In this document: positions 1-64,000 of the stretch, one piece after another
How positions within the stretch are numbered: the first letter of the stretch is position 1
Layout: each line of letters starts with the position of its first letter
Assembly (NCBI GenBank): GCA_018815245.1
Contig: JAHIXK010000014.1
Span: 208,508-272,507 of the forward strand
Source: Gammaproteobacteria bacterium
GTDB lineage: Bacteria; Pseudomonadota; Gammaproteobacteria; Burkholderiales; Burkholderiaceae_B
Length of the DNA: 64,000 nt
Direction of reading: 5' to 3'
The notes under the pieces: model-generated
Told to the model about the DNA's origin: nothing
What the model saw: only the letters and a program-made list of their open reading frames with translations
The model's database searches: none
Position numbers and translations under genes: made by a program

Positions 1-522
1 ATGGTGTTTGCCTTTCGGTGTGGTGGTCAATGAAACAGGGTGCACCAGCACGGCACATTTCAACAAGTCGAACACGTCGGGCAGGTGTTCAAGGCAATAC
101 GGCATGAAGCGAAATGGTTTGCGCCAGTCAATCTCATCCACGTTCACCAGAGTTTTCAGGGCGCTGCAATTGCGATACACATCGGCCACGGCTGACACCA
201 CTTCTTTTGAGACTCTGGACAAATTGACAAACCGCGCGGCAGATTCATCGCCAATGTCATCCAGATGGACAACGCCGGGTATTCTGGGCGTTTCCAGCCC
301 CACGGTAACCGTGGCGGTTGAAAAAAAGTGTTCCTGACGCTGCGCCTCAGCAAGCATTTCACCCAACGCCAGGTAGGCATTGCGGTTGCCATACAAAAAA
401 TTGAGGTAGTTTTTGGGCATGCAGCCATCAACTGGCAGCGTGTAGTCTGAAAGTTTCAATTGGCTTGGCGGTGGTTTCTTGCCCGTCCACACTGCAATAA
501 GTTTTACCTCGGTGTAGTCCAT
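1..522 (-). CDS. Unrecognised protein at end of pilus operon (partial)
   Basis: An open frame starts at the ATG at 522-520, seven bases after the stop of the preceding gene, and runs 174 codons to the left edge without a stop, so its C-terminus lies outside the window. I do not recognise a family. The protein begins MDYTEVKLIAVW, looks soluble, and shows no signal peptide or membrane segment in the visible part. Its tight spacing behind the 530-1168 gene suggests co-transcription with the pilus operon. The shorter open frames overlapping it on both strands have no such start context and are treated as shadows. Confidence 0.6.
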   Translation of the reverse strand, partial: MDYTEVKLIAVWTGKKPPPSQLKLSDYTLPVDGCMPKNYLNFLYGNRNAYLALGEMLAEAQRQEHFFSTATVTVGLETPRIPGVVHLDDIGDESAARFVNLSRVSKEVVSAVADVYRNCSALKTLVNVDEIDWRKPFRFMPYCLEHLPDVFDLLKCAVLVHPVSLTTTPKGKHH

Positions 523-529
523 TGTTCTG

Positions 530-1168
530 TCACGGTGCCAAATATTTGTACTTCAACGGGTACTTTTGCAGCAACAGTTGTTGCGGGTTGATGTCGTCAA
601 GTGGTGGTGTCAAGCCACGTGCACGGTACTCTTGGTGAACAATGTCCAGCCACAGATAACACACCTCGGGTTCCTCCATTCCGCTTCCCAGCATGTGGCG
701 CATCCGCTCCAACACGATGCCCACCTGCGGTGTGGCATTGCCCGACCCGCTCAACCAGCGGTAACCAGAACCCGCGCTGCGGCCCAGCAATTGGCCGAAT
801 GCGCTTTCATTGACCCTGTTCTTGCCAAATACGCGCTGAAACATCCGAAAGGTGTCATCAAGGCTTAGCTCATTGTTCAATGGTACGAGAAAGTCATGTG
901 TCTCGTAGAGCCTCAAAATGAGGGCCACTGTGGGGTCTAGCAGCTCATCTTTCGAGCGGCCTTCCGCAGGGCGAACAATTGAATTGAATTTTGCCTGCGT
1001 GCTGATTCCAAACAACGCGCACATTTTCGATACCGTTAAACCATAGCGCTGCTTGAAAAGGTGCAGAAATGCACCTGTGCGTGGCTGGTTGATTTGTTGG
1101 ATCTGAGGCATGTCGAGTCGCAATTGAAACTTGTTTCTTAGTATTGATACGGAAGGCAAAGCGAGCAA
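530..1168 (-). CDS. Putative HTH-like protein downstream of pilus genes
   Basis: This frame gives up to 212 residues from a TTG at 1168; an ATG at 1111 would give 193 residues and is equally plausible because neither start has a clear ribosome binding site. No named family is recognised. Two stretches look like helix-turn-helix segments: one around residues 38-60 (YGLTVSKMCALFGIS) and one in the middle (FGQLLGRSAGSGYRWLSG), which resembles the recognition-helix pattern of XRE-type repressors. There is no signal peptide. It follows the M15 peptidase gene after a 95-base gap and precedes an unknown gene by seven bases. A regulator of, or accessory to, the pilus operon is an inference only. Confidence 0.55.
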   Translation of the reverse strand: MLALPSVSILRNKFQLRLDMPQIQQINQPRTGAFLHLFKQRYGLTVSKMCALFGISTQAKFNSIVRPAEGRSKDELLDPTVALILRLYETHDFLVPLNNELSLDDTFRMFQRVFGKNRVNESAFGQLLGRSAGSGYRWLSGSGNATPQVGIVLERMRHMLGSGMEEPEVCYLWLDIVHQEYRARGLTPPLDDINPQQLLLQKYPLKYKYLAP

Positions 1169-1263
1169 TAAGTAATTTGCCCCTGCGTTTTTTCTCCCTG
1201 CAAACAGGAACGGGGAATAGGTGTTTCAGGTTGACGAGTTATATTTTAAGTAATTGAAAGTAA

Positions 1264-1794
1264 TTAGTTTTTGTTGTTCCAGGTAACTACTTTATCGCGT
1301 ATGTCAAAGTGGACATGGGTGCGGTAAATTCCGACCCCTCCAAATGCGGGGTACTGTAGTATTTTTGCCAATTGATCAATGTTCACACCCACTGGTTTGA
1401 TGTCCATCGCAAAAAACTGACCTGTCGAGTCGGGCAAGTGCCGGGAGTTTCTTGCGGCACCTTCCACCACAGAATTGGTTTGGTGGGTGCGCAAACCCGA
1501 TGTAATTTCAAAAACGGTGTAGGTGTGGTGTTCCGCCAAAACAAGCTGTGCCCATGCGGCCAATTGCAGCATTTCAACATTGGGTATGCCCACCCGGTTG
1601 GCCCGCAGGTCACGAAGCAACCATGCAGCGGTTTGGTAGCCCTCTGCGGTGCTGAAGTCGATTTGAAAACGGTCTTGACCGCGTTGCACATCCAGCAGGG
1701 TGTAATCGGGTACCTGGGTTGAATAAGCCAACGCGCCAAAACTGCTGAGCAGCGTGCCCGCAGTGGCCCCCAACAAAAACTGTCGCCTTTTCAT
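1264..1794 (-). CDS. Tat-exported M15-type peptidase (DUF882/YcbK-like)
   Basis: A secreted protein of about 176 residues, predicted to be a zinc metallopeptidase of the M15A/DUF882 group, whose characterised members cut peptidoglycan cross-links. The N-terminus MKRRQFLLGATAG carries a twin-arginine signal. The zinc-site pattern is visible as SRHLPDSTGQFFAMDI (His then Asp) and near the C-terminus HVHFD. The ATG at 1794 is chosen because it lies two bases after the stop of the upstream prepilin gene (TGAACATG), which implies translational coupling; a start 27 bases upstream would precede the Tat signal with nine extra residues. It occupies the place where plasmid thin-pilus operons carry the lytic transglycosylase PilT, so a role in opening the cell wall for pilus assembly is an attractive inference. 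Confidence 0.75.
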   Translation of the reverse strand: MKRRQFLLGATAGTLLSSFGALAYSTQVPDYTLLDVQRGQDRFQIDFSTAEGYQTAAWLLRDLRANRVGIPNVEMLQLAAWAQLVLAEHHTYTVFEITSGLRTHQTNSVVEGAARNSRHLPDSTGQFFAMDIKPVGVNIDQLAKILQYPAFGGVGIYRTHVHFDIRDKVVTWNNKN

Positions 1795-1796
1795 GT

Positions 1797-2798
1797 TCAG
1801 GGTACAGCGGGTGGGGTGCAAGCCTGGTTACCATTTTGGCAACAGCTGCTGAGAATGGACAGCTGGGCTGGTGGGTTCGCGTTTGGGTTGTACACACAAC
1901 GAATGAATGCACTGCCGCCCGCGCCGGCACCGCCACCGGTGTCTGCGTCTACAGCCACAAAGCGGTAACCTACTGGTGTATCGTTGAAAATAACCGTGTT
2001 GCAGGAACTGGTGCTTTGCACCCAACTTAGTGTGCGGTTGCCCCGGCAAAAGTCGACATCAGGGATCGGGTTGCGAACATCGTATCGGGAAGCCAATGCA
2101 CCCACGCGCACGCCGGGCAAACCCGCAAGTGTGGTCGGATCTGTTGTGCCGTCACCATCGATGTCCAGTTCTACCGTGAAGTTGCCGCCTGCGCTGGTGG
2201 CGGGTGTGTTGGGTCGAAGGGTAACAAAACCGTTGCCACCCATGAAACTGAGCATGTCGCCAGCAATGTCGCTGTCGAATTCGCCCGCTGCAGCGTTTTG
2301 GCCGCCAATTGTTACCGGCTGGCTAAGGGTGATATAACCCTCAATGCGACAGTTGTCTGCAGCCATGGAACAGCCCGCAGGAAGTATCGACAGCCGGGTA
2401 ATGAATTGTCCATCCGATGAAGCCGGGCGATTTACAAAGCTGGCGGGAAGCAGGCCAGCATCAATCAAATTCTGGATGGTGGGGGTAAGCTTGCTGCCTT
2501 CGTTTCCGCTGGGCGGATCTTCAGGGATCAGCACATCGGTAATTCCGTCGTTGTTCAAATCGATTTGAAGGTCGCCGGGGGCAGACAAGCCGCGCCGGTA
2601 CAAATCGGTGTAGGAATTCAGCGCATTGCCCACCTGGTTTAGCTGGTCTGCCTGTATTTCGGCTACGGATGTTTTGGCGGAGCGTGCCTGTTGTTGAACC
2701 ACTGCAAATGCGATGATTGCACTGATGATTAAAACCAGGGCAAGCTCGATGCTGAGAAAACCGGGGTATTTTCTGTAGTTTTTCAGTGAGTCAAGCAT
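1797..2798 (-). CDS. Large minor prepilin, PilV-like position
   Basis: A 333-residue type IV prepilin-like protein. The start at ATG 2798 has the binding site AAGGCGAG six bases upstream; a TTG 12 codons earlier is less likely. The N-terminus MLDSLKNYRKYPG/FLSIELALVL has the prepilin peptidase pattern (Gly before the cut, Phe +1, Glu +5) followed by a hydrophobic helix. The long C-terminal domain contains two Asp/Asn-rich loops, DLNNDGITD and DIDGDGTTD, like calcium-binding loops, and a cysteine-rich end. In IncI pilus operons the gene after PilS-T-U is PilV, the tip adhesin, so this is probably a tip or adhesive subunit. Unlike PilV it shows no shufflon repeats downstream. Confidence 0.75.
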   Translation of the reverse strand: MLDSLKNYRKYPGFLSIELALVLIISAIIAFAVVQQQARSAKTSVAEIQADQLNQVGNALNSYTDLYRRGLSAPGDLQIDLNNDGITDVLIPEDPPSGNEGSKLTPTIQNLIDAGLLPASFVNRPASSDGQFITRLSILPAGCSMAADNCRIEGYITLSQPVTIGGQNAAAGEFDSDIAGDMLSFMGGNGFVTLRPNTPATSAGGNFTVELDIDGDGTTDPTTLAGLPGVRVGALASRYDVRNPIPDVDFCRGNRTLSWVQSTSSCNTVIFNDTPVGYRFVAVDADTGGGAGAGGSAFIRCVYNPNANPPAQLSILSSCCQNGNQACTPPAVP

Positions 2799-2867
2799 GT
2801 GAAACTCGCCTTGATCCAAATACCAAGAGGACAATGTTGTCCCCTTGGTTTACTTCGAGAGCAATAA

Positions 2868-3419
2868 TTAACGACGGCCGAAGGTTAAAGCCAAATCGAC
2901 AGCTGCGTCGCCTGTACCGCAAAGGGTTGCAGTTTCAGCAAGGGTGATTTGCCCGTTGGTAACAGCCACTGTTCCTGCTGTTCCACCTTCAGGCGTACCG
3001 GTGATGGAGGTCACACCGTTAGAAACCGCCAGCACGATATCTGAGCATTGGTCGCCCTCAATATCACTCCATGTCAGTACTGCTGAGTTGGGGTCAGTGC
3101 TTGCAATAATGATTGGGCCATTGTAGCTGTTGGGCAATACACCGCCGGCGCTGTCCACTTTTAAAATCGCCAACTGTGCCGCAACGTTTTCATCAAACCC
3201 TGTGTAACCAGACGTAGATCCTACTTTCTGCTTGGACTCGCTGATGATTTCAGTGATCTGCTTGATGTTGTCCTGTACTTCCGTACGGCGTGCGTTGTTC
3301 TGGAATGCAATAAAAGCCGCCGCAGCCACAATCGCAGCAATGATCAGGCCAATTGATACTTCAATCAGGGTGATACCGCTTTGTTTGCGGCGCATATTCA
3401 GTGAGTGCGATGTGATCAT
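2868..3419 (-). CDS. pilS: Type IVb major prepilin, PilS-like
   Basis: A 183-residue prepilin and the likely main pilus subunit. The pre-sequence MITSHSLNMRRKQSG is followed by ITLIEVSIGLIIAAIVAAAA, giving the Gly/Ile cleavage site, Glu at +5 and the conserved hydrophobic alpha1 helix; the leader of 15 residues is of the longer type IVb kind. A pair of cysteines (one in the DQCSD region, one in TLCGTGD) could form the D-region disulfide. The ATG at 3419 has AGAGGAA upstream. It lies 117 bases after the platform-protein gene, the largest gap inside the operon, and that gap holds an inverted repeat. Prepilin peptidase is not encoded nearby and must come from elsewhere. Confidence 0.85.
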   Translation of the reverse strand: MITSHSLNMRRKQSGITLIEVSIGLIIAAIVAAAAFIAFQNNARRTEVQDNIKQITEIISESKQKVGSTSGYTGFDENVAAQLAILKVDSAGGVLPNSYNGPIIIASTDPNSAVLTWSDIEGDQCSDIVLAVSNGVTSITGTPEGGTAGTVAVTNGQITLAETATLCGTGDAAVDLALTFGRR

Positions 3420-3457
3420 TTTTCCGGTTCCTCTTTGAAGGGGTACTAAGTGTTAAA

Positions 3458-3490
3458 TGTTGATAAATAAGTTCCGTATATATATCAACA
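3458..3490. promoter_or_regulatory. Inverted repeat upstream of pilS
   Basis: Perfect 8-base arms TGTTGATA (3458-3465) and TATCAACA (3483-3490) flank an AT-rich 17-base centre, 39 bases before the pilS start. It may be an operator or an RNA hairpin that sets the higher output needed for the major subunit. Function is inferred from position only. Confidence 0.35.
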
Positions 3491-3536
3491 GACGAATTAA
3501 TTGTAGTTCAAATGTGTTGGGTGTCAAGCACTTATT

Positions 3537-4688
3537 TCAACGTATTCGCTGCATGCGTTTTACTGGGTCCAATTCCTCGGTCATGCTTTGGCTGATCGAT
3601 AGCTGCCCCACATAAAGAAACACCACCACAGCGGCAGCAGCACTTAACAACACGGCATTCAAGCCCTTGGCTGTGTTGCCAATTTCATTGCGAATGTCTT
3701 CACCGCCTTCGGTGCCAAGCTGGATCAAAATCTTGTCAAATTGGGGGTTGTTTCTAATGGTTGTGGCCAGGCGCGCGAGCAATTTCGGGCTCATCAAGCC
3801 TTTGCTGAATGCGGGTATGTAGTCTGTGGGGGCCACGTTCAGGTGGTTCATGATTTTCTTCAGGTGCCAGCGCATCCACGGATCTGCGTTGCGTTTCAGT
3901 GTTTCCAGGGCTGATGACAAAGTGGCACCGCTTTTCAGCAACACCGCCAATGATGTGACCAGCAGGCTGACCTGAAAGTCGCGGTAAATCGACAGTGGCA
4001 ACAAAAAAGGCGCTACCGGAAACAGCAGAAATCCCCAGCCTTGTGGCACTTGTTCCAGCGTGCTTCGCAAATTCCCTTTCCAGCGTGGCAGTGAATAGGT
4101 GAAGGCAACAATGGCGCCAATTACACCGAGCACAATCATTCCACCATGTGAGGCGAGCGTTTCAGCCACCACGCGAACCGACATATTGAAGGGTGTCCAC
4201 ACCTCGGGAGGGGCCACTTTCACAATGATTGGTATCGATTGTGTGGCCAGTACATAGCTGAAGCCAGCCACGCCCGGAATTAAAACCATGGGTGGAAAAA
4301 TTGCTTTCCAGATCACGCTTTTGGCGTCTTTTTGCGATTGGATCGCAGCTGCCAGGGCGCGAAGGGTGCCAGGCTTGTCTTTGGCCTCATCGACCGCGGC
4401 CAACATCATGCGGTCATTCTGTGGCATTACGGTGCCCAGAATCTGGCTGATCAGGAAGTCATCGCCCAAACTCAACTTTCGCACCATCAATTTCAAAGCA
4501 GCTTCGCGGCTGCTGTTGCGGGTGCGCTTGTGGCGTGCAATTTTCAGTTCTTCTTCCAGAAACGTTTTGAACTGTTCCTTGTTTTCGATCGACTTGGCCA
4601 GTTGTTCATAAAACGCCTCTCGCTTGCCGCGAAAATCCATCAAGTTGATGGCGTTGAACATCTGCATCAGTTTCTTTTTGAAGTTCAT
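3537..4688 (-). CDS. pilR: Pilus inner-membrane platform protein, PilR (GspF/PilC family)
   Basis: A 383-residue polytopic protein of the type II secretion F / type IV pilus platform family, which couples the cytoplasmic ATPase to pilin insertion. Hydrophobic segments are visible near residues 130-155 (AIFPPMVLIPGVAGFSYVLA), about 190 (GMIVLGVIGAIVAFTYSL), about 215-235, and at the C-terminal end (LNAVLLSAAAAVVVFLYVGQL), the usual pattern. The start at ATG 4688 is two bases after the stop of the ATPase gene; an overlapping TTG at 4694 is the alternative. The order ATPase then platform protein matches PilQ-PilR of the IncI thin pilus. Confidence 0.85.
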   Translation of the reverse strand: MNFKKKLMQMFNAINLMDFRGKREAFYEQLAKSIENKEQFKTFLEEELKIARHKRTRNSSREAALKLMVRKLSLGDDFLISQILGTVMPQNDRMMLAAVDEAKDKPGTLRALAAAIQSQKDAKSVIWKAIFPPMVLIPGVAGFSYVLATQSIPIIVKVAPPEVWTPFNMSVRVVAETLASHGGMIVLGVIGAIVAFTYSLPRWKGNLRSTLEQVPQGWGFLLFPVAPFLLPLSIYRDFQVSLLVTSLAVLLKSGATLSSALETLKRNADPWMRWHLKKIMNHLNVAPTDYIPAFSKGLMSPKLLARLATTIRNNPQFDKILIQLGTEGGEDIRNEIGNTAKGLNAVLLSAAAAVVVFLYVGQLSISQSMTEELDPVKRMQRIR

Positions 4689-4690
4689 GT

Positions 4691-6421
4691 TCAAGTGTAG
4701 GTTGCGGTTTCAGCACGGTCTGCGTCATTCATTATTTCGAAGCGGTCAAAACTGTCGAAACGTTCGCAGTGGCGAGGATCTACTTCGCCCAGAAGGGCCT
4801 TGTGCAGGGTATGCTCGAACACGGTTTTTCCGTCCATGTTCTCTGATTTAAAGTCGCCGTTTGATTTAGACCGGTAGTACATCATGGCTTCGTAATCTTT
4901 GGCCTGGCGAATCAGGTTCAGCCATTTCCGGTCGGGTGTCAGAATCTCAGCCACCACGCTCAAACCTGCGGTGCCACGGTGTTTGCACTTGGGGCAACCA
5001 CCCTGTTTCTTGAAGAAAAACTGTTCACGTTCCAGTTCAAAGCGGGTTTCCAGTGTGTCGAGCAATTCGAATACGTGCTCTGCATCATGCATGTCTTTCT
5101 GGAACAAGCGGCCACCAATTTTGCAGTGTGGGCACAGTTTGGGAACCAGCGCCTGATACACCAGCAAGGTGAGAATGTTCGGGTTGGTCAGCACATCGCG
5201 GCTCATGCCGATTTCTTCGTTGGTCAGGCGCGGCACAATGCCTGAAACCAGGTGTGCGTGTACTGTTCCGCAAGCCATGTGCCCGGTTTCGACAATTTGT
5301 TGTGCGGAAATTGCAGTGGCCGGGTCCCGAATTTCACCCATCAGCACGCAACCGGGGTCGGCACGCATCAAGCCCGCAACCACCTCGGCGTATTTTGCTG
5401 CCGAGCCCTTTCGGTCCAGCAGGTCGCGCTGAATTGGAATTTGGTGAACGCCACGCAGCGGGTATTCCACTGGATCTTCAATCGAGTAGAAGGCATCGGT
5501 GCCATTGCCCGGGTGTGTTTCGATGAATGTTTTAAGTGTGGTGGTTTTGCCCGAGCCAGTAACACCAGCAAAAATGATGGTTCCTGACGGCGTGTTCGAT
5601 GCACTTTTCAGTTGTTTGATGTGTGATGGCGCATAACCCAGTTGTTCATAGCTCAGGGTTGGCGCATCAATGTCTACATACAGCAAACGGCACACCACCT
5701 TGATGCCCGCCCAGCCACGTATGGACTGGTACCGCATGGCCACGCGCTTGCCACCCACTTCCCGGGCTGCGATCATGCAGTACAGGTTTTCACCCACGGA
5801 AAACTGGCTGTTGCTGTTTGAGCCCTTGCCCGATGCGTTGTTGTAGGCCCAAGCCACGGCGCGTTCAGCTTGCAGCGGGGTGTATACGCCACCTTGCTGA
5901 TCGCGCAGAAATTCAAGTTCGCCATCAACACGCAGTTTCACTTCAGCAATATTGTTGACCACCTGCACGTGAATGTCGGTGGCGCGTTCCTGAACCGCCA
6001 TGGCCACCCACGATTCAAAAATTTCCTTGGCTTTGGATTGCGACAAGCCATGGTCTTCCTCTTTGTCCGCGGCGTCTATGTTGGTTCGGGCGTTTTCAAT
6101 CAGGTGTTCAATCACACCGCCACCGCAAGCAATTTCGGGGCGTTCAAGTGAAAACTTTTCTGCGATCAGTTTGCCCCGCAAGTGCGAGATAAAGGGGCGA
6201 ATCAGTGCGACCTTGTCGGCATCGTACAAAATGATTGCGCGCTTTACCCCGGTTTCAATGGCGCACACATACTTTTCTACTGCGGCAGGCAACTTCATCA
6301 AAGTACCTGCACTTCCGTCTGTCAGCACGCGGGAAAACGCAGGCAGTTCACTCAGCTTTTCAACTTTGAGTAATTTTTCAGCCTGATTGGCCAACACGTT
6401 CAGTGCAAGGTCTCGTTTCAT
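4691..6421 (-). CDS. pilQ: Pilus assembly ATPase, PilQ (GspE/PilT superfamily)
   Basis: A 576-residue secretion ATPase that powers pilus assembly at the inner membrane. Visible motifs are the Walker A loop GVTGSGKTTT, the Asp box region around FYSIEDPVEYP, the Walker B-like LMGEIRDP, and the histidine box HMACGTVHAHL. A four-cysteine zinc motif occurs near the C-terminus (CPHC and CPKC), as in assembly ATPases. The ATG at 6421 has AGTGAGG eight bases upstream and lies two bases after the PilP stop; a TTG at 6427 overlaps that stop. The name follows IncI usage, where PilQ is the ATPase; it must not be confused with the PilQ secretin of type IVa pili. Confidence 0.88.
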   Translation of the reverse strand: MKRDLALNVLANQAEKLLKVEKLSELPAFSRVLTDGSAGTLMKLPAAVEKYVCAIETGVKRAIILYDADKVALIRPFISHLRGKLIAEKFSLERPEIACGGGVIEHLIENARTNIDAADKEEDHGLSQSKAKEIFESWVAMAVQERATDIHVQVVNNIAEVKLRVDGELEFLRDQQGGVYTPLQAERAVAWAYNNASGKGSNSNSQFSVGENLYCMIAAREVGGKRVAMRYQSIRGWAGIKVVCRLLYVDIDAPTLSYEQLGYAPSHIKQLKSASNTPSGTIIFAGVTGSGKTTTLKTFIETHPGNGTDAFYSIEDPVEYPLRGVHQIPIQRDLLDRKGSAAKYAEVVAGLMRADPGCVLMGEIRDPATAISAQQIVETGHMACGTVHAHLVSGIVPRLTNEEIGMSRDVLTNPNILTLLVYQALVPKLCPHCKIGGRLFQKDMHDAEHVFELLDTLETRFELEREQFFFKKQGGCPKCKHRGTAGLSVVAEILTPDRKWLNLIRQAKDYEAMMYYRSKSNGDFKSENMDGKTVFEHTLHKALLGEVDPRHCERFDSFDRFEIMNDADRAETATYT

Positions 6422-6423
6422 GT

Positions 6424-6990
6424 TCAAAACCTCACTTGTGCACCCACGGAAACATGTTGGGTGTTGCCGTTGCTTGCAGCCAGTTCAAGGCCGCTGTTGC
6501 TGATTCGCCTGACATTGAATTTACCCAGTTGTTCGCCTTCACGAAGGGTGCGAACACTGCGCCCCGCAGTTTGAATTTCCGCAGTCATCGCACCAGCCGT
6601 TCCGTACACACCAAGCAGGGTGTTGGGGCTGATCGCTGTTGCCGGTTTACTCGGTCTACTGGGGGTGGCTACAACTTTTACTGGGGCTGCTGCTGTTTGC
6701 GGCTTGCTTGGTGCGCTTGGTGTAGTACCGCCAACTGCTTTCAGTGCAGTCGTCAGTTCTTCGCGCATTGCTTTTTCTTCTTGCAGCCGCTGAATTTCAG
6801 CGAGTGTCTTGATGTTCAACGGCACAGACATACCATTTAACTTGATGTTTTCTACCGGCGTGACAGCTGTTTTGTTTTCCGCTTTTGCCGGGGGTGTCTC
6901 GGGTACTGCGGGTGTGTCGGTGTTCTGTGCATGGCTGTTCATCGAAGCCAGCAAAACCGCACAACCCAGCAGAAGTTTATTAGTACGCAT
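6424..6990 (-). CDS. pilP: Pilus assembly protein PilP
   Basis: A 188-residue periplasmic protein with a signal peptide (MRTNKLLLGCAVLLASMNSHAQ) followed by a Pro/Ala/Thr-rich linker, a short coiled-coil-like stretch (LAEIQRLQEEKAMREELTTAL) and a compact C-terminal domain (LLGVYGTAG to VGAQVRF). This layout matches the type IV pilus biogenesis PilP of the IncI family, which is thought to bridge the inner-membrane PilO to the secretin. The start overlaps the end of the upstream pilO gene by 11 bases, so translation is probably coupled. Residue identity to known PilP was not measured; the call rests on architecture and gene order. Confidence 0.75.
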   Translation of the reverse strand: MRTNKLLLGCAVLLASMNSHAQNTDTPAVPETPPAKAENKTAVTPVENIKLNGMSVPLNIKTLAEIQRLQEEKAMREELTTALKAVGGTTPSAPSKPQTAAAPVKVVATPSRPSKPATAISPNTLLGVYGTAGAMTAEIQTAGRSVRTLREGEQLGKFNVRRISNSGLELAASNGNTQHVSVGAQVRF

Positions 6991-8272
6991 AAAGTGCTCC
7001 CTTCAATGTCACCATCACGGCGGCATCAAGATTCTTGGGTTCGATCTTCATTGAAATCTGGTTCCAGTAAACGCCGGATGGATATCGATCCAGAAAGTCT
7101 TTCATCAAGGTCAAGCTGCCTGTCACTTCCGTGGCGTGGCGATTCACAGACACATTGGGCGGGATGCTTTTGAAGCCAGTTGGCCAGGTTTGTCCCTGCG
7201 AGTCCACCTTGAATTGAAGCCCGGCTTTTTGCCAGGCCTGTTGTTCAAGGTAAAGCAGGTCGCTTGCGGCTTGCTTGTTGGGTAAATCTTGAAGCCGGTC
7301 AATGCCCTTGGGCTTCATGTCATATGAAAACGAAAACTTGAGTTTGTTCACATCTTTCGGGTCTGGGCTGGCTTGCTGGTTGTTCAAAAAACTCACCAGC
7401 TCTTGTGTGTAGCCACCTTGTGTTTGCCAAATGCTGGTGCACTTGCCCAGGTTGCATTGAATACTTTCAAGCAGCCAACCGCGTGCCATGAATGGTTGCT
7501 CGCTTAGCAGGTCGAGCATTTCCATTGCATCCGTATTTGCAAGCCCCACATTGCGCTGCTCCACCGCCAGCTTGTTCAAGTATTGCGGTGTTTGAATGGT
7601 GGCTTGTGCCTGCTTCATGCGATCTTCGCGTGCACTGGCTTCCAGGTATTCATTGCCACCATACAAGCCGCCCGCCAACAACAGCACCACGGCCAGCAGG
7701 CCCGATGCCTTGACCAGGTCTGTGGGCAAACCAGTCAATCCATGTTTGCTGTTGAACGTTCCCAGTTGGGTTGCAATGTCCAGGGGCAGGGCGCCCGGAA
7801 ACAGTTCGATCGCGTTGCTGTAAACCTGATATTCAGAACTTTCGATGGATCCGTTGGTGTAGGTGTTGATGGTGCTGGCCACCTCGGCATCGCTGCCGAT
7901 CACGTCCATGGATGGTGCACCCTGTTCGATCACCACCAAGGCCAGTTGGCCTTTCTTCAAGCCGTCTTCAATGCGTACGGCATAAATGGCATGGTCGTCC
8001 GGGCTACTTTGCGATGCAAGCATGCCGGCAAGGCTGAACACCTGCCCGGTGCGTTCTTCATCGGAAATGTCGGGGTCGTAGTTGTAAAGCCCCAGGTATT
8101 CACTTTGGCTGCCTTTCAGCAGAATATGCTTGGTGGCGTCAATTCGATCTGCATATTCACGAATGTCTGCAATGCGCTTGCTGTAGCCCGAACGCGCCAA
8201 AGGCTGCCAGTTCAGGCCCGCAACATAGGCCTTCTTGCCAACCTGATGAACAACTGCAGACTGCTCAGCCAT
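6980..8272 (-). CDS. pilO: Pilus assembly protein PilO
   Basis: A 430-residue inner-membrane protein of the PilO_2 type. A cytoplasmic N-terminal half of about 190 residues (opening with VGKKAYVAGLNWQPL) is followed by one membrane segment (LLAVVLLLAGGLYGG, near residue 195) and a periplasmic C-terminal domain. In the IncI thin pilus PilO belongs to the alignment complex linking ATPase, platform and secretin. The start ATG at 8272 has GAGGCG five bases upstream and follows the secretin stop by 14 bases. Gene order pilN-pilO-pilP-pilQ is exactly that of the plasmid systems. Confidence 0.82.
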   Translation of the reverse strand: MAEQSAVVHQVGKKAYVAGLNWQPLARSGYSKRIADIREYADRIDATKHILLKGSQSEYLGLYNYDPDISDEERTGQVFSLAGMLASQSSPDDHAIYAVRIEDGLKKGQLALVVIEQGAPSMDVIGSDAEVASTINTYTNGSIESSEYQVYSNAIELFPGALPLDIATQLGTFNSKHGLTGLPTDLVKASGLLAVVLLLAGGLYGGNEYLEASAREDRMKQAQATIQTPQYLNKLAVEQRNVGLANTDAMEMLDLLSEQPFMARGWLLESIQCNLGKCTSIWQTQGGYTQELVSFLNNQQASPDPKDVNKLKFSFSYDMKPKGIDRLQDLPNKQAASDLLYLEQQAWQKAGLQFKVDSQGQTWPTGFKSIPPNVSVNRHATEVTGSLTLMKDFLDRYPSGVYWNQISMKIEPKNLDAAVMVTLKGALYAY

Positions 8273-8286
8273 GGTCGCCTCAATTC

Positions 8287-10050
8287 CTACAACACCACGG
8301 CGCGAACCAGAACTATGAAGTTCTCGCGCATGGTGGACAGGTTGCGTGAACCGCCTGCAGCCAAGGGAGCCTGCTCGGTCAGTTTGCGTTCAGAGAAACC
8401 GGAAACATCTCGCGACAATCCGGTGATGGCCATCACTTCGCCGGGGCGCAATGCAATGGTGTATTGGTCAGAAATACTGCTGGTGTTGGGTGTTTGCACG
8501 CGTTGCAATGTTTCGCCTGCGCCTGTTGTAATTTCAAGCAGGCTGGTCAGGTCGGACAGGCTGATGCCCATTTTCAACATGATGGTGTTGTTGTCCAGAA
8601 TAAATGGCATGGCAGCGAATTGATCACCCGTGGTGATTTCGTCTGTGGTCAAGCCAGGCACGCCTGTACCGCCGCCCAGTGCACCGGAAGAGGCAGGTTT
8701 TGTTTCAGCCAGGTAACCTGTGGTGGTTAGTCGCGCCTTGCGCGCCCACTGGCGGTTCAATGCAACCAATGAAATGGGACGGTGCTGCACGTTGTCGCCT
8801 ATTTCGTTCAGTGCCTGCAAAATGGCGGAGCTTGTTCCAAAACGTTGGTTGGTCTGGGTGTTAGGTGGTGTTTGGCCCGGAATGAATGTTTGCAGGTTTT
8901 CGGGAATAACCAGCCCAATCAAACCAGCGCCAGGTGCAACCAGTGTGTCTGGCGACGTCAACCCAATGCCGTATCGTTGTGAAAGGCTTCTGAAAAACAC
9001 ATCCCAGTTCACGCCTTGCTGGTCGTCTTTTTTGGACATAACCGAATAAATGTCCAGTTGCACATGCACTTGTTTCAGCATGTTGGCGTTTTCTGCGCGA
9101 ATCAGGTTTCGCACTTGTGTTTGCATGTCGCGACTGGTTTTGACCATGACACGCCCTGTGCCTTCGGCCACAATCACTTCCGACCCGGGGATCGATGCCA
9201 CCATTTTGTTGATAACTTCAAGAATGCTTGCCTGGCCGTTGATTTTGCCTTTTTCAGTCACGCTCAAGTTTGAATTGCTTTGCACTTCAGTGCCGCGAAC
9301 CCGCCCTTGCGTGCCGCTGCTCATGGCGTATTCGTAACCGTTCGGAAACGATGCCAATTCATACATTGCGGTGGTGTAACGCATGATGACAATCGAATTG
9401 TCCCTGTATTCCCAGGACAATCCCAATTTGTCGGAAGTGCTGTTCAAAAAATCGATCAGCGTGCCATCCCAGTTCATGGCGACAGCACCAACGGTTGTTC
9501 TTGGGGCGAGCGCCACACTGTCAAGCACAGCAGCAGTTGATGGCGGTGGCGCGGCATCGGTGGGCGCGGTCACGGGTGGCAACTGGCGGGCACCGCGGCG
9601 TGGTTCAGTGCTTGTGGGCGCGTTGAAAACGTCTTGCTGAATGCGAACCGGAATGCCGACCATTTGCGTCAGGCGGGCAGCAACTGTGTTCAAGTCAACA
9701 GGGCGGCCTTTGTCTGCGAAGTTCATTTTGTAGGTTTCGTGAAAAACTGCTGGCAGTTTGTCGTCGTCATTCACGTGAACAAAGGTGCCGCCAATCCAGC
9801 TTTTGCTTGCGCGTTTCAATACCTTTGCGTTTTGTTGCTGCCGGGCTTGCTGGTCGGCGTATTCGCGGCCGCCCCGAAATGAGCCATCGGTTGGCAAGGT
9901 GCTGTTCACCAGCTCAACTTTGTTGACACCCGATTGATTGTCGGCCTGAACCTCAGCCTGTATTCTTGGTCCCGTACATGCTGCGGTACCAAGGCTTAAC
10001 AGGCCCACCACGGCGGTGCAAATCAAGGTGTTTTTTGTGGGTGTCTTCAT
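8287..10050 (-). CDS. pilN: Pilus secretin lipoprotein, PilN
   Basis: A 587-residue outer-membrane secretin through which the pilus exits. The signal peptide ends LSLGTAAC, a slightly relaxed lipobox, suggesting a lipoprotein as PilN is in IncI systems. The middle contains secretin N-type domains (for example ILEVINKMVASIPGSEVIVAEG) and the last 200 residues form the secretin barrel region, with TAVVGL-type start and the conserved end region PGEVMAITGLSRD and FIVLVRAVVL. It starts three bases after the stop of the PilL-like gene. Proper assembly probably depends on the TcpQ-like partner encoded just upstream. Confidence 0.87.
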   Translation of the reverse strand: MKTPTKNTLICTAVVGLLSLGTAACTGPRIQAEVQADNQSGVNKVELVNSTLPTDGSFRGGREYADQQARQQQNAKVLKRASKSWIGGTFVHVNDDDKLPAVFHETYKMNFADKGRPVDLNTVAARLTQMVGIPVRIQQDVFNAPTSTEPRRGARQLPPVTAPTDAAPPPSTAAVLDSVALAPRTTVGAVAMNWDGTLIDFLNSTSDKLGLSWEYRDNSIVIMRYTTAMYELASFPNGYEYAMSSGTQGRVRGTEVQSNSNLSVTEKGKINGQASILEVINKMVASIPGSEVIVAEGTGRVMVKTSRDMQTQVRNLIRAENANMLKQVHVQLDIYSVMSKKDDQQGVNWDVFFRSLSQRYGIGLTSPDTLVAPGAGLIGLVIPENLQTFIPGQTPPNTQTNQRFGTSSAILQALNEIGDNVQHRPISLVALNRQWARKARLTTTGYLAETKPASSGALGGGTGVPGLTTDEITTGDQFAAMPFILDNNTIMLKMGISLSDLTSLLEITTGAGETLQRVQTPNTSSISDQYTIALRPGEVMAITGLSRDVSGFSERKLTEQAPLAAGGSRNLSTMRENFIVLVRAVVL

Positions 10051-10053
10051 GAT

Positions 10054-10773
10054 TTATCGGCACTCTTCTTTTTGGTCGCCCAAGCGTGTAATGCGCAGCA
10101 GGGGTGGCTCGTTGTTGTAAACGCAAGCTTCAAGCGGATATTCACTGTTCTTGATGCCTGGTGTTTCCAGCACTTGTTCAACCGCGTATTCAAAAGTGCC
10201 GGAAAAGGTTGTGCCCGCCGCAATCAACACATAGCGATCGGCATCCCAGCGAAATGTGTACCCCGCTTCTTTGGCCCAGCGGCGAAGGGCCTTGTCCAGC
10301 CGGCCATCTTCAACCCGAAGTTCCCATTGAATTGCGCGTGGCGTTACCACCAGTTTTGCGCCTTCGGGTTTCATTGGCAGTGCGGCAAGCTGTTCGGCCT
10401 CACGGACTATTTTGGGGGGCAGGTCAACAATGTAAACGTCGGAAGTGGGGGCCTGCATGGCCAGTTGAATGTTCGAACTTTTCGCCGGCTTCATGGTTGG
10501 TGCAGGTGGTTCAAGCAATTGCTGTTTCACGACGGTCAGGGCGACCGCGCGCTGTTGCGGTTCGGGTGCAGTATGCCGGGCCAGTTCAACATTGCGCGAA
10601 AGCAGTTCATCGGCAAAGTAGGGCAACGCAGGGTCAGGGTTGTTGCCCGTTGTGGCGGTCAGTTGCGCAATTTCCACCTCGACACTTACAGGAGTGCTGG
10701 CGGTTGTATTGTTTGTTTCTGAAGTGGTGTTCAGCGCCATCAAAAAAATGGCAAGCCCAAGGGCAAATTCCAT
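10054..10773 (-). CDS. PilL/TcpQ-like pilus biogenesis protein
   Basis: First gene of the pilus operon, 239 residues. It opens with a short hydrophobic segment (EFALGLAIFLMAL) that can act as an export signal or anchor, followed by a low-complexity Thr/Ala/Pro linker. Residues about 148-235 match the pattern of the TcpQ C-terminal domain (WELRVEDGRLDKALRRWAKEAG, then a beta-rich end with two cysteines). TcpQ-domain proteins bind and stabilise the secretin of type IVb pili. The ATG at 10773 has AGAGGT nine bases upstream. PilL of IncI plasmids is longer, so this may be a shortened counterpart. Confidence 0.7.
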   Translation of the reverse strand: MEFALGLAIFLMALNTTSETNNTTASTPVSVEVEIAQLTATTGNNPDPALPYFADELLSRNVELARHTAPEPQQRAVALTVVKQQLLEPPAPTMKPAKSSNIQLAMQAPTSDVYIVDLPPKIVREAEQLAALPMKPEGAKLVVTPRAIQWELRVEDGRLDKALRRWAKEAGYTFRWDADRYVLIAAGTTFSGTFEYAVEQVLETPGIKNSEYPLEACVYNNEPPLLRITRLGDQKEECR

Positions 10774-10945
10774 AGTCGTTTTACCTCTGCGTATGGATCG
10801 ATGTATTGAAGCTTCTGGAAAAAAGCCGAAAGGCTGGTTTTTCAGGCTTCAAATTAATTCGAATATAAGTCAATATACGAAATAATTTTAAATCCGGCAA
10901 CGCATTAAACTGTCTTGCTGCGTTGGAGGGGGTTTCCCGGCTGAA
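10774..10945 (-). promoter_or_regulatory. Likely promoter region of the pilus operon
   Basis: An AT-rich gap of 172 bases separates the first pilus gene from the gene upstream on the same strand. It contains the densest A/T run of the region (10850-10895). It is the natural place for the pilus operon promoter, but no unambiguous -35/-10 pair was identified. Confidence 0.4.
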
Positions 10946-11425
10946 TTAACCTTGGTAGATTGCTTCCAGCCACTGATTGCCTTCATGCGGGCTGTAATGC
11001 ACCAGCAGGTAGGCCGCGGTTTCAAGCACAGCCAAATTGGAAGCATGCTCTTCCTGGCGGGCTTCCTGATTTAAAATGTCAAATTCGTGAATGCACACCC
11101 TGAGCAGCTCGCCGATCAGGTGTGGGGTGGGCTGGATTGTTTTTACTTTCGGGCGCAATTCGAAATAGGCGTTCATCAAGCCGCGAAAGTAGTGCCAGGC
11201 CGCACCTTCTGTTTCTGCCAAGCCTTGCAGAATGAAGGGCAGGCTCAGGTTCAGCAGGCCTGTGTCTTCAATGTGCGCGGACAATTCACTGTATTCACAA
11301 TCGCAAGGATCGACAGGGTGATGCGCCCTGAAGTAAGCCATACCGCTTTCTGTGTTCTGGCGAAACAGTGACACACCCGCCGGGTTCCTTGTTGTTCTTT
11401 CAAATACCTTTGTGTGTGTGCCCAT
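10946..11425 (-). CDS. Hypothetical protein, 159 residues
   Basis: Unrecognised soluble protein without signal peptide or membrane segment. It contains a short motif PCDCEYSE and is largely helical in appearance after residue 55. The ATG at 11425 has only a weak ribosome binding site. It lies upstream of the pilus operon on the same strand, separated by a 172-base gap with likely promoter, so a functional link to the pili is possible but not shown. Codon use is similar to the neighbouring core genes, which supports it being a real gene. Confidence 0.55.
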   Translation of the reverse strand: MGTHTKVFERTTRNPAGVSLFRQNTESGMAYFRAHHPVDPCDCEYSELSAHIEDTGLLNLSLPFILQGLAETEGAAWHYFRGLMNAYFELRPKVKTIQPTPHLIGELLRVCIHEFDILNQEARQEEHASNLAVLETAAYLLVHYSPHEGNQWLEAIYQG

Positions 11426-11785
11426 GTCCGTGACTCTAGCTTGTTGAGTTGATGAATACTTGCTCGTTTCTGTTACACCAACAAGTGTTAAATGAATAAA
11501 TGTTTGAAAAAAATCACATTTATTGTCATTTTGTGTAACTTTGCCTACAAAATTGCAACAAATTCTAAGTGTTTAAATGAATTAATCATCAAAAACTCAT
11601 GATTTTTAAAGGTATTAATTTCCTTTGGGTAGTCATTTCCACTTGGATATTCCTTGCTGCTTTTGTAGTCCTCTCACTGAGTTTTCGGTCTTTCGCCGCA
11701 TTTCAAGTTATTCAGCACCCTCTGTAACAGATTCCCCCTGTGGTGCAATTAAATCAATCACACCAAAGGGTAGGGAGGGGGGTAG
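11426..11785. other. Gene-free AT-rich stretch
   Basis: The 360 bases between the 159-residue hypothetical gene and the alcohol dehydrogenase carry no convincing gene. The left two-thirds (11440-11640) are strongly A/T-rich with long T and A runs and probably hold the promoter of the hypothetical gene; the part next to 11785 is the 3' flank of the dehydrogenase gene, where I see no strong terminator hairpin. Confidence 0.5.
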
Positions 11786-12787
11786 CTATCGAGACAACAC
11801 CACCCGAAAGCGGGGGCTGCCACTGCGCACTTTCTCTAGCGCGTCATTGATTTGCTCAAATCGGAAAGTTTCGACAATGGGCTCAATTTTGTGCAGGGCA
11901 GCAAATTCAAGCATGTCTGAAATTACACGGGGGCTGCCCACCGGCGAAGATGAAATGGTGCGCTGTTGCCCCATCAAGCCAAACACCCCAATGTCTAAAG
12001 GCTCAAGTACTGCGCCCAGAAAATGCAGCCTGCCTTTCGGGGCCAATGTGGCGATGTAGGCATTCCAGTCCAGCTTCACATTTACTGTGGATAGAATCAG
12101 GTCGAATGAACCGGCCGCTTTTTTCAGTGCAGCAGGGTCTTTGCTGTTCAGCACGTGGTGTGCACCCATGCCGAGCAACTCATCGGTTTTGGAAGCATTG
12201 CTGCTAAAAGCCGTTACCTCGCAGCCCCAGGCTTTCAGAAACATCACCGCCATATGGCCCAATCCACCCACGCCAACAACGGCCACTTTGCTTTGTGGCG
12301 AAATGTTGAATTGCACAAGCGGGTTGTACACAGTGATGCCGCCACACAGCAGTGGGCCAGCAGTTGCAGGGTTCACACCCGCCGGAATTTTTACAACGCT
12401 GATGGCTTGTGCACGTACTTTGTCGGCAAAGCCGCCGTGCCGGCCAACAATGGTGCCCTTGGCCGTGCTGCACAAGTTGTGGTCGCCACCCATGCACATC
12501 CTGCAGCTTTCACAGTAGCCCGAGTGCCAACCCAAACCGACCACATCACCAATGACCAAATGGCCAACGTGGCTTCCCAGTTTACTGACGCGACCAATAA
12601 TCTCATGGCCCGCCACCATGGGGTACTTTGCGCGGCCCCAATCGTTGTCCAGCATGCTGACATCGCTGTGGCAAATACCACAGTGGTCTACATCTATTTC
12701 CACATCGAATGCGCCCAGTTCGCCCGGGTCGTATTGATAAGGTTGAAGTTGGCCTTTGGCCTCGAAAGCGGCGTATGCATTAATCAT
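11786..12787 (-). CDS. Zinc-dependent alcohol dehydrogenase (CAD/YahK type)
   Basis: A 333-residue medium-chain dehydrogenase that probably interconverts aldehydes and alcohols with NADPH. Catalytic zinc ligands are visible at Cys39 (GICHSD), His61 and Glu62 (GHEIIG); the structural zinc cysteines are at 92, 95, 98 and 106 (CESCRMC...C). The nucleotide fold motif GVGGLGHMA is at 171-179. These features and the length match the cinnamyl-alcohol-dehydrogenase-like group that includes E. coli YahK. The ATG at 12787 has GGGAG upstream. It is divergent from the molybdopterin oxidoreductase, with 90 bases between the starts holding an inverted repeat. The substrate is unknown. Confidence 0.88.
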   Translation of the reverse strand: MINAYAAFEAKGQLQPYQYDPGELGAFDVEIDVDHCGICHSDVSMLDNDWGRAKYPMVAGHEIIGRVSKLGSHVGHLVIGDVVGLGWHSGYCESCRMCMGGDHNLCSTAKGTIVGRHGGFADKVRAQAISVVKIPAGVNPATAGPLLCGGITVYNPLVQFNISPQSKVAVVGVGGLGHMAVMFLKAWGCEVTAFSSNASKTDELLGMGAHHVLNSKDPAALKKAAGSFDLILSTVNVKLDWNAYIATLAPKGRLHFLGAVLEPLDIGVFGLMGQQRTISSSPVGSPRVISDMLEFAALHKIEPIVETFRFEQINDALEKVRSGSPRFRVVLSR

Positions 12788-12813
12788 GTGGTCTCCCGTT
12801 GTTTACTTGATGG

Positions 12814-12852
12814 TATTACACCTTCAACAGTAGTATGTAAGTAGATGTAATA
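12814..12852. promoter_or_regulatory. Inverted repeat in divergent promoter
   Basis: TATTACA (12814-12820) and TGTAATA (12846-12852) form a 7-base inverted repeat with a 25-base spacer between the divergent dehydrogenase and molybdopterin-enzyme starts. It could bind a dimeric regulator serving both genes. No regulator gene adjoins it. Confidence 0.3.
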
Positions 12853-12877
12853 AATAGAACATTCAAGGAGACCCGTT

Positions 12878-14992
12878 TTGCAAACCCATCGCCGTGCGTG
12901 CCATTTGTGCGAAGCCATTTGTGGCCTGAAAATCGAAGTGGAAAACAATCAGGTCGTTTCCATCAAGGGTGATGAGCAAGACCCTTTCAGCCGCGGGCAT
13001 ATTTGCCCCAAAGCGGTTGCGCTGAAAGACATTCAGGAAGATTCGGACCGCTTGCGCATGCCTGTCAAAAAGGTCAATGGGGTTTGGGTAGAAACCACTT
13101 GGGATGACGCCATTGAGCTGGCCTGCGAGGGGCTGTTTCAAATCCAGCAAAAGTACGGTGCCAATGCCGTGGGCGTTTACCAAGGCAACCCGAATGTGCA
13201 CAACTGGGGTTTGATGACCCACAGCGCCAACTTTCTGGGTCTGCTGAAAACACGCAACCGGTTTTCCGCCACCTCGGTGGATCAGTTGCCCATGCAATTG
13301 CTTGCGTACTGGATGTTTGGCCACCAATTGTTGATCACGATCCCCGACATCGACCACACTGATTATTTCCTGATGTTGGGCGCCAACCCGATCGCATCCA
13401 ACGGCAGCCTGATGACCGTGCCTGATGTGGCCAAGCGCATCAAAGCCCTGCAAAGCCGGGGCGGCAAGTTGGTGTTGATTGATCCTCGCCGAACCGAAAC
13501 AGCCGAAGTTGCCGACACACACCATTTCATCAAACCCGCCGGCGACGCAGCATTTTTGTTTGCCGTGATCAATACCATTGTGGCCGAGGGTCTGACCCGG
13601 CTGGATCGTTTGGCCCCCTTCACGGAGGGCTTGTATACGGCATTGGGCGCAATCTCAAAAGTGACCCCGGAAGTGGCGCAGGCCGAATGTGGAATCCCGG
13701 CAGGCACCATTCGCCAAATTGCCCGCGATTTCGCCAATGCCGGGAAAGCGGTTGCTTATGGCCGCATGGGTGCCTGCACGCAACGCCATGGAACCCTGGC
13801 GCAGTGGGGCATTCAATTGCTGAACCTGATCACGGGCAACACAGACCGCCCTGGCGGTAGCCTGTTGGCCAGCCCTGCACTTGACTTGATCGCAGCACCC
13901 AGCAGCAAGCCGGGCAGTTACGGGCGGTGGCACAGCCGTGTCAGCAACAAGCCAGAAGCGTTGGGTGAATTTCCCAGCGCCATCATTGCCGAGGAAATTC
14001 AAACCGGGGGGGAAGGGCAGATCAAAGCACTGGTGACAGTTGCTGGCAACCCGGTTTTGTCGACACCAAACGGCCAGCAGCTCGACAAGGCAATTTCAGG
14101 CCTTGAATTCATGGTGTCAGTTGACCTGTACATCAATGAAACCAATCGACATGCGAATGTAATTTTGCCCACCAGCGGCCCGCTGGAACATGACCACTAC
14201 GACTTGATTTTCAATATTTTTGGTGTGCGCAACCAGGCCAAATACAGCGCTGCAACTTTGCCCAAACCCGATGGCTGCCCAGACGACTGGGAACTGATGG
14301 ACAAACTGGCCGCTTGTTACGCCGCAAAACTGGGCAAACCGGTGCGCCCTTCCATGGCGCCGCAGGTGATCCTCGACATGGGGCTGCAAATGGGGCCCTA
14401 TGGCATGGCCAGTGAACACAAGCTAAGTTTGGACAAGTTGAAGCAGCACCCGGAGGGAATCGACCTGGGGCCACTTCGTCCAAGCTTCCCCGGCCGCCTG
14501 CAAACTGCTGACAAAACCATTCAGGCCGCCCCGGCGGAAGTATTGCAGGCGGCTGCCAGTTATGTGGTTGATCTGCTAAACCCCAGTGAACGCGCGGTTC
14601 ACGACATGATTTTGATTGGTCGTCGCCACATACGCAGCAACAATTCCTGGATGCACAATTCTGAACGGTTGGTGAAAGGCAAAAACCGTTGCACGGCCAT
14701 GCTGAATCCCGTGGACGCAGAAAGGTTGTTGCTGGTTGACGGTCAACAGGTGCGCGTAATCAGCAGAGTGGGTGAAATTAGCCTGCCGGTCGAAATTTCC
14801 GGGCATGTCATGCCTGGCGTAGTCAGCATTCCCCACGGTTGGGGGCACGACAAGAAAGGGATTCGGCAGCGCGTTGCTGCCGAACACGCAGGTGTTAGCT
14901 GCAACGATCTGACCGATGAACAATGGCTGGACGAACCCAGCGGCAATGCCGCCGTAAATGGTGTGCCGGTGAAGCTTGCTGCGGTGCCCTAA
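12878..14992 (+). CDS. Molybdopterin-dependent oxidoreductase (DMSO reductase family)
   Basis: A 704-residue catalytic subunit of the prokaryotic molybdopterin oxidoreductase superfamily. Four cysteines (C8, C11, C15, C43) bind an N-terminal 4Fe-4S cluster; the body carries the Mo-bis-MGD binding domains and the C-terminal molydopterin dinucleotide-binding domain starts near residue 570 (HDMILIGRRHIRSNNSWMHN). The TTG start at 12878 is chosen because AAGGAG lies eight bases upstream and the cysteine motif follows at once. There is no Tat signal, so the enzyme is cytoplasmic. No electron-transfer subunit or chaperone is adjacent, and the substrate cannot be told from the sequence. The molybdenum-ligand position appears not to be selenocysteine. 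Confidence 0.85.
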   Translation: MQTHRRACHLCEAICGLKIEVENNQVVSIKGDEQDPFSRGHICPKAVALKDIQEDSDRLRMPVKKVNGVWVETTWDDAIELACEGLFQIQQKYGANAVGVYQGNPNVHNWGLMTHSANFLGLLKTRNRFSATSVDQLPMQLLAYWMFGHQLLITIPDIDHTDYFLMLGANPIASNGSLMTVPDVAKRIKALQSRGGKLVLIDPRRTETAEVADTHHFIKPAGDAAFLFAVINTIVAEGLTRLDRLAPFTEGLYTALGAISKVTPEVAQAECGIPAGTIRQIARDFANAGKAVAYGRMGACTQRHGTLAQWGIQLLNLITGNTDRPGGSLLASPALDLIAAPSSKPGSYGRWHSRVSNKPEALGEFPSAIIAEEIQTGGEGQIKALVTVAGNPVLSTPNGQQLDKAISGLEFMVSVDLYINETNRHANVILPTSGPLEHDHYDLIFNIFGVRNQAKYSAATLPKPDGCPDDWELMDKLAACYAAKLGKPVRPSMAPQVILDMGLQMGPYGMASEHKLSLDKLKQHPEGIDLGPLRPSFPGRLQTADKTIQAAPAEVLQAAASYVVDLLNPSERAVHDMILIGRRHIRSNNSWMHNSERLVKGKNRCTAMLNPVDAERLLLVDGQQVRVISRVGEISLPVEISGHVMPGVVSIPHGWGHDKKGIRQRVAAEHAGVSCNDLTDEQWLDEPSGNAAVNGVPVKLAAVP

Positions 14993-15738
14993 CCGCCCCG
15001 CCGTTCCCACACGCTCATCTCAGCAATGCTGTGCTGAAATTTGCGCGAGGTTTCCCGAATGACAAAGGGCACGTCACGTGGGGCGGCAAGCAGTTTAAAG
15101 TGCGGTTCAAGTACAGTTTGCATGCCCTGCAAAACCGTGCGTGGTTCGCCGTTCACAGTCAAACCGCCAATCCAGTTTTGTTTGGGCGTGTACTCGGTCA
15201 ACAAGGTGTAGGGCGAGCTGATCACCAACAGGCCGCCGGGCACAATGCGATGCGCAAGATCGCTTAAAAATGCACTTGGATTGTTCACCCGGTCAATTAA
15301 ATTACCCGCAAAAATCAAATCGTATTGGGTGTGTTCACTGCCCAGTTGGCAGGCGTCGCCCACTTCAAATTGAACCTTGTTTTTAACGCTTTCGAATTCT
15401 GTCGTTTTCAATGAAATCTCGACGGTGTGGCCCAGTTCGCCTTCATCGTGCAGATAATAGGGCAGCGTTTCGCCAAACTTCAGGCGATTGGCTGCGTCAA
15501 TGAAACGCGATGACAAATCAATTCCAAGCACTGCATCGAATCCTTTTGCCAGGTCGAAACTGCTGCGGCCCACTGCACAGCCCAAATCCAAAGCCTTTTG
15601 ACGGGGGCGCTTGCCCATGAATTCGATGCAAAGCTGCGCGCAATGTTCCGGGTAATTGGGCACATCAAAGTAAGCACTGCCGTAATGAAAAGCCAGGTAC
15701 TGGTTCAGTAGTTCATCGGTTTCGTAAGGGTTGTTCAT
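14989..15738 (-). CDS. SAM-dependent methyltransferase, OvoA C-terminal-like
   Basis: A 249-residue class I methyltransferase. The SAM-binding motif I is ALDLGCAVGRSS (from residue 49). The N-terminal pattern NPYETDELLNQYLAFHYG and the FDVPNYP segment match my recollection of the C-terminal methyltransferase domain of the ovothiol synthase OvoA, which methylates the N-pi of 4-mercaptohistidine; here the domain is a free-standing protein. It begins six bases after the stop of the sulfoxide synthase gene, so the two are almost certainly co-translated. Its last codons overlap the 3' end of the convergent molybdopterin gene by four bases. The acceptor is inferred from family and context, not shown. 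Confidence 0.75.
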   Translation of the reverse strand: MNNPYETDELLNQYLAFHYGSAYFDVPNYPEHCAQLCIEFMGKRPRQKALDLGCAVGRSSFDLAKGFDAVLGIDLSSRFIDAANRLKFGETLPYYLHDEGELGHTVEISLKTTEFESVKNKVQFEVGDACQLGSEHTQYDLIFAGNLIDRVNNPSAFLSDLAHRIVPGGLLVISSPYTLLTEYTPKQNWIGGLTVNGEPRTVLQGMQTVLEPHFKLLAAPRDVPFVIRETSRKFQHSIAEMSVWERRGG

Positions 15739-15744
15739 GTTGGT

Positions 15745-17040
15745 TTATTTTGCACAGGTTCGAAAGCCGACAAATACATCGTTTCTGTCGGGCAGGTAGG
15801 CTTGGCGGTAAGTGCCGCGAATCAGGATAGACGATGTGGCACAGGATCCGCCACGTACCACCTTGTGGTCACCAAATTGCAAGGTAGACATGAACGGGTA
15901 CATGTCCATCGTGAAGCCGTTGTAAGGGAAGAACAGGCTGTCAGTCCATTCCCACACCGTACCAATCATTTGCCTGCATCCGAAGGGGCTGTCGCCCTCA
16001 GGCAAAGCATGCACAGATTGACGGGCCAGCGCAGTGCTGTCCATGTCGACACGGTGGGGTTCCATCGTGTTGCCCCAAGGGAATTTGTTGAACACACCGT
16101 GTTCGTGATTGCCCAGGGCAGCCACTTCCCACTCAAATTCGGTTGGCAAGCGGCGGTCTGCAAAATTGCAGAAGGCTTGTGCTTCCCAATAGCTGACGTG
16201 CTTCACCGGGAAGTCGGGTTGCAGCGGCAACCATTGGTCGAAGTGGCGTTCCAGCCACTGGCCGTTTTCTTCTTTCCAGAACAGGGGGTGTCGCGCCCTG
16301 TTGCTGTTGCGCCACTTCAGGCCTGCCATGCCCCACAGCGCGTCATTGTTGTAACCACCCGCCTGCACAAAAGCCAGATATTCGGCGTTGCAAACCAGCG
16401 TGGGCGACATTCGAAACCTCTTGGTGTCGATCACAAAACCTGGTTTTTCATTGTCGAAACAAAAATCGTCGCCTGCGAAGTGCGCAGAATTTTCTGGCAT
16501 GCCAATTTTGTAGCGCCCGGCCGGAATTTCCACATCGCCCGGAATGCTGCTGTTGACTGGCGCTGCGTAATTGATACTGCTTGCGCCCGGTGGTGGCGCG
16601 TAGGCCAGCGTTTGCCTGCACCACACCATCGACTCGATGTGCATGTTCAAATGGAAGATGGCGTACTTGTACAGGTACAAGTCAGGCTGGGTTAGCGGCT
16701 TTTCGAGGATCCGGTTTCTAACCCTTGAAAAAATGCGCTCAAAGTAGAGCAGGGTATCGGGCTTGTCGGGAAACAGGTCGGCTTGCCAACGGTCCTCGTG
16801 GGCCAACTCAAAAGAATCCCAGATATCGTCCAGCGCCGGGTTGTACGACGACACCTTGTCCAGGTTCTGCAAAATAAAGCGTTCGAAGAAAAAAGCCGCG
16901 TGTCCCACCTCCCAGACAGGCGGGTTGATGCCAGGGAAATAAGGCACCTTGATCTGCTCGTCATTCAGGCTGTTCAGCAGCGCAAGGGCGCGTTCACGGC
17001 TTTGATCTAGTGCGGAAAGCAAGGTTTGCTGGTCATTCAT
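15745..17040 (-). CDS. Non-heme iron sulfoxide synthase (EgtB/OvoA/SenA superfamily)
   Basis: A 431-residue protein with an N-terminal DinB-like four-helix domain and a C-terminal formylglycine-generating-enzyme-like domain (from about residue 165). Iron ligands are predicted at His47 (EVGHAAFF), His130 and His134 in the H-x3-H-x-E motif HLNMHIE; the spacings of 83 and 4 residues equal those of characterised EgtB. Such enzymes join a thiol or selenol to the imidazole ring of histidine or hercynine. With a coupled OvoA-type methyltransferase and no EgtD nearby, an ovothiol-like product is the best guess; EgtB- or SenA-type activity cannot be excluded. I prefer the ATG at 17040 because TATAAT overlaps the upstream ATG at 17073. 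Confidence 0.78.
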   Translation of the reverse strand: MNDQQTLLSALDQSRERALALLNSLNDEQIKVPYFPGINPPVWEVGHAAFFFERFILQNLDKVSSYNPALDDIWDSFELAHEDRWQADLFPDKPDTLLYFERIFSRVRNRILEKPLTQPDLYLYKYAIFHLNMHIESMVWCRQTLAYAPPPGASSINYAAPVNSSIPGDVEIPAGRYKIGMPENSAHFAGDDFCFDNEKPGFVIDTKRFRMSPTLVCNAEYLAFVQAGGYNNDALWGMAGLKWRNSNRARHPLFWKEENGQWLERHFDQWLPLQPDFPVKHVSYWEAQAFCNFADRRLPTEFEWEVAALGNHEHGVFNKFPWGNTMEPHRVDMDSTALARQSVHALPEGDSPFGCRQMIGTVWEWTDSLFFPYNGFTMDMYPFMSTLQFGDHKVVRGGSCATSSILIRGTYRQAYLPDRNDVFVGFRTCAK

Positions 17041-17071
17041 GGCGGGCGTAACGCAAGTACTACTTGAATGC

Positions 17072-17077
17072 ATTATA
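17072..17077 (-). promoter_or_regulatory. -10 element for the sulfoxide synthase operon
   Basis: Perfect TATAAT on the minus strand, 31 bases before the preferred start at 17040. It overlaps the upstream in-frame ATG (17073), which argues against use of that codon. No equally good -35 element is seen at standard spacing. Confidence 0.45.
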
Positions 17078-17149
17078 TGCTTCTGGAGAATTTCACGCGT
17101 CAGGCGTATGCTGAAGCGTTGTTTTCGATACCTACAATAAGGAATTTAC

Positions 17150-17695
17150 ATGAACCTCCCTTCCATCTCTCGCAGCGTGATAGTGGCCATGGCCACACTC
17201 GTGATTGCCTGCAACAGTGCTTATGCCGAAAAACCTGAAAAAGGAAATGGCAATGGCAATGGCAATGGCAATTCAGGAAAGAACAAGTCCGAACAGCAAC
17301 ACAAACGTGGCGGCGGGCCCGATCAGGGTGGCAAAAAAGCTGACAAGGGCACAGGCAAAAACTCGGAGACAAGCAATGTATCGGTGTCGTTCAACTTTGG
17401 TCGCAGCGAAACCAGCATTGTGCGCGACTATTACGGTGGTCAGGTTGCCAAAGGCAAGTGCCCACCCGGTTTGGCCAAAAAGGGCAATGGCTGCCAGCCC
17501 CCCGGGCAGGCAAAGCAATGGCAAAAGGGTCGTGCTTTGGGCAGCGATGTTCGCTACTACGATATACCCAATGAACTGAGAATTCGCCTGCCAGTACCGC
17601 CGCTGAATCACAAATACGTGCAACTGGGCACCGACCTGTTGTTGATCGCCGTGGGTACCGCCATTGTGGTGGATGCGGTTGACGGGATTTTCTAA
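17150..17695 (+). CDS. CigR/RcnB-like secreted protein
   Basis: A 181-residue exported protein with a signal peptide ending ACNSAYA. A low-complexity Gly/Asn/Lys-rich region (residues about 26-75) is followed by a conserved block: CPPGLAKKGNGCQPPGQAKQW, then YYDIPNELRIRLP and LLLIAVGTAIVVDAV. That block is the pattern of the CigR / RcnB-type family, which includes an anti-virulence regulator and a nickel-cobalt homeostasis protein; the exact role here is unknown. The ATG at 17150 has AAGGAA six bases upstream. It is divergent from the sulfoxide synthase. Four in-frame GGCAAT units (17249-17272) encode the Asn-Gly run. Confidence 0.72.
   Translation: MNLPSISRSVIVAMATLVIACNSAYAEKPEKGNGNGNGNGNSGKNKSEQQHKRGGGPDQGGKKADKGTGKNSETSNVSVSFNFGRSETSIVRDYYGGQVAKGKCPPGLAKKGNGCQPPGQAKQWQKGRALGSDVRYYDIPNELRIRLPVPPLNHKYVQLGTDLLLIAVGTAIVVDAVDGIF
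17249..17272 (+). repeat. Hexanucleotide tandem repeat GGCAAT x4
   Basis: Four perfect GGCAAT units, preceded by one imperfect unit GGAAAT, inside the CigR-like gene. Copy changes would add or remove Gly-Asn pairs without shifting the frame. Confidence 0.85.
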
Positions 17696-17713
17696 TTTGC
17701 CAGTATTTATTGG

Positions 17714-17807
17714 CACAAAACGAAAAGGTCAATCACAGCCAAGTGATTGACCTACTCGAGTATTTGGTTGCGGGGGCAGGATTTGAACCTACGACCTTGG
17801 TTATGAG
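17714..17807 (-). repeat. Left-end direct repeat: tRNA-fMet 3' remnant with terminator (att-like)
   Basis: This stretch matches 37943-38038 without gaps up to 17798, at roughly 88 percent by eye, and the core 17761-17798 is identical over 38 bases to 37990-38027. It covers the CCA end, acceptor strand, T arm and, after a two-base deletion, part of the anticodon arm of the initiator tRNA; the 5' half is missing, so it is not a functional tRNA. The hairpin 17727-17752 copies the tRNA terminator. The arrangement is typical of the distal att site of an element integrated in a tRNA gene. Confidence 0.8.
17727..17752 (-). terminator. Terminator hairpin of the tRNA-fMet remnant
   Basis: A 10-base perfect stem (GGTCAATCAC / GTGATTGACC) with a 6-base loop and an A run at 17723-17726 that reads as a T run on the minus strand. 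Compared with the right-end copy, one base pair of the stem is exchanged on both sides (C-G to T-A), so pairing has been kept. It can also end transcription of the CigR-like gene. Confidence 0.6.
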
Positions 17808-17869
17808 TATTTCCTCTTACACCGATCACAATCCGGATGCCATCACGAGTGGCTAAGTCACGACATGTT

Positions 17870-19102
17870 TCAGACCAAAGACGTCAATTCGATATCTAGA
17901 TCGCTCAACTCCTCAGCATTAACGTTCTTGCCTTTGTAGACTAGCTGCTTGCCGACCATAAAAGCCATGGGCATGTTGACCGCGTCGACAGCGATAAGAC
18001 GGCCTTTCCGGATATAAAACACCGAAAATCCCTTGTCTATGGGATTTCCACGAACAACACGCTGATCATGATTCTGGGACAAGCCTACCATCTGCAAGCG
18101 AACGTTATATTGGTTCGACCAGAACCATGGAACGCAGTCGTACGGCTTGTCCTCTCCCATTAAAGTTGCCGCGGCGGTACGTGCCTGTTCAACGGCGTTG
18201 GCGACCGATTCAACCCGTTGCAGCTGTTCGAAAAAAAGATTCCGGTGACGGGTACAGTCGCCGATTGCCAGGATGGCGGGATCATTGCTGCGAGTATGTT
18301 CGTCCACCAAAATTCCTCCATCACAGGCCAGGCCAGCGGCCTCGGCCAGTGCAGTTTCTGGTGTAACGCCAACGGAGACCAGCACAATATCGGCTGGCAC
18401 GGTGCAGCCGTCTGATATGGTTACGCCAGCGACATGGCCGAAGCCGTCAGTCTTGAAGCTGGATACAGTAGAGCCTAATCGCACGTCCACGCCCGCGTCA
18501 CGATGCTTGTCGTAAAAGAATGCAGAGATCTCCGGACCTGTGACTCGTTGCAATAGTCGCTCGGAGGCTTCCAACACCGTGACGTCCAGACCTGTTTTGA
18601 CGGCGATGGCCGCTACCTCCAAGCCGATGTAGCCACCACCAACAATTACCAGTCGTTTATCAGGGCTTAACTGTTGTCGTAGGATATCCGTATCGGCTAT
18701 ATCGTGTAGGTAATGAATTCCTTTCAAGTCTGCGCCAGGAACTTCGAGGCGTCGGACTCGTGATCCGGTGGCCAAGACGAGCTGGTCGTATTTTAAAACG
18801 CTCTGGTCCGACAGCCGAATGGTCTTGTTGTTCCGATGAACTTGCTCGACACTCACGCCTAGGCGCAGTTGGTAGCCTGCGCTCTCGTACACTGACAACG
18901 GCTTGAGGTACAACGATTCCCTGTCAACATTACCCGCCAGATAATTTTTCGACAGTGGTGGACGCTGGTACGGAGGGTAGGGCTCATCCCCTACCAACAC
19001 CACTTCGTGTGGGTATTGCTTCTGAATCAGAGTGGTAAGTAGTGCGCCTGCTGCATGCCCACCCCCAACGATTACCGTTGTCTTTTTTTCTTTTGTTGTC
19101 AT
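17870..19102 (-). CDS. FAD-dependent ferredoxin reductase (rhodocoxin/putidaredoxin reductase type)
   Basis: A 410-residue flavoprotein that passes electrons from NAD(P)H to the 2Fe-2S ferredoxin encoded two genes upstream. The FAD-binding motif is near the N-terminus (VIVGGGHAAGALL), the NAD(P)-binding motif is LVIVGGGYIGLEVA, and the second FAD motif is ILAIGDCTRH; the C-terminal reductase domain follows. ATG 19102 is chosen, with GGAG nine bases upstream, over a TTG five codons earlier. It is the last gene of the ferredoxin-P450-reductase operon, 141 bases after the P450. All three components of a class I bacterial P450 chain are thus present. Confidence 0.88.
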   Translation of the reverse strand: MTTKEKKTTVIVGGGHAAGALLTTLIQKQYPHEVVLVGDEPYPPYQRPPLSKNYLAGNVDRESLYLKPLSVYESAGYQLRLGVSVEQVHRNNKTIRLSDQSVLKYDQLVLATGSRVRRLEVPGADLKGIHYLHDIADTDILRQQLSPDKRLVIVGGGYIGLEVAAIAVKTGLDVTVLEASERLLQRVTGPEISAFFYDKHRDAGVDVRLGSTVSSFKTDGFGHVAGVTISDGCTVPADIVLVSVGVTPETALAEAAGLACDGGILVDEHTRSNDPAILAIGDCTRHRNLFFEQLQRVESVANAVEQARTAAATLMGEDKPYDCVPWFWSNQYNVRLQMVGLSQNHDQRVVRGNPIDKGFSVFYIRKGRLIAVDAVNMPMAFMVGKQLVYKGKNVNAEELSDLDIELTSLV

Positions 19103-19243
19103 CGCCTTTGTCTCCAAAAAGGCTATTGAGATCAGACTGTCCCGTAGGTCAATGGCTTCATAAATGCGACCCCACCTATCGAGTGAGTACCCTTTGCTTG
19201 ACCGAAAAGGAAATAACTAATCCTCTCTCTGCTCGGGCAACTT

Positions 19244-20653
19244 TTACGCGGGCGTCAGTTTAACCATCATCTCGGAATAGCCCCGTACGAAGTTCGACTG
19301 CACCCGATCAGGCTCGCCAACAACTTCTATATTTTCAAATCGCTTGAGCAATTCCTCCCACAGAATACGTAGTTGTAATTCGGCTAGGCGGTTGCCCATG
19401 CAACGGTGGACGCCGTAACCAAATGACAGGTGATTACGCGCGCCTGAGCGGTCAATGATGAATTGATCCGGATTCGCGAACTTGCGTTCGTCCCGATTTC
19501 CCGAGGCGTACCACATCACCACTCGATCCCCCTTTTTTATAGTTTTGCCGTTTAGTTCAACGTCCTGCTTGGCGACCCGACGCATATAAGCCAACGGTGT
19601 TTGCCAGCGAATGATTTCCGAAACCATGTTCGGAATCAGTTCCGGGTTTGCCTTCAGTTTTACGAACTCCTCTGGAAACTGGTTCATAGCCAGCAAGCCT
19701 CCGCTCATGGAGTTACGCGTGGTGTCATTACCGCCGACGATGAGTAGTGCAAGATTGCCAATAAACTCCATCGGACGGTTGATCAGATCACGTGTTTCCT
19801 CTCCACTTTGCAACAGACTAATCAAATCAAAGCCTGGCGCTTCACCAGCGGCGCGGCGCGCCTGCTTATCCCGCCAAAGTCTAGAAAAATCACGCGCCAT
19901 GTCGGCTGCCGCATCGAACATTGCTTCTTCGTCAGTAAATTCACCGCCGGTAGCTGATGCCGCGCCAGCGAGCAGATCCGACCAATAGATTAGTTTTTCA
20001 CGGTCGTCGTAAGGGAAATCCAGAAGGGTAGCCAGCATGCGCCCGGTCAATTCCTTTGATACCGTCGACACCCAGTCAAAGGGTTGGCCCAAGGGAAGGC
20101 TGTCGAGCACATCCCCTGTGCGAGAGCGTATCAAACCCTCCATTTCCTTCAGATTTTGCGGAGCTACCACACCTTGCACAGAGCTTCGCTGTGCATCGTG
20201 TTTTGGCGGATCCATGGCTATGAACATTTCCACCGACAGGCCTTCCGGAGGGTCACCCAAAATGATAACCGGTTCGGCGGAGAACAGTTCGTGATGTTTA
20301 TCCACGAACAGAATGTCTTCGTAGCGTGTCACTGACCAGAACGGGCCGAATTGGCTGTTTTTCTGGTAGTGCACCGGAGCCTCATCACGAAGCCGTTTGA
20401 AATAGGCGCGCCACTGCCCCTGCCGATATAAAAACGGATTGCTGACATCAATGTCTTCGAGGTTCAACGTGCCTACATCCGGAAGCGGTGTTTCGACAAA
20501 GTTGGGTATCGGCCTACGTGCGCCTATGGTCTTTTTCTTGGCCCTAATTAACAGCTTCAACCCCTGAATCTGCATATGCATTGGCAGTACTTTGGAGGTG
20601 GCGTTAATAACCCTCGTTTGAATTTCGTCAAATTTTTTGGATTGCGTTGACAT
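19244..20653 (-). CDS. Cytochrome P450, CYP153-type alkane hydroxylase
   Basis: A 469-residue soluble P450. The heme-binding loop is FGYGVHRCMG with the thiolate Cys near residue 418; the I-helix oxygen-activation motif is GGNDTTRN, and the ExxR region is EIIRW. The C-terminal stretch MGNRLAELQLRILWEEL and RVQSNFVRGYSEMMV, and the N-terminal QGQWRAYFKRLRDEAPVHY, match my knowledge of the CYP153 family, which hydroxylates the terminal carbon of medium-chain alkanes. It lies 15 bases after the ferredoxin gene. Specificity within CYP153 (alkanes, cycloalkanes, fatty acids, terpenes) cannot be told from sequence alone. Confidence 0.9.
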   Translation of the reverse strand: MSTQSKKFDEIQTRVINATSKVLPMHMQIQGLKLLIRAKKKTIGARRPIPNFVETPLPDVGTLNLEDIDVSNPFLYRQGQWRAYFKRLRDEAPVHYQKNSQFGPFWSVTRYEDILFVDKHHELFSAEPVIILGDPPEGLSVEMFIAMDPPKHDAQRSSVQGVVAPQNLKEMEGLIRSRTGDVLDSLPLGQPFDWVSTVSKELTGRMLATLLDFPYDDREKLIYWSDLLAGAASATGGEFTDEEAMFDAAADMARDFSRLWRDKQARRAAGEAPGFDLISLLQSGEETRDLINRPMEFIGNLALLIVGGNDTTRNSMSGGLLAMNQFPEEFVKLKANPELIPNMVSEIIRWQTPLAYMRRVAKQDVELNGKTIKKGDRVVMWYASGNRDERKFANPDQFIIDRSGARNHLSFGYGVHRCMGNRLAELQLRILWEELLKRFENIEVVGEPDRVQSNFVRGYSEMMVKLTPA

Positions 20654-20668
20654 GAAGTTCTCCGATGC

Positions 20669-20989
20669 TTACATCTGAAATTCGGGAAGGCGAACGGTCA
20701 TGCCGTCCATTGCCTCGGTGGTCTTTACCTGGCAGCCCAAGCGCGAAGTTTTTGTCCGCTCCGGGGTCATGGACAACATTTGCTCTTCATCATCGCCAGG
20801 AGCACCGGTCTTTTCGAACCACTCATCAGCGACGATGATGTGACAGGTGCCACAGGCGCATTCTCCTCCGCAGTCTCCATCGATGCCCGGAATGGCGTTA
20901 TCTACGGCGACTTGCATCAACGAGGATCCAACCTTGAATTCAATGACGTGTGTCGTGTCGTCATGCTCAATAAAGATAATTTTGCCCAA
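20669..20989 (-). CDS. 2Fe-2S ferredoxin (adrenodoxin type)
   Basis: A 106-residue ferredoxin that hands electrons to the P450. Cluster cysteines are C40, C46, C49 (C-x5-C-x2-C in DCGGECACGTCH) and C86 (RLGCQV). The TTG start at 20989 is chosen: GGAGAG lies five bases upstream and the protein then begins like family members (GKIIFIEHD); a frame extending 11 codons further would add a non-homologous leader. First gene of the operon with the P450 and reductase, divergent from the AraC-type regulator. Confidence 0.88.
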   Translation of the reverse strand: MGKIIFIEHDDTTHVIEFKVGSSLMQVAVDNAIPGIDGDCGGECACGTCHIIVADEWFEKTGAPGDDEEQMLSMTPERTKTSRLGCQVKTTEAMDGMTVRLPEFQM

Positions 20990-21053
20990 CGCTTCTCTCC
21001 TACGAGTAACTTGCTCTAGCAAAGATGTTAGATTGGCACCAATAAAGCGACTA

Positions 21054-21083
21054 GGTCATTTCTTGACGGACACAGGGTCATTT
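21054..21083. promoter_or_regulatory. Direct-repeat half-sites between ferredoxin and AraC genes
   Basis: GGTCATTT occurs at 21054-21061 and again at 21076-21083, each followed after three bases by GAC. The 22-base period places both on the same DNA face, the layout used by AraC-type activators. It lies in the 137-base divergent region of the alkane operon and its presumed regulator. Confidence 0.5.
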
Positions 21084-21126
21084 AAAGACAATGCGCTAAT
21101 ATATAAATCTTAGATAGGTAGCGCCA

Positions 21127-22197
21127 ATGATGCGACAGGCGAATACTTCCCATAACCTGACAGCCGATATTCCGTCGAACTACTCACGACTTATTGCTCG
21201 TGAGCTGGATCTGACAGCCAAGCAGCTGCCTTGTTTACTACGTGGTACCGGACTTGGTGTTGCGCAGTTTCTTAGCGAAGATAGCTTGCTCACAGCGACC
21301 CAACAGGTGCAGATTCTGAGAAATGCGTTGGCGTTGTCCGGCCAGCCGGAATTCGGCTTGAGGCTTGGCAAGCGCCTGACACCGGCAACCCACGGTGCGA
21401 TGGGTTTTGCTGCCTCCAGCAGTCCAAACCTACTCAGCGCTCTAAGGGCTATACACACATTCCTGCCCACGCGGGCGAGCGTTATCGAGTTGCATTTGCT
21501 GCAGGTTGAAGAACACCTCGAATGCATGCTGAATTTCAAGGTGTCACTGGACAATGACATACAGCGCTGCTTGGCCGATGCGATAGTCAAGGCGCTCCTT
21601 GAATTCGGCGAGTTCATTGTTGGCCGCCCCTTACATGAGGCTGAAGTATGCTTTGTTCATCCAGCACCCGCGTACCACGCCATCTACTCCAACTATTTGT
21701 CGGGTCAGATTCGCTTTGGTTGCGATCATTTAAAACTCAGGTTGCCGATGACATTGTGCCTGGAACCGAACGCCTCTGCCAATCATGAAAACTATCAGTT
21801 TGCTTTGCAGCAATGTGAATCGATGATTGCGCAACTTCAGTCCCATAAACCGAGCTATCAGATACGGCTGAAAAAAATGATGTTGTCGCGTCCGCCTGGT
21901 ACGCTAAGTGAAGACGAAGCTGCGGCCTCCCTGTTCGTGAGCAAACGCACCATGGCGCGAAAACTAAAAGCGGAGCACAGCGGTTTTCGGCAAATTCGAG
22001 ATGAGATCCTGTCCCAACAGGCGGCGAGCTATTTGTGTGACAGCAAACTATCCATTGAGGCCATTGCTGTGTTGATGAATTATCACGACAGCGCCAATTT
22101 CAGGCGTGCCTTTAAGCGTTGGTTTGGCCAGCCGCCAGAGAAATTTAGACTCAATGCCAAGTCCCAAATCAAGCATTCAACTGATTTGGGATCCTAA
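21127..22197 (+). CDS. AraC-family regulator of the P450 operon
   Basis: A 356-residue transcription factor. The N-terminal domain (to about residue 200) is the arabinose-binding-like effector domain of the OruR/ArgR-type AraC group; the C-terminal part has two helix-turn-helix units, with LFVSKRTMARKLKAEHSGF and IAVLMNYHDSANFRRAFKRWFGQPPEKFR. It is divergently transcribed from the ferredoxin-P450-reductase operon and likely activates it in response to the substrate or an oxidation product. Regulators of this type are common next to CYP153 genes. It is paralogous in layout to the second AraC protein at 27614. Confidence 0.88.
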   Translation: MMRQANTSHNLTADIPSNYSRLIARELDLTAKQLPCLLRGTGLGVAQFLSEDSLLTATQQVQILRNALALSGQPEFGLRLGKRLTPATHGAMGFAASSSPNLLSALRAIHTFLPTRASVIELHLLQVEEHLECMLNFKVSLDNDIQRCLADAIVKALLEFGEFIVGRPLHEAEVCFVHPAPAYHAIYSNYLSGQIRFGCDHLKLRLPMTLCLEPNASANHENYQFALQQCESMIAQLQSHKPSYQIRLKKMMLSRPPGTLSEDEAAASLFVSKRTMARKLKAEHSGFRQIRDEILSQQAASYLCDSKLSIEAIAVLMNYHDSANFRRAFKRWFGQPPEKFRLNAKSQIKHSTDLGS

Positions 22198-22209
22198 AAA
22201 AGTGGTTAG

Positions 22210-22851
22210 TTAGGCATTTGTAAATCGGCGCATGTGCTCGCGTTGCGCGCTTTGATTGATTACGCCGTTAACAATGGCTTTCCAGACAAAGTTGCCAATG
22301 GTATCGGGTGTATAGGTACCATTCGGATCGAACCATGTTGCAACCCAGTTAAGGGCTCCAAGGCCGAGCAGGCGAAGTAGACGCCCATCAACGCCCTGCT
22401 GAATGACCCCCTGTTTAATCATCGTTTCCAGGATGTCTATCCAGAGGGATTCATACTGATCACGCAGTTTGATGATTTCCTTTCGCGCCTCAGGGCTCAA
22501 TGCTCGCCATTCAAACAGCAGCACGTAAACCATGTCTGAATCACCCAGCAGGGCTCGCAGATGCGCGTTGATGCATAGACGCAGCTTCTCTACGGGATCA
22601 TCTGAGCTGGCGTACGCTACTTCGACCTCTTCTGTAACCAAGTAGATTCCTCGGCGCATCAGTTCAACAAGAAGTGCTTCCTTGGTGTTGTATCGATAGT
22701 ACAGACTCCCGGGTAGCATGTTACATGCTTCCGCGATTTCCTTTAGCGAGGTTTTTTCGAATCCTTTCTCGCGAAAAAGCCGGGCTGCATTCGATAAAAC
22801 ATTACCCTGATCGTCCAGCTTGTCCTCAGGTCGGGGCTGTCTTTGCGTCAT
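22210..22851 (-). CDS. TetR-family transcriptional regulator
   Basis: A 213-residue regulator with the N-terminal TetR DNA-binding domain: LFREKGFEKTSLKEIAEA then LPGSLYYRYNTKEALLVEL. The C-terminal ligand-binding half is variable and includes WVATWFDPNGTYTPD. It is convergent with the AraC gene and divergent from the thioesterase operon that starts at 23106, whose promoter contains a palindrome. It probably represses that operon and releases on binding an acyl-CoA or similar ligand; the ligand is inference. Confidence 0.87.
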   Translation of the reverse strand: MTQRQPRPEDKLDDQGNVLSNAARLFREKGFEKTSLKEIAEACNMLPGSLYYRYNTKEALLVELMRRGIYLVTEEVEVAYASSDDPVEKLRLCINAHLRALLGDSDMVYVLLFEWRALSPEARKEIIKLRDQYESLWIDILETMIKQGVIQQGVDGRLLRLLGLGALNWVATWFDPNGTYTPDTIGNFVWKAIVNGVINQSAQREHMRRFTNA

Positions 22852-22968
22852 AGTTTGAACGTCTCCTCATCAGGTCATCAGATTTCACATTAGCATTGTC
22901 ATGAACAGACCTGTAGCCTTGATTGTATGCCATCGGGCAGGTCGCTGGCATTTGCATTGAGCACATCC

Positions 22969-22997
22969 TTGACTTTAGTTGGTTAACCAACCAAAAT
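22969..22997 (+). promoter_or_regulatory. Promoter with palindromic operator for the thioesterase operon
   Basis: A -35-like TTGACT (22969-22974) and a -10-like CAAAAT (22992-22997) are separated by 17 bases. The perfect 14-base palindrome GTTGGTTAACCAAC (22978-22991) fills that spacer, the usual position for a TetR repressor operator. Confidence 0.55.
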
Positions 22998-23105
22998 CAT
23001 TTGGTGGTTTTGTTTCAGAGTAATTTTCATGGTGATTACCTATGCAATCAGCAGCTGCCAGCCAATTTCCCATCTACCTTAAATTCCTTTGAGCGCACAG
23101 ATTTG

Positions 23106-23594
23106 ATGACTGAGTCAAAAAAAGTTCAACTCAGTGACGCCGTGGAGACTGCGCGGCGTTTCACCGAACAAGTTCCCCACAACAGTGATCTGGGTATGCA
23201 GGTCGTCTCTGTGGATGGGAGCAAGGTTTGTATGCGCCTGACCCCACAGGCATGGATGTTCTCCGATATCGGCAGAAGCGAAATCTGCACCAGCATCTTG
23301 TATTCCCTAGCGGATTCGGCTAGTGGGCTGGCAGTGTTCGCAGAGGCACAGGAGTTGACTCCTATAGCTACGCTGAGTTTGCATATGGATTATATGAAAC
23401 CGGCCTATGCAGGCCGCGCCTTGTTGGCAGTTGCCATCTGCCGCCATTTAATTGATGACATTGCTTTCATCCATTGTGACATCTTCTCTGAGGGCGATAG
23501 TCAGCCGGTGGCAACGGGCAGTGCCACCTTTATCCGAAATACCTGGGGTCAACGCTTTAAAGTGGCTGAATCAAAAAAGGAAGGGTATGAGTGA
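23106..23594 (+). CDS. Hotdog-fold thioesterase-like protein (PaaI type), first copy
   Basis: A 162-residue protein whose layout fits the PaaI/acyl-CoA thioesterase superfamily: a central helix preceded by SDIGRSEICTSILYSLADSASG and then strand blocks ATLSLHMDYMKPAYAG and DIAFIHCDIFSEG. It may hydrolyse acyl-CoA or remodel CoA pools. The ATG at 23106 starts the conserved part (MTESKKVQLSD); an open frame continues 61 codons upstream but overlaps the promoter and operator. It overlaps the second hotdog gene by eight bases. Confidence 0.65.
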   Translation: MTESKKVQLSDAVETARRFTEQVPHNSDLGMQVVSVDGSKVCMRLTPQAWMFSDIGRSEICTSILYSLADSASGLAVFAEAQELTPIATLSLHMDYMKPAYAGRALLAVAICRHLIDDIAFIHCDIFSEGDSQPVATGSATFIRNTWGQRFKVAESKKEGYE

Positions 23595-24078
23595 TAATGT
23601 CAGTTCAGCACAGGCAAGCGCTGATTCACAGGTAGGCAAGAATGAATGCACCGCTTGGCAAACCTTGCTGCAGCGTATTCCATACTCCGGGCATCTTGGG
23701 CTTGAGGCCCAACAATGTGATGCCGGGATATTGATTCACCTGCCTTACCGTGAGGCTTTTATTGGTAATTTCATGTTGCCAGCGCTACACGGAGGTGTCA
23801 TTGGAGCGCTGATAGAGATCACTGCGCGAGTTGCTGCTCAAAGGGAAGATACGCAAACACGGTGTCCGCGTATTCTGGGAAGCAATATCAATTACCTTCG
23901 CTCTGCACAGGCACAACCTACCTTCGCGATCGCCGAGATTGTGCGTCAAGGTCGGCGCACCAGCTTGGTACAGGTGAGCTGCTGGCAGGGTGACAAGACT
24001 GCACCGATAGCCAGCGGACGTGTTCAGTTGCTGTTCGCCACTTCAGGTGCTAATCAAGATGATAGTCATGAGGGATAA
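23587..24078 (+). CDS. Hotdog-fold thioesterase-like protein (PaaI type), second copy
   Basis: A 163-residue relative of the preceding protein. The hotdog core is clearer: LPALHGGVIGALIEITARVAA (the active helix with the HGG turn) and strands GSNINYLRSAQAQPTFAIAEIV. ATG 23587 has GGAAGG just upstream and lies inside the end of the first copy, indicating coupled translation. The two proteins may form a heteromer, as tandem hotdog pairs often do; this is inference. It overlaps the next gene by 11 bases. Confidence 0.75.
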   Translation: MSDNVSSAQASADSQVGKNECTAWQTLLQRIPYSGHLGLEAQQCDAGILIHLPYREAFIGNFMLPALHGGVIGALIEITARVAAQREDTQTRCPRILGSNINYLRSAQAQPTFAIAEIVRQGRRTSLVQVSCWQGDKTAPIASGRVQLLFATSGANQDDSHEG

Positions 24079-24970
24079 GCAAAGCTTGGCCGAACGCTAC
24101 GGATTTCATGCTTCGGATGGCCAGGAAATTACCTTGTGGCACTGGCCTCGATCTGAGGGGCGCCCCACTTTGCACTGGGCGCATGCGACTGGTTTCCATG
24201 GTCGCTTGTACACGCCGCTTCTTGACGATCTGTCAGACCATTGCAATGTTATGGCCTGGGACATGCGTGGGCATGGCGCCAGCGCCAGCGCGGCAGATAC
24301 TTCGGCATTTCGAGGTTGGGAATCCTACTATGGAGACCTGACCGCGCTGCTGGCGAGTTTGGATGAACCAATTTGGTTGGCAGGCCATTCCATCGGTGCT
24401 ACCGCCAGCATAATGGCTGCGGCCCGACAACCAGACAAAGTGCTTGGATTGATTCTTGTAGAGCCCGTGATCATGGATTTCTGGCAGGGCCGGATGTTGT
24501 GGTTGTCCAAGTTGCTACATCAATCACACCGATTATCACTGGCCGCTGGGGCTGCACGTCGGCGTGGGGTATTCGACTCTCACGTCGCTGCTCTAGACAA
24601 CTATCGTGGCCGAGGAGGCTTCAAGACCTGGCCAGAGTCATGGTTAGAGGCCTATGTCCAGCATGCTTTCATACCGCAGGGAGAGCATGTTCGCCTAGCC
24701 TGCTCACCGGAGTGGGAGAGCATCACCTTCGCCCATACGGAGCATAACCCTTGGCCGGACATCCGCCAGTTGAGGTGTCCGGTTATTGCGCTTGCTGCAG
24801 AACGTGCTTCAACCTTCTCTTCAGCAGCGCGCAAACGTTTGAGAAAGTTATTGCCGTCCGCTGAAGTGAGCGTGCTAGCCGGAACCACCCACTTCTTGCC
24901 GATGGAACAAACGGATACGGTTCGCGACGCGATGCTTAAAGTCATGCTGTCCAAATGCCGCAAGACCTGA
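24068..24970 (+). CDS. Alpha/beta hydrolase
   Basis: A 300-residue alpha/beta-fold hydrolase. The nucleophile elbow GHSIGA places the catalytic Ser at 108; the base is His275 in GTTHFLPME. The early HATGFHG loop corresponds to the oxyanion-hole region. It is the third gene of the overlapping operon that starts at 23106. Esterase, lactonase or thioesterase activity are all possible; no lid domain diagnostic of lipases is apparent. The ATG at 24068 is used because it begins the homologous region and overlaps the upstream stop. Confidence 0.82.
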   Translation: MRDKQSLAERYGFHASDGQEITLWHWPRSEGRPTLHWAHATGFHGRLYTPLLDDLSDHCNVMAWDMRGHGASASAADTSAFRGWESYYGDLTALLASLDEPIWLAGHSIGATASIMAAARQPDKVLGLILVEPVIMDFWQGRMLWLSKLLHQSHRLSLAAGAARRRGVFDSHVAALDNYRGRGGFKTWPESWLEAYVQHAFIPQGEHVRLACSPEWESITFAHTEHNPWPDIRQLRCPVIALAAERASTFSSAARKRLRKLLPSAEVSVLAGTTHFLPMEQTDTVRDAMLKVMLSKCRKT

Positions 24971-25034
24971 TGTGGACAACCATCGGATTTGAGTTCGTGT
25001 AACAAAACATGCACTAAATATGAGGAGCGAAAAA

Positions 25035-26693
25035 ATGGACAGGCAAGCCCAATACGATTTTGTTGTGGTGGGAGCAGGCTCCTCAGGATGTGTTTTGGCA
25101 AACAGATTGACTGAAAATGGCAAATTCACGGTATTGCTGTTGGAGGCTGGTCCGAGCGACAAAACCAACCCATTCATTCACATGCCAGCGGGTATGGTTG
25201 GCCTCATGCACAGTCGTAAGTACAACTGGCGACTCTGGACTACGCCACAAACACATCTGAATAACCGTGTCCTGTTCCAACCACGTGGAAAAACGCTTGG
25301 AGGGTCAAGCTCAATTAATGCCTGTGTCTACATTCGCGGCCATGCAAGTGACTATGATCATTGGGCTGACCTGGGTTGCGAAGGCTGGTCATACAAAGAG
25401 CTACTCCCTTACTTTAAAAAGTCAGAAAATTTCCATCCAGCCCCTTTCTCCGCAGGTGTCAATCAAAAAGACCTGGAGGAATATCACGGTTCAGGCGGCC
25501 CATTGAATGTAGCCTCGCCCGACCATAGAAATCCACTTTCGCAGGCCTTCATCGAGGCGGGCGTGCAGGCCGGCTATGAAAGAAACCTGGATTTCAACGG
25601 AGCCAAACAAGGGGGCGTCGGACCCTACAGCGCTTATCACAAAGACGGCCAACGCTGGAGCAATTCTAGAGCTTATTTATGGTCAGCCATGTCCCGCCCC
25701 AATCTGACAATTCTGACCAATGCTCGGGCTGCCCGGATTTGCCTCGAGAACGGAAGGGCTTCTGGTGTGGAGTATTTTTATGAAGGCCAACTCTGCAAGG
25801 CACTGGCCAGGAAAGAAGTTATTTTGAGTGGTGGTGCTTTTAATTCCCCGCATCTGCTGATGTTGTCTGGAATTGGTCCATGGCAGGATGTACTGCACCA
25901 TAACATTCCGCCAACACATGAATTACCGGGTGTGGGTCGGAATTTGCAAGACCATTTGGATGTGTTTCTGGTGATGCGGACACGCAATCGTCTACCTATT
26001 TCCCTGCACCCTTTGTCTTGGTTGCGTTGGGTGTTTCAACTGGCCAAATATTTAATGTTCAAACGGGGTGAGCTGAGCAGCAACCTTGCTGAGTCCGGCG
26101 GTTTCGTGAAGTCCTCTGTAGAAGAACCAATAGAAGACTTGCAACTGCATTTTGTCGCGCTTCCGGCCATCCGGCATGGTTTGAATTTGTGGCCATTGTT
26201 TAAAAGTTATGCTTATTCCATCATGATCTATGACCTGCGTCCCCACTCCAAAGGAACGGTTAGGCTAGCAAGCTCAAACCCGCTAGACTTGCCTGTTGTG
26301 GATCCGAATTATGGCGAGCACCAAAGAGATATCGACCGGCTGGTCAAGGGAATTCGAATTGCGCGAAATATTGCCACTCAGCCTGCATTAGGAAGAATGA
26401 ATCGGGAAGAAATTTCGCCCGGGGAACACCTGCAAACCGACGAGGAACTGGAACAGTGGGTTAGGGAAACTGCCGAAACGGCCTACCACCCAGTTGGCAC
26501 TTGCAAAATGGGCACGGATGAAATGGCTGTCGTTGACCACCGGTTACGGGTGCATGGTTTAGCGAGTCTGCGAGTTGTTGATTGTTCAATTATGCCGACC
26601 TTGATCGGAGGCAACACCAATGCCGCAGCCACAATGATTGGAGAAAAGGCTGCCGCCATGATTCTTGAGGATCACAATCAAGAAAATGGCTAA
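25035..26693 (+). CDS. GMC-family FAD alcohol dehydrogenase (AlkJ/choline dehydrogenase-like)
   Basis: A 552-residue flavoprotein of the glucose-methanol-choline family. The FAD motif is FVVVGAGSSGCVLANRL at the N-terminus; the first GMC signature is PRGKTLGGSSSINACVYIRG; the second is SGGAFNSPHLLMLSGIG; the active-site His is in AYHPVGTCKMG and the C-terminal end has GGNTNAAATMIGEKAA. The size and motifs fit AlkJ-like membrane-associated dehydrogenases that oxidise aliphatic alcohols to aldehydes, the natural step after CYP153. ATG 25035 is chosen over 25020 because GAGGAG lies at the right distance before it. It lies 64 bases after the hydrolase gene. Confidence 0.87.
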   Translation: MDRQAQYDFVVVGAGSSGCVLANRLTENGKFTVLLLEAGPSDKTNPFIHMPAGMVGLMHSRKYNWRLWTTPQTHLNNRVLFQPRGKTLGGSSSINACVYIRGHASDYDHWADLGCEGWSYKELLPYFKKSENFHPAPFSAGVNQKDLEEYHGSGGPLNVASPDHRNPLSQAFIEAGVQAGYERNLDFNGAKQGGVGPYSAYHKDGQRWSNSRAYLWSAMSRPNLTILTNARAARICLENGRASGVEYFYEGQLCKALARKEVILSGGAFNSPHLLMLSGIGPWQDVLHHNIPPTHELPGVGRNLQDHLDVFLVMRTRNRLPISLHPLSWLRWVFQLAKYLMFKRGELSSNLAESGGFVKSSVEEPIEDLQLHFVALPAIRHGLNLWPLFKSYAYSIMIYDLRPHSKGTVRLASSNPLDLPVVDPNYGEHQRDIDRLVKGIRIARNIATQPALGRMNREEISPGEHLQTDEELEQWVRETAETAYHPVGTCKMGTDEMAVVDHRLRVHGLASLRVVDCSIMPTLIGGNTNAAATMIGEKAAAMILEDHNQENG

Positions 26694-27353
26694 TGTAAAT
26701 TTGCCGCGTATTACGGTACTAGCTGCTTTAGTAAATCAACCTCTTGGCTCTTCTTGCAATCGCCAGCCTGGCGGGTTATGCGAATTTTGTAATGGCATGC
26801 AAATGACACAACACCGAGGACGCATTTTGATCGTGCATCAGGCTGTGGATCACGCGGCGAACCCATGCTTTTGCCTGTTGAAATGTTCTCGACTGCTGCA
26901 GTGATCCCAAAAGACATCAGCTTAAAATTTCAATTAACTCCAGCAATTTCCCACGGGGCTTGCAACCCGTTCCGCTGTTGTTGAGGGGCGCGCGATTACT
27001 GTGCCGGTAGTGTCAGATAGCGCGTTATTGAAGTGAATTTGAGGTAGGGAATTTTGGTACTTCATGACTTGAATTCCTGATTTGAACCAGGTGTGACACT
27101 GTTTCCAGTCTGGATATTGAACGCAATTCAACGTTGGCATTTTCGCGATTGCGATTTGCAGGCCGAGGGCACCAGCTTTCAGCAGCTGCTGGATTTAGCT
27201 GAACGTTCAAGCGTTGATGCGGCCAAACTCCGAAGGGCTATCTTCAGGAACATTCATCGTGAAAGTGACTTCTACGTCATAAATAATTTCTTATTGACGT
27301 AATATTTAGATGGTTTTGTAATTTTTTTGTGATTCAATCACTGAGGAATTGAA
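26694..27353. other. Decayed gap with possible AraC remnant
   Basis: No intact gene is supported over these 660 bases. In one frame, 27153-27230 reads LQAEGTSFQQLLDLAE, which resembles the first helix-turn-helix of AraC regulators (the usual text is AEGTSFQQLLDEVR), then loses similarity. This suggests a deleted AraC gene. The rest shows only short frames broken by stops. Confidence 0.4.
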
Positions 27354-27635
27354 ATGCCAGCAGCACAGCACAACAAGCTACTTGTGCCATTGAATCTGGG
27401 TTCCATGCACACCGTGCCTGAAGACGACGCCCCGGCCAAGCTGGCTTCATTTTTTGCACGAGGCGGCATCGCAGGCGTGAAGGGCAAGTCAGAGGCTGCC
27501 GCTTGCCCAATCACAATTTTTCAACGCAAGCCCAAGAAAATTGCCGGGCCCGGTAAAACCACCGGCTGGATTCACCGCGCTGCCCTGGATGCCAAAGAAG
27601 CCATCCAGGGCGCATGTTTGGCATCCACAGCGTGA
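27354..27635 (+). CDS. Small hypothetical protein, 93 residues
   Basis: A short frame with a good ribosome binding site (GAGGAA six bases before ATG). The product MPAAQHNKLLVPLNLGSMHT is hydrophilic and unrecognised, with no signal or domain. Its end overlaps the AraC gene start by 22 bases. It lies in a region of decayed genes, so it may be a remnant rather than a working gene. Confidence 0.35.
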   Translation: MPAAQHNKLLVPLNLGSMHTVPEDDAPAKLASFFARGGIAGVKGKSEAAACPITIFQRKPKKIAGPGKTTGWIHRAALDAKEAIQGACLASTA

Positions 27636-28645
27636 CGAATCAGGTTGTGTTTCCAACAGCCTACACGCGCACCCTCGCGCGTGAACAGGGGCTGGATCAC
27701 AAGGGCCAGCTTCTACTGTTGAAAGGCACTCGCCTTTCACCCGCCGATTTGCTTGAATTCAACAAGTACATTGATGCAGAAACGCAGGCTGTGATTGTGC
27801 GCAATGCCTTGCAACTGAGCAATAATCCAGTCTTGGGTTTGCGCTGGGGGGCCAACTTGCATTTGGCGGCGCACGGGCCTCTGGGTACCCTGATTGCTTC
27901 ATCACCCACCTTGGGCCATGCCTGGAAAGCCACTGAAAAATTTCATGATACGCGTGGTGGTTTTGCCCGCATGGAAGGCCACATTGCCAGCGATCACTTT
28001 GCGGTGATCATCAATATGGGCATTGAGCTGGATGAAGTAGGGCGTTTTTTTTGTGAAGCGGTGTTGGCCACCATGGTCAACCACCTGGGCATGATCATTG
28101 GCAATTCCAGCCCTGCGTTGCGAATTGAGTTGGCGTATTCGGCCCCTGCCTATGCAGAACAATACCCCGAATTTCTGCACGCGCCTTGTCTGTTTGGGAG
28201 GCCAAAAACAAAAATTGTGATTCCCCATGGCTTGGCCCTGATGCCCAATCCCATGGCCGACCCTGAAACCCACGACATGGCGCTGGCCCGTTGCGAACAA
28301 CTTTTACTCGAACAACGGCACCCTAGGAATTGGGCAGCAAGGGTTACTGAATTGCTACGTAGTAACCCCGGACAAATATGGACTTGCGAACAGGTGGCAA
28401 GCCACTTTCATTTATCCTCGCGCACCTTGATGCGCTACTTGCGCCATGAGTACACCAGCTACCAAACACTTCGCGACTCCGAACTAGCCCGGCAGGCCAA
28501 GCTCAGCCTGCTGGTTAGTAACAACTCCGTAGAATCAGTGGCTTTGAGTTTGGGATACCAAGAGGTGTCCAACTTTCGGCGGGCTTTTAAACGCTGGTTT
28601 GGCATATCGCCACAGGCCTTCATAGCGAGTAACAGGGTAAATTAA
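27614..28645 (+). CDS. Second AraC-family regulator
   Basis: A 343-residue AraC-type regulator with the same arabinose-binding-like N-terminal domain as the protein at 21127 and a clear C-terminal HTH pair: VASHFHLSSRTLMRYLRHEY and VALSLGYQEVSNFRRAFKRWFGISPQAF. The ATG at 27614 has no strong binding site; a GTG seven codons in is an alternative. It precedes an HSL-type esterase gene on the same strand by 60 bases and may control it together with the acyl-CoA synthetase further on. Confidence 0.85.
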   Translation: MFGIHSVTNQVVFPTAYTRTLAREQGLDHKGQLLLLKGTRLSPADLLEFNKYIDAETQAVIVRNALQLSNNPVLGLRWGANLHLAAHGPLGTLIASSPTLGHAWKATEKFHDTRGGFARMEGHIASDHFAVIINMGIELDEVGRFFCEAVLATMVNHLGMIIGNSSPALRIELAYSAPAYAEQYPEFLHAPCLFGRPKTKIVIPHGLALMPNPMADPETHDMALARCEQLLLEQRHPRNWAARVTELLRSNPGQIWTCEQVASHFHLSSRTLMRYLRHEYTSYQTLRDSELARQAKLSLLVSNNSVESVALSLGYQEVSNFRRAFKRWFGISPQAFIASNRVN

Positions 28646-28705
28646 GACACGCTGTCGCTATTTACCCCCATTCTGTCCTGCTTTGCCCTATGCCAAACGG
28701 AAGGC

Positions 28706-29704
28706 ATGCAGCAAGATGCTTGCATGAGTTCAATGTCTAAATCAGTAACCTTGTTTTTGCGCCTGTGCCAGGGGCGGTTGCTGGCAGCCCACAATCCTGA
28801 AAGGGTTTGGTGGGTTGGCGCACGCATTACCAATCTTTTGCAAAAGCTGTCTACGATGCCGTCGGGGTGTACCGTGCAGCACCGTATGGTGAATGGCGTG
28901 CCGGTGGAAATTATCAATAACACCAGTGTGCATGCCAACAAAAGCCAAACCCTGCTGTTTTTACATGGAGGCGGGTTCGCCTTTGGTAGTGCAGCAAACT
29001 ACCGTGCATTTGTTGCTCGCCTGTGCAAGAAATCAGGCATTGCCAGGGCTTGGGTGCCTGACTATACCTTGATGAGCACAGCTCCTTTTCCTGCTGGGCT
29101 GAACGACGTAGTGGCTGTGTGGAAAGCATTGGTGTGTGAACACGGTCAAGATGAATTGTTGCTTGCCGGTGATTCTGCGGGTGGCAATTTAAGCCTTGCG
29201 CTGTGCCACGCCATGAACAAGGAATGTTGCCGTTTGCCCGCGCGTGTTTATTTGAGTTCGCCGTGGCTGGATCCTTCCTTGGGAGAAAATGATTTGCACC
29301 CGGAAGTGATTGATGCATTTTTGGGGCGCAATGAATCGATCGCCCGGGATTGGCTCAAACGCATGTTTGCAGCCCCTTATGCCAATGTGCACGATCCTGA
29401 AAATCCACTGATTTCGCCATTGTTGGGCGACCTATCAAGTTTGCCGCCCCTCTACGTGCAGTGCTCGGCCAACGAGGTGTTCATGGTCGACAGTCTTCGG
29501 CTTGTGAAGCAGGCGCAGAGGCTTGGCACTGTGTGCCATGTGGATGTGTGGGCAGGTGTGTTCCACGACTTCATTTTGTTTTCCCCCACCATGCCTGAGG
29601 GGCGTGCTGCCTTTGCCGCAGCCGCCGCGTGGCTTGGGCAAGGTGAAGTTCGCCGTCCACCTTATTTTCAAAACCAAATTCGACAGTTGTCGTCACCACT
29701 TTGA
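28706..29704 (+). CDS. Alpha/beta hydrolase, hormone-sensitive-lipase (HSL) family
   Basis: A 332-residue esterase. The HSL oxyanion motif HGGG is at residues 87-90 and the nucleophile motif GDSAGG puts the catalytic Ser at 157; the Asp is in EVFMVDS and the His in GVFHDF. Such enzymes hydrolyse short-to-medium acyl esters; some sit next to Baeyer-Villiger or alkane pathways. It could cleave esters made from the alcohols of the P450 pathway. There is no signal peptide, so it is cytoplasmic. Internal ATGs at 28724 and 28733 are alternative starts. Confidence 0.87.
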   Translation: MQQDACMSSMSKSVTLFLRLCQGRLLAAHNPERVWWVGARITNLLQKLSTMPSGCTVQHRMVNGVPVEIINNTSVHANKSQTLLFLHGGGFAFGSAANYRAFVARLCKKSGIARAWVPDYTLMSTAPFPAGLNDVVAVWKALVCEHGQDELLLAGDSAGGNLSLALCHAMNKECCRLPARVYLSSPWLDPSLGENDLHPEVIDAFLGRNESIARDWLKRMFAAPYANVHDPENPLISPLLGDLSSLPPLYVQCSANEVFMVDSLRLVKQAQRLGTVCHVDVWAGVFHDFILFSPTMPEGRAAFAAAAAWLGQGEVRRPPYFQNQIRQLSSPL

Positions 29705-29711
29705 GGTCAAA

Positions 29712-29864
29712 ATGTTCGCCACCTATTTCAACGAAACCCATGACGAAGCACGCTGCAACATCAATGAATGGGAAGCAGCAGGCTCCTTCCCACGCGAAAT
29801 TTACAATCTGGCTGGCGATGCCGATTATTTGCAGGGGGTATTACCCAAGCAGTTGGGTTTGTAA
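29712..29864 (+). pseudogene. Acyl-CoA dehydrogenase remnant (N-terminal fragment)
   Basis: A 50-codon frame begins MFATYFNETHDEAR and continues NINEWEAAGSFPREIYN.AGDADYLQG, which is the N-terminal helix-bundle text of acyl-CoA dehydrogenases (about 380-400 residues when intact), with an internal deletion in the first helices and loss of everything after the first 50 codons. No flavin-binding part remains. It directly precedes a thiolase remnant, as in a beta-oxidation operon. Confidence 0.65.
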
Positions 29865-29866
29865 TC

Positions 29867-30395
29867 ATGCAAAAGAATACACCCACGTGGGCCAGCCTTC
29901 GACCTTCAGATTTTAAGCCCGGGATGCCCACCGGTACTGATTTCACCGACCGAAAAACCATGGGTGTGTGTGCCGAGCAAATGGTGCAAAAATTCAAGGT
30001 GAGTCGCGAAGACAGCAACATTCAGAAGTTATTAACCACGCGCATCATCTTCCGCAAAGACGGCGTAATCACTGTCGCCGGTTCTTCCCGTTTTACTGAT
30101 GCCTCGGTCGCCTTGTTGGACACCAGTCTGGACGCCGCAAACAAGCTGGGTTTGCAGCCTTTTGCCGAGGCCGACTGTATCCATTCCCCAACTGTCGTTG
30201 CGAAACAAACTCAGCATGGCTGATATTGATGTGTGGGAACTGCGCGAGGCATTTGCCGCTCAAATACTGGTGAATCTCTCTTGCATGGCCCTCGAGGAAT
30301 TCGCAAATGAATATTATCAAGCTGTAGTATCCAGTTGTGCCGACGGAGGCTTCGGCGCGGCAATACTAATAAAAAACATGGGGACAAATACATGA
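29867..30395 (+). pseudogene. Thiolase (acetyl-CoA acyltransferase) remnant
   Basis: Two frames carry pieces of a thiolase. The first (29867-30223) has MGVCAEQMVQKFKVSRED and IFRKDGVITVAGSSRFTDASVALL, corresponding to the middle of FadI/AtoB-type enzymes. The second (30216-30395) has MADIDVWELREAFAAQILVNL and CADGGFGAAILI, the C-terminal part with the usual EAFAAQ block and the glycine-rich end. The N-terminal third with the active-site cysteine and the central linker are missing, so it is inactive. It ends at the start of the acyl-CoA synthetase gene. Confidence 0.7.
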
Positions 30396-32083
30396 GTGCA
30401 GCACAGTACGAAAAATTCGAAACCTTGCTGGATTGCCTGGACCATTGGGCGGCAACCCAACCGAATAAGGTTTACTTCACGCAGCCTTTTTCTGCCGATA
30501 AAACGGTCGACTACACTTGGGCCCAAGTGGCTGATCAGGTTAATCGAATAGCGGCTTACCTTCAATCATTGAACCTGCCCGAGAAAACCCACATTGGCAT
30601 TCTTGGAAAGAACAGCGCGCACTGGATCATGGCCGACCTAGCCATTTGGCGGGCAGGGCATGTGTCCATTCCCCTGTACCCTACGCTGAATGCCGAAACC
30701 GCAGAATATGTGTTGGACAACAGCGATTCCAAAATGATTTTTATCGGCAAGATGGATGAACTTTGGCGCGTGGTGGAGAGGGGTATTCCCACCGACATGC
30801 CCACTATCACCTTGCCGTTGGCACCGCAATTGGCCCATTCCAAGAAGTGGGACGACATCGTCGCGGCCACCGCACCTACAAAAAACCCGGTGAAACGAAA
30901 AAAAGACGAAATGGCCACCATGCTGTATACATCAGGCAGCACTGGCAAACCCAAAGGCGTCATGATTTCATTCAACGCCATGATCAGCGCGCTGCGTGGC
31001 ACATCGGAAGTGATGACATTCAGCAGCACCGATCGCATGATTTCCTATTTGCCATTGGCTCATGCCGCCGAGCGCGCAATTCTCGAAACCGGGTCGCTGT
31101 TCTACGGTTTTCATGTGTATTTCTCATTCGGGCTAGACAGCTTCATCCAAGACTTGCAACGCGCGCGGCCAACCCTGTTTTTCTCGGTGCCGCGCCTGTG
31201 GACCAAGTTTTACAACGGCATTTGCGGAAAAATTCCGCTCAGTGTGCAACAGATTATTTTCCGCATCCCGATTTTTTCCGGCTTGTTTAAAAAATTCCTG
31301 TTAAAGAAACTGGGCTTGTCAGAAGTGCGCATGGCGCTCAGTGGTTCTGCGCCCTTGGCACCCGCACTCATGTCGTGGTATCGAAATTTGGGCCTCGATT
31401 TGCTGGAAGGTTATGCCATGAGCGAGAACTTTGCCTATTCACATTGCAGCCTGCCCGGCAAGGTGCGCACGGGTTACGTGGGCAATACTTACCCCGGTGT
31501 GGAATGCAAAATTTCCGAGGCGGGTGAGGTGCTGGTAAAAAGCCCCTGCAACATGATGGGCTATTACAAAAACCTAGAACTCACCGCGCAGTCCTACACC
31601 GAAGACGGTTTCCTGAAAACAGGGGACATGGGCGTGATTGATGATCAGGGCCGCTTGAAAATTACAGGCCGCGTGAAAGAGTTATTCAAAACCAGCAAAG
31701 GCAAATACATTGCCCCTGTGCCCATTGAAAACCGTTTGAACGGCCATGAATTGATTGAAGCGGTGTGCGTAACAGGCCCTTCGTTTTCAAAACCCTTTGC
31801 CTTGGTCATGCTGCCGCTTGAAGAACACAAGCAAGTGGAGCAAAGCCCCAATGAAGCCGCGCGGGTTGAAAGCGAAATGACCGAATTACTTAACCATGTA
31901 AACGGACAGTTGGAAGCGCATGAAAAGCTGAGCTGTATTGTGGTGGTAAAAGACTTGTGGACTATGGAAAACGGCTTCCTGACACCCACCATGAAAATCA
32001 AGCGCAATGTGATTGAGCAACACTATTTGCCCAAGGCTGAAGGCTGGGTGGCCATGAAAAAGCCAGTGTTGATTGAGCAGTAA
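30392..32083 (+). CDS. Long-chain acyl-CoA synthetase (AMP-binding)
   Basis: A 563-residue adenylate-forming ligase that activates fatty acids with ATP and CoA. The AMP-binding P-loop is TMLYTSGSTGKPKGVM (from residue 177); the later core motifs are LEGYAMSENF and the hinge GRLKITGRVKELFKTSKGKYIAPVPIE. The text of the motifs and the length fit FadD15-like long-chain synthetases. The ATG at 30392 has GGGGAC upstream; the frame also continues 19 codons further upstream through the thiolase remnant. With the P450, alcohol dehydrogenase and thioesterases it would complete a path from alkane to acyl-CoA if an aldehyde dehydrogenase exists elsewhere. Confidence 0.88.
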   Translation: MSAAQYEKFETLLDCLDHWAATQPNKVYFTQPFSADKTVDYTWAQVADQVNRIAAYLQSLNLPEKTHIGILGKNSAHWIMADLAIWRAGHVSIPLYPTLNAETAEYVLDNSDSKMIFIGKMDELWRVVERGIPTDMPTITLPLAPQLAHSKKWDDIVAATAPTKNPVKRKKDEMATMLYTSGSTGKPKGVMISFNAMISALRGTSEVMTFSSTDRMISYLPLAHAAERAILETGSLFYGFHVYFSFGLDSFIQDLQRARPTLFFSVPRLWTKFYNGICGKIPLSVQQIIFRIPIFSGLFKKFLLKKLGLSEVRMALSGSAPLAPALMSWYRNLGLDLLEGYAMSENFAYSHCSLPGKVRTGYVGNTYPGVECKISEAGEVLVKSPCNMMGYYKNLELTAQSYTEDGFLKTGDMGVIDDQGRLKITGRVKELFKTSKGKYIAPVPIENRLNGHELIEAVCVTGPSFSKPFALVMLPLEEHKQVEQSPNEAARVESEMTELLNHVNGQLEAHEKLSCIVVVKDLWTMENGFLTPTMKIKRNVIEQHYLPKAEGWVAMKKPVLIEQ

Positions 32084-32094
32084 GTCAGCAGCTA

Positions 32095-32494
32095 GAAGCA
32101 GTACGTGGTGAACAACCCTTGGCCGAGCTGGCGCAGAAATATGATGTGCATGCCACCCCAATCGCCCTGCGCACAAGATTTCCCCGCACTTGCTGCGGAC
32201 ACTGCCCATTGTTGGGCCTAGTCAGGTCTGGGTGCTGGATATCACGTACCTGTAAACTCTTTCATCCAACTTGCTGGCCTTTCCATAAACACCTCCAAAG
32301 TGAAAGTGTTGCAACGACCGGTTGAGTTTGCCCAATTCACGAGTCTGGAGTTCAGCGAAATGCTCAAGGGTCATGACATACAAATCAGCCTGGATGGCAA
32401 AGGTTGCTGGCGTGACCATGTGGCGATCGAACGATTCTGGCGCACGGTGAAGTACGAAGAGTTCTACCTTCGAGCCTGCGAAACTGCAAACTAA
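32095..32494 (+). mobile_element. IS3-family insertion sequence remnant
   Basis: Three disconnected transposase pieces remain. One (around 32119) reads LAELAQKYDVHAT, typical of the OrfA N-terminal HTH. A second (about 32218-32256) reads PSQVWVLDITYL, the start of the OrfB DDE domain. A third (32330-32490) reads FTSLEFSEMLKGHDIQISLDGKG and VAIERFWRTVKYEEFYL, the end of the DDE core. Most of OrfA and OrfB are deleted and stops interrupt the frames, so it is inactive. Terminal inverted repeats were not identified. Confidence 0.7.
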
Positions 32495-32621
32495 TTGACG
32501 CGAGATGAGAAATGTAAAAGTTTCAAAGATGAGTCATGTCATTCAGACTGTTGCTGCTAATCCATATCGATGTAATTCAGGTATCACCAAACAAACCCTG
32601 TTGTTAGAGGCAGCGCACTTG

Positions 32622-32879
32622 ATGACTAAAACTTTACAAGCATGTCTGATTCTGCTCAGTGCGACCGCAATCCTACCCGGATGCACGGAAGATCAGATGG
32701 CGCTCAATTCTCGAACTAATCCGACGGAAACCTCTGATAGCGCAAAAGGCGACGGCCACGGCCACGGCGGACACTCCCCCAGTGACGATGTGGTCGTTGT
32801 AAAACCCGCTCCCGCGTCAAGCGATGAAGCGATCGTGCTTCAATTGACTCTAGACCACGACATGACAGGCTCGCCATGA
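32622..32879 (+). CDS. Small predicted lipoprotein
   Basis: An 85-residue protein with a signal peptide and lipobox (ATAILPGC), then a hydrophilic Asp/Ser/His-rich tail including HGHGGH, a possible metal-binding stretch. The ATG at 32622 begins the signal sequence; the frame is open 39 codons further upstream into the IS remnant but without a signal. Its stop overlaps the start of the next gene (ATGA), so the two are coupled. The role is unknown; a small outer-membrane partner of the neighbouring secreted phospholipase-like protein is plausible. Confidence 0.6.
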   Translation: MTKTLQACLILLSATAILPGCTEDQMALNSRTNPTETSDSAKGDGHGHGGHSPSDDVVVVKPAPASSDEAIVLQLTLDHDMTGSP

Positions 32880-34243
32880 AATTTTTACTGCGTTCATTGA
32901 TATTTACTACGCTCTTGGCAAGTAGCGTCGCGTTTTATCAAGATGCTCAAGCTGCCGGCATGACCACCCACGCCTTCATGGCCGACTTTGGCCGAAAGGC
33001 ATTGCCTGAGGGACCGCTCAAGGCGCTACTTACGGAGCATCGGGCTTCCTTGGTGTCAGGGGCCATTAATCCCGATGGCGGCTATGGATCGGGTGTTGCG
33101 TTTCCTGAGGATCGCAACATGGCAGAAGCCGCGCACTGGGGCGACTTCACAGAAGCATTCATGACCTACTTGCGCAAAAACAAGGACGGTGGCCGTTGCG
33201 CCAGGGAAGCACGTGACTACCAATCAAGCTTTCCAATTGATAATCCCACGGCGATCATCAACCCGCGGGGGCTTAGCCAGGACTGTGGCAGATTAATTGC
33301 TTTTATGTTTGGCAACGCAGCGCATGGATTAACCGATGAGTCTTGGGATTCACTGTTCGAGCCTCAGGTACGGGCTCGCGGCGAAGACCCCAACCCAGTC
33401 TCATTGTTGGGAAGCGAGGCCATTTTCAAGCCGTTTACACCCAAAGAGGCCCTTATTCCAATCATCGGCGAAGCGGGCTTCAAACAACTGTCAGATCTTT
33501 TTGGCATGACCCCATTGAATGCAATCGAATACGCCGGCGACATTGTGGGCATTGCAGAACATAATCTGTGGGCTGAAATCCCTGCGCTTGAACTTCCCCC
33601 AAGCGCCGATTTGGTCGAGGTGTACAAAGGCAATCGCTTTGTGGGTAACTCCGTGGGTGAAGCTGCCATTCAACGCGCGCATCTAGTCGCGCGAAGCGCT
33701 GTTGCCGCTGAGCGCACAGGTGCAGCGGCAGAAATCATTCGCATCAGGATCACAATGCCCTGGCTTCGCGGCAACTACTTTGCAGGACCCGGTGGTGTTG
33801 TGGACTCAGGTTACATGGTCACTGGCATGTACGAGCAATGGTGGCAAATGCTGGTTGCGCAAGCCGACGGCCACATTTTTTCTCCTCAGATCGCCGGGGT
33901 GTATCCAAAAAACGGCGCCAGAAACCTGCCCACCCAAATCAAGCAGGACAACTTCAGAATTTATGCTGTCATGGGACGCAATGTTCAACCCGCTTCCGTG
34001 AACACGCAAACTGTCAAAATGTTTAATGAGAAAGGCAAGCCGGTTGCTGGCAAACCGAGTGTGGGCATCTATGATAGAGAGCACACCCACCTTATCCGGT
34101 TTGAACCTGATACCGACTTGATACCAGGCCACACCTACACCATGTTGATCAGCACCGGTGTAAAAGACAAACAGGGCAGAGCCCTGAAAAAGGCTTACGT
34201 TTGGCGGTTTGAAACCCAGGCATTGCAACAAGCAGCAAGGTAA
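32876..34243 (+). CDS. Secreted zinc phospholipase C-like protein with C-terminal Ig-like domain
   Basis: A 455-residue exported protein with a signal peptide ending QDAQA. The N-terminal half has the features of the zinc-dependent phospholipase C family: THAFMADFGRKAL, SGAINPDGGY, AAHWGDFTEAF and AHGLTDESWDSLF supply the His/Asp residues expected to bind zinc. The last about 110 residues (SPQIAGVYPKNGARNL to VWRFETQ) look like a bacterial Ig-like domain of the SbsA type, probably for substrate or surface binding. It starts inside the stop of the lipoprotein gene. The activity is a family inference; nothing similar was tested. Confidence 0.65.
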   Translation: MKFLLRSLIFTTLLASSVAFYQDAQAAGMTTHAFMADFGRKALPEGPLKALLTEHRASLVSGAINPDGGYGSGVAFPEDRNMAEAAHWGDFTEAFMTYLRKNKDGGRCAREARDYQSSFPIDNPTAIINPRGLSQDCGRLIAFMFGNAAHGLTDESWDSLFEPQVRARGEDPNPVSLLGSEAIFKPFTPKEALIPIIGEAGFKQLSDLFGMTPLNAIEYAGDIVGIAEHNLWAEIPALELPPSADLVEVYKGNRFVGNSVGEAAIQRAHLVARSAVAAERTGAAAEIIRIRITMPWLRGNYFAGPGGVVDSGYMVTGMYEQWWQMLVAQADGHIFSPQIAGVYPKNGARNLPTQIKQDNFRIYAVMGRNVQPASVNTQTVKMFNEKGKPVAGKPSVGIYDREHTHLIRFEPDTDLIPGHTYTMLISTGVKDKQGRALKKAYVWRFETQALQQAAR

Positions 34244-34268
34244 ATGCTCTAGGGTCTCTAGTACAATT

Positions 34269-36002
34269 TTAGTTTGGTGCCAATTCGGGTGGATTGCTTT
34301 TGGGCTCAGTGGTCACTCCCAGCTGCAGGTTGTTGGTTCCTGCTTCCGTTCGAAGCGACACTGGATCTGGTCTTTCCTGTGTCAAGTCGATCGTTCGGAT
34401 CAAGTTGTAATACCACTCTGCTTGCAAAGCTTCTTTGGTGATATCAATCAACATGTAGCCGTTGTCCACTTCATTGGCATGCTTGAGGTGCGGGTTCACT
34501 GCCCTGGCTGCAGTCCAAATGGGAAGCCCCGGGTTGGCCACGGCATTGCAGCATAGTTCTACTCCCAATGAACCTTCGCCAGTCAGTGGATTGTAACCAT
34601 CTGGCAATCCGGCATCTCGTGGCAAGTCCATCGCAATCGTTGCGTGAATATCTCCTGACAACACCGCAAAGTTCTTCAGATCATTGTCTTCAATGCAATC
34701 AAAAATGGCGTTGCGATCAAATCGATATCCGTCCCACGCATCGGAATTGACATACTGAGCACCAGAGTCATCTGTCAGAGGTACTGCCTTGACTGGTCCA
34801 AAAGTCATTTGTTGCGCCACCACAGTCCATTCGGCTTGGTTGTTCTTCATTTCCGACAAAAGCCACTCGCGCTGCTCTTTGCCTAGAATGGTTTGTTCCT
34901 CAGAAACGATGGCTGTGCCGTTTTGCTGCACCCGGCCCGCAAGACGGGTATCAAGTACAAGAAATGTTGCAATACCGCCATAGCGAATGGTACGAAATAC
35001 TTTGCCGTTGCCTTCTGGCTTTAAACCTTTCTCCGGGGCATCAAACTCACTAATCGCATTTTCTCGAATGGGCATCCATTCAAAATACGCGCGAACGGCT
35101 TGTCCTTTTCGAACCTGCCAGTCGCCCTCAGTGTCGGGTTGATGATTCTCCGCGCCGTCGTTGTACGAATTGTTGGTGGTCTCATGGTCGTCCCAAGTCA
35201 CTACCCAAGGATGCTGGCGGTGAGCTTCTTGCAAAAATGGATCCTCTCGATACTGCGCGTAGCGCTCTCGATAGTCCTCCAATGACACAATTTCGCGCGC
35301 GGGTCGGTGCGCACGAATGATCGCATCACCAGTTTCATAAATGTAGTCGCCCAAATGAAATACCAAATCCAGATCAGCCCTGCGAGCAAGCAAACCATAG
35401 GCATTGAAATAACCTGCGACATAGTTTGAACAGGCAACAACAGCAGCCCTGATTCGATCTGTTTCATTTGATGTTGGGGCCGTCTTGGTTCGACCAATCG
35501 GAGACATCGCGTCTCCAGACTTAAAGCGATAGTAATAAGTGGAGTAGGGATTCAAACCAACAACGTCCAGCTTTACTGTGAAATCACGCAGAGCTGCAGT
35601 CCTCGTAGAACCCGACTGAACAACCCGAGAGAACTCAGGATCGGCCGCCATTTCCCAAGTCACGAGAATGGCTCGTTCGGTCGCTTGAGTAGGATTGACA
35701 CGGGTCCAGATAATCACACGATCACGCAACGGATCACCAGAGGCCACACCGTGCTTGAATTCGACAGGAATATTATCCAGCGCGAGTGCCTGAATTTCAC
35801 GTGATTGGGTATTGTTGCCTGCGGCTGTGACTCGTGCGGATAACGCAGCATCGTCCGATCCACAGCTTGCCAGTTGGCCTGCCAGGCCCAAACCTCCAGC
35901 GCCTATCAAGCTGGTTTTAATAAAGTTTCGGCGGTTAAGCAACTTGCCTTGGCCCAGTCGCCTGGACATAGATTTGGCGTAGCGTCTATTTTTTGAACTC
36001 AT
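34269..36002 (-). CDS. PhoD-like alkaline phosphatase/phosphodiesterase, Tat-exported
   Basis: A 577-residue enzyme of the PhoD family, calcium- and iron-dependent phosphodiesterases that release phosphate outside the cytoplasm. The N-terminus has a twin-arginine signal (NRRNFIKTSLIGAGG) and a possible lipid-attachment Cys in LASCGSDD. Core motifs are visible: GVASGDPLRDRVIIWTRV, the metal-binding HLGDYIYE, TWDDHETTNNSY and LSGDIHA. The family length and order fit. It is convergent with the phospholipase-like gene (25 bases between their ends) and divergent from the PHP gene. The ATG at 36002 begins 28 residues before the Tat motif. Confidence 0.87.
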   Translation of the reverse strand: MSSKNRRYAKSMSRRLGQGKLLNRRNFIKTSLIGAGGLGLAGQLASCGSDDAALSARVTAAGNNTQSREIQALALDNIPVEFKHGVASGDPLRDRVIIWTRVNPTQATERAILVTWEMAADPEFSRVVQSGSTRTAALRDFTVKLDVVGLNPYSTYYYRFKSGDAMSPIGRTKTAPTSNETDRIRAAVVACSNYVAGYFNAYGLLARRADLDLVFHLGDYIYETGDAIIRAHRPAREIVSLEDYRERYAQYREDPFLQEAHRQHPWVVTWDDHETTNNSYNDGAENHQPDTEGDWQVRKGQAVRAYFEWMPIRENAISEFDAPEKGLKPEGNGKVFRTIRYGGIATFLVLDTRLAGRVQQNGTAIVSEEQTILGKEQREWLLSEMKNNQAEWTVVAQQMTFGPVKAVPLTDDSGAQYVNSDAWDGYRFDRNAIFDCIEDNDLKNFAVLSGDIHATIAMDLPRDAGLPDGYNPLTGEGSLGVELCCNAVANPGLPIWTAARAVNPHLKHANEVDNGYMLIDITKEALQAEWYYNLIRTIDLTQERPDPVSLRTEAGTNNLQLGVTTEPKSNPPELAPN

Positions 36003-36230
36003 GTCAATTCCTTAAAGCGAATGAGGAAGTCAAAGACTTTGACGCTTGTACTGGCTATTCAGGTAATTGCCTTCGAAGTGACACTCTGTGTGACCATGCT
36101 TTAATTTGTAATATCGGCTAACACTACTTTTGTGAACACTTTGTAGCTTGTCATTTAGTGTTTGACAACAAGTCCAATAAGGCAATCTGCAAGTATTAGA
36201 TTTGACCAATTACGTAGTGAGACCGGGACG

Positions 36231-37868
36231 ATGCCGATTGTGACTTTCTTGAACAGAGCGACATTGGCACCGACGCTTGAGATCGTAGCCTGCTGCTTTT
36301 TATCTGTTGCATGTACAGGTGGGGCGAGTAACTCCGGAACAAACGTGTCAAACGTGGCCGTAACCGAGCAACAGGCTTCACCTCGCCTTGAACAAACTGT
36401 GGTGCTGTCTGGCCTTGTCGGCATTCCGGGTGAAACACTTTATTTGCCCTTCAACTTGCCCAATGGCATACAACGACTTGAAGCTCGCTTCATTGAAGGT
36501 TCTCCCGACACAAAATTAGGGCTCGGCCTGTTTGGGCCAGGCGGTGCAAAGTTCCAGATGAGTGATTTTCGTGGAATTACAGGGGAAGAACGAAGGGAGA
36601 TTTTTGTGCAACGAGATGCGGCCACCCCCGGGTTCACTGCCGGCGATTTACCCTCTGGCGAGTGGCAAATCGCTGTGCCTAATTTTCTGAATTTTGGTGG
36701 CACGGCGTTTGTCGAAGTTAAAATGTTTTCGCAAAACGGAATTGTTGATGCCGATATCGTCAACTTAACCAAGCCTGCAACTGAGCCGGTGCCGGAAATG
36801 GTGATCGATCAACCAGGCTGGTACAAAGGCGATCTGCATGTTCACACAGTGTACTCCAGCGATGCCTTTTCAAGCGGCTCGGCAAAAACCCCACGCGAGG
36901 CCGCAGAAGCGGCCAAAGCCAACGGATTGGATTTCATTGCACTTACCGATCACAACGTGACGGTTCAAAATCGGCGTCTTCGATCCGCGAGCCCGAATGG
37001 TTTTCTGCTGCTGGCCGGCGAAGAAGTCACAACTTGGCAAGGCGGCCCTGGGCACCTGGTTGTTGCTGGCCTTAACGCACAGGATCATATTGATTGGCGC
37101 TTTCGACCACAGTTTGGGCGTTACGCGCGTACCCCGCTGTGGGGGGAAAACGATAGCCCAATTATTCCCTTATTAGAGACGTTGCGAGAGAAACGGATAT
37201 TTTCAACAGCAGCACATCCGTATGTAGTGCCAGGGGCCGGTTCAGATTGGGGGTTTTTTCAGGACAGTGATCTGGATGCCAGAGCGCTGCCCGATGCACT
37301 TGAAATCTGGAATGCCGAGTTTTTTGCATCCAGTGGCGACCTATCTTTGCGGCAATGGGACCTTGAGCTTGCTCGTAACCGCAAACTTTGCGTCAACGGA
37401 GGTTCGGACATTCACGGCTTCGATGGCAGCAATCCTTTGGGCACACCCTACGAGATCGGTACGCCAACCACTGTCGTGTGGGCAGAGTCTCTCTCTCGCC
37501 GAGCCATCGTCGACAGTCTGCGATCCTGTCGTGCATACATCACGAAAGATCCGGCTGGTCCAAGCCTGGTAATTAAATCGGGAGACATGATGATGGGCGA
37601 CACCGTGGTGGCGTCATTGACTGACTTGGTAACAATTGAGGTTGAGGTGAAGCAAGCAGTGGCCGGGGCCGTTCTCTTGGTTTTTCACAATGGGGCTCCT
37701 GTGTATGCGTCGGTACTGAATGGCGACTCTCAAAACGTAACAGTCAGTGTTCCAGCGATCGCTCAGGGCGGCGTACGTGCTGAACTTCGACCACCACTCG
37801 CACCGTCTTCGTATCCAACACCTCTAGCGTTGACCAATCCGATATTTATCCGCTCACTGGAAAATTGA
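36231..37868 (+). CDS. PHP-domain metallohydrolase lipoprotein (CehA/McbA type)
   Basis: A 545-residue exported protein. The N-terminus has a hydrophobic segment ending LSVACTGG, a likely lipoprotein signal. After a beta-rich N-terminal domain, the PHP phosphoesterase fold starts at KGDLHVHTVYSSDAF, followed by LDFIALTDHN, LLAGEEVTT, GPGHLVV and later NGGSDIHGF; these His/Asp blocks bind the metal ions. Such proteins (CehA/McbA-like) hydrolyse phosphoesters or carbamates. The ATG at 36231 is chosen with GGGACG upstream. It is the third hydrolase in a row with predicted phosphoester substrates and the last gene before the island's right end. Confidence 0.8.
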   Translation: MPIVTFLNRATLAPTLEIVACCFLSVACTGGASNSGTNVSNVAVTEQQASPRLEQTVVLSGLVGIPGETLYLPFNLPNGIQRLEARFIEGSPDTKLGLGLFGPGGAKFQMSDFRGITGEERREIFVQRDAATPGFTAGDLPSGEWQIAVPNFLNFGGTAFVEVKMFSQNGIVDADIVNLTKPATEPVPEMVIDQPGWYKGDLHVHTVYSSDAFSSGSAKTPREAAEAAKANGLDFIALTDHNVTVQNRRLRSASPNGFLLLAGEEVTTWQGGPGHLVVAGLNAQDHIDWRFRPQFGRYARTPLWGENDSPIIPLLETLREKRIFSTAAHPYVVPGAGSDWGFFQDSDLDARALPDALEIWNAEFFASSGDLSLRQWDLELARNRKLCVNGGSDIHGFDGSNPLGTPYEIGTPTTVVWAESLSRRAIVDSLRSCRAYITKDPAGPSLVIKSGDMMMGDTVVASLTDLVTIEVEVKQAVAGAVLLVFHNGAPVYASVLNGDSQNVTVSVPAIAQGGVRAELRPPLAPSSYPTPLALTNPIFIRSLEN

Positions 37869-37950
37869 AAAGCGGATTGAATCTGAGCCCACTTGTTCTT
37901 AGCGGACTGTGCCTTGTTTCGTCTAATCACAGACTCGATTTTCACAAAAC

Positions 37951-37984
37951 AAAAAGGCCAATCACCGCTAAGTGATTGGCCTTT
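37951..37984 (-). terminator. Rho-independent terminator of tRNA-fMet
   Basis: Ten-base perfect stem GGCCAATCAC / GTGATTGGCC with a six-base loop. The A run at 37951-37955 reads as a T run on the minus strand just after the tRNA gene; a short T run on the plus side also lets it stop transcription from the PHP gene. Confidence 0.85.
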
Positions 37985-37993
37985 CTGAATATT

Positions 37994-38070
<77 letters not shown>

Positions 38071-38085
38071 TCTGGTAAGAACGAA

Positions 38086-38114
38086 ACTATAGCGGGTTTT
38101 TACTTTGTGTGCAA
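38086..38114 (-). promoter_or_regulatory. Promoter of tRNA-fMet
   Basis: On the minus strand, -35 TTGCAC (38109-38114) and -10 TATAGT (38086-38091) are separated by 17 bases, ending 15 bases before the tRNA 5' end. This shows that the right-hand tRNA copy is a whole transcription unit. Confidence 0.75.
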
Positions 38115-38197
38115 GTATCAAAAGTTGTTCGACGCTATGGAAAGTGTCTTTAAATCCTTTATCCTACTGAAACCACAAGATAAATTCGTTGTAAAAA

Positions 38198-38692
38198 ATG
38201 TTAAAAAAATTTCTCCAAGACATCAAGTACAAGCCACAAGTCGTACGAATGCTGATCAATATGTATTCACCGTTGCGTGGCGCGGGCATCAAGGTCCATC
38301 AAGTCAGCCCAAGTTTTGACAGGATCGAAGTGCATTTGCCCTTGACCAGAAAAAACAAAAATGTAATGGGCACGCAATTTGGTGGTTCGCTGTACGCCAT
38401 GGCAGATCCCTTTTATATGCTCATGCTGATCAGGCGCCTTGGGCACAAGTATGTCGTTTGGGATCAAGGCTCGAATATTCAGTTCATTGCACCAGGCACG
38501 TCACTGGTCAAAGGTGTGTATCAGGTCGATGATCAAACGCTTGATGAAATCAAGCGCAAGGCAGCCTCAGGAGAAAAAGTGTTGCACACCTTCGAAGCCG
38601 ACATTACTCATGAAGATGGTTCAGTCGTCGCGCGCGTCACCAAAGTGCTTTATATTCGCCTGAAGAAACAGCACCGTCCAATTTCCAATTAA
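38198..38692 (+). CDS. DUF4442 hotdog-fold protein
   Basis: A 164-residue conserved protein with the DUF4442 thioesterase-like hotdog fold: NVMGTQFGGSLYAMADPFYMLML is the central helix and QGSNIQFIAPGTSLVKG the following strands. Members are predicted acyl-CoA or acyl-ACP thioesterases of unknown substrate. It is the first core gene beyond the island, 128 bases from the tRNA and divergent from it. The small DUF1289 gene starts ten bases after its stop, so the two probably form an operon. Confidence 0.8.
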   Translation: MLKKFLQDIKYKPQVVRMLINMYSPLRGAGIKVHQVSPSFDRIEVHLPLTRKNKNVMGTQFGGSLYAMADPFYMLMLIRRLGHKYVVWDQGSNIQFIAPGTSLVKGVYQVDDQTLDEIKRKAASGEKVLHTFEADITHEDGSVVARVTKVLYIRLKKQHRPISN

Positions 38693-38702
38693 AAGTAGCA
38701 GC

Positions 38703-38918
38703 ATGTCCAAATCTGAGTACGCCAATTTACCCGTCTGGCCCGAAGCCGATACCCCATGTGTAGGTTTTTGCTCAACCAATCTGGGCGACGATGTTTGCAT
38801 GGGTTGTGGCCGAACCATGGATGAAGTTGATGGCTGGCTTTTCAAAAGCGACAAGGAAAAAGAGGCGGTCTGGAATCGCATACGCCAAGCGGGTGTTGGC
38901 TATCGCTGGGAAAGGTGA
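38703..38918 (+). CDS. DUF1289 small zinc-binding-type protein
   Basis: A 71-residue protein with four cysteines in the DUF1289 pattern: CVGFC and CMGCGRTMDEV, followed by the W..F....K..VW.RI helix. Probably a small metal-binding protein; the function of the family is unknown. It follows the DUF4442 gene closely. It has no signal peptide. Confidence 0.8.
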   Translation: MSKSEYANLPVWPEADTPCVGFCSTNLGDDVCMGCGRTMDEVDGWLFKSDKEKEAVWNRIRQAGVGYRWER

Positions 38919-39005
38919 AATAGCGGGTATCGATACCACTTAGAGAGCATGCTCAGTTTTTAATCAACCAACCAAAAATACCGAAAAATCAACAGGCTGA
39001 AAATT

Positions 39006-39051
39006 TTATCCACAGCGATTCGGGAAGGTTTTCCCCGCCCAGTGTGGATAA
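39006..39051. promoter_or_regulatory. Pair of inverted consensus DnaA boxes
   Basis: TTATCCACA at 39006-39014 and its exact inverse TGTGGATAA at 39043-39051 both match the DnaA-box consensus, 28 bases apart. They may bind DnaA to regulate the downstream scpB genes or titrate the initiator. No dnaA, dnaN or AT-rich unwinding element accompanies them, so this is not claimed as an origin. Confidence 0.6.
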
Positions 39052-39160
39052 GTTCCAAAAAGCTCGGGTGGCCACGGGGTAGGCCACAGTGGGGATGTTT
39101 CGAGCGCGGGCAGCGTGCAACATAAAGCTGTCTCCGACCCTTTGGGGGTTGTTTTTGGAT

Positions 39161-39189
39161 ACGGCTCACTTCGGTGGGCCGTTTTTTTT
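39161..39189 (+). terminator. Rho-independent terminator with UUCG loop
   Basis: Nine-pair stem ACGGCTCAC / GTGGGCCGT (one G-U) closed by a TTCG tetraloop and followed by eight T residues. It is 243 bases beyond the DUF1289 stop, so it ends that operon's transcript or an unrecognised RNA in the gap. Confidence 0.85.
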
Positions 39190-39213
39190 ACAATTGATTG
39201 TGCGATCAAGTGG

Positions 39214-39243
39214 TTGCTGATCTGCCGGTAACGTGGTTACAAT
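39214..39243 (+). promoter_or_regulatory. Likely promoter of scpB-rluB
   Basis: TTGCTG (39214-39219) and TACAAT (39238-39243) with an 18-base spacer, about 146 bases before the scpB start. Confidence 0.5.
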
Positions 39244-39389
39244 GCGCGATCGGTTTATAAAATGCCCATCGCGTAGCCAGTTACACGCTGCGCCCCTGCA
39301 CCCCGCTGGCAACAGCCACCCCGGCCTGCAGGACCAATCGGCAATAATTCCCTATCAACACCAGAATTTCTTAAAGTGAGTCCGCCTGG

Positions 39390-40004
39390 ATGGATCCCCA
39401 GCGCGCTAAAAACATACTAGAAGCGGCTTTGTTGTGCTCGGTCGAACCCATTGCTGTCAAAGAGCTGATGCGGTTGTTCGACGACTCAATCGATGCGACT
39501 GTCGTCACTACCTTGCTTGAAGATTTGCGGCGTGACTGGACCCACAAAGGTCTGGAACTGGTGCAGGTTAAAACCGGGTGGCGCTTTCAAACCCGTGATG
39601 ATGTCAAGCGTTACCTTGAGCAAATGAATCCGGAAAAGCCACCGAAGTATTCGCGGGCAACGATGGAAACCTTGGCAATTATTGCCTACAAACAGCCAGT
39701 AACCCGTGGCGATATTGAGTCGATTCGTGGTGTTACGGTGTCTTCCCAGGTCATGAAAGCCCTTGAAGACCGTGGTTGGATCGAGGCCATTGGCCACCGT
39801 GATGCCCCAGGGCGTCCGGCACTTTGGGCAACCACGCCCCAATTTTTGGCTGACCTGAATTTGGTCAGCCTGAGCGATTTGCCAGCACTGGACGATGAAA
39901 AAGACCAGCAACTGGCTGATGAATTACAGAAAGTCATTCCATTTGACCTGGATGACAGCGACACAGCGGAAAACGATGAGAACCAACAAGCGCAAAGCAA
40001 CTGA
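39390..40004 (+). CDS. scpB: Segregation and condensation protein B
   Basis: A 204-residue partner of SMC (or MksB) and ScpA in chromosome condensation. Two winged-helix domains are visible: the first at residues 3-80 ([21 protein letters not shown]) and the second with the conserved block [29 protein letters not shown]. The C-terminal acidic tail ([13 protein letters not shown]) overlaps the start of rluB. The length is normal for the family. Placement next to rluB is common in beta- and gammaproteobacteria. ScpA is not in the window. Confidence 0.93.
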
Positions 40005-41403
40005 AATCCCTGAAACAACCGACACCATTGAACCCGTTGAGGTGAGTACGGACAGCGAAAGCCATGACATGGAATGGGCTGATGTGCTTGATCAGGTCGA
40101 AGGTCTCAAATCAGAAGAAAATGGCGGTGCGTCCAAAAACCGCAGTAAACTGAACGTCCGTCTTGATCCCGAACTTGCCCCGAAACTGCACAAAGTGCTC
40201 GCAGATTCCGGCATGGGCTCGCGTCGCGAAATGGAAGAACTAATCGTGGCTGGCCGTGTTTCTGTAAATGCGGAACCCGCCCACTTGGGCCAGCGTGTGC
40301 TACCCACCGATCAGGTTCGTGTCAATGGCAGGCTGATTCAACGCAAAAACAAATCCAAACCACCTCGGGTTCTCATTTACCACAAGCCATCTGGTGAAAT
40401 TGTTTCCATGGACGACCCCCAGGGTCGCCCGACCGTGTTTCAAAAACTCCCGAAAATTTCCAATGGCAAGTGGATTGCCGTGGGTCGCCTGGATTTCAAC
40501 ACAGAAGGCTTGTTGCTTTTTACGTCATCTGGTGACTTGGCCAACCGCTTGATGCACCCCCGCTATGAAGTGCAGCGCGAATACGCCGTTCGTATTTTGG
40601 GCGAACTTTCTGAGGAGCAGCGCCAACAATTGCTGGCCGGCATTCAGCTTGACGACGGTCCAGCCAAGTTCCTTTATGTGGACGCTGCGGGCGGTGAAGG
40701 TGCAAACCGCTGGTACAAAGTGGGTTTGAAGGAAGGGCGTAACCGGGAAGTTCGCCGCATGTTTGACGCATGCAAGCTGACGGTTAGCCGCCTTATCCGC
40801 ACCCGTTTTGGCGACATTCTGATGCCGTCCACCTTAAAGCGCGGGCGACACATGGAAATGGAAGCCCTTGAAGCCATGTCGTATATGCAGTCCTTGGGTT
40901 TGAAGGTCGATGAGTCTGCACAGGAAGGCGCGATTCGCCGCGACAAGAAAAACATAGGCTCCAAAAACAACAAACGCCGCAACGGTCAGCCTTTGATCGA
41001 TCCCGGTTTGGCGTTCACAACACCCACGCAAACCTACTTGACAGTGTCGGGCGCAGCGGCTGCGGCAGCTTTGAGCAACCAAAACAACCTGTCTTCGGCC
41101 GGTGGTTCCTCACGCACAGGCGGCAACAGCCGTGGTGGCGAGCGCAATGGCAACAGGGCTGGTGCAGGCGGTTCTGGTACGGGTGCTGGTACGGGTGCTG
41201 GTACAGGCAACGGCGGGCGAGGTCGCGGCCCTTCTGGCACCGGAAATGGTGGCAATTCAGGAAAATTTGCGGGTTCTGGCAAACGCACCAGTGGTGCGCG
41301 GACCGGCGGCCCCTCGGCGGGTAGGGCCCCCGCTCACGGAAATGGTCCTGTTTCCGAGCAGAAGCCCCAGCAAAGGCGACGAAGAAAGGCCCCCGCAGCG
41401 TAG
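39976..41403 (+). CDS. rluB: 23S rRNA pseudouridine(2605) synthase
   Basis: A 475-residue pseudouridine synthase of the RsuA/RluB group. After an acidic leader, an S4 RNA-binding domain ([28 protein letters not shown]) precedes the catalytic domain with the active Asp in [20 protein letters not shown] and the [10 protein letters not shown] motif. The last about 130 residues are a Gly/Asn/Ser/Arg-rich low-complexity tail, basic and probably disordered, which may help RNA binding; tails of this kind recur in betaproteobacterial RluB. ATG 39976 lies 28 bases before the end of scpB, so the two are coupled. An open frame 27 codons further upstream is not used, since it runs antiparallel in sense to ScpB residues in another frame. 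Confidence 0.92.
41176..41211 (+). repeat. 12-base tandem repeat in rluB tail
   Basis: GGTACGGGTGCT occurs twice in tandem (41176-41199) followed by a diverged third unit (41200-41211), coding Gly-Thr-Gly-Ala repeats in the disordered tail. Confidence 0.8.
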
Positions 41404-41462
41404 TACGGTGCATTAAATTGCTTGAAAATAAAGGCGGTTTCGGTTATTCTCTGAGGCTGCCT

Positions 41463-41523
41463 GAGCACCCACTCCAAAAAAGGGTGTCTCAAATGAAGTG
41501 GGCTTACAGGCCCATTTTTTTTT
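41463..41523 (+). terminator. Tandem hairpins after rluB, second is a rho-independent terminator
   Basis: A first stem-loop spans 41463-41490 (GAGCACCC with GGGTGTCTC). The second, TGGGC (41499-41503) with GCCCA (41510-41514), is followed by nine T residues and should end the scpB-rluB transcript before the rimP operon. Confidence 0.8.
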
Positions 41524-41599
41524 GGCGAGGCGGTTTTGAAGAGAATGAACAAAGTAAGTAGACAAAGCTGGTAGCAAAGTAAAGGCGAAGAGAAGAGAA

Positions 41600-42103
41600 G
41601 TGATCAATCCTGAAGAATTTGTTGGCAATTCCTGGTCTGGTGTGTGGTCAGAGCCGTGGGTAACGGAAGCCGACGCCGTGATTGTCTCGCTGGGCCTTGA
41701 AGTGGCCGACATCGAGCGGGAAGGCAATGGCCTGTTGCGCATCATGATTGATTCGCCTTCCGGTGTCACTGTCGAGGATTGCGAACGGGTAAGCCATCAG
41801 CTCACCCATCTGTTTACCGTTGAAAATGTCAACTATGAGCGGCTCGAGATTTCCTCGCCGGGCGTAGACCGCGTGTTGCGTCGTAAAAAAGATTTCGAAC
41901 GGTTTTTGGGGCAAGAAGTTGCGTTGAAGTTTAAACGCGCAATTAACAACCAGAAGCAGTTCAAAGGTGTATTGCAACAAGGCAAAGAGCAAACTTGGGG
42001 CGTCCTGGTGACACCCGATGGAAAAAATGCCGAGCCTTGCTTGTTTGATTTTGAAATAACTGATTTGGCGGGTGCCCGTCTGGTCCCCCATCTAAAGTTT
42101 TAG
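41600..42103 (+). CDS. rimP: Ribosome maturation factor RimP
   Basis: A 167-residue factor needed for maturation of the 30S subunit. The RimP core is clear: [53 protein letters not shown], and the C-terminal SH3-like domain to LVPHLKF. A GTG at 41600 is the best start, behind an AG-rich stretch; the first about 20 residues ([13 protein letters not shown]) are longer than in many homologues, so an internal start is possible. It is the first gene of the operon rimP-nusA-infB-rbfA-truB-typA, 11 bases before nusA. Confidence 0.9.
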
Positions 42104-42113
42104 GAGCCCTGGA

Positions 42114-43583
42114 ATGAGCCGTGAGTTGCTTTTATTGGTTGATGCGTTGGCGCGTGAAAAGAATGTTGAAAAAGACATCGTATTCGGCGCGCTCGAATTG
42201 GCATTGGCTTCTGCAACCAAGAAGCGTTTCGACGAGGAAGTAGACGTGCGTGTGTCCATCGACCGCGACACAGGCGACTACGACACTTTCCGCCGCTGGG
42301 AAGTGGTCACCGAAGAAGACTTCTATGATCCAGCTTACCAAATGGTACTGGATCAGGCCTTGGCGCACGATTCCGAAGCCGAAATGGGTGACTTCATTGA
42401 AGAAGAGCTGGAACCCGTCGAGTTCGGTCGCATTGGTGCACAGGCTGCAAAACAGGTTATTTTGCAGCGCGTGCGCGATGCAGAGCGCGAGCAAATCCTG
42501 ACCGACTTCCTGGATCGTGGCGACAAAATCGTGATCGGCCAGGTCAAGCGGATGGAACGTGGCGATGCCATTATTGAAAGCGGCCGCATTGAGGCCCGTT
42601 TGCCACGCGATCAAATGATCCCGCGTGAAAGCCTGCGTCCAGGTGACCGCGTGCGTGCTTTCCTGTGGAAAGTAGATCGCCTGGCCCGTGGCCAGCAGGT
42701 TATTCTTTCCCGCACTTCGCCAGAATTTATCAGGGCCTTGTTCGCCATGGAAGTGCCGGAAATTGAGCAGGGGCACCTTGAAATCAAAGGTGCTTCACGC
42801 GACCCCGGCATGCGTGCCAAAATTGCAGTATTGGCGCATGACCGTCGCATTGACCCCATCGGTACCTGTGTGGGTGTTCGTGGTTCACGCGTGCAGGCAG
42901 TTACCCAGGAATTGGGCGGCGAACGTGTGGACATCGTGTTGTGGTCTGAAGACCCGGCCCAGTTCGTGATTGGCGCCTTATCGCCAGCCACGGTGCAATC
43001 CATTGTGGTGGATGAAGACCAGCATGTCATGGAAGTGGTTGTAGACGAAGCCGAATTGGCTCAGGCTATTGGCCGCAGTGGTCAAAACGTTCGCTTGGCC
43101 TCAGATCTTACCGGTTGGCAGATCAACATCATGACACCTGAAGAGTCTGAAAAGCGCTCTGAGGAAGAAGTAGCGAAACTGCGCGCTTTGTTCACCAGCA
43201 AGCTGGATGTGGACGAAGATGTTGCCAATATTCTGATCGAGGAAGGTTTCAGCGGACTCGAAGAAGTGGCCTACGTGCCTTTGGCTGAAATGCAGGAAAT
43301 TGAAGCATTTGACAATGAAACTGTTGAATTGCTTCGCACCCGCGCCCGCAACGCATTGTTGACCGAGGCGATTGCCCACGAAGAAATGGTCGAGGGTGCT
43401 GGTGATTTGATGTCCATTGAAGGCGTAGATGCTGATTTGGTCGCCAAGCTGGCTGCTGCAGATATTTCGGAGCGGGAAGGGTTGGCAGAATTGGCGGTCG
43501 ACGAATTGGTTGAGATCGCAGGTATTGAAGAGGATCGCGCGCGCGACATCATCATGAAGGCGCGTGCACACTGGTTCGAATAA
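42114..43583 (+). CDS. nusA: Transcription termination/antitermination factor NusA
   Basis: A 489-residue protein that binds RNA polymerase and nascent RNA, modulating pausing, termination and antitermination. Domains in order: the N-terminal RNAP-binding domain (1-130), the S1 domain (about 135-200), KH1 and KH2 (205-350, including [20 protein letters not shown] and [17 protein letters not shown]) and two C-terminal acidic repeats (362-489) typical of proteobacterial NusA. The ATG at 42114 lies behind AGGAG (in TAGGAGCCCTGGA). It has the usual length. Confidence 0.96.
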
Positions 43584-43662
43584 ATTTCGAACCAGATTGG
43601 ATTAAGTTGAGTCGAATCGGGCCACGTGGCCCGGTCAGTAAGGGAATTTGAAGGAATAGTAG

Positions 43663-46479
43663 ATGACCAGTACCACAGTCGCACAGTTTGCAGCAGAGTT
43701 GAAAATGCCCGCCGATGTACTTTTGGAGCAGTTGAAGTCTGCTGGCGTAAGCAAAGCTTCTGAGGCAGATGCAGTTACTGAAGCGGACAAGGGAAAGCTT
43801 TTGGAAAGCCTTCGCAAGGCACACGGATCTGAAAGTGGTCAAAAGAAGATTACCCTCACCCGCAAGCAGACCAGCGAAATCAAGCAGGCAGGCCCTGGTG
43901 GGCGTGCGCGCACCGTTCAGGTTGAAGTGCGCAAGAAGCGTGTGTTCGTTCAACGTGCCGAGAAAGCAGGCGAAAGCGAGCCTGTGATGGAAGTCCAGCT
44001 TGAACCTGCTGAGCAGGCACGTCGTGATGCGGAAGCGCAGCGCCAGTCTGAACTGAAAGCACGTCAGGAAGCTGAACTGAAAGAAAAGCAGGCCAAACTG
44101 GAACAGGAACGCGAGCGTGAACTAAAGCTTCAGGAAGAAGCCCGCCAGCGAGCTGAAGAAGAACGTTTGGCGCACGAAGCCGTTGAGCAAGCCAAGGCCG
44201 AAAGTGCAGCGCCGTCGAAAGCCGATGAAGAAACTGATTCCAAAGACGAAGCTGCAAAAGCCGCCCGTGCCGAAGAGGCAAAGGCCCGCGAACAACGCGC
44301 AGCAGATGCATTGAAAGCTGAACAAAAAGCCAAAAAAGCTGCTGAAGACGCAGCCAAGGCCAGTGCCAATCAGGAACGTGCCCGCAAGGTGGCGGAAGCT
44401 GAAGTGGCCGCGATCAACAGAATGATGTCGCAGCCTTCCAAGGTCATGAAGGCAGAAGAGCCTGTTGAGCCACCGAAAGCCGTCGTCAAGAAACCCGAAA
44501 AATTGGCCACGCCCGCAGAAGACGACGCTGCAGAACGTGGTCGCAAAGGTGTTCGTCCTGTTGGCGCGAAAGATGAGCCAGGCCGTCGCCGTGGTGGTTT
44601 GAAAACCCGTGGTGAAACCGGTTTGGGCCGCACTGGCGCAGGTGGATGGAAGGGCCCAAAGGGCAAAAACAGCCGCCACAGCCATGAACAAAGCAACTTT
44701 AATCAGCCCACAGAACCCGTGGTTCGTGACGTGCATGTGCCCGAAACCATTACCGTGGCTGAACTGGCGCACAAAATGTCCGTCAAGGCTGCTGAAGTAA
44801 TCAAGTGTCTGATGAAAATGGGTCAGATGGTTACCATCAACCAGGTTCTGGACCAAGACACCGCCATGATCGTGACCGAGGAATTGGGTCACAAGGCCAT
44901 TGCCGCCAAGCTTGATGATCCCGAAGCCATGATTGAAGAAGCAGGCGTTGCGCATTCCGAAGCGCCTGCCGTGCCCCGCGCACCGGTGGTCACCGTGATG
45001 GGTCACGTTGACCATGGTAAAACGTCTTTGCTGGATTACATCCGCAGTGCGAAAGTGGCGTCTGGCGAAGCGGGCGGCATTACCCAGCACATCGGTGCGT
45101 ACCACGTACAAACCGAGCGTGGCATGATCACGTTCCTGGACACCCCTGGCCACGAGGCGTTTACGGCCATGCGTGCCCGTGGTGCGAAGGCAACTGACAT
45201 TGTTATTCTTGTGGTATCCGCCGACGATGGTGTGATGCCTCAAACAATTGAAGCGATCCATCACGCCAAGGCAGCCAATGTGCCCTTGGTGGTTGCGATC
45301 AACAAAATTGACAAGCCCGAGGCCAACCCCGACCGCGTGAAACAGGAATTGATTTCACATTCCGTGGTGCCGGAAGAATACGGCGGCGATTCACCCATGG
45401 TGCCCGTGTCCGCCAAAACTGGTAAAGGCATTGACGACTTGCTGGAACAAGTGTTGTTGCAAGCCGAAGTAATGGAATTGAAAGCACAGATAGACGCACC
45501 CGCCAAAGGTTTGGTCGTTGAATCCCGTCTGGACAAGGGCCGTGGCCCCGTTGCCACCGTGCTGGTTCAAAGTGGCACCTTGAAGAAAGGCGACGTGGTT
45601 TTGGCTGGTTCCGCATTTGGCCGTGTTCGTGCCATGGTGGATGAAACTGGTCGCTCCATCGACTCTGCAGGCCCATCAATTCCTGTCGAAATTCAGGGTT
45701 TGAGCGATGTACCCGCCGCTGGTGAAGAAGTGATTGTGTTGCCAGACGAACGCAAGGCCCGTGAAATCGCATTGTTCCGTCAAGGCAAGTTCCGCGACGT
45801 GAAGCTGGCCAGGCAGCAGGCTGCCAAGCTGGAAAATATGTTCGAACAAATGGCCGAGGGCGAAGTCAAACACCTGCCGGTTATTCTGAAAGCCGACGTA
45901 CAGGGCTCACAAGAAGCCTTGTCACATGCCCTGCAGAAATTGTCGACCGACGAAGTGAAAGTGCAGGTTGTGCACGCCGCTGTGGGCGGCATCAGTGAAT
46001 CGGATGTGAACCTGGCCGTGGCTTCCAAGGCTGTGATCATCGGCTTTAACGTGCGTGCTGATCAAGGTGCTCGCAAAACCGCCGAGAACAATGGCGTGGA
46101 CATTCGCTACTACAACATCATTTACGATGCCGTAGACGAAATCAAGGCCGCCATGACCGGCATGCTGACACCTGACAAGAAAGAGGAAATCATCGGCAAC
46201 GTTGAAATCCGCGAGGTCTACAAAATCTCCAAAGTGGGTTCTGTTGCTGGTTGTATGGTCACCGATGGTGTGATTCGTCGTGGCGCAGGTATTCGCTTGT
46301 TGCGCGACAACGTGGTGGTGTGGACAGGTCAACTGGCATCGCTCAAGCGCTTCAAAGACGACGCCAAAGAAGTGCGTCAGAACTTTGAATGTGGCCTGCA
46401 ACTGCACAATTACGACGACATCCAGGTTGGCGACATCCTGGAAGCATTTGAAGTGAAGGAAGTGGCCCGTACGCTGTAA
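43663..46479 (+). CDS. infB: Translation initiation factor IF-2
   Basis: A 938-residue GTPase that brings initiator tRNA to the 30S subunit. The N-terminal IF2 associated domain (1-55) is followed by a long Ala/Glu/Lys-rich charged region (about 105-275) and a second IF2_N domain ([26 protein letters not shown]). The G domain starts near residue 445 with GHVDHGKT, then DTPGHEAF and NKID; domains II to IV complete the protein. The length is normal for Burkholderiales. It follows nusA by 79 bases in the same operon. Internal ATG starts giving shorter isoforms, as known in E. coli, were not assessed. Confidence 0.97.
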
Positions 46480-46512
46480 TTCAATTGCAGCGTGGGGTTT
46501 GAAAAGGAAAGT

Positions 46513-46887
46513 ATGCGTCACAAGAAAAAAGCACCAGCCAGAGGCATTCGGGTTGCCGAGCAAATCCAGAAAGACCTGGCTGAGCTGATCCCCCGTGAGT
46601 TGCGAGACCCACGGCTAGGGTTCGTCACGATCACCGATGTGGAATTGACACCCGATTACGCTTATGCGACCGTTTATTTCTCGGTGTTGACAGGTTCGGC
46701 AGAAACTACCGAAGAGGCCCTGAACGATTCCTCGGGTTATTTGCGCAACCTGATTTTCAAGAAATTGCACATTCACACTGTGCCCACTTTGCGGTTCAAG
46801 CATGACCAATCTGTGGAACGCGGGGCTGAAATGTCCCAAATCATTGACCGCGCCTTGAAAGGCGAGGATGACGGTGGTGGCAATTAA
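46513..46887 (+). CDS. rbfA: 30S ribosome-binding factor A
   Basis: A 124-residue assembly factor that binds the 5' helix region of 16S rRNA in immature 30S subunits. The KH-like core is visible: GIRVAEQIQKDLAELIPRELRDPRLGFVTITDVELTPDY, in which the DPRLG turn is conserved, and later the LPTLRFKHD-like motif (VPTLRFKHDQSVERG). ATG 46513 has AAGGAAA right upstream. It overlaps truB by 20 bases. Confidence 0.95.
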   Translation: MRHKKKAPARGIRVAEQIQKDLAELIPRELRDPRLGFVTITDVELTPDYAYATVYFSVLTGSAETTEEALNDSSGYLRNLIFKKLHIHTVPTLRFKHDQSVERGAEMSQIIDRALKGEDDGGGN

Positions 46888-47893
46888 AAACCAGAAGCGG
46901 TCTTTGTCGGGCGTGTTGTTATTCGACAAATCAATGGGGTTTTCATCCAATCAGGCTTTGCAGATCGTAAAACGTCTGTACCGTGCGGAGAAAACCGGCC
47001 ACACGGGCACGCTTGACCCCTTGGCCAGTGGCTTGTTGCCGCTGATGTTTGGAGAAGCCACAAAGTTTGCAGCTGATTTGATCGATGCCAGCAAAACCTA
47101 TCGAACCACAATCAGCTTGGGTTATGCCAGCAGCACCGGCGATGCCGAAGGCGAATTGACGCAAGTCAGCACACGCGCCCTTGAAAGCATCACTGATGAA
47201 GAAGTGAAACAGGTGTGTGCGCAGTTTGTTGGTGAAATTCAACAGACACCGCCCATGTTTTCTGCATTAAAGAAAGACGGGAAGCCTTTGTACGAGTATG
47301 CTCGCGAAGGCATCGAATTAGACAGAGCTGCCCGAACCATCTTGATCCATCAATTGGATGTCATCAAGCTGGAGCACAATGAGAACAATGGTGAAAGCAA
47401 TTGCACCATTGAACTGGACGTAAATTGCAGCAAAGGCACCTATGTGCGCACCCTGGGCGAAGATATCGCCAAGGCCTTGGGCACGGCGGGCTACCTCACC
47501 AAGTTGAGGAGAACCGCGATTGGTGACTTGAAAGTGGAACGCGCGTACACCCTGGAAGCACTCAAAGTGCTTGGTGAGTCGGAAAATCCCTTTGATGCTT
47601 TGGATGCAGTGCTTTTCCCGGTCGATGCCCTGTTGGGCAGCCTGGGCAAAGTTGAATTGAACAATGAGTTTGCGCGGCGTTTTTCGCACGGGCAACGGTT
47701 GCCACTGGAATTGGCGAATGCCAAACCAGGGCGGGTGCGGGTGTACGGAGAAGCCCTCGCGCAGGATGTGAATACAGGTGTAAGTAACACGGCCCCACAA
47801 GGCACGCCCCAGTTTATGGGCACAGGCATTTTAGAAACGGATGGGAAGGGCGCCTTGCTTCGACCCGACAGATTGATTCAGGTAAATCTATGA
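46868..47893 (+). CDS. truB: tRNA pseudouridine(55) synthase TruB
   Basis: A 341-residue synthase that makes pseudouridine-55 in the T loop of most tRNAs. The catalytic Asp lies in [17 protein letters not shown]; other family blocks are [45 protein letters not shown] and [14 protein letters not shown]. The C-terminal PUA-like region is present ([10 protein letters not shown]). The start lies within rbfA, showing translational coupling, and the stop overlaps the start of typA by four bases. Confidence 0.95.
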
Positions 47894-49710
47894 CACGCGC
47901 ATTACGTAACGTTGCAATTATCGCCCACGTGGACCACGGCAAAACCACGCTGGTTGACCAACTACTTCGCCAGTCCGGCACCTTCCGAGAGAATGAAAAA
48001 CTCGAAGAACGCGTGATGGACAGCAATGACATTGAAAAAGAACGTGGTATCACGATTCTGTCAAAGAATTGCGCGGTTGAATATGAAGGCACACACATCA
48101 ACATCGTAGACACCCCAGGACACGCCGACTTCGGCGGTGAAGTGGAGCGTGTGTTGTCGATGGTTGACTCTGTTTTGTTGTTGGTGGACGCAGTTGAAGG
48201 CCCAATGCCCCAAACCCGTTTCGTAACCCGCAAAGCTTTGGCCCTGGGCTTAAAGCCAATTGTGGTTGTGAACAAAGTAGATCGTCCGGGTGCGCGTATT
48301 GACTGGGTAATCGACCAGACTTTCGACTTGTTCGACAAATTGGGTGCAACCGACGAACAGCTTGATTTCCCGATTGTGTACGCGTCTGGCCTGAACGGCT
48401 ACGCTGGCGACACGCCGGATGTGCGCGAAGGCACCATGCGCCCCCTGTTTGAAGCCATTTTGAAGTACGTGCCTGTGCGTGATGATGACCCAGCCGGCCC
48501 CTTGCAATTTCAGATCACATCACTTGACTACAACAGCTATGTTGGCAAGATCGGCATTGGCCGTATCAAGCGCGGCACGGTTCGTGTCGGTCAAAACGTG
48601 GTTTGCGTGAACGGTCCCGATGGCGAGCCTTTCAACGGCCGTATTAATCAGGTTCTCACATTCCGTGGTCTTGAGCGTGTACAGGCCGAGGAAGCGCAGG
48701 CTGGCGACATTTGTCTGATCAACGGTATTGAAGAAATCGGCATTGGTACCACCATTTGCTCACCGGAAGCCGTTGAAGGTCTGGAAATTCCAGCGATCGA
48801 CGAGCCCACATTGACCATGAACTTCATGGTGAACACATCGCCATTGGCTGGCCGTGAAGGCAAGTTTGTAACCAGTCGTCAGTTGCGCGATCGTTTGCAG
48901 CGTGAATTGAAAGCCAACGTGGCCTTGCGTGTCAAAGACACTGACGACGACACCGTGTTTGAAGTGTCTGGTCGTGGTGAATTGCACTTGACCATTTTGC
49001 TGGAAAACATGCGCCGTGAAGGTTACGAGCTGGCGGTTTCCCGCCCGCGCGTGGTGTTCAAGGAAATTGATGGTGTGAAGTGCGAGCCATACGAAATGCT
49101 AACCGTGGATGTTGAAGATGTTAACCAAGGTGGCGTGATGGAAGAATTGGGCCGCCGCAAAGGTGACCTGCTCGACATGTCACCCGATGGCAAAGGCCGT
49201 GTTCGTCTGGAATACAAAATTCCAGCGCGTGGCTTGATTGGTTTCCAGGGCGAATTCATGACCTTGACCCGTGGTACAGGCTTGATCAGCCACGTGTTTG
49301 ATCAATACGCTCCTGTTCGTGAAGGCGGTTCAGGCGAGCGTCACAACGGTGTTCTGATTTCTCAAGACGATGGCGACGCAGTGGCCTACGCCTTGTGGAA
49401 GTTGCAAGACCGTGGTCGCATGTTTGTGTCCCCAGGTGAAGCCCTGTACGAAGGCATGGTGATTGGTATTCATAGCCGTGACAACGATTTGGTTGTGAAC
49501 CCCATCAAGGGCAAGCAGTTGACCAACGTTCGTTCTTCCGGCACGGATGAAGCCGTTCGCCTGGTGCCTCCAATCCAGATGAACCTGGAATATGCAGTGG
49601 AATTCATTGCTGAAGACGAATTGGTGGAAATTACGCCGAAAAACATTCGTATTCGCAAGCGCTTCCTGAAGGAACACGAGCGCAAGCGCGCCAGCCGCGA
49701 CGCAGCATAA
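47890..49710 (+). CDS. typA: Ribosome-associated GTPase TypA/BipA
   Basis: A 606-residue translational GTPase related to EF-G, important for 50S assembly at low temperature and stress responses. G motifs are [16 protein letters not shown], the switch [15 protein letters not shown], and NKVD. Domains II, III and V follow, with the BipA C-terminal domain ([25 protein letters not shown]). The ATG at 47890 overlaps the truB stop by four bases, so it is the last gene of this operon. The length is normal. Confidence 0.96.
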
Positions 49711-49740
49711 GCTTTGTTTGGCTGTTCACGGCCAAATATC

Positions 49741-49773
49741 AAAGGGGGCGTGGCTTTGGCCTCGCCCTTTTTG
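49741..49773 (+). terminator. Rho-independent terminator after typA
   Basis: Ten-pair stem AAAGGGGGCG / CGCCCTTTTT with two G-U pairs and a 12-base loop, ending in a T run. It separates the ribosome-maturation operon from dusA. Confidence 0.8.
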
Positions 49774-49790
49774 TTTGTAAAATTCAAAAC

Positions 49791-50774
49791 ATGACATTTA
49801 AACCCAGAACCCTTTCTGTTGCCCCAATGATCGACTGGACCGACCGGCATTGCCGCAGGTTTCATCGCGCCATTACGCAGCACACTTGGCTGTATACCGA
49901 GATGATCACCACGGGTGCCTTGGTGTTTGGTGATCGGAAACGTTTTTTGGCTTTTCATGAAAAAGAGCATCCTGTTGCCTTTCAAATCGGTGGCAGCGAC
50001 CCGGCTCATCTTGCAGCCTGTGCAAAGTGGATTGAAGAAGCTGGCTACGACGAGTTGAACCTGAATGTGGGTTGCCCTTCAGAACGCGTTCAGAAAGGCG
50101 CGTTTGGCGCCTGCCTGATGGCGGAGCCTGATTTGGTTGCCGACTGTGTGAAAGCCATGCGAGACGCTTGCAGTCTGGATGTGACGGTGAAGCACCGCAT
50201 TGGGCTTGATTACGATGAAAGCGAAGGCATGCTTTACGAATTTGTCGGCAAGGTCAGCGAAGCAGGTTGCGAAACATTCATCGTGCATGCCCGCAATGCG
50301 GTGTTGAAGGGCTTGTCGCCGAAAGAAAACCGTGACATTCCACCGCTTCGTTATGAGGTGGTGAAGAGCCTGAAACAACACTTCCCGCATCTTCAATTCA
50401 TCTTGAACGGTGGCATTAAAACCATTGAAGAAATTCAAGGCCATTTACAGTGGGTAGATGGTTGCATGATTGGTCGTGAAGCCTATTCCAACCCTTGGTT
50501 GCTCGCGGGTTTTGATGAGGTGATTGGCAAGAAGCCTGCCCCAGTTAAAACCCGATTTGAAATTATTGATGAATTGCATGCTTATGCCAATCAGGAATTG
50601 GCCCGGGGCGAGTCAATTCGAAATATCACAAAATCCTGGTTGGGTTTGTTTCATGGGCAGCCGGGTGGGCGTTTGTACCGGCAAGTGTTGTCTGATTCGG
50701 CATTGCTGAAAGCCAACAATTGGCAGGTAGTGGAAGATGCATTGGCGAAAATGGCAAAACACGCGCCAGTCTAG
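49791..50774 (+). CDS. dusA: tRNA-dihydrouridine synthase A
   Basis: A 327-residue flavoenzyme that reduces uridines 20 and 20a in the tRNA D loop with NADPH. The family text is clear: SVAPMIDWTDRHCRRFHR, the catalytic Cys in LNVGCPSERVQKGAFGACLM, and FMN-binding residues in VTVKHRIGLD and FILNGGIKT. Its size and motifs match DusA rather than DusB or DusC. The ATG at 49791 follows the terminator closely, so its promoter must lie close to or within the typA 3' region. Confidence 0.94.
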   Translation: MTFKPRTLSVAPMIDWTDRHCRRFHRAITQHTWLYTEMITTGALVFGDRKRFLAFHEKEHPVAFQIGGSDPAHLAACAKWIEEAGYDELNLNVGCPSERVQKGAFGACLMAEPDLVADCVKAMRDACSLDVTVKHRIGLDYDESEGMLYEFVGKVSEAGCETFIVHARNAVLKGLSPKENRDIPPLRYEVVKSLKQHFPHLQFILNGGIKTIEEIQGHLQWVDGCMIGREAYSNPWLLAGFDEVIGKKPAPVKTRFEIIDELHAYANQELARGESIRNITKSWLGLFHGQPGGRLYRQVLSDSALLKANNWQVVEDALAKMAKHAPV

Positions 50775-50872
50775 TTAGCGCCCAAGTCTTTGTTGCCCAA
50801 TCAGCGCGAGTCCCAATCGCTCGCCAGAAAACCTGAAGTTCCATTTTTGAAATTCACACGCCACGTTCGGCT

Positions 50873-52303
50873 TCAAACCAACACCAACTTGCCCGGATTG
50901 AACAAATTCTTCGGGTCCATCGCCTGCTTGATCGCAACAAACGCCGAGTAATTGCTGCTGCTGGTTATTTCCCGCAACAACCCAGCTTTCAACTGCCCAA
51001 TGCCGTGTTCAGCCGACACCGTGCCCCCGCACAGCAAAATTGCTTCATGCACCAGCCTGTTCAGAAGTTGCTGATTCTGCTTTAAAAACGCCGCGGAATC
51101 GCTTCCCTTGGGCGCAGACAAATTAAAATGCAAATTGCCGTCGCCCAAATGGCCAAACAGCACAGGGCGTGCATCCACGCCATGTTCCTCGATGTCATTC
51201 AAGGCCATGTCGTGAAATGTTGGCAGTTGCGACACAGCACAGGCCACATCGTGTTTCACATTCAAACCTTCTTTGGCCTGCGCTTCTGAAATGTTTTCCC
51301 GCAAGGCCCAGAAGGTTTCAATTTCCCGTCCGTTTTGCGCAATTGCAATGTTGCGAACACTTGCCTGTTCTTCCAGCAGTGCCTCCAGCGTTGTGTTCAC
51401 ACGCTCAAGCAGCGCACCTTCCGTGTCCAGCGACGTAAATTCGGCCAGTACGTGGTCACCAGCGCCAGGGCAGGCAGGTGCCCTGGCCGGAAAATGGGTT
51501 TGAACCACGTCAATCGCGTTGGCATTCATCCATTCATAGCTGCTTAGTTCGCCAAACAAATGGCCTTGAATAAAGCCCAGTGCATCCACTGCAGCTTGAA
51601 TGTTGTCCACATTAAGCCAGGCCACACAACGGCTTTTGGGGGCAGGGTACACCTTCATGCAGGCTGTGGTCACTATACCCAGGGTGCCTTCCGATCCAAT
51701 CAGCAGGTGCCGCAAATCGTAACCGGTGTTGTTCTTGCGCAGACCGCGCAAATCCCCACACAGTTCGCCTTGGGCATTTACAAATTCCAGCCCCAGGCAC
51801 AGTTCGCGGGCATTGCCATAGCGCAATACCGCCACACCACCGGCGTTGCTGGCCAAATTGCCGCCCAGTGTGCAAGTGCCTTCAGATGCCAGACTCAGGG
51901 GGAAAAGGAAACCATGGGCACTTGCGTATTCCTGAATTTCATACAGGGTGTAGCCCACGCTGGCAGTCAGCGTCAGGTTGCTTTCATCCAGCTTCAATGC
52001 ATCGCGAATTCGACCGGTTTTAAGCACCACATGCGGGCGGATGGAGGCGTCGCCCTCAGCCGCCGGTACGGCGCCACCCACCAAGCCAGTGTTGCCGCCT
52101 TGGGTGGAAATGGCCACGTTGAACTGGTCGCACACCTTCACAACGCCCTGAACCTGCGCAGTGTTCATGGGTTCAAGTAGGGCCAGTGCCGTGGTTTGGT
52201 AGCGTTTTCGCCAATCGGTGCAGGCGTGGGCAATGTCTGCCGGGTCGGTCTTGAGGATCAAGCCCGGAACCTGTTTGCGCAACTGGTCAAGAAATTCGTT
52301 CAT
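50873..52303 (-). CDS. FAD-linked oxidase (D-2-hydroxyacid dehydrogenase type)
   Basis: A 476-residue flavoprotein of the FAD_binding_4 / FAD-oxidase_C family, related to GlcD, D-lactate and D-2-hydroxyglutarate dehydrogenases. The FAD domain has STQGGNTGLVGGAVP and LGGNLASNAGGVAVLRYGN and GSEGTLGIVT; the C-terminal domain ends with the metal-binding HLGDGNLHFN and SAEHGIGQLK motifs. It probably oxidises a D-2-hydroxy acid and passes electrons to the respiratory chain. The substrate is open. It lies four bases downstream of the DUF2069 gene, in a minus-strand run with that gene and wrbA. Confidence 0.87.
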   Translation of the reverse strand: MNEFLDQLRKQVPGLILKTDPADIAHACTDWRKRYQTTALALLEPMNTAQVQGVVKVCDQFNVAISTQGGNTGLVGGAVPAAEGDASIRPHVVLKTGRIRDALKLDESNLTLTASVGYTLYEIQEYASAHGFLFPLSLASEGTCTLGGNLASNAGGVAVLRYGNARELCLGLEFVNAQGELCGDLRGLRKNNTGYDLRHLLIGSEGTLGIVTTACMKVYPAPKSRCVAWLNVDNIQAAVDALGFIQGHLFGELSSYEWMNANAIDVVQTHFPARAPACPGAGDHVLAEFTSLDTEGALLERVNTTLEALLEEQASVRNIAIAQNGREIETFWALRENISEAQAKEGLNVKHDVACAVSQLPTFHDMALNDIEEHGVDARPVLFGHLGDGNLHFNLSAPKGSDSAAFLKQNQQLLNRLVHEAILLCGGTVSAEHGIGQLKAGLLREITSSSNYSAFVAIKQAMDPKNLFNPGKLVLV

Positions 52304-52307
52304 GCCC

Positions 52308-52690
52308 TTAGGCTACCTTTGTTTTTGGCACTTTGTAAGTGCGTGCGAATACGCTGACGCTGGCAAACAGTGCAATGGTCAGAAATACCTCCAGCCCGGC
52401 CATCAGCTGTGAAGCCAGGGCTGGGTCGGAACTGGCGCGCGTGGCGCCTTCCGCAAAATAAAGCCACACCAAAAGTGAGGTGGCCTGGTAGGTGCGCACA
52501 CGCTGTTTAAATATGCCTGGCACAATCAGAAGCAAAGGCAGTACTTTCAATACAAGCCAGCTGCCGCCAGGGCGAATGGGGGCAATAAACAGCTCCCACG
52601 CCACGCACAGCGCGATCAAGGCCAACAGGCTGGCAACAGTGGCCCAGTAGGCCTTGTTGCGGGTGGATTGGGTATGCAGGGTGCTGCTCA

Positions 52691-52691
<1 letters not shown>
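52308..52691 (-). CDS. DUF2069 membrane protein
   Basis: A 127-residue inner-membrane protein with four predicted membrane segments (around residues 17-33, 44-58, 69-80 and 95-112), matching the DUF2069 pattern including the charged loop between the second and third helices (FKQRVRTYQATSLLVWLYFAEGA). Function unknown. Its start overlaps the wrbA stop by one base (TGATG-type junction), and many beta- and gammaproteobacteria keep these two genes together. Confidence 0.83.
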
Positions 52692-53305
<614 letters not shown>

Positions 53306-53310
53306 TTATC

Positions 53311-54681
53311 ATGGGGGTTGTTGGAACATCTATTGTATCGAAGCGCATGAGCTCAGCCGCACCCTCTGAAACAACTGAGACCAAGAGTTTCGAAACCCGC
53401 CGCGCGCGATTCATGCGCGGTGCCCGGCGTGCTTTCAAAGTGGAAGATGTTGAACTGTCGCCGCTGAATGTACGTTGGTGGATCGCTTTTACACGTTTGG
53501 TGGGTCAGCGAATCATCGAACAGCGCCTGCCACAAGTTGCTTCCAGCCTGACCTTCACCACTGTGCTGTCGCTGGTGCCCCTGGCCACCGTGGCCTTGGC
53601 AATTTTTACTGCCTTCCCCATGTTTGACCGCATGCAAATGTCCCTTCAAGGCTATTTGATTGAAAGCTTCTTTCCGGAAACCCTGTCGGAAACCATCCTG
53701 ACCTACGTCACCCAGTTTTCTGACAAGGCCAAAGGCCTGACCGCCATCGGTATTGTCTTTCTCGTTATTACGGCATTGACGACCATGTTCACTGTTGATC
53801 GGGTGTTCAATCAAATATGGAACGTCAAGCGGCAACGTTCCATCATGAACAAAGTGGTGCTTTATTGGGCCGTGTTGTCTTTGGCCCCGGTATTGGTCGG
53901 CCTTAGCATCAGCGTGTCCACTGCCTTGATCGGCAACACAATGGCGGGTGTGAACCCGGTGTTGGGTGGCATGTTTCCGGCCTTGAATTTGATCCCGCTG
54001 TTGCTGACGGTTCTTGCTTTTGCCTTTATTTACCGCATTGTGCCCAACCGTGCCGTGCACTGGAAAGATGCGTTGGTGGGCGGTTTGCTGGCAGCGGTTT
54101 TGTTTGAAATATCCAAGCGGGCTTTTGCCGCCTACATCACCCACTTTCCCAGTTACACGGCCTTGTATGGTGCGCTGGCGGCGTTCCCCATCTTTTTGCT
54201 GTGGATCTATGTAAGCTGGGTCATTGTCTTGCTGGGTGCCAGCACTGTGGCGGCCTTGCCGGTGGCTCGGACGGGTTACTGGAACCAGTCCCACCGGCCC
54301 GGTGAGCGTTGGTTGCAGGGTTTGAGCGTATTGGTTGAACTGGAAAAGTCGCGACAGCAGGAAAAGCCCGGAATGACGATGGAAGAACTGCGTGTATTTG
54401 CCAGGGTTCCACCTGATCAGCTCGACGAAATACTGAACCAGTTGATCGATCATGGCGTAATCGGCTTGCTGGCAATAGTTCGGGGCGACGACCGCTTTGC
54501 CTTGATCTGTGACCCGGCCCACATCAGTGCCGAAGTGGTTGCAAAAGCACTGTGGTACGACCCGGGTTTGACCACAGAATGGGCGAACCGGTTGCCGCAA
54601 TCTGCGCAGAAGTTGAAGGCTTTCCAGGCCGAGTTCATTGAGAACCCTCGCCTGTCAGACTGGCTGGAGTCACCCGCTTGA
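53311..54681 (+). CDS. YihY/BrkB family membrane protein
   Basis: A 456-residue inner-membrane protein. The N-terminal 300 residues contain about six hydrophobic helices with the YihY signatures (LPQVASSLTFTTVLSLVPLATVALAIF; FPSYTALYGALAAFPIFLLWIYVSWVIVLLGA). The last about 140 residues are soluble and look like a winged-helix domain (MTMEELRVFARVPPDQLDEILNQLIDHGVI), the extended form common in betaproteobacteria. The family was once called ribonuclease BN but that assignment is not accepted; its function is unclear. An ATG at 53347 is an alternative start. Confidence 0.87.
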   Translation: MGVVGTSIVSKRMSSAAPSETTETKSFETRRARFMRGARRAFKVEDVELSPLNVRWWIAFTRLVGQRIIEQRLPQVASSLTFTTVLSLVPLATVALAIFTAFPMFDRMQMSLQGYLIESFFPETLSETILTYVTQFSDKAKGLTAIGIVFLVITALTTMFTVDRVFNQIWNVKRQRSIMNKVVLYWAVLSLAPVLVGLSISVSTALIGNTMAGVNPVLGGMFPALNLIPLLLTVLAFAFIYRIVPNRAVHWKDALVGGLLAAVLFEISKRAFAAYITHFPSYTALYGALAAFPIFLLWIYVSWVIVLLGASTVAALPVARTGYWNQSHRPGERWLQGLSVLVELEKSRQQEKPGMTMEELRVFARVPPDQLDEILNQLIDHGVIGLLAIVRGDDRFALICDPAHISAEVVAKALWYDPGLTTEWANRLPQSAQKLKAFQAEFIENPRLSDWLESPA

Positions 54682-54862
54682 GTGGTGGGCTTGTCAACCT
54701 AATCGATTCTTCTCCGTTGGATTTGAACTTTTTGTGAAAAAAGAGTGTCCATATCAACAAAAGAAGGGCTTCTGTTTGGCACCCATAAGCGCTTTCTGTA
54801 AACTAAGCGTGACGAGCCAAAAGCTCTGACATTTAATAATATCAACACAGTCTGGAGCTGTT

Positions 54863-55096
54863 ATGAGTAACAAAGGGCAACTTCTACAAGACCCCTTCCT
54901 CAATTTGCTGCGCAAAGAGCACGTACCCGTGTCCATTTATCTGGTCAATGGTATCAAGCTTCAGGGCCAAATCGAGTCTTTTGACCAATACGTGGTTCTG
55001 CTGCGTAACACAGTGACCCAAATGGTTTACAAGCACGCAATTTCTACTGTGGTGCCAGGCCGTTCCGTTACATTCACCCCAGAGGTGAAGGAGTAA
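54863..55096 (+). CDS. hfq: RNA chaperone Hfq
   Basis: A 77-residue hexameric RNA chaperone that pairs small RNAs with mRNAs. Sm1 ([25 protein letters not shown]) and Sm2 ([10 protein letters not shown]) motifs are complete and the conserved FDQYVVLL strand is present; the C-terminal tail is short, as in Burkholderiales. The ATG at 54863 is preceded by GGAGCTGTT. It heads the string hfq-hflX-hflK-hflC-hisZ-purA. The 181-base upstream gap probably holds its promoter. Confidence 0.97.
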
Positions 55097-55133
55097 TTCC
55101 CATCTTCACTTTCCAAACGATCCGTGGTTTGAA

Positions 55134-56255
55134 ATGACTCGTAGTACCCTGGTTGCACTCGACCTTGGCCAACACGAGTTTCACGAAAGTGTCGATGAAC
55201 TCGCTCTATTGGCCACCTCCGCTGGTGCAGAGGTGATCGGCGTTTTTGTGTCCAAACGACGCGCCCCCGACTCCGCAACTTTCATTGGTTCCGGCAAGGT
55301 GCAGGAAATTCTTGCCCATTGCGAGGCCGAAGAAGTTGGGCTTGTCATTTTCAATCACAGCCTAAGCCCCGCCCAACAAAGAAACTTGGAAAATGCGCTT
55401 GGCCGCAGGGTTATTGACCGAACCGGTTTGATTCTCGATATTTTTGCCATTCGTGCGCGAAGTTTCGAGGGCAAGTTGCAAGTGGAATTGGCCCAGTTGC
55501 AGTACATGGCTTCGCGCCTGGTGCGTGGCAATGCAAATTTGTACGGGCAGCAGGGCGGTATCGGCATGCGTGGCCCGGGTGAAACCCAGTTGGAAACCGA
55601 CCGCCGATTAATCGGTGTGAAGGTTAAACAGCTGAAAACGCGGCTGGAAAAGTTGCAGAAACAGCGGCAAACCCAGCGCAGGCAGCGTGAACGGCGTGGG
55701 CAGTTCACCGTGGCCATTGTGGGTTACACCAACGCAGGCAAAAGCACGCTGTTCAATGCGATTGCAAGCGACAAGGCCTATGCTGCTGACCAGCTGTTTG
55801 CTACGCTGGACACCACCACGCGCCGCGTTTGGCTTGCACCCAAAGTAGACATGGCGCTGTCCGACACCGTCGGGTTTATTCGCGACTTGTCCCACTCCCT
55901 GGTCGATGCATTCAAGGCCACCCTTGAAAGTGCTGTACATGCAGATGTGTTGTTGCATGTGGTGGATGCCAGTTCACCCGTGCGCCACAGCCAGATTGAC
56001 GAAGTGAACAAGGTGTTGTTCGAGATAGAAGCAGGTGATGTACCCCAAGTGATTATCTGGAACAAAATAGACGCCTGTGAGCGTTCGCCTGAGGTCGAAC
56101 GTGACGGGAATGGTAAGATTTTGTCCGTGGCGGTAAGCGCGCGTTATGGTTTGGGTGTCGCAGAGTTGCGTGAATGTTTGACGGAACTTGCTGGCAACTT
56201 CTACGCTCAAAGCCGGGGTGCCGATGCCCAGTCAACTGAACTGCAGTGGGCTTGA
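55134..56255 (+). CDS. hflX: Ribosome-splitting GTPase HflX
   Basis: A 373-residue GTPase that binds the 50S subunit and splits stalled 70S ribosomes. The N-terminal HflX domain includes SAGAEVIGVFVSKRRAPDSATFIGSGKVQEI and RTGLILDIFAIRARSFEGKLQVELAQLQYMASRL; the linker helix carries the arginine-rich stretch. The G domain shows GYTNAGKSTLFN, LDTTTRRV, DTVGFI and NKID. It starts 37 bases after hfq, and hflK follows by 36. Confidence 0.95.
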   Translation: MTRSTLVALDLGQHEFHESVDELALLATSAGAEVIGVFVSKRRAPDSATFIGSGKVQEILAHCEAEEVGLVIFNHSLSPAQQRNLENALGRRVIDRTGLILDIFAIRARSFEGKLQVELAQLQYMASRLVRGNANLYGQQGGIGMRGPGETQLETDRRLIGVKVKQLKTRLEKLQKQRQTQRRQRERRGQFTVAIVGYTNAGKSTLFNAIASDKAYAADQLFATLDTTTRRVWLAPKVDMALSDTVGFIRDLSHSLVDAFKATLESAVHADVLLHVVDASSPVRHSQIDEVNKVLFEIEAGDVPQVIIWNKIDACERSPEVERDGNGKILSVAVSARYGLGVAELRECLTELAGNFYAQSRGADAQSTELQWA

Positions 56256-56291
56256 ACGTCAACAATTAATTTTTCAGCAGCAGGAACAAGC

Positions 56292-57611
56292 ATGTCAATG
56301 AATGATCCGGATTGGGGCAGAAATTCATCGGGTAATCAAAACAACGATGAACAGCAAAAACCCCAAGATCAAGACAACAACCGCAGACCCGGTGGTCGCC
56401 AGGATGGCCCACCTGATCTGGATGAACTATGGCGCGACTTCAATAGCAGGCTGAACCGCCTGTTTGGGAAGAAGGGCGGTGGCGATGGCGGTGGCCCGCG
56501 CGGCCCACTTGGCGGCAGTGGTGGCCCCAGCATGGAAAATGCCGGTAAGGGCTTTACTGCAGTGATCGTCATTGCCGTGCTTGTTTGGCTGGCCAGTGGT
56601 TTTTACATTGTTCAGGAAGGCCGAGAGGGCGTTATTTTGCAATTTGGCAAATACCATCACACCTCCATGCCTGGCTTTCAATGGCGCCTTCCCTATCCAA
56701 TTCAGTCGCATGAAGTGGTGAATTCATCTCAAGTTCGCATTGTCGAGGTGGGCTATCGCAACGACGTGAAAAGCAAAGTGCTTCGTGAAGCACTCATGCT
56801 GACTGAAGATGAAAACATCATCGATATTCAGTTTGCGGTTCAATACCGCCTGAAAGATGCAGGCGACTATCTGTTCAACATGGTTGATCCGGATGAGTCC
56901 GTGAAAATGGCGGCTGAAACCGCCATTCGCGAGGTGGTTGGCCGCAGCAAAATGGACTTTGTGCTGTACGAAGGGCGTGAACAAATTGCCTTGAATACGG
57001 CAGAAGTGATGCAGGAAATTCTGGACAAGTATGGTGCCGGTGTTTTGGTTTCGAGCGTGACGGTTCAAGGTGTTCAACCACCCGAGCAGGTTCAGGCCGC
57101 CTTTGACGATGCAGTGAAAGCTGGTCAGGATCGCGAGCGTTTGAAAAACGATGGACAGGCTTATGCCAATGACGTGATTCCGCGTGCCCGTGGTAACGCC
57201 GCTCGTTTGATTGAGGAAGCGAATGGTTACCGCGAACGGGTTGTTGCGCAGTCTGAAGGCGATGCCTCCCGTTTCAAGGCCATTTTGACCGAATACGAAA
57301 AAGCACCCAAGGTCACCAAAGACCGTTTGTACCTGGACGCAATGCAGGAAATTTATTCCAACGTGTCCAAGGTTATTGTGGGCACCAAGAACAACAGTCA
57401 GTTGCTTTACCTGCCGCTGGACAAGTTGATCGAGAAGAGTGGCCCGCCCTCCAGTCAGGACACCAGCAGTTCAGGCAGCAGCGGTGGCGGTGCTTCGTCG
57501 CCCACCAGCAAGTCGAGTGAAACCGCACCAGCAACGCCGCGTGCCGGCAACGATGGTTTTGACACAAGTGTTCGCGACGCCATGCGCAACCGTGACCGGG
57601 GAGCCCGTTAA
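56292..57611 (+). CDS. hflK: FtsH-modulating protease regulator HflK
   Basis: A 439-residue membrane protein of the SPFH (band 7) family that forms a large cage with HflC around FtsH. A hydrophilic Gly/Asn/Gln-rich N-terminus (to residue about 90) precedes one membrane helix (FTAVIVIAVLVWLASGFYIVQ), the SPFH domain (EGVILQFGKYHHTSMPGFQWRLPYP) and a coiled coil (about 265-345); the C-terminal tail is Ser/Gly-rich. The stop is two bases before hflC. The protein faces the periplasm as in E. coli. Confidence 0.95.
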   Translation: MSMNDPDWGRNSSGNQNNDEQQKPQDQDNNRRPGGRQDGPPDLDELWRDFNSRLNRLFGKKGGGDGGGPRGPLGGSGGPSMENAGKGFTAVIVIAVLVWLASGFYIVQEGREGVILQFGKYHHTSMPGFQWRLPYPIQSHEVVNSSQVRIVEVGYRNDVKSKVLREALMLTEDENIIDIQFAVQYRLKDAGDYLFNMVDPDESVKMAAETAIREVVGRSKMDFVLYEGREQIALNTAEVMQEILDKYGAGVLVSSVTVQGVQPPEQVQAAFDDAVKAGQDRERLKNDGQAYANDVIPRARGNAARLIEEANGYRERVVAQSEGDASRFKAILTEYEKAPKVTKDRLYLDAMQEIYSNVSKVIVGTKNNSQLLYLPLDKLIEKSGPPSSQDTSSSGSSGGGASSPTSKSSETAPATPRAGNDGFDTSVRDAMRNRDRGAR

Positions 57612-57613
57612 TC

Positions 57614-58480
57614 ATGCCCAAGATTTTTGTAGTTATCGCGGCAGCCTTGGTTGGTTTTTTTGTAGCCAACACCTGCCTGTATGTTGTTGATCAACGTCAA
57701 TACGCCATCGTGTTTGCTTTGGGGCAGGTTGAAGAAGTGCGTCAAGAACCTGGCTTGTATTTCAAGTTGCCAGCGCCGTTCCAGAACGTCATTTTTCTGG
57801 ACAAACGCATTCAAACCATCGACACACCCGAGCCTGAGCGTTTTATCACCTCAGAGAAGAAAAACCTCTTGATCGATTCTTACATCAAGTGGCGTATCGT
57901 CGACCCGCGTCTGTATTTTGTTCGTTTGAGCGGTGATTCCCGTTTGGCCCAAAGCCGTATGTCTCAAGTTGTGAAATCGGCGTTGAACGAAGAAATTACC
58001 AAGCGCACTGTGCCGCAAATGGTGTCTGGTGAACGAACCACCGTGATGAATACAGTGGTTGAAAAAGTCAAGGATGAGGCCACTGAAATCGGCGTTGAAA
58101 TTCTGGATGTTCGCTTGAAGCGCGTGGATTTGTTGCCTGAAGTCAGTGAGTCCGTGTTTCGTCGAATGGAAGCAGAGCGCAAACGTGTTGCAAATGATCT
58201 GCGTGCAACCGGTGCTGCTGAATCCGAGCAAATTCGCGCAGATGCTGATCGTCAGCGAGAAGTGATCCTTGCGGAAGCGTATAGAGAAGCACAAACTGTC
58301 AAAGGGGAGGGTGATGCAAAGGCCGCTTCGATTTATAATGCCGCTTTTGGTCGCAATCCCGAGTTCTATTCCTTTTACCGCAGCCTAGACGCCTACAAGA
58401 AGTCTTTGACGTCCAAGTCTGATGTGATGGTGGTTGATCCGCAGTCCGATTTCTTCAAGTTTCTGCAAAAATCGCAGTAA
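57614..58480 (+). CDS. hflC: FtsH-modulating protease regulator HflC
   Basis: A 288-residue partner of HflK. An N-terminal membrane helix (IFVVIAAALVGFFVANTCLYVV) is followed by the SPFH domain (RQYAIVFALGQVEEVRQEPGLYFKLPAPFQNV) and a coiled-coil region (MEAERKRVANDLRATGAAESEQIRADADRQREVIL) ending in the FYSFYRSLDAYKKSL block typical of HflC. Start two bases after hflK. The length is normal. Confidence 0.95.
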   Translation: MPKIFVVIAAALVGFFVANTCLYVVDQRQYAIVFALGQVEEVRQEPGLYFKLPAPFQNVIFLDKRIQTIDTPEPERFITSEKKNLLIDSYIKWRIVDPRLYFVRLSGDSRLAQSRMSQVVKSALNEEITKRTVPQMVSGERTTVMNTVVEKVKDEATEIGVEILDVRLKRVDLLPEVSESVFRRMEAERKRVANDLRATGAAESEQIRADADRQREVILAEAYREAQTVKGEGDAKAASIYNAAFGRNPEFYSFYRSLDAYKKSLTSKSDVMVVDPQSDFFKFLQKSQ

Positions 58481-58578
58481 CTTGGGGCTTGTCGCGCGTG
58501 CGCAGGTTTAACCCCCTCGCTTGAAAAGGTCTGGCTCAGGGAATACTGGAAATGAGCGAGACCTTCCGGCTGGCCTTG

Positions 58579-58610
58579 GCCCTCGTGTCTGATCGCGAGG
58601 GCTTTGCGCC
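58579..58610 (+). terminator. Hairpin after hflC
   Basis: Seven-pair G/C-rich stem GCCCTCG / CGAGGGC with a ten-base loop, followed by a partly T-rich run. It may attenuate rather than fully end transcription between hflC and hisZ. Confidence 0.5.
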
Positions 58611-58671
58611 TTTTCTTGTTGGAATCACGCTTGTTTTGTTTTGAAATACTCGTTTTAGAGTTGGAATAGTC

Positions 58672-59868
58672 ATGTCTGCTTGGCTTCTGCCAGAGTCCGT
58701 TGCCGATGTATTGCCTTCCGAGGCACGGCGAATCGAAGAATTGCGAAGGTCCTTGCTGGACCGTTTTCGCGTGTACGGCTATGAACTGGTCATGCCGCCC
58801 ATGCTGGAATACACCGAGTCCCTGCTTGGCAATGCCGATGTGTCTTTGAACCTCCAAACTTTCAAGTTGCTGGATCAGGCCAGCGGGCGCATGCTCGGCT
58901 TGCGTGCCGACACTACCCCGCAGGTGGCTCGAATTGATGCCCACATTTTGAACCGCAAAGGCGTAACGCGTTTGTGCTACTGCGGCCCGGTGTTGCACAC
59001 ACAGGCCTTGGGTTTGCACACCACGCGCGAACCTTTGCAATGCGGTGCGGAATTGTATGGTTGCGGCGGCATTGAGGCCGACCTTGAAATTTTGAACCTG
59101 GCCGTTGATGCCTTGAATTTGTCCGGCTTGAGGGGGTATTGCCTTGCACTGTCCCATGCCGGTTTGTTGGCCGCAGTGGTCGACGGCGAGGGGTTGCCCG
59201 ATGCACTGATCCACAGCCTGCACGACTGCCTGGCCCAGAAAGACAGGCCAGCCCTTGAGGGCTTGCTTGCCGGTGTGTCCGCAAGTTGCCGTAGCAATGT
59301 GTTGGCCTTGCTTGGTTTGTACGGTGCGGTGGGCGGATCAAACTGTGTGTTGAATCGCGCAGCCGAACAATTGCCCCGCAATCCCAAAGTTGGTTCGGTG
59401 CTGAATGAATTGCGCACCTTGATTGCCCGCTTGCAGGAAACTGTGTCGGCCATGCCTGCAGTGATTCTGGATTTGGCCGATCTGGCCAGTTTCGATTACC
59501 ACAGTGGCTTGATTTTCTCGGCATATGTGGATGGTTGTCCCAACGCGATTCTACGCGGTGGCCGCTACGATGATGTGGGGGCCGTGTATGGCAGGGCTCG
59601 CCCTGCGACTGGTTTTTCAGTGGACCTGCGCGAGCTGGTTTCCCTGCAGGCGGTGCAGTCAAAGCCCAAGGCGGCCATTCGTGCGCCGTGGGTTTACGAC
59701 ACCGGCTTGATGTCGGTGATTCGCGAACTGCGCAGCCAGGGTGAGGTTGTGTTGCAGTCATTGCCCCACACTGCGCAAGAGGAAGAAGAATTTGTATGTG
59801 ATCGGCAGCTTGTACAGGCCAACGCCGTGTGGAAAGTGGTGCCGATTGGCATGAATCAGGAGAAATAA
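58672..59868 (+). CDS. hisZ: ATP phosphoribosyltransferase regulatory subunit HisZ
   Basis: A 398-residue paralogue of histidyl-tRNA synthetase without aminoacylation function, which forms a complex with short-form HisG to catalyse and control the first step of histidine synthesis. Class II synthetase motif 2-like text (MLGLRADTTPQVARIDAH) and the YYSGLIF-type histidine-binding block (FDYHSGLIFSAYVDG, GGRYDDVGAVYG) are visible; the anticodon-binding domain is absent, as expected. hisG itself is not in the window. purA follows three bases later. Confidence 0.93.
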   Translation: MSAWLLPESVADVLPSEARRIEELRRSLLDRFRVYGYELVMPPMLEYTESLLGNADVSLNLQTFKLLDQASGRMLGLRADTTPQVARIDAHILNRKGVTRLCYCGPVLHTQALGLHTTREPLQCGAELYGCGGIEADLEILNLAVDALNLSGLRGYCLALSHAGLLAAVVDGEGLPDALIHSLHDCLAQKDRPALEGLLAGVSASCRSNVLALLGLYGAVGGSNCVLNRAAEQLPRNPKVGSVLNELRTLIARLQETVSAMPAVILDLADLASFDYHSGLIFSAYVDGCPNAILRGGRYDDVGAVYGRARPATGFSVDLRELVSLQAVQSKPKAAIRAPWVYDTGLMSVIRELRSQGEVVLQSLPHTAQEEEEFVCDRQLVQANAVWKVVPIGMNQEK

Positions 59869-61173
<1,305 letters not shown>

Positions 61174-61191
61174 CCAGGATGTGTTTGCCGC

Positions 61192-61665
61192 ATGGAAAAA
61201 CTGCATGTTGATTACGCGCAGTACCACAACCTGATTGATCAGGTTGTGTGTGCGGTTGAAGGTTCGGGTTTTCAGCCCGATGTTGTGCTGGGTGTTTCCC
61301 GTGGCGGGCTTTTTCTGGCCGATGGCTTGTCGAGGGCATTGCGAAAGCCCATGGCGGTTATTGCCGCATCTTCCTATCGAGGTGGTGCTGGAACCGAGCA
61401 GGGCGAGCTTCAGGTGTCTGCCTCCATTGCCTCCGTGGTACCTGTTACAGGCAAGGTGTTGTTGGTCGATGACCTGGCAGATTCCGGGCGCACCTTGCAG
61501 GCTTTGTGCGCACACTTGAGGCACATGTGCCCCCATATTCATGAATTGAAAACAGCCGTGGTGTGGGTCAAGCCATCCTCAATTTTCAAGCCGGATTATG
61601 CGGCAGAGTATCTCGAGTCCGATGTCTGGATTGTGCAACCATTTGAAACGCGCGATTTTCAGTAA
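61192..61665 (+). CDS. Purine-type phosphoribosyltransferase
   Basis: A 157-residue type I phosphoribosyltransferase. The PRPP-binding motif is VLLVDDLADSGRTLQAL and the early loop VLGVSRGGLFLADGLSRAL contacts pyrophosphate. Similar proteins follow purA in other Burkholderiales and are annotated as hypoxanthine or xanthine phosphoribosyltransferase-like; the exact base salvaged is not certain. It starts 18 bases after purA. Short for HPRT (about 170-185), typical for the Gpt-like/YerA-like small group. Confidence 0.85.
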   Translation: MEKLHVDYAQYHNLIDQVVCAVEGSGFQPDVVLGVSRGGLFLADGLSRALRKPMAVIAASSYRGGAGTEQGELQVSASIASVVPVTGKVLLVDDLADSGRTLQALCAHLRHMCPHIHELKTAVVWVKPSSIFKPDYAAEYLESDVWIVQPFETRDFQ

Positions 61666-61775
61666 CTATTCTTCATCTTCTTCGTGCAAAATATAGCGAT
61701 TTTTGTTCTAAAAACCGCTAAAAATTGATGTGTTATCCTATGGATCCTTTTAAGTGTCAAGGAGATCCTGGGACA

Positions 61776-62831
61776 ATGCCAGTCTTACCTGTTGTAACCA
61801 AAATAATTCCCCACCCCCGAATCAAGCTTTCATCGCTTTGCGCGCTCGTTTTTTCCCTGTGCAGTACCCAGGCCATGGCGGCCAGTGTTGTGCTGGACAA
61901 CGGCGACCAAATCAGCGGTGAAGTCATTAAATTGGGCGACAACATTTTGACCTTCAAGTCGCCCTTGTTTGGGGAAATCGAGGTGCCCTGGAAGCGCGTC
62001 ACTGAATTGACCTCCGACGATGGTGTGACCGTGCAGCTGAAAGACGGCACCAAGGTGAAGGGCAGGGTGGCCTTGAACGCCCAGGGCGAGCTGATCATTG
62101 ACCAAGGCGATTTGGGGTGGTCTACGCCCCTTAAAAAGACTGATGTGGTCATGTTTAATCCACCTGTGATCGACCATTCGGTGAAATACAGTGGAAGGGC
62201 CAATTTGGGCGGCGTGTTCAACCGGGGAAATTCGGAAGACGATGCGCTGAATTTTGATGCAGAGTTCATTGCCCGAACCCCAGAGAATCGCTACACGGTG
62301 GCCGCCGAAGTGAACGAGGCTGAGTCGGCGGGGGTGGCAACTACATCGAACCGATACCTGAAGACCCAATACGATGCATTTTTGAGCGAGAAAGATTACC
62401 TGTTCGTGAACGCCAAAGGTGAACAGGACAAACTGGCCGATTTGAATTTGCGAACCTCGCTGGGCGCTGGTTATGGTTACCAGTTTTTCGAAACAGAGCG
62501 GGCCAAATTGTCGACTGAATATGGTTTGGCTTACATCAATGAAGATTACATTGTGGCACCTGATGAGTCGTTTCCTTCCTTAAGCCTGGGGTTGGATTAC
62601 GAGCGCAAATTCTGGAACAAGCGACTGGTGTTTTTCAACAACAATGATTTGTCCGTCAGCCTTGAAGACACTGCCGATGCCTTGTTTAAAACCAAGGTGG
62701 GTTTGCGCGCACCGATTGTGGAAAACGTGAACGTGGCCACGCAAGTGAATGTGGATTATGACAACATGCCGCCACCCGGTGTCGAGAAGACCGACACCAG
62801 TTTGATCTTCAGCGTGGGTTACGGATTCTGA
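61776..62831 (+). CDS. DUF481 outer-membrane protein
   Basis: A 351-residue exported protein with a signal peptide ending STQAMA. The segment after it (VVLDNGDQISGEVIKLGDNILTFKSPLFGEIEVPW) resembles an SH3/Sm-like fold, then DUF481 follows from about residue 135 (GRANLGGVFNRGNSEDDAL) with alternating hydrophobic/aromatic strands and a C-terminal aromatic residue (SVGYGF), as in beta-barrel outer-membrane proteins. The start at ATG 61776 is chosen with AAGGAG 11 bases upstream; earlier in-frame ATGs lack a binding site. Role unknown; YdiY of E. coli, a DUF481 protein, is acid-induced. Confidence 0.83.
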   Translation: MPVLPVVTKIIPHPRIKLSSLCALVFSLCSTQAMAASVVLDNGDQISGEVIKLGDNILTFKSPLFGEIEVPWKRVTELTSDDGVTVQLKDGTKVKGRVALNAQGELIIDQGDLGWSTPLKKTDVVMFNPPVIDHSVKYSGRANLGGVFNRGNSEDDALNFDAEFIARTPENRYTVAAEVNEAESAGVATTSNRYLKTQYDAFLSEKDYLFVNAKGEQDKLADLNLRTSLGAGYGYQFFETERAKLSTEYGLAYINEDYIVAPDESFPSLSLGLDYERKFWNKRLVFFNNNDLSVSLEDTADALFKTKVGLRAPIVENVNVATQVNVDYDNMPPPGVEKTDTSLIFSVGYGF

Positions 62832-62962
62832 GGACAGAAAAGGAAATTTGTGTTGCTGCAATTCGCGGCAATGCAAATTCGCCAAGCGCTTCAGAATTTC
62901 AGAAAGTATGTGGGAAAAGTGCTGTACACTGCGTTTGAGCGCATAAGAACAGAGAAAACTGC

Positions 62963-63049
62963 TGGTGCCCAGGAGAGGACTCGAACCTCCACAGTGTTAC
63001 CACCACTAGGACCTGAACCTAGCGCGTCTACCAATTCCGCCACCTGGGC
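62963..63049 (-). tRNA. tRNA-Leu (anticodon CAG)
   Basis: An 87-base tRNA on the minus strand with encoded CCA. The acceptor stem GCCCAGG / CCTGGGC, the anticodon loop TTCAGGT in the stem CTAGG/CCTAG, and the long variable arm identify a class II leucine tRNA reading CTG. A strong promoter precedes it and lies across the rnr start. Confidence 0.95.
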
Positions 63050-63066
63050 ACAGGTGCGAGCGGTGA

Positions 63067-63094
63067 ATTCTAATGAAATTAAATAATTTGTCAA
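63067..63094 (-). promoter_or_regulatory. Strong sigma70 promoter of tRNA-Leu
   Basis: On the minus strand, consensus -35 TTGACA-type (TTGACA, 63089-63094) and -10 TAGAAT (63067-63072) are separated by 16 bases. It overlaps both candidate start codons of rnr on the other strand. Confidence 0.8.
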
Positions 63095-64000
63095 TGCATA
63101 AAACAGAAATAAAAATCCCAAGTCGTGAAGACATCCTGGCTGTACTGCGCCAAGCGCAAGCCCCCTTAACCCGCGAACAGGTTTACGAGCACCTTAAACT
63201 TTCTGAAGATCAAATTCCAATTATTGAAAAACGACTGAATGCGATGGAGCGTGACGGTCAATTAATGCCCAACCGAAAAGGCATGTTGCTGCTTTCCACC
63301 AAACTTGATTTTGTGGCCGGCAAAGTGGCGGGTCACCGTGACGGTTTTGGCTTTCTGGTGCGCGACGATCGCGGCCCGGATGCCTTTCTTTCCCCGCGTG
63401 AAATGCAAAAAGTGTTGCACGGCGACCGCGTGCTGGTGCGAATTACCGGCACTGACCACCGTGGCAAGCCCGAGGGTACTATTGTCGAAGTGACTGAGCG
63501 CAAAACCAACCGGCTGGTTGGGCGTTTGGTGTCTGAGCGCGGCATTTTGTTGGTGATCCCCGAAGACCAGCGCATCAAGCACGACATTCTGGTGTCGCCC
63601 AAAGACGTGGGCAATGCCACGCCGGGTAAAGTGGTCACTGTTGAAATTGTGGAACAACCCACCCGCCATTCCCAGCCGATCGGCAAGGTGGCTGAGGTGC
63701 TTGGCGAGTTGGATGACCCCGGCATGGAAATTGAAATTGCCGTGCGCAAATTCGATGTGCCGCATGAATTCAACCTGCTGACCATGAACCAGGCTGAAAG
63801 CATTCCCAACGAGGTGGAGCACAAGGATTTGAAGGGCCGCGTGGATTTGCGCGATGTGCCTTTCGTGACCATTGATGGCGAGGACGCCCGCGACTTCGAC
63901 GATGCGGTGTATTGCACCCCATCGAATGACACCAAGGGTGGCTGGCGCTTGCTGGTGGCCATTGCCGATGTAAGCCACTATGTGATGCCAGGCACACCGA
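63073..64000 (+). CDS. rnr: Ribonuclease R (5' part)
   Basis: The first 309 codons of a 3'-5' exoribonuclease that degrades structured RNA and acts with tmRNA; the gene runs off the right edge. Visible domains: a winged-helix-like N-terminal region (PSREDILAVLRQAQAPLTREQVYEHL), the two cold-shock-like domains (GKVAGHRDGFGFLVRDD and beyond) and the start of the RNB catalytic domain with the metal-binding text TIDGEDARDFDDAVY. Candidate starts are ATG 63073, after an in-frame stop, and ATG 63094; the second gives MHKTEIKIPSRED and is closer to typical RNase R beginnings. Confidence 0.94.
   Translation, partial: MKLNNLSMHKTEIKIPSREDILAVLRQAQAPLTREQVYEHLKLSEDQIPIIEKRLNAMERDGQLMPNRKGMLLLSTKLDFVAGKVAGHRDGFGFLVRDDRGPDAFLSPREMQKVLHGDRVLVRITGTDHRGKPEGTIVEVTERKTNRLVGRLVSERGILLVIPEDQRIKHDILVSPKDVGNATPGKVVTVEIVEQPTRHSQPIGKVAEVLGELDDPGMEIEIAVRKFDVPHEFNLLTMNQAESIPNEVEHKDLKGRVDLRDVPFVTIDGEDARDFDDAVYCTPSNDTKGGWRLLVAIADVSHYVMPGTP

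Follow-up and report, generated by a model that had tools for sequence, protein, structure and literature searches.

A probable ovoselenol gene pair, unlinked to the selenosugar genes, in a Limnobacter-type genome

Results

A Synthase Gene Closely Followed by a Methyltransferase Gene

The window examined herein, meaning the whole stretch of 64,000 nucleotides that was analyzed, carries two closely spaced genes on its minus strand. An ovsA-type selenoxide synthase gene (15745..17040) is predicted to encode 431 amino acids counted from a conserved Met, and its product includes the OvsA-type residues M395, Q424, and A425. Six bases separate its stop codon from the ATG of an ovsM-type gene (14989..15738), which is predicted to encode a SAM-dependent N-methyltransferase of 249 amino acids. 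A preliminary description of this DNA had proposed separate genes for a sulfoxide synthase-type enzyme and for a methyltransferase resembling the C-terminus of OvoA, and both were found. Taken from its first ATG, the synthase reading frame spans 15745-17073 on the minus strand and encodes 442 amino acids. Because relatives begin at an internal Met (Met12), the start is most likely at 17040, which favors the gene boundary originally given.

Profile searches revealed DinB_2 and FGE-sulfatase domains in the synthase. The methyltransferase scores 297.5 bits (cut-off 170) on TIGR04345 (ovoA_Cterm), in keeping with the OvoA likeness noticed earlier, on a model that does not distinguish OvsM proteins from OvoA domains. 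A molybdopterin oxidoreductase gene (12878-14992) runs toward the methyltransferase gene, and the two 3′ ends overlap by four bases.

On the other side of the pair, a small protein with weak likeness to CigR and RcnB, under both cut-offs, is encoded divergently from ovsA at 17150-17695 on the plus strand, and by eye a counterpart occupies the same place at loci L013 and L019. Genes for a ferredoxin reductase, a cytochrome P450, and a ferredoxin then follow in a row on the minus strand (17870-21022). Beyond this row are a GMC oxidoreductase (25020-26693), an AraC-type regulator (27614-28645), and an AMP-binding enzyme (30335-32083). Judged by their likely functions, these genes may make up a pathway that oxidizes a hydrocarbon or a terpene.

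The methyltransferase gene lies directly behind the synthase gene in 10 of 13 same-genus genomes that carry the synthase, with the genome under study counted among them. Of 80 named OvsA loci taken from other records, which include some of the same genus, 34 likewise have it in the flank. These loci are the best 80 of 138 relatives and come from Limnobacter, Marinobacter, Halomonas/Vreelandella, Marinimicrobium, and others, and the flanks cover up to 6 kb, with shorter stretches at some contig ends. Because the arrangement is repeated in both sets, the pairing is not due to chance.

The Synthase Belongs with OvsA Proteins

Compared with proteins of solved structure, the synthase matches OvsA (PDB 8u41) at 558 bits, SenA at 185, EgtB at 182, and OvoA at 113. 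The last three values agree with the original impression that the enzyme is nearer to SenA and EgtB than to OvoA. Among the curated models, it reaches 420.3 bits on the SenA model NF041186 (cut-off 420), but misses the cut-offs of the EgtB model TIGR03440 (280.5 versus 360) and of the OvoA N-terminal model TIGR04344 (128.8 versus 400).

In a tree of 73 rows, 29 OvsA rows chosen for spread form one clade with support of 99/100, with both the window protein and 8u41 inside it; named-locus rows were labeled OvsA when more than 50% identical to the window protein. The EgtB (14 rows, 100/99), SenA (13 rows, 89/98), and OvoA (12 rows, 100/100) proteins each fall on one side of a branch, in a tree for which the software flagged the joining of long branches, those of EgtB and OvoA, as well as an odd composition of some rows. 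Labels for SenA and EgtB were taken from model score, motif, and neighborhood, where the EgtB rows carry no EgtB model score. The 8u41 sequence is separated by a branch of zero length from a Vreelandella utahensis protein. A phylogeny of this kind had been suggested in the preliminary description, which held that a grouping of the synthase with the fused OvoA N-domains would speak against its proposal. This grouping was looked for in the tree and was not found.

The residues of the predicted active site point in the same direction. The three-histidine iron site (H58, H141, and H145 in the 442-residue numbering) is present in the window synthase and is retained in all groups, including 93 of 94 OvsA rows, where the remaining row is truncated at its N-terminus. 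Positions 395, 424, and 425 are Met, Gln, and Ala in all 94 of these rows, a count in which some Limnobacter genomes were entered under two identifiers. In contrast, positions 395 and 424 are Tyr and Asn in 13 of 13 SenA rows and 14 of 14 EgtB rows, and position 425 is Phe (nine rows) or Tyr (four rows) in SenA and Phe in EgtB. The 12 OvoA rows have Phe at 395, Tyr at 424 (11 rows, one gap), and Ala at 425 (nine rows, three gaps). In an OvsA variant deposited as 8ux5, the equivalents of the three positions are Tyr, Asn, and Phe, as compared by eye. We infer that the Met, Gln, and Ala residues decide which substrate is used. Given its sequence relationships, the window synthase is very probably a member of the OvsA selenoxide synthases already described.

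The Curated SenA Model Also Accepts OvsA Proteins

Although NF041186 is designated an "equivalog" model for SenA, it is passed by seven of nine OvsA proteins tested, and the other two reach 410 and 415 bits, just below the cut-off of 420. Proteins exceeding the cut-off are those of loci L092, L064, L126, L068, L067, L062, and L019, along with the window reading frame at 15745-17073. A score of 428 bits is reached by the V. utahensis counterpart of the crystallized OvsA, and scores of 420.0 to 438.6 place all 13 OvsA proteins from the genus at or above the cut-off. Because the counterpart of the crystallized OvsA passes as well, the 0.3-bit margin by which the window synthase exceeds the SenA cut-off is not decisive. 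It follows that automatic annotation may name ovoselenol synthases as selenoneine synthases. Curated models would name the present pair selenoneine synthase and putative ovothiol methyltransferase, and a function is now proposed for the pair.

The Methyltransferase Groups with OvsA-Adjacent Enzymes

Among solved structures, the methyltransferase is matched best by OvsM (PDB 9bxh, 282 bits), then by fused OvoA (253 bits) and OvoM (220 bits). In a tree built with a quick method, a single branch divides 37 OvsA-adjacent methyltransferases from 12 fused OvoA domains (SH-aLRT 100, computed without bootstrap and without a standalone OvoM row). The window protein groups with the OvsA-adjacent enzymes, away from the fused OvoA domains. 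Loci L052-L057 and L061 were omitted from this tree as supposed duplicates of genus genomes.

Genes for Selenium Supply Reside on Another Contig

The preliminary description stated that no EgtD or SenB gene is nearby, which holds for this locus but not for the genome (3.22 Mb, 96% complete), where our searches found both on another contig. A SenB gene, the only one over the cut-off in the genome, is located on contig 9 (461 bits, cut-off 300). Directly behind it, and overlapping its end, is a gene for an oxidoreductase/SelD fusion whose SelD domain scores 289-292 bits (cut-off 125). This fusion also matches TIGR04369 ("fusion_not_SelD") below its cut-off (454 versus 700), and this match counts against an ovoselenol function for the pair, as does the separation of SenB and the SelD fusion from the pair in this genome. 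An EgtD gene (350 bits, cut-off 291) lies about 2.2 kb before SenB, with an opposite-strand gene that has no profile match between them. Divergent from egtD is an ABC transporter whose binding protein scores 402 bits on the selenate transporter model TIGR04553 (cut-off 250). The resulting cluster (locus L133, contig 9, 129000-143000) thus comprises a putative selenate ABC transporter, EgtD, SenB, and the oxidoreductase/SelD fusion, and neither SenA nor OvsA is present in this stretch.

A second enzyme of the SenA type is encoded on contig 13 (422 bits, cut-off 420) and falls in the SenA clade. Searches of the same 96% complete genome found no fused OvoA and no SelA (0 of 1), and did find the selenouridine synthase SelU (330 bits). 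Since SelU is present, SelD is not dedicated to selenometabolites, and the idea that it serves them alone was rejected.

Distribution Across Other Genomes

Linkage of the supply genes to OvsA is uncommon elsewhere. SenB is in the flank at four of the 80 named OvsA loci and a SelD protein at seven, and OvsM is missing from the flank at 46; each of these counts against the assignment of an ovoselenol function. A TIGR04345 protein over the cut-off is encoded in the genomes of all 46 loci without flanking OvsM, compared to one of 14 named control genomes. Locus L127 shares its genome with L066, and the only such match there adjoins the OvsA of L066. In four genomes from this set (three of the Limnobacter type and a Marinobacter MAG), the only match is in a reading frame of fused-OvoA size. 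SenB was found in every OvsA genome searched, namely 49 of 49 (47 over the cut-off and two fragmentary) and 30 of 30, or 78 distinct genomes that are mostly Marinobacter and Limnobacter and were counted with kinship ignored. None of 14 control genomes yielded SenB at the same thresholds. Among 60 relatives, SenB is present in 13 of 13 with OvsA and in 11 of the 47 others, which include a few with weaker synthase matches (Fisher p 5e-7, kinship ignored). V. utahensis (L092, L108) carries SenB, OvsA, OvsM, and the SelD fusion together.

Within the genus, three genomes encode OvsA without an adjacent OvsM and have a fused OvoA (L013/L058 in G002, L019/L060 in G014, and L137/L059 in G008), as if OvsM had been lost. 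We considered whether fused OvoA and OvsM are alternatives in the genus. This was rejected, and there is no clean rule, because five genomes (G004, G006, G009, G011, and G013) carry both, and in G003 OvsM occurs along with fragments resembling OvoA.

Five gammaproteobacterial records (L069, L070, L071, L078, and L127) have a SenA-type gene near the OvsA gene. The SenA-type proteins of these records form their own branch beside SenA, and the one of the five that was tested, from L069, scores 479 bits on the SenA model.

Discussion

A Predicted Route to Ovoselenol

We assign a probability of about 0.9 to an identification of the pair as the ovsA and ovsM genes for ovoselenol synthesis. On the strength of sequence comparisons, the most likely arrangement in this Limnobacter-type bacterium is such a pathway fed by an unlinked selenosugar supply. 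Given the names deposited with the OvsA and OvsM structures (selenoxide synthase and 5-selenohistidine N-methyltransferase) and the mentions of ovoselenol in two papers, the likeliest course of its biosynthesis is that selenophosphate is used by SenB to make a selenosugar, OvsA couples the selenosugar to histidine, the sugar is lost, and OvsM carries out a methylation. In the present organism, the SelD fusion protein would supply selenophosphate, from which SenB would make the selenosugar. The window synthase, as a mononuclear three-histidine iron enzyme, would use O2 to join the selenium of this selenosugar to histidine, and loss of the sugar would then leave 5-selenohistidine. Methylation of the imidazole ring by the OvsM-type enzyme would yield ovoselenol, a selenium antioxidant. 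The same selenosugar probably also feeds the separate SenA, such that the cell likely makes both selenoneine and ovoselenol. The analysis establishes the protein families, the order of the genes, the conserved residues of the site, and the occurrence of the supply genes, and from these the substrates, the product, and the common use of the selenosugar are predicted.

The preliminary description instead proposed a split ovothiol-like pathway. On such a reading, the synthase would join histidine to cysteine, and ovothiol A would be completed by the methyltransferase. This proposal is consistent with the TIGR04345 score of the methyltransferase and with our failure to find a fused OvoA in the 96% complete genome. 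However, the synthase resembles OvsA far more than OvoA in structure matches, it falls well short of the cut-off of the OvoA N-terminal model, its clade is separate from that of OvoA, SenB accompanies OvsA in every genome searched, and OvsA is kept in eight of nine genus relatives that have a full-length fused OvoA. We therefore regard ovothiol synthesis by the pair as improbable. An even lower probability attaches to the view that a fused OvoA gene has simply split in two, which might be suggested by the adjacency of the two parts in OvoA order, given that the synthase groups with OvsA rather than with the 12 OvoA N-domains and that the methyltransferase splits from the 12 fused OvoA domains.

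On another reading, the synthase would act as a SenA and convert hercynine to selenoneine, with the methyltransferase being an unrelated neighbor or acting on selenoneine. The SenA model score and the EgtD gene in the genome are compatible with this, but the model is also passed by the V. utahensis counterpart of the crystallized OvsA, another SenA-clade enzyme is already encoded on contig 13, and OvsA and SenA are separate clades with different site residues. This reading appears quite unlikely, falling between the two OvoA-based proposals in probability. Model scores, structure matches, trees, and site residues led us to set aside both the split-OvoA and the SenA interpretations. The earlier interpretation is partly supported: a selenoneine relative was among its options, but the combination is most likely the OvsA and OvsM system of ovoselenol synthesis, which is already described, rather than a split and possibly new ovothiol pathway.

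An ovoselenol pathway with the OvsA selenoxide synthase was reportedly described by Kayrouz and colleagues in 2024 in Nature Chemistry. Ovoselenol is mentioned in excerpts of two papers (PMC13188914; PMC12631010), and the excerpt of the former cites Kayrouz et al. 2024, Nat Chem (10.1038/s41557-024-01600-2), on the pathway. Among the matches listed in literature searches, none naming Limnobacter was returned for this genus with selenoneine, ovothiol, or selenometabolite, and none was relevant by title for OvsA, OvsM, or selenoxide synthase. This is very probably an enzyme pair that has already been described, and the pathway is known rather than new.

The points of interest are modest: the selenosugar supply is unlinked and a SenA coexists with the pair. 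We tentatively suggest, while considering it rather doubtful, that one selenosugar supply gives rise to two products, selenoneine and ovoselenol, in one cell and, in addition, that the methyltransferase domain of OvoA finishes ovoselenol in OvsA genomes without a standalone OvsM. If the latter is true, one enzyme serves both the sulfur and the selenium route. Limnobacter is a candidate genus in which to seek the two selenium antioxidants within a single organism.

Comparison with Known Systems

The closest known system is that of OvsA from Vreelandella/Halomonas utahensis (PDB 8u41, 8u42), which is 56% identical to the window synthase and falls in the same clade. The three histidines, the Met, Gln, and Ala residues, and the kind of partner methyltransferase are common to both, whereas the window synthase lacks an insert of 14 columns seen in 8u41. 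Neighbors of the V. utahensis pair include SenB and the SelD fusion, which the present genome carries on another contig. For the methyltransferase, the best solved match is OvsM, a 5-selenohistidine N-methyltransferase (9bxh, as above), which among the loci compared is nearest to an OvsM from Marinimicrobium (71%), with the window protein being more distant.

The likeness to other systems is more limited. SenA, the selenoneine synthase (8k5i, 8ryz), shares the superfamily and the three-histidine site with the window synthase, but differs in its match of 185 bits, its separate clade, and its site residues. The window protein lies outside the SenA clade and lacks the SenA-type Tyr and Asn. SenA also needs a supply from SenB and SelD. 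Finally, the fused ovothiol synthase OvoA (8khq) has a methyltransferase domain that is homologous to the window methyltransferase (253 bits), but the enzyme is fused and its synthase domain belongs to a distant clade.
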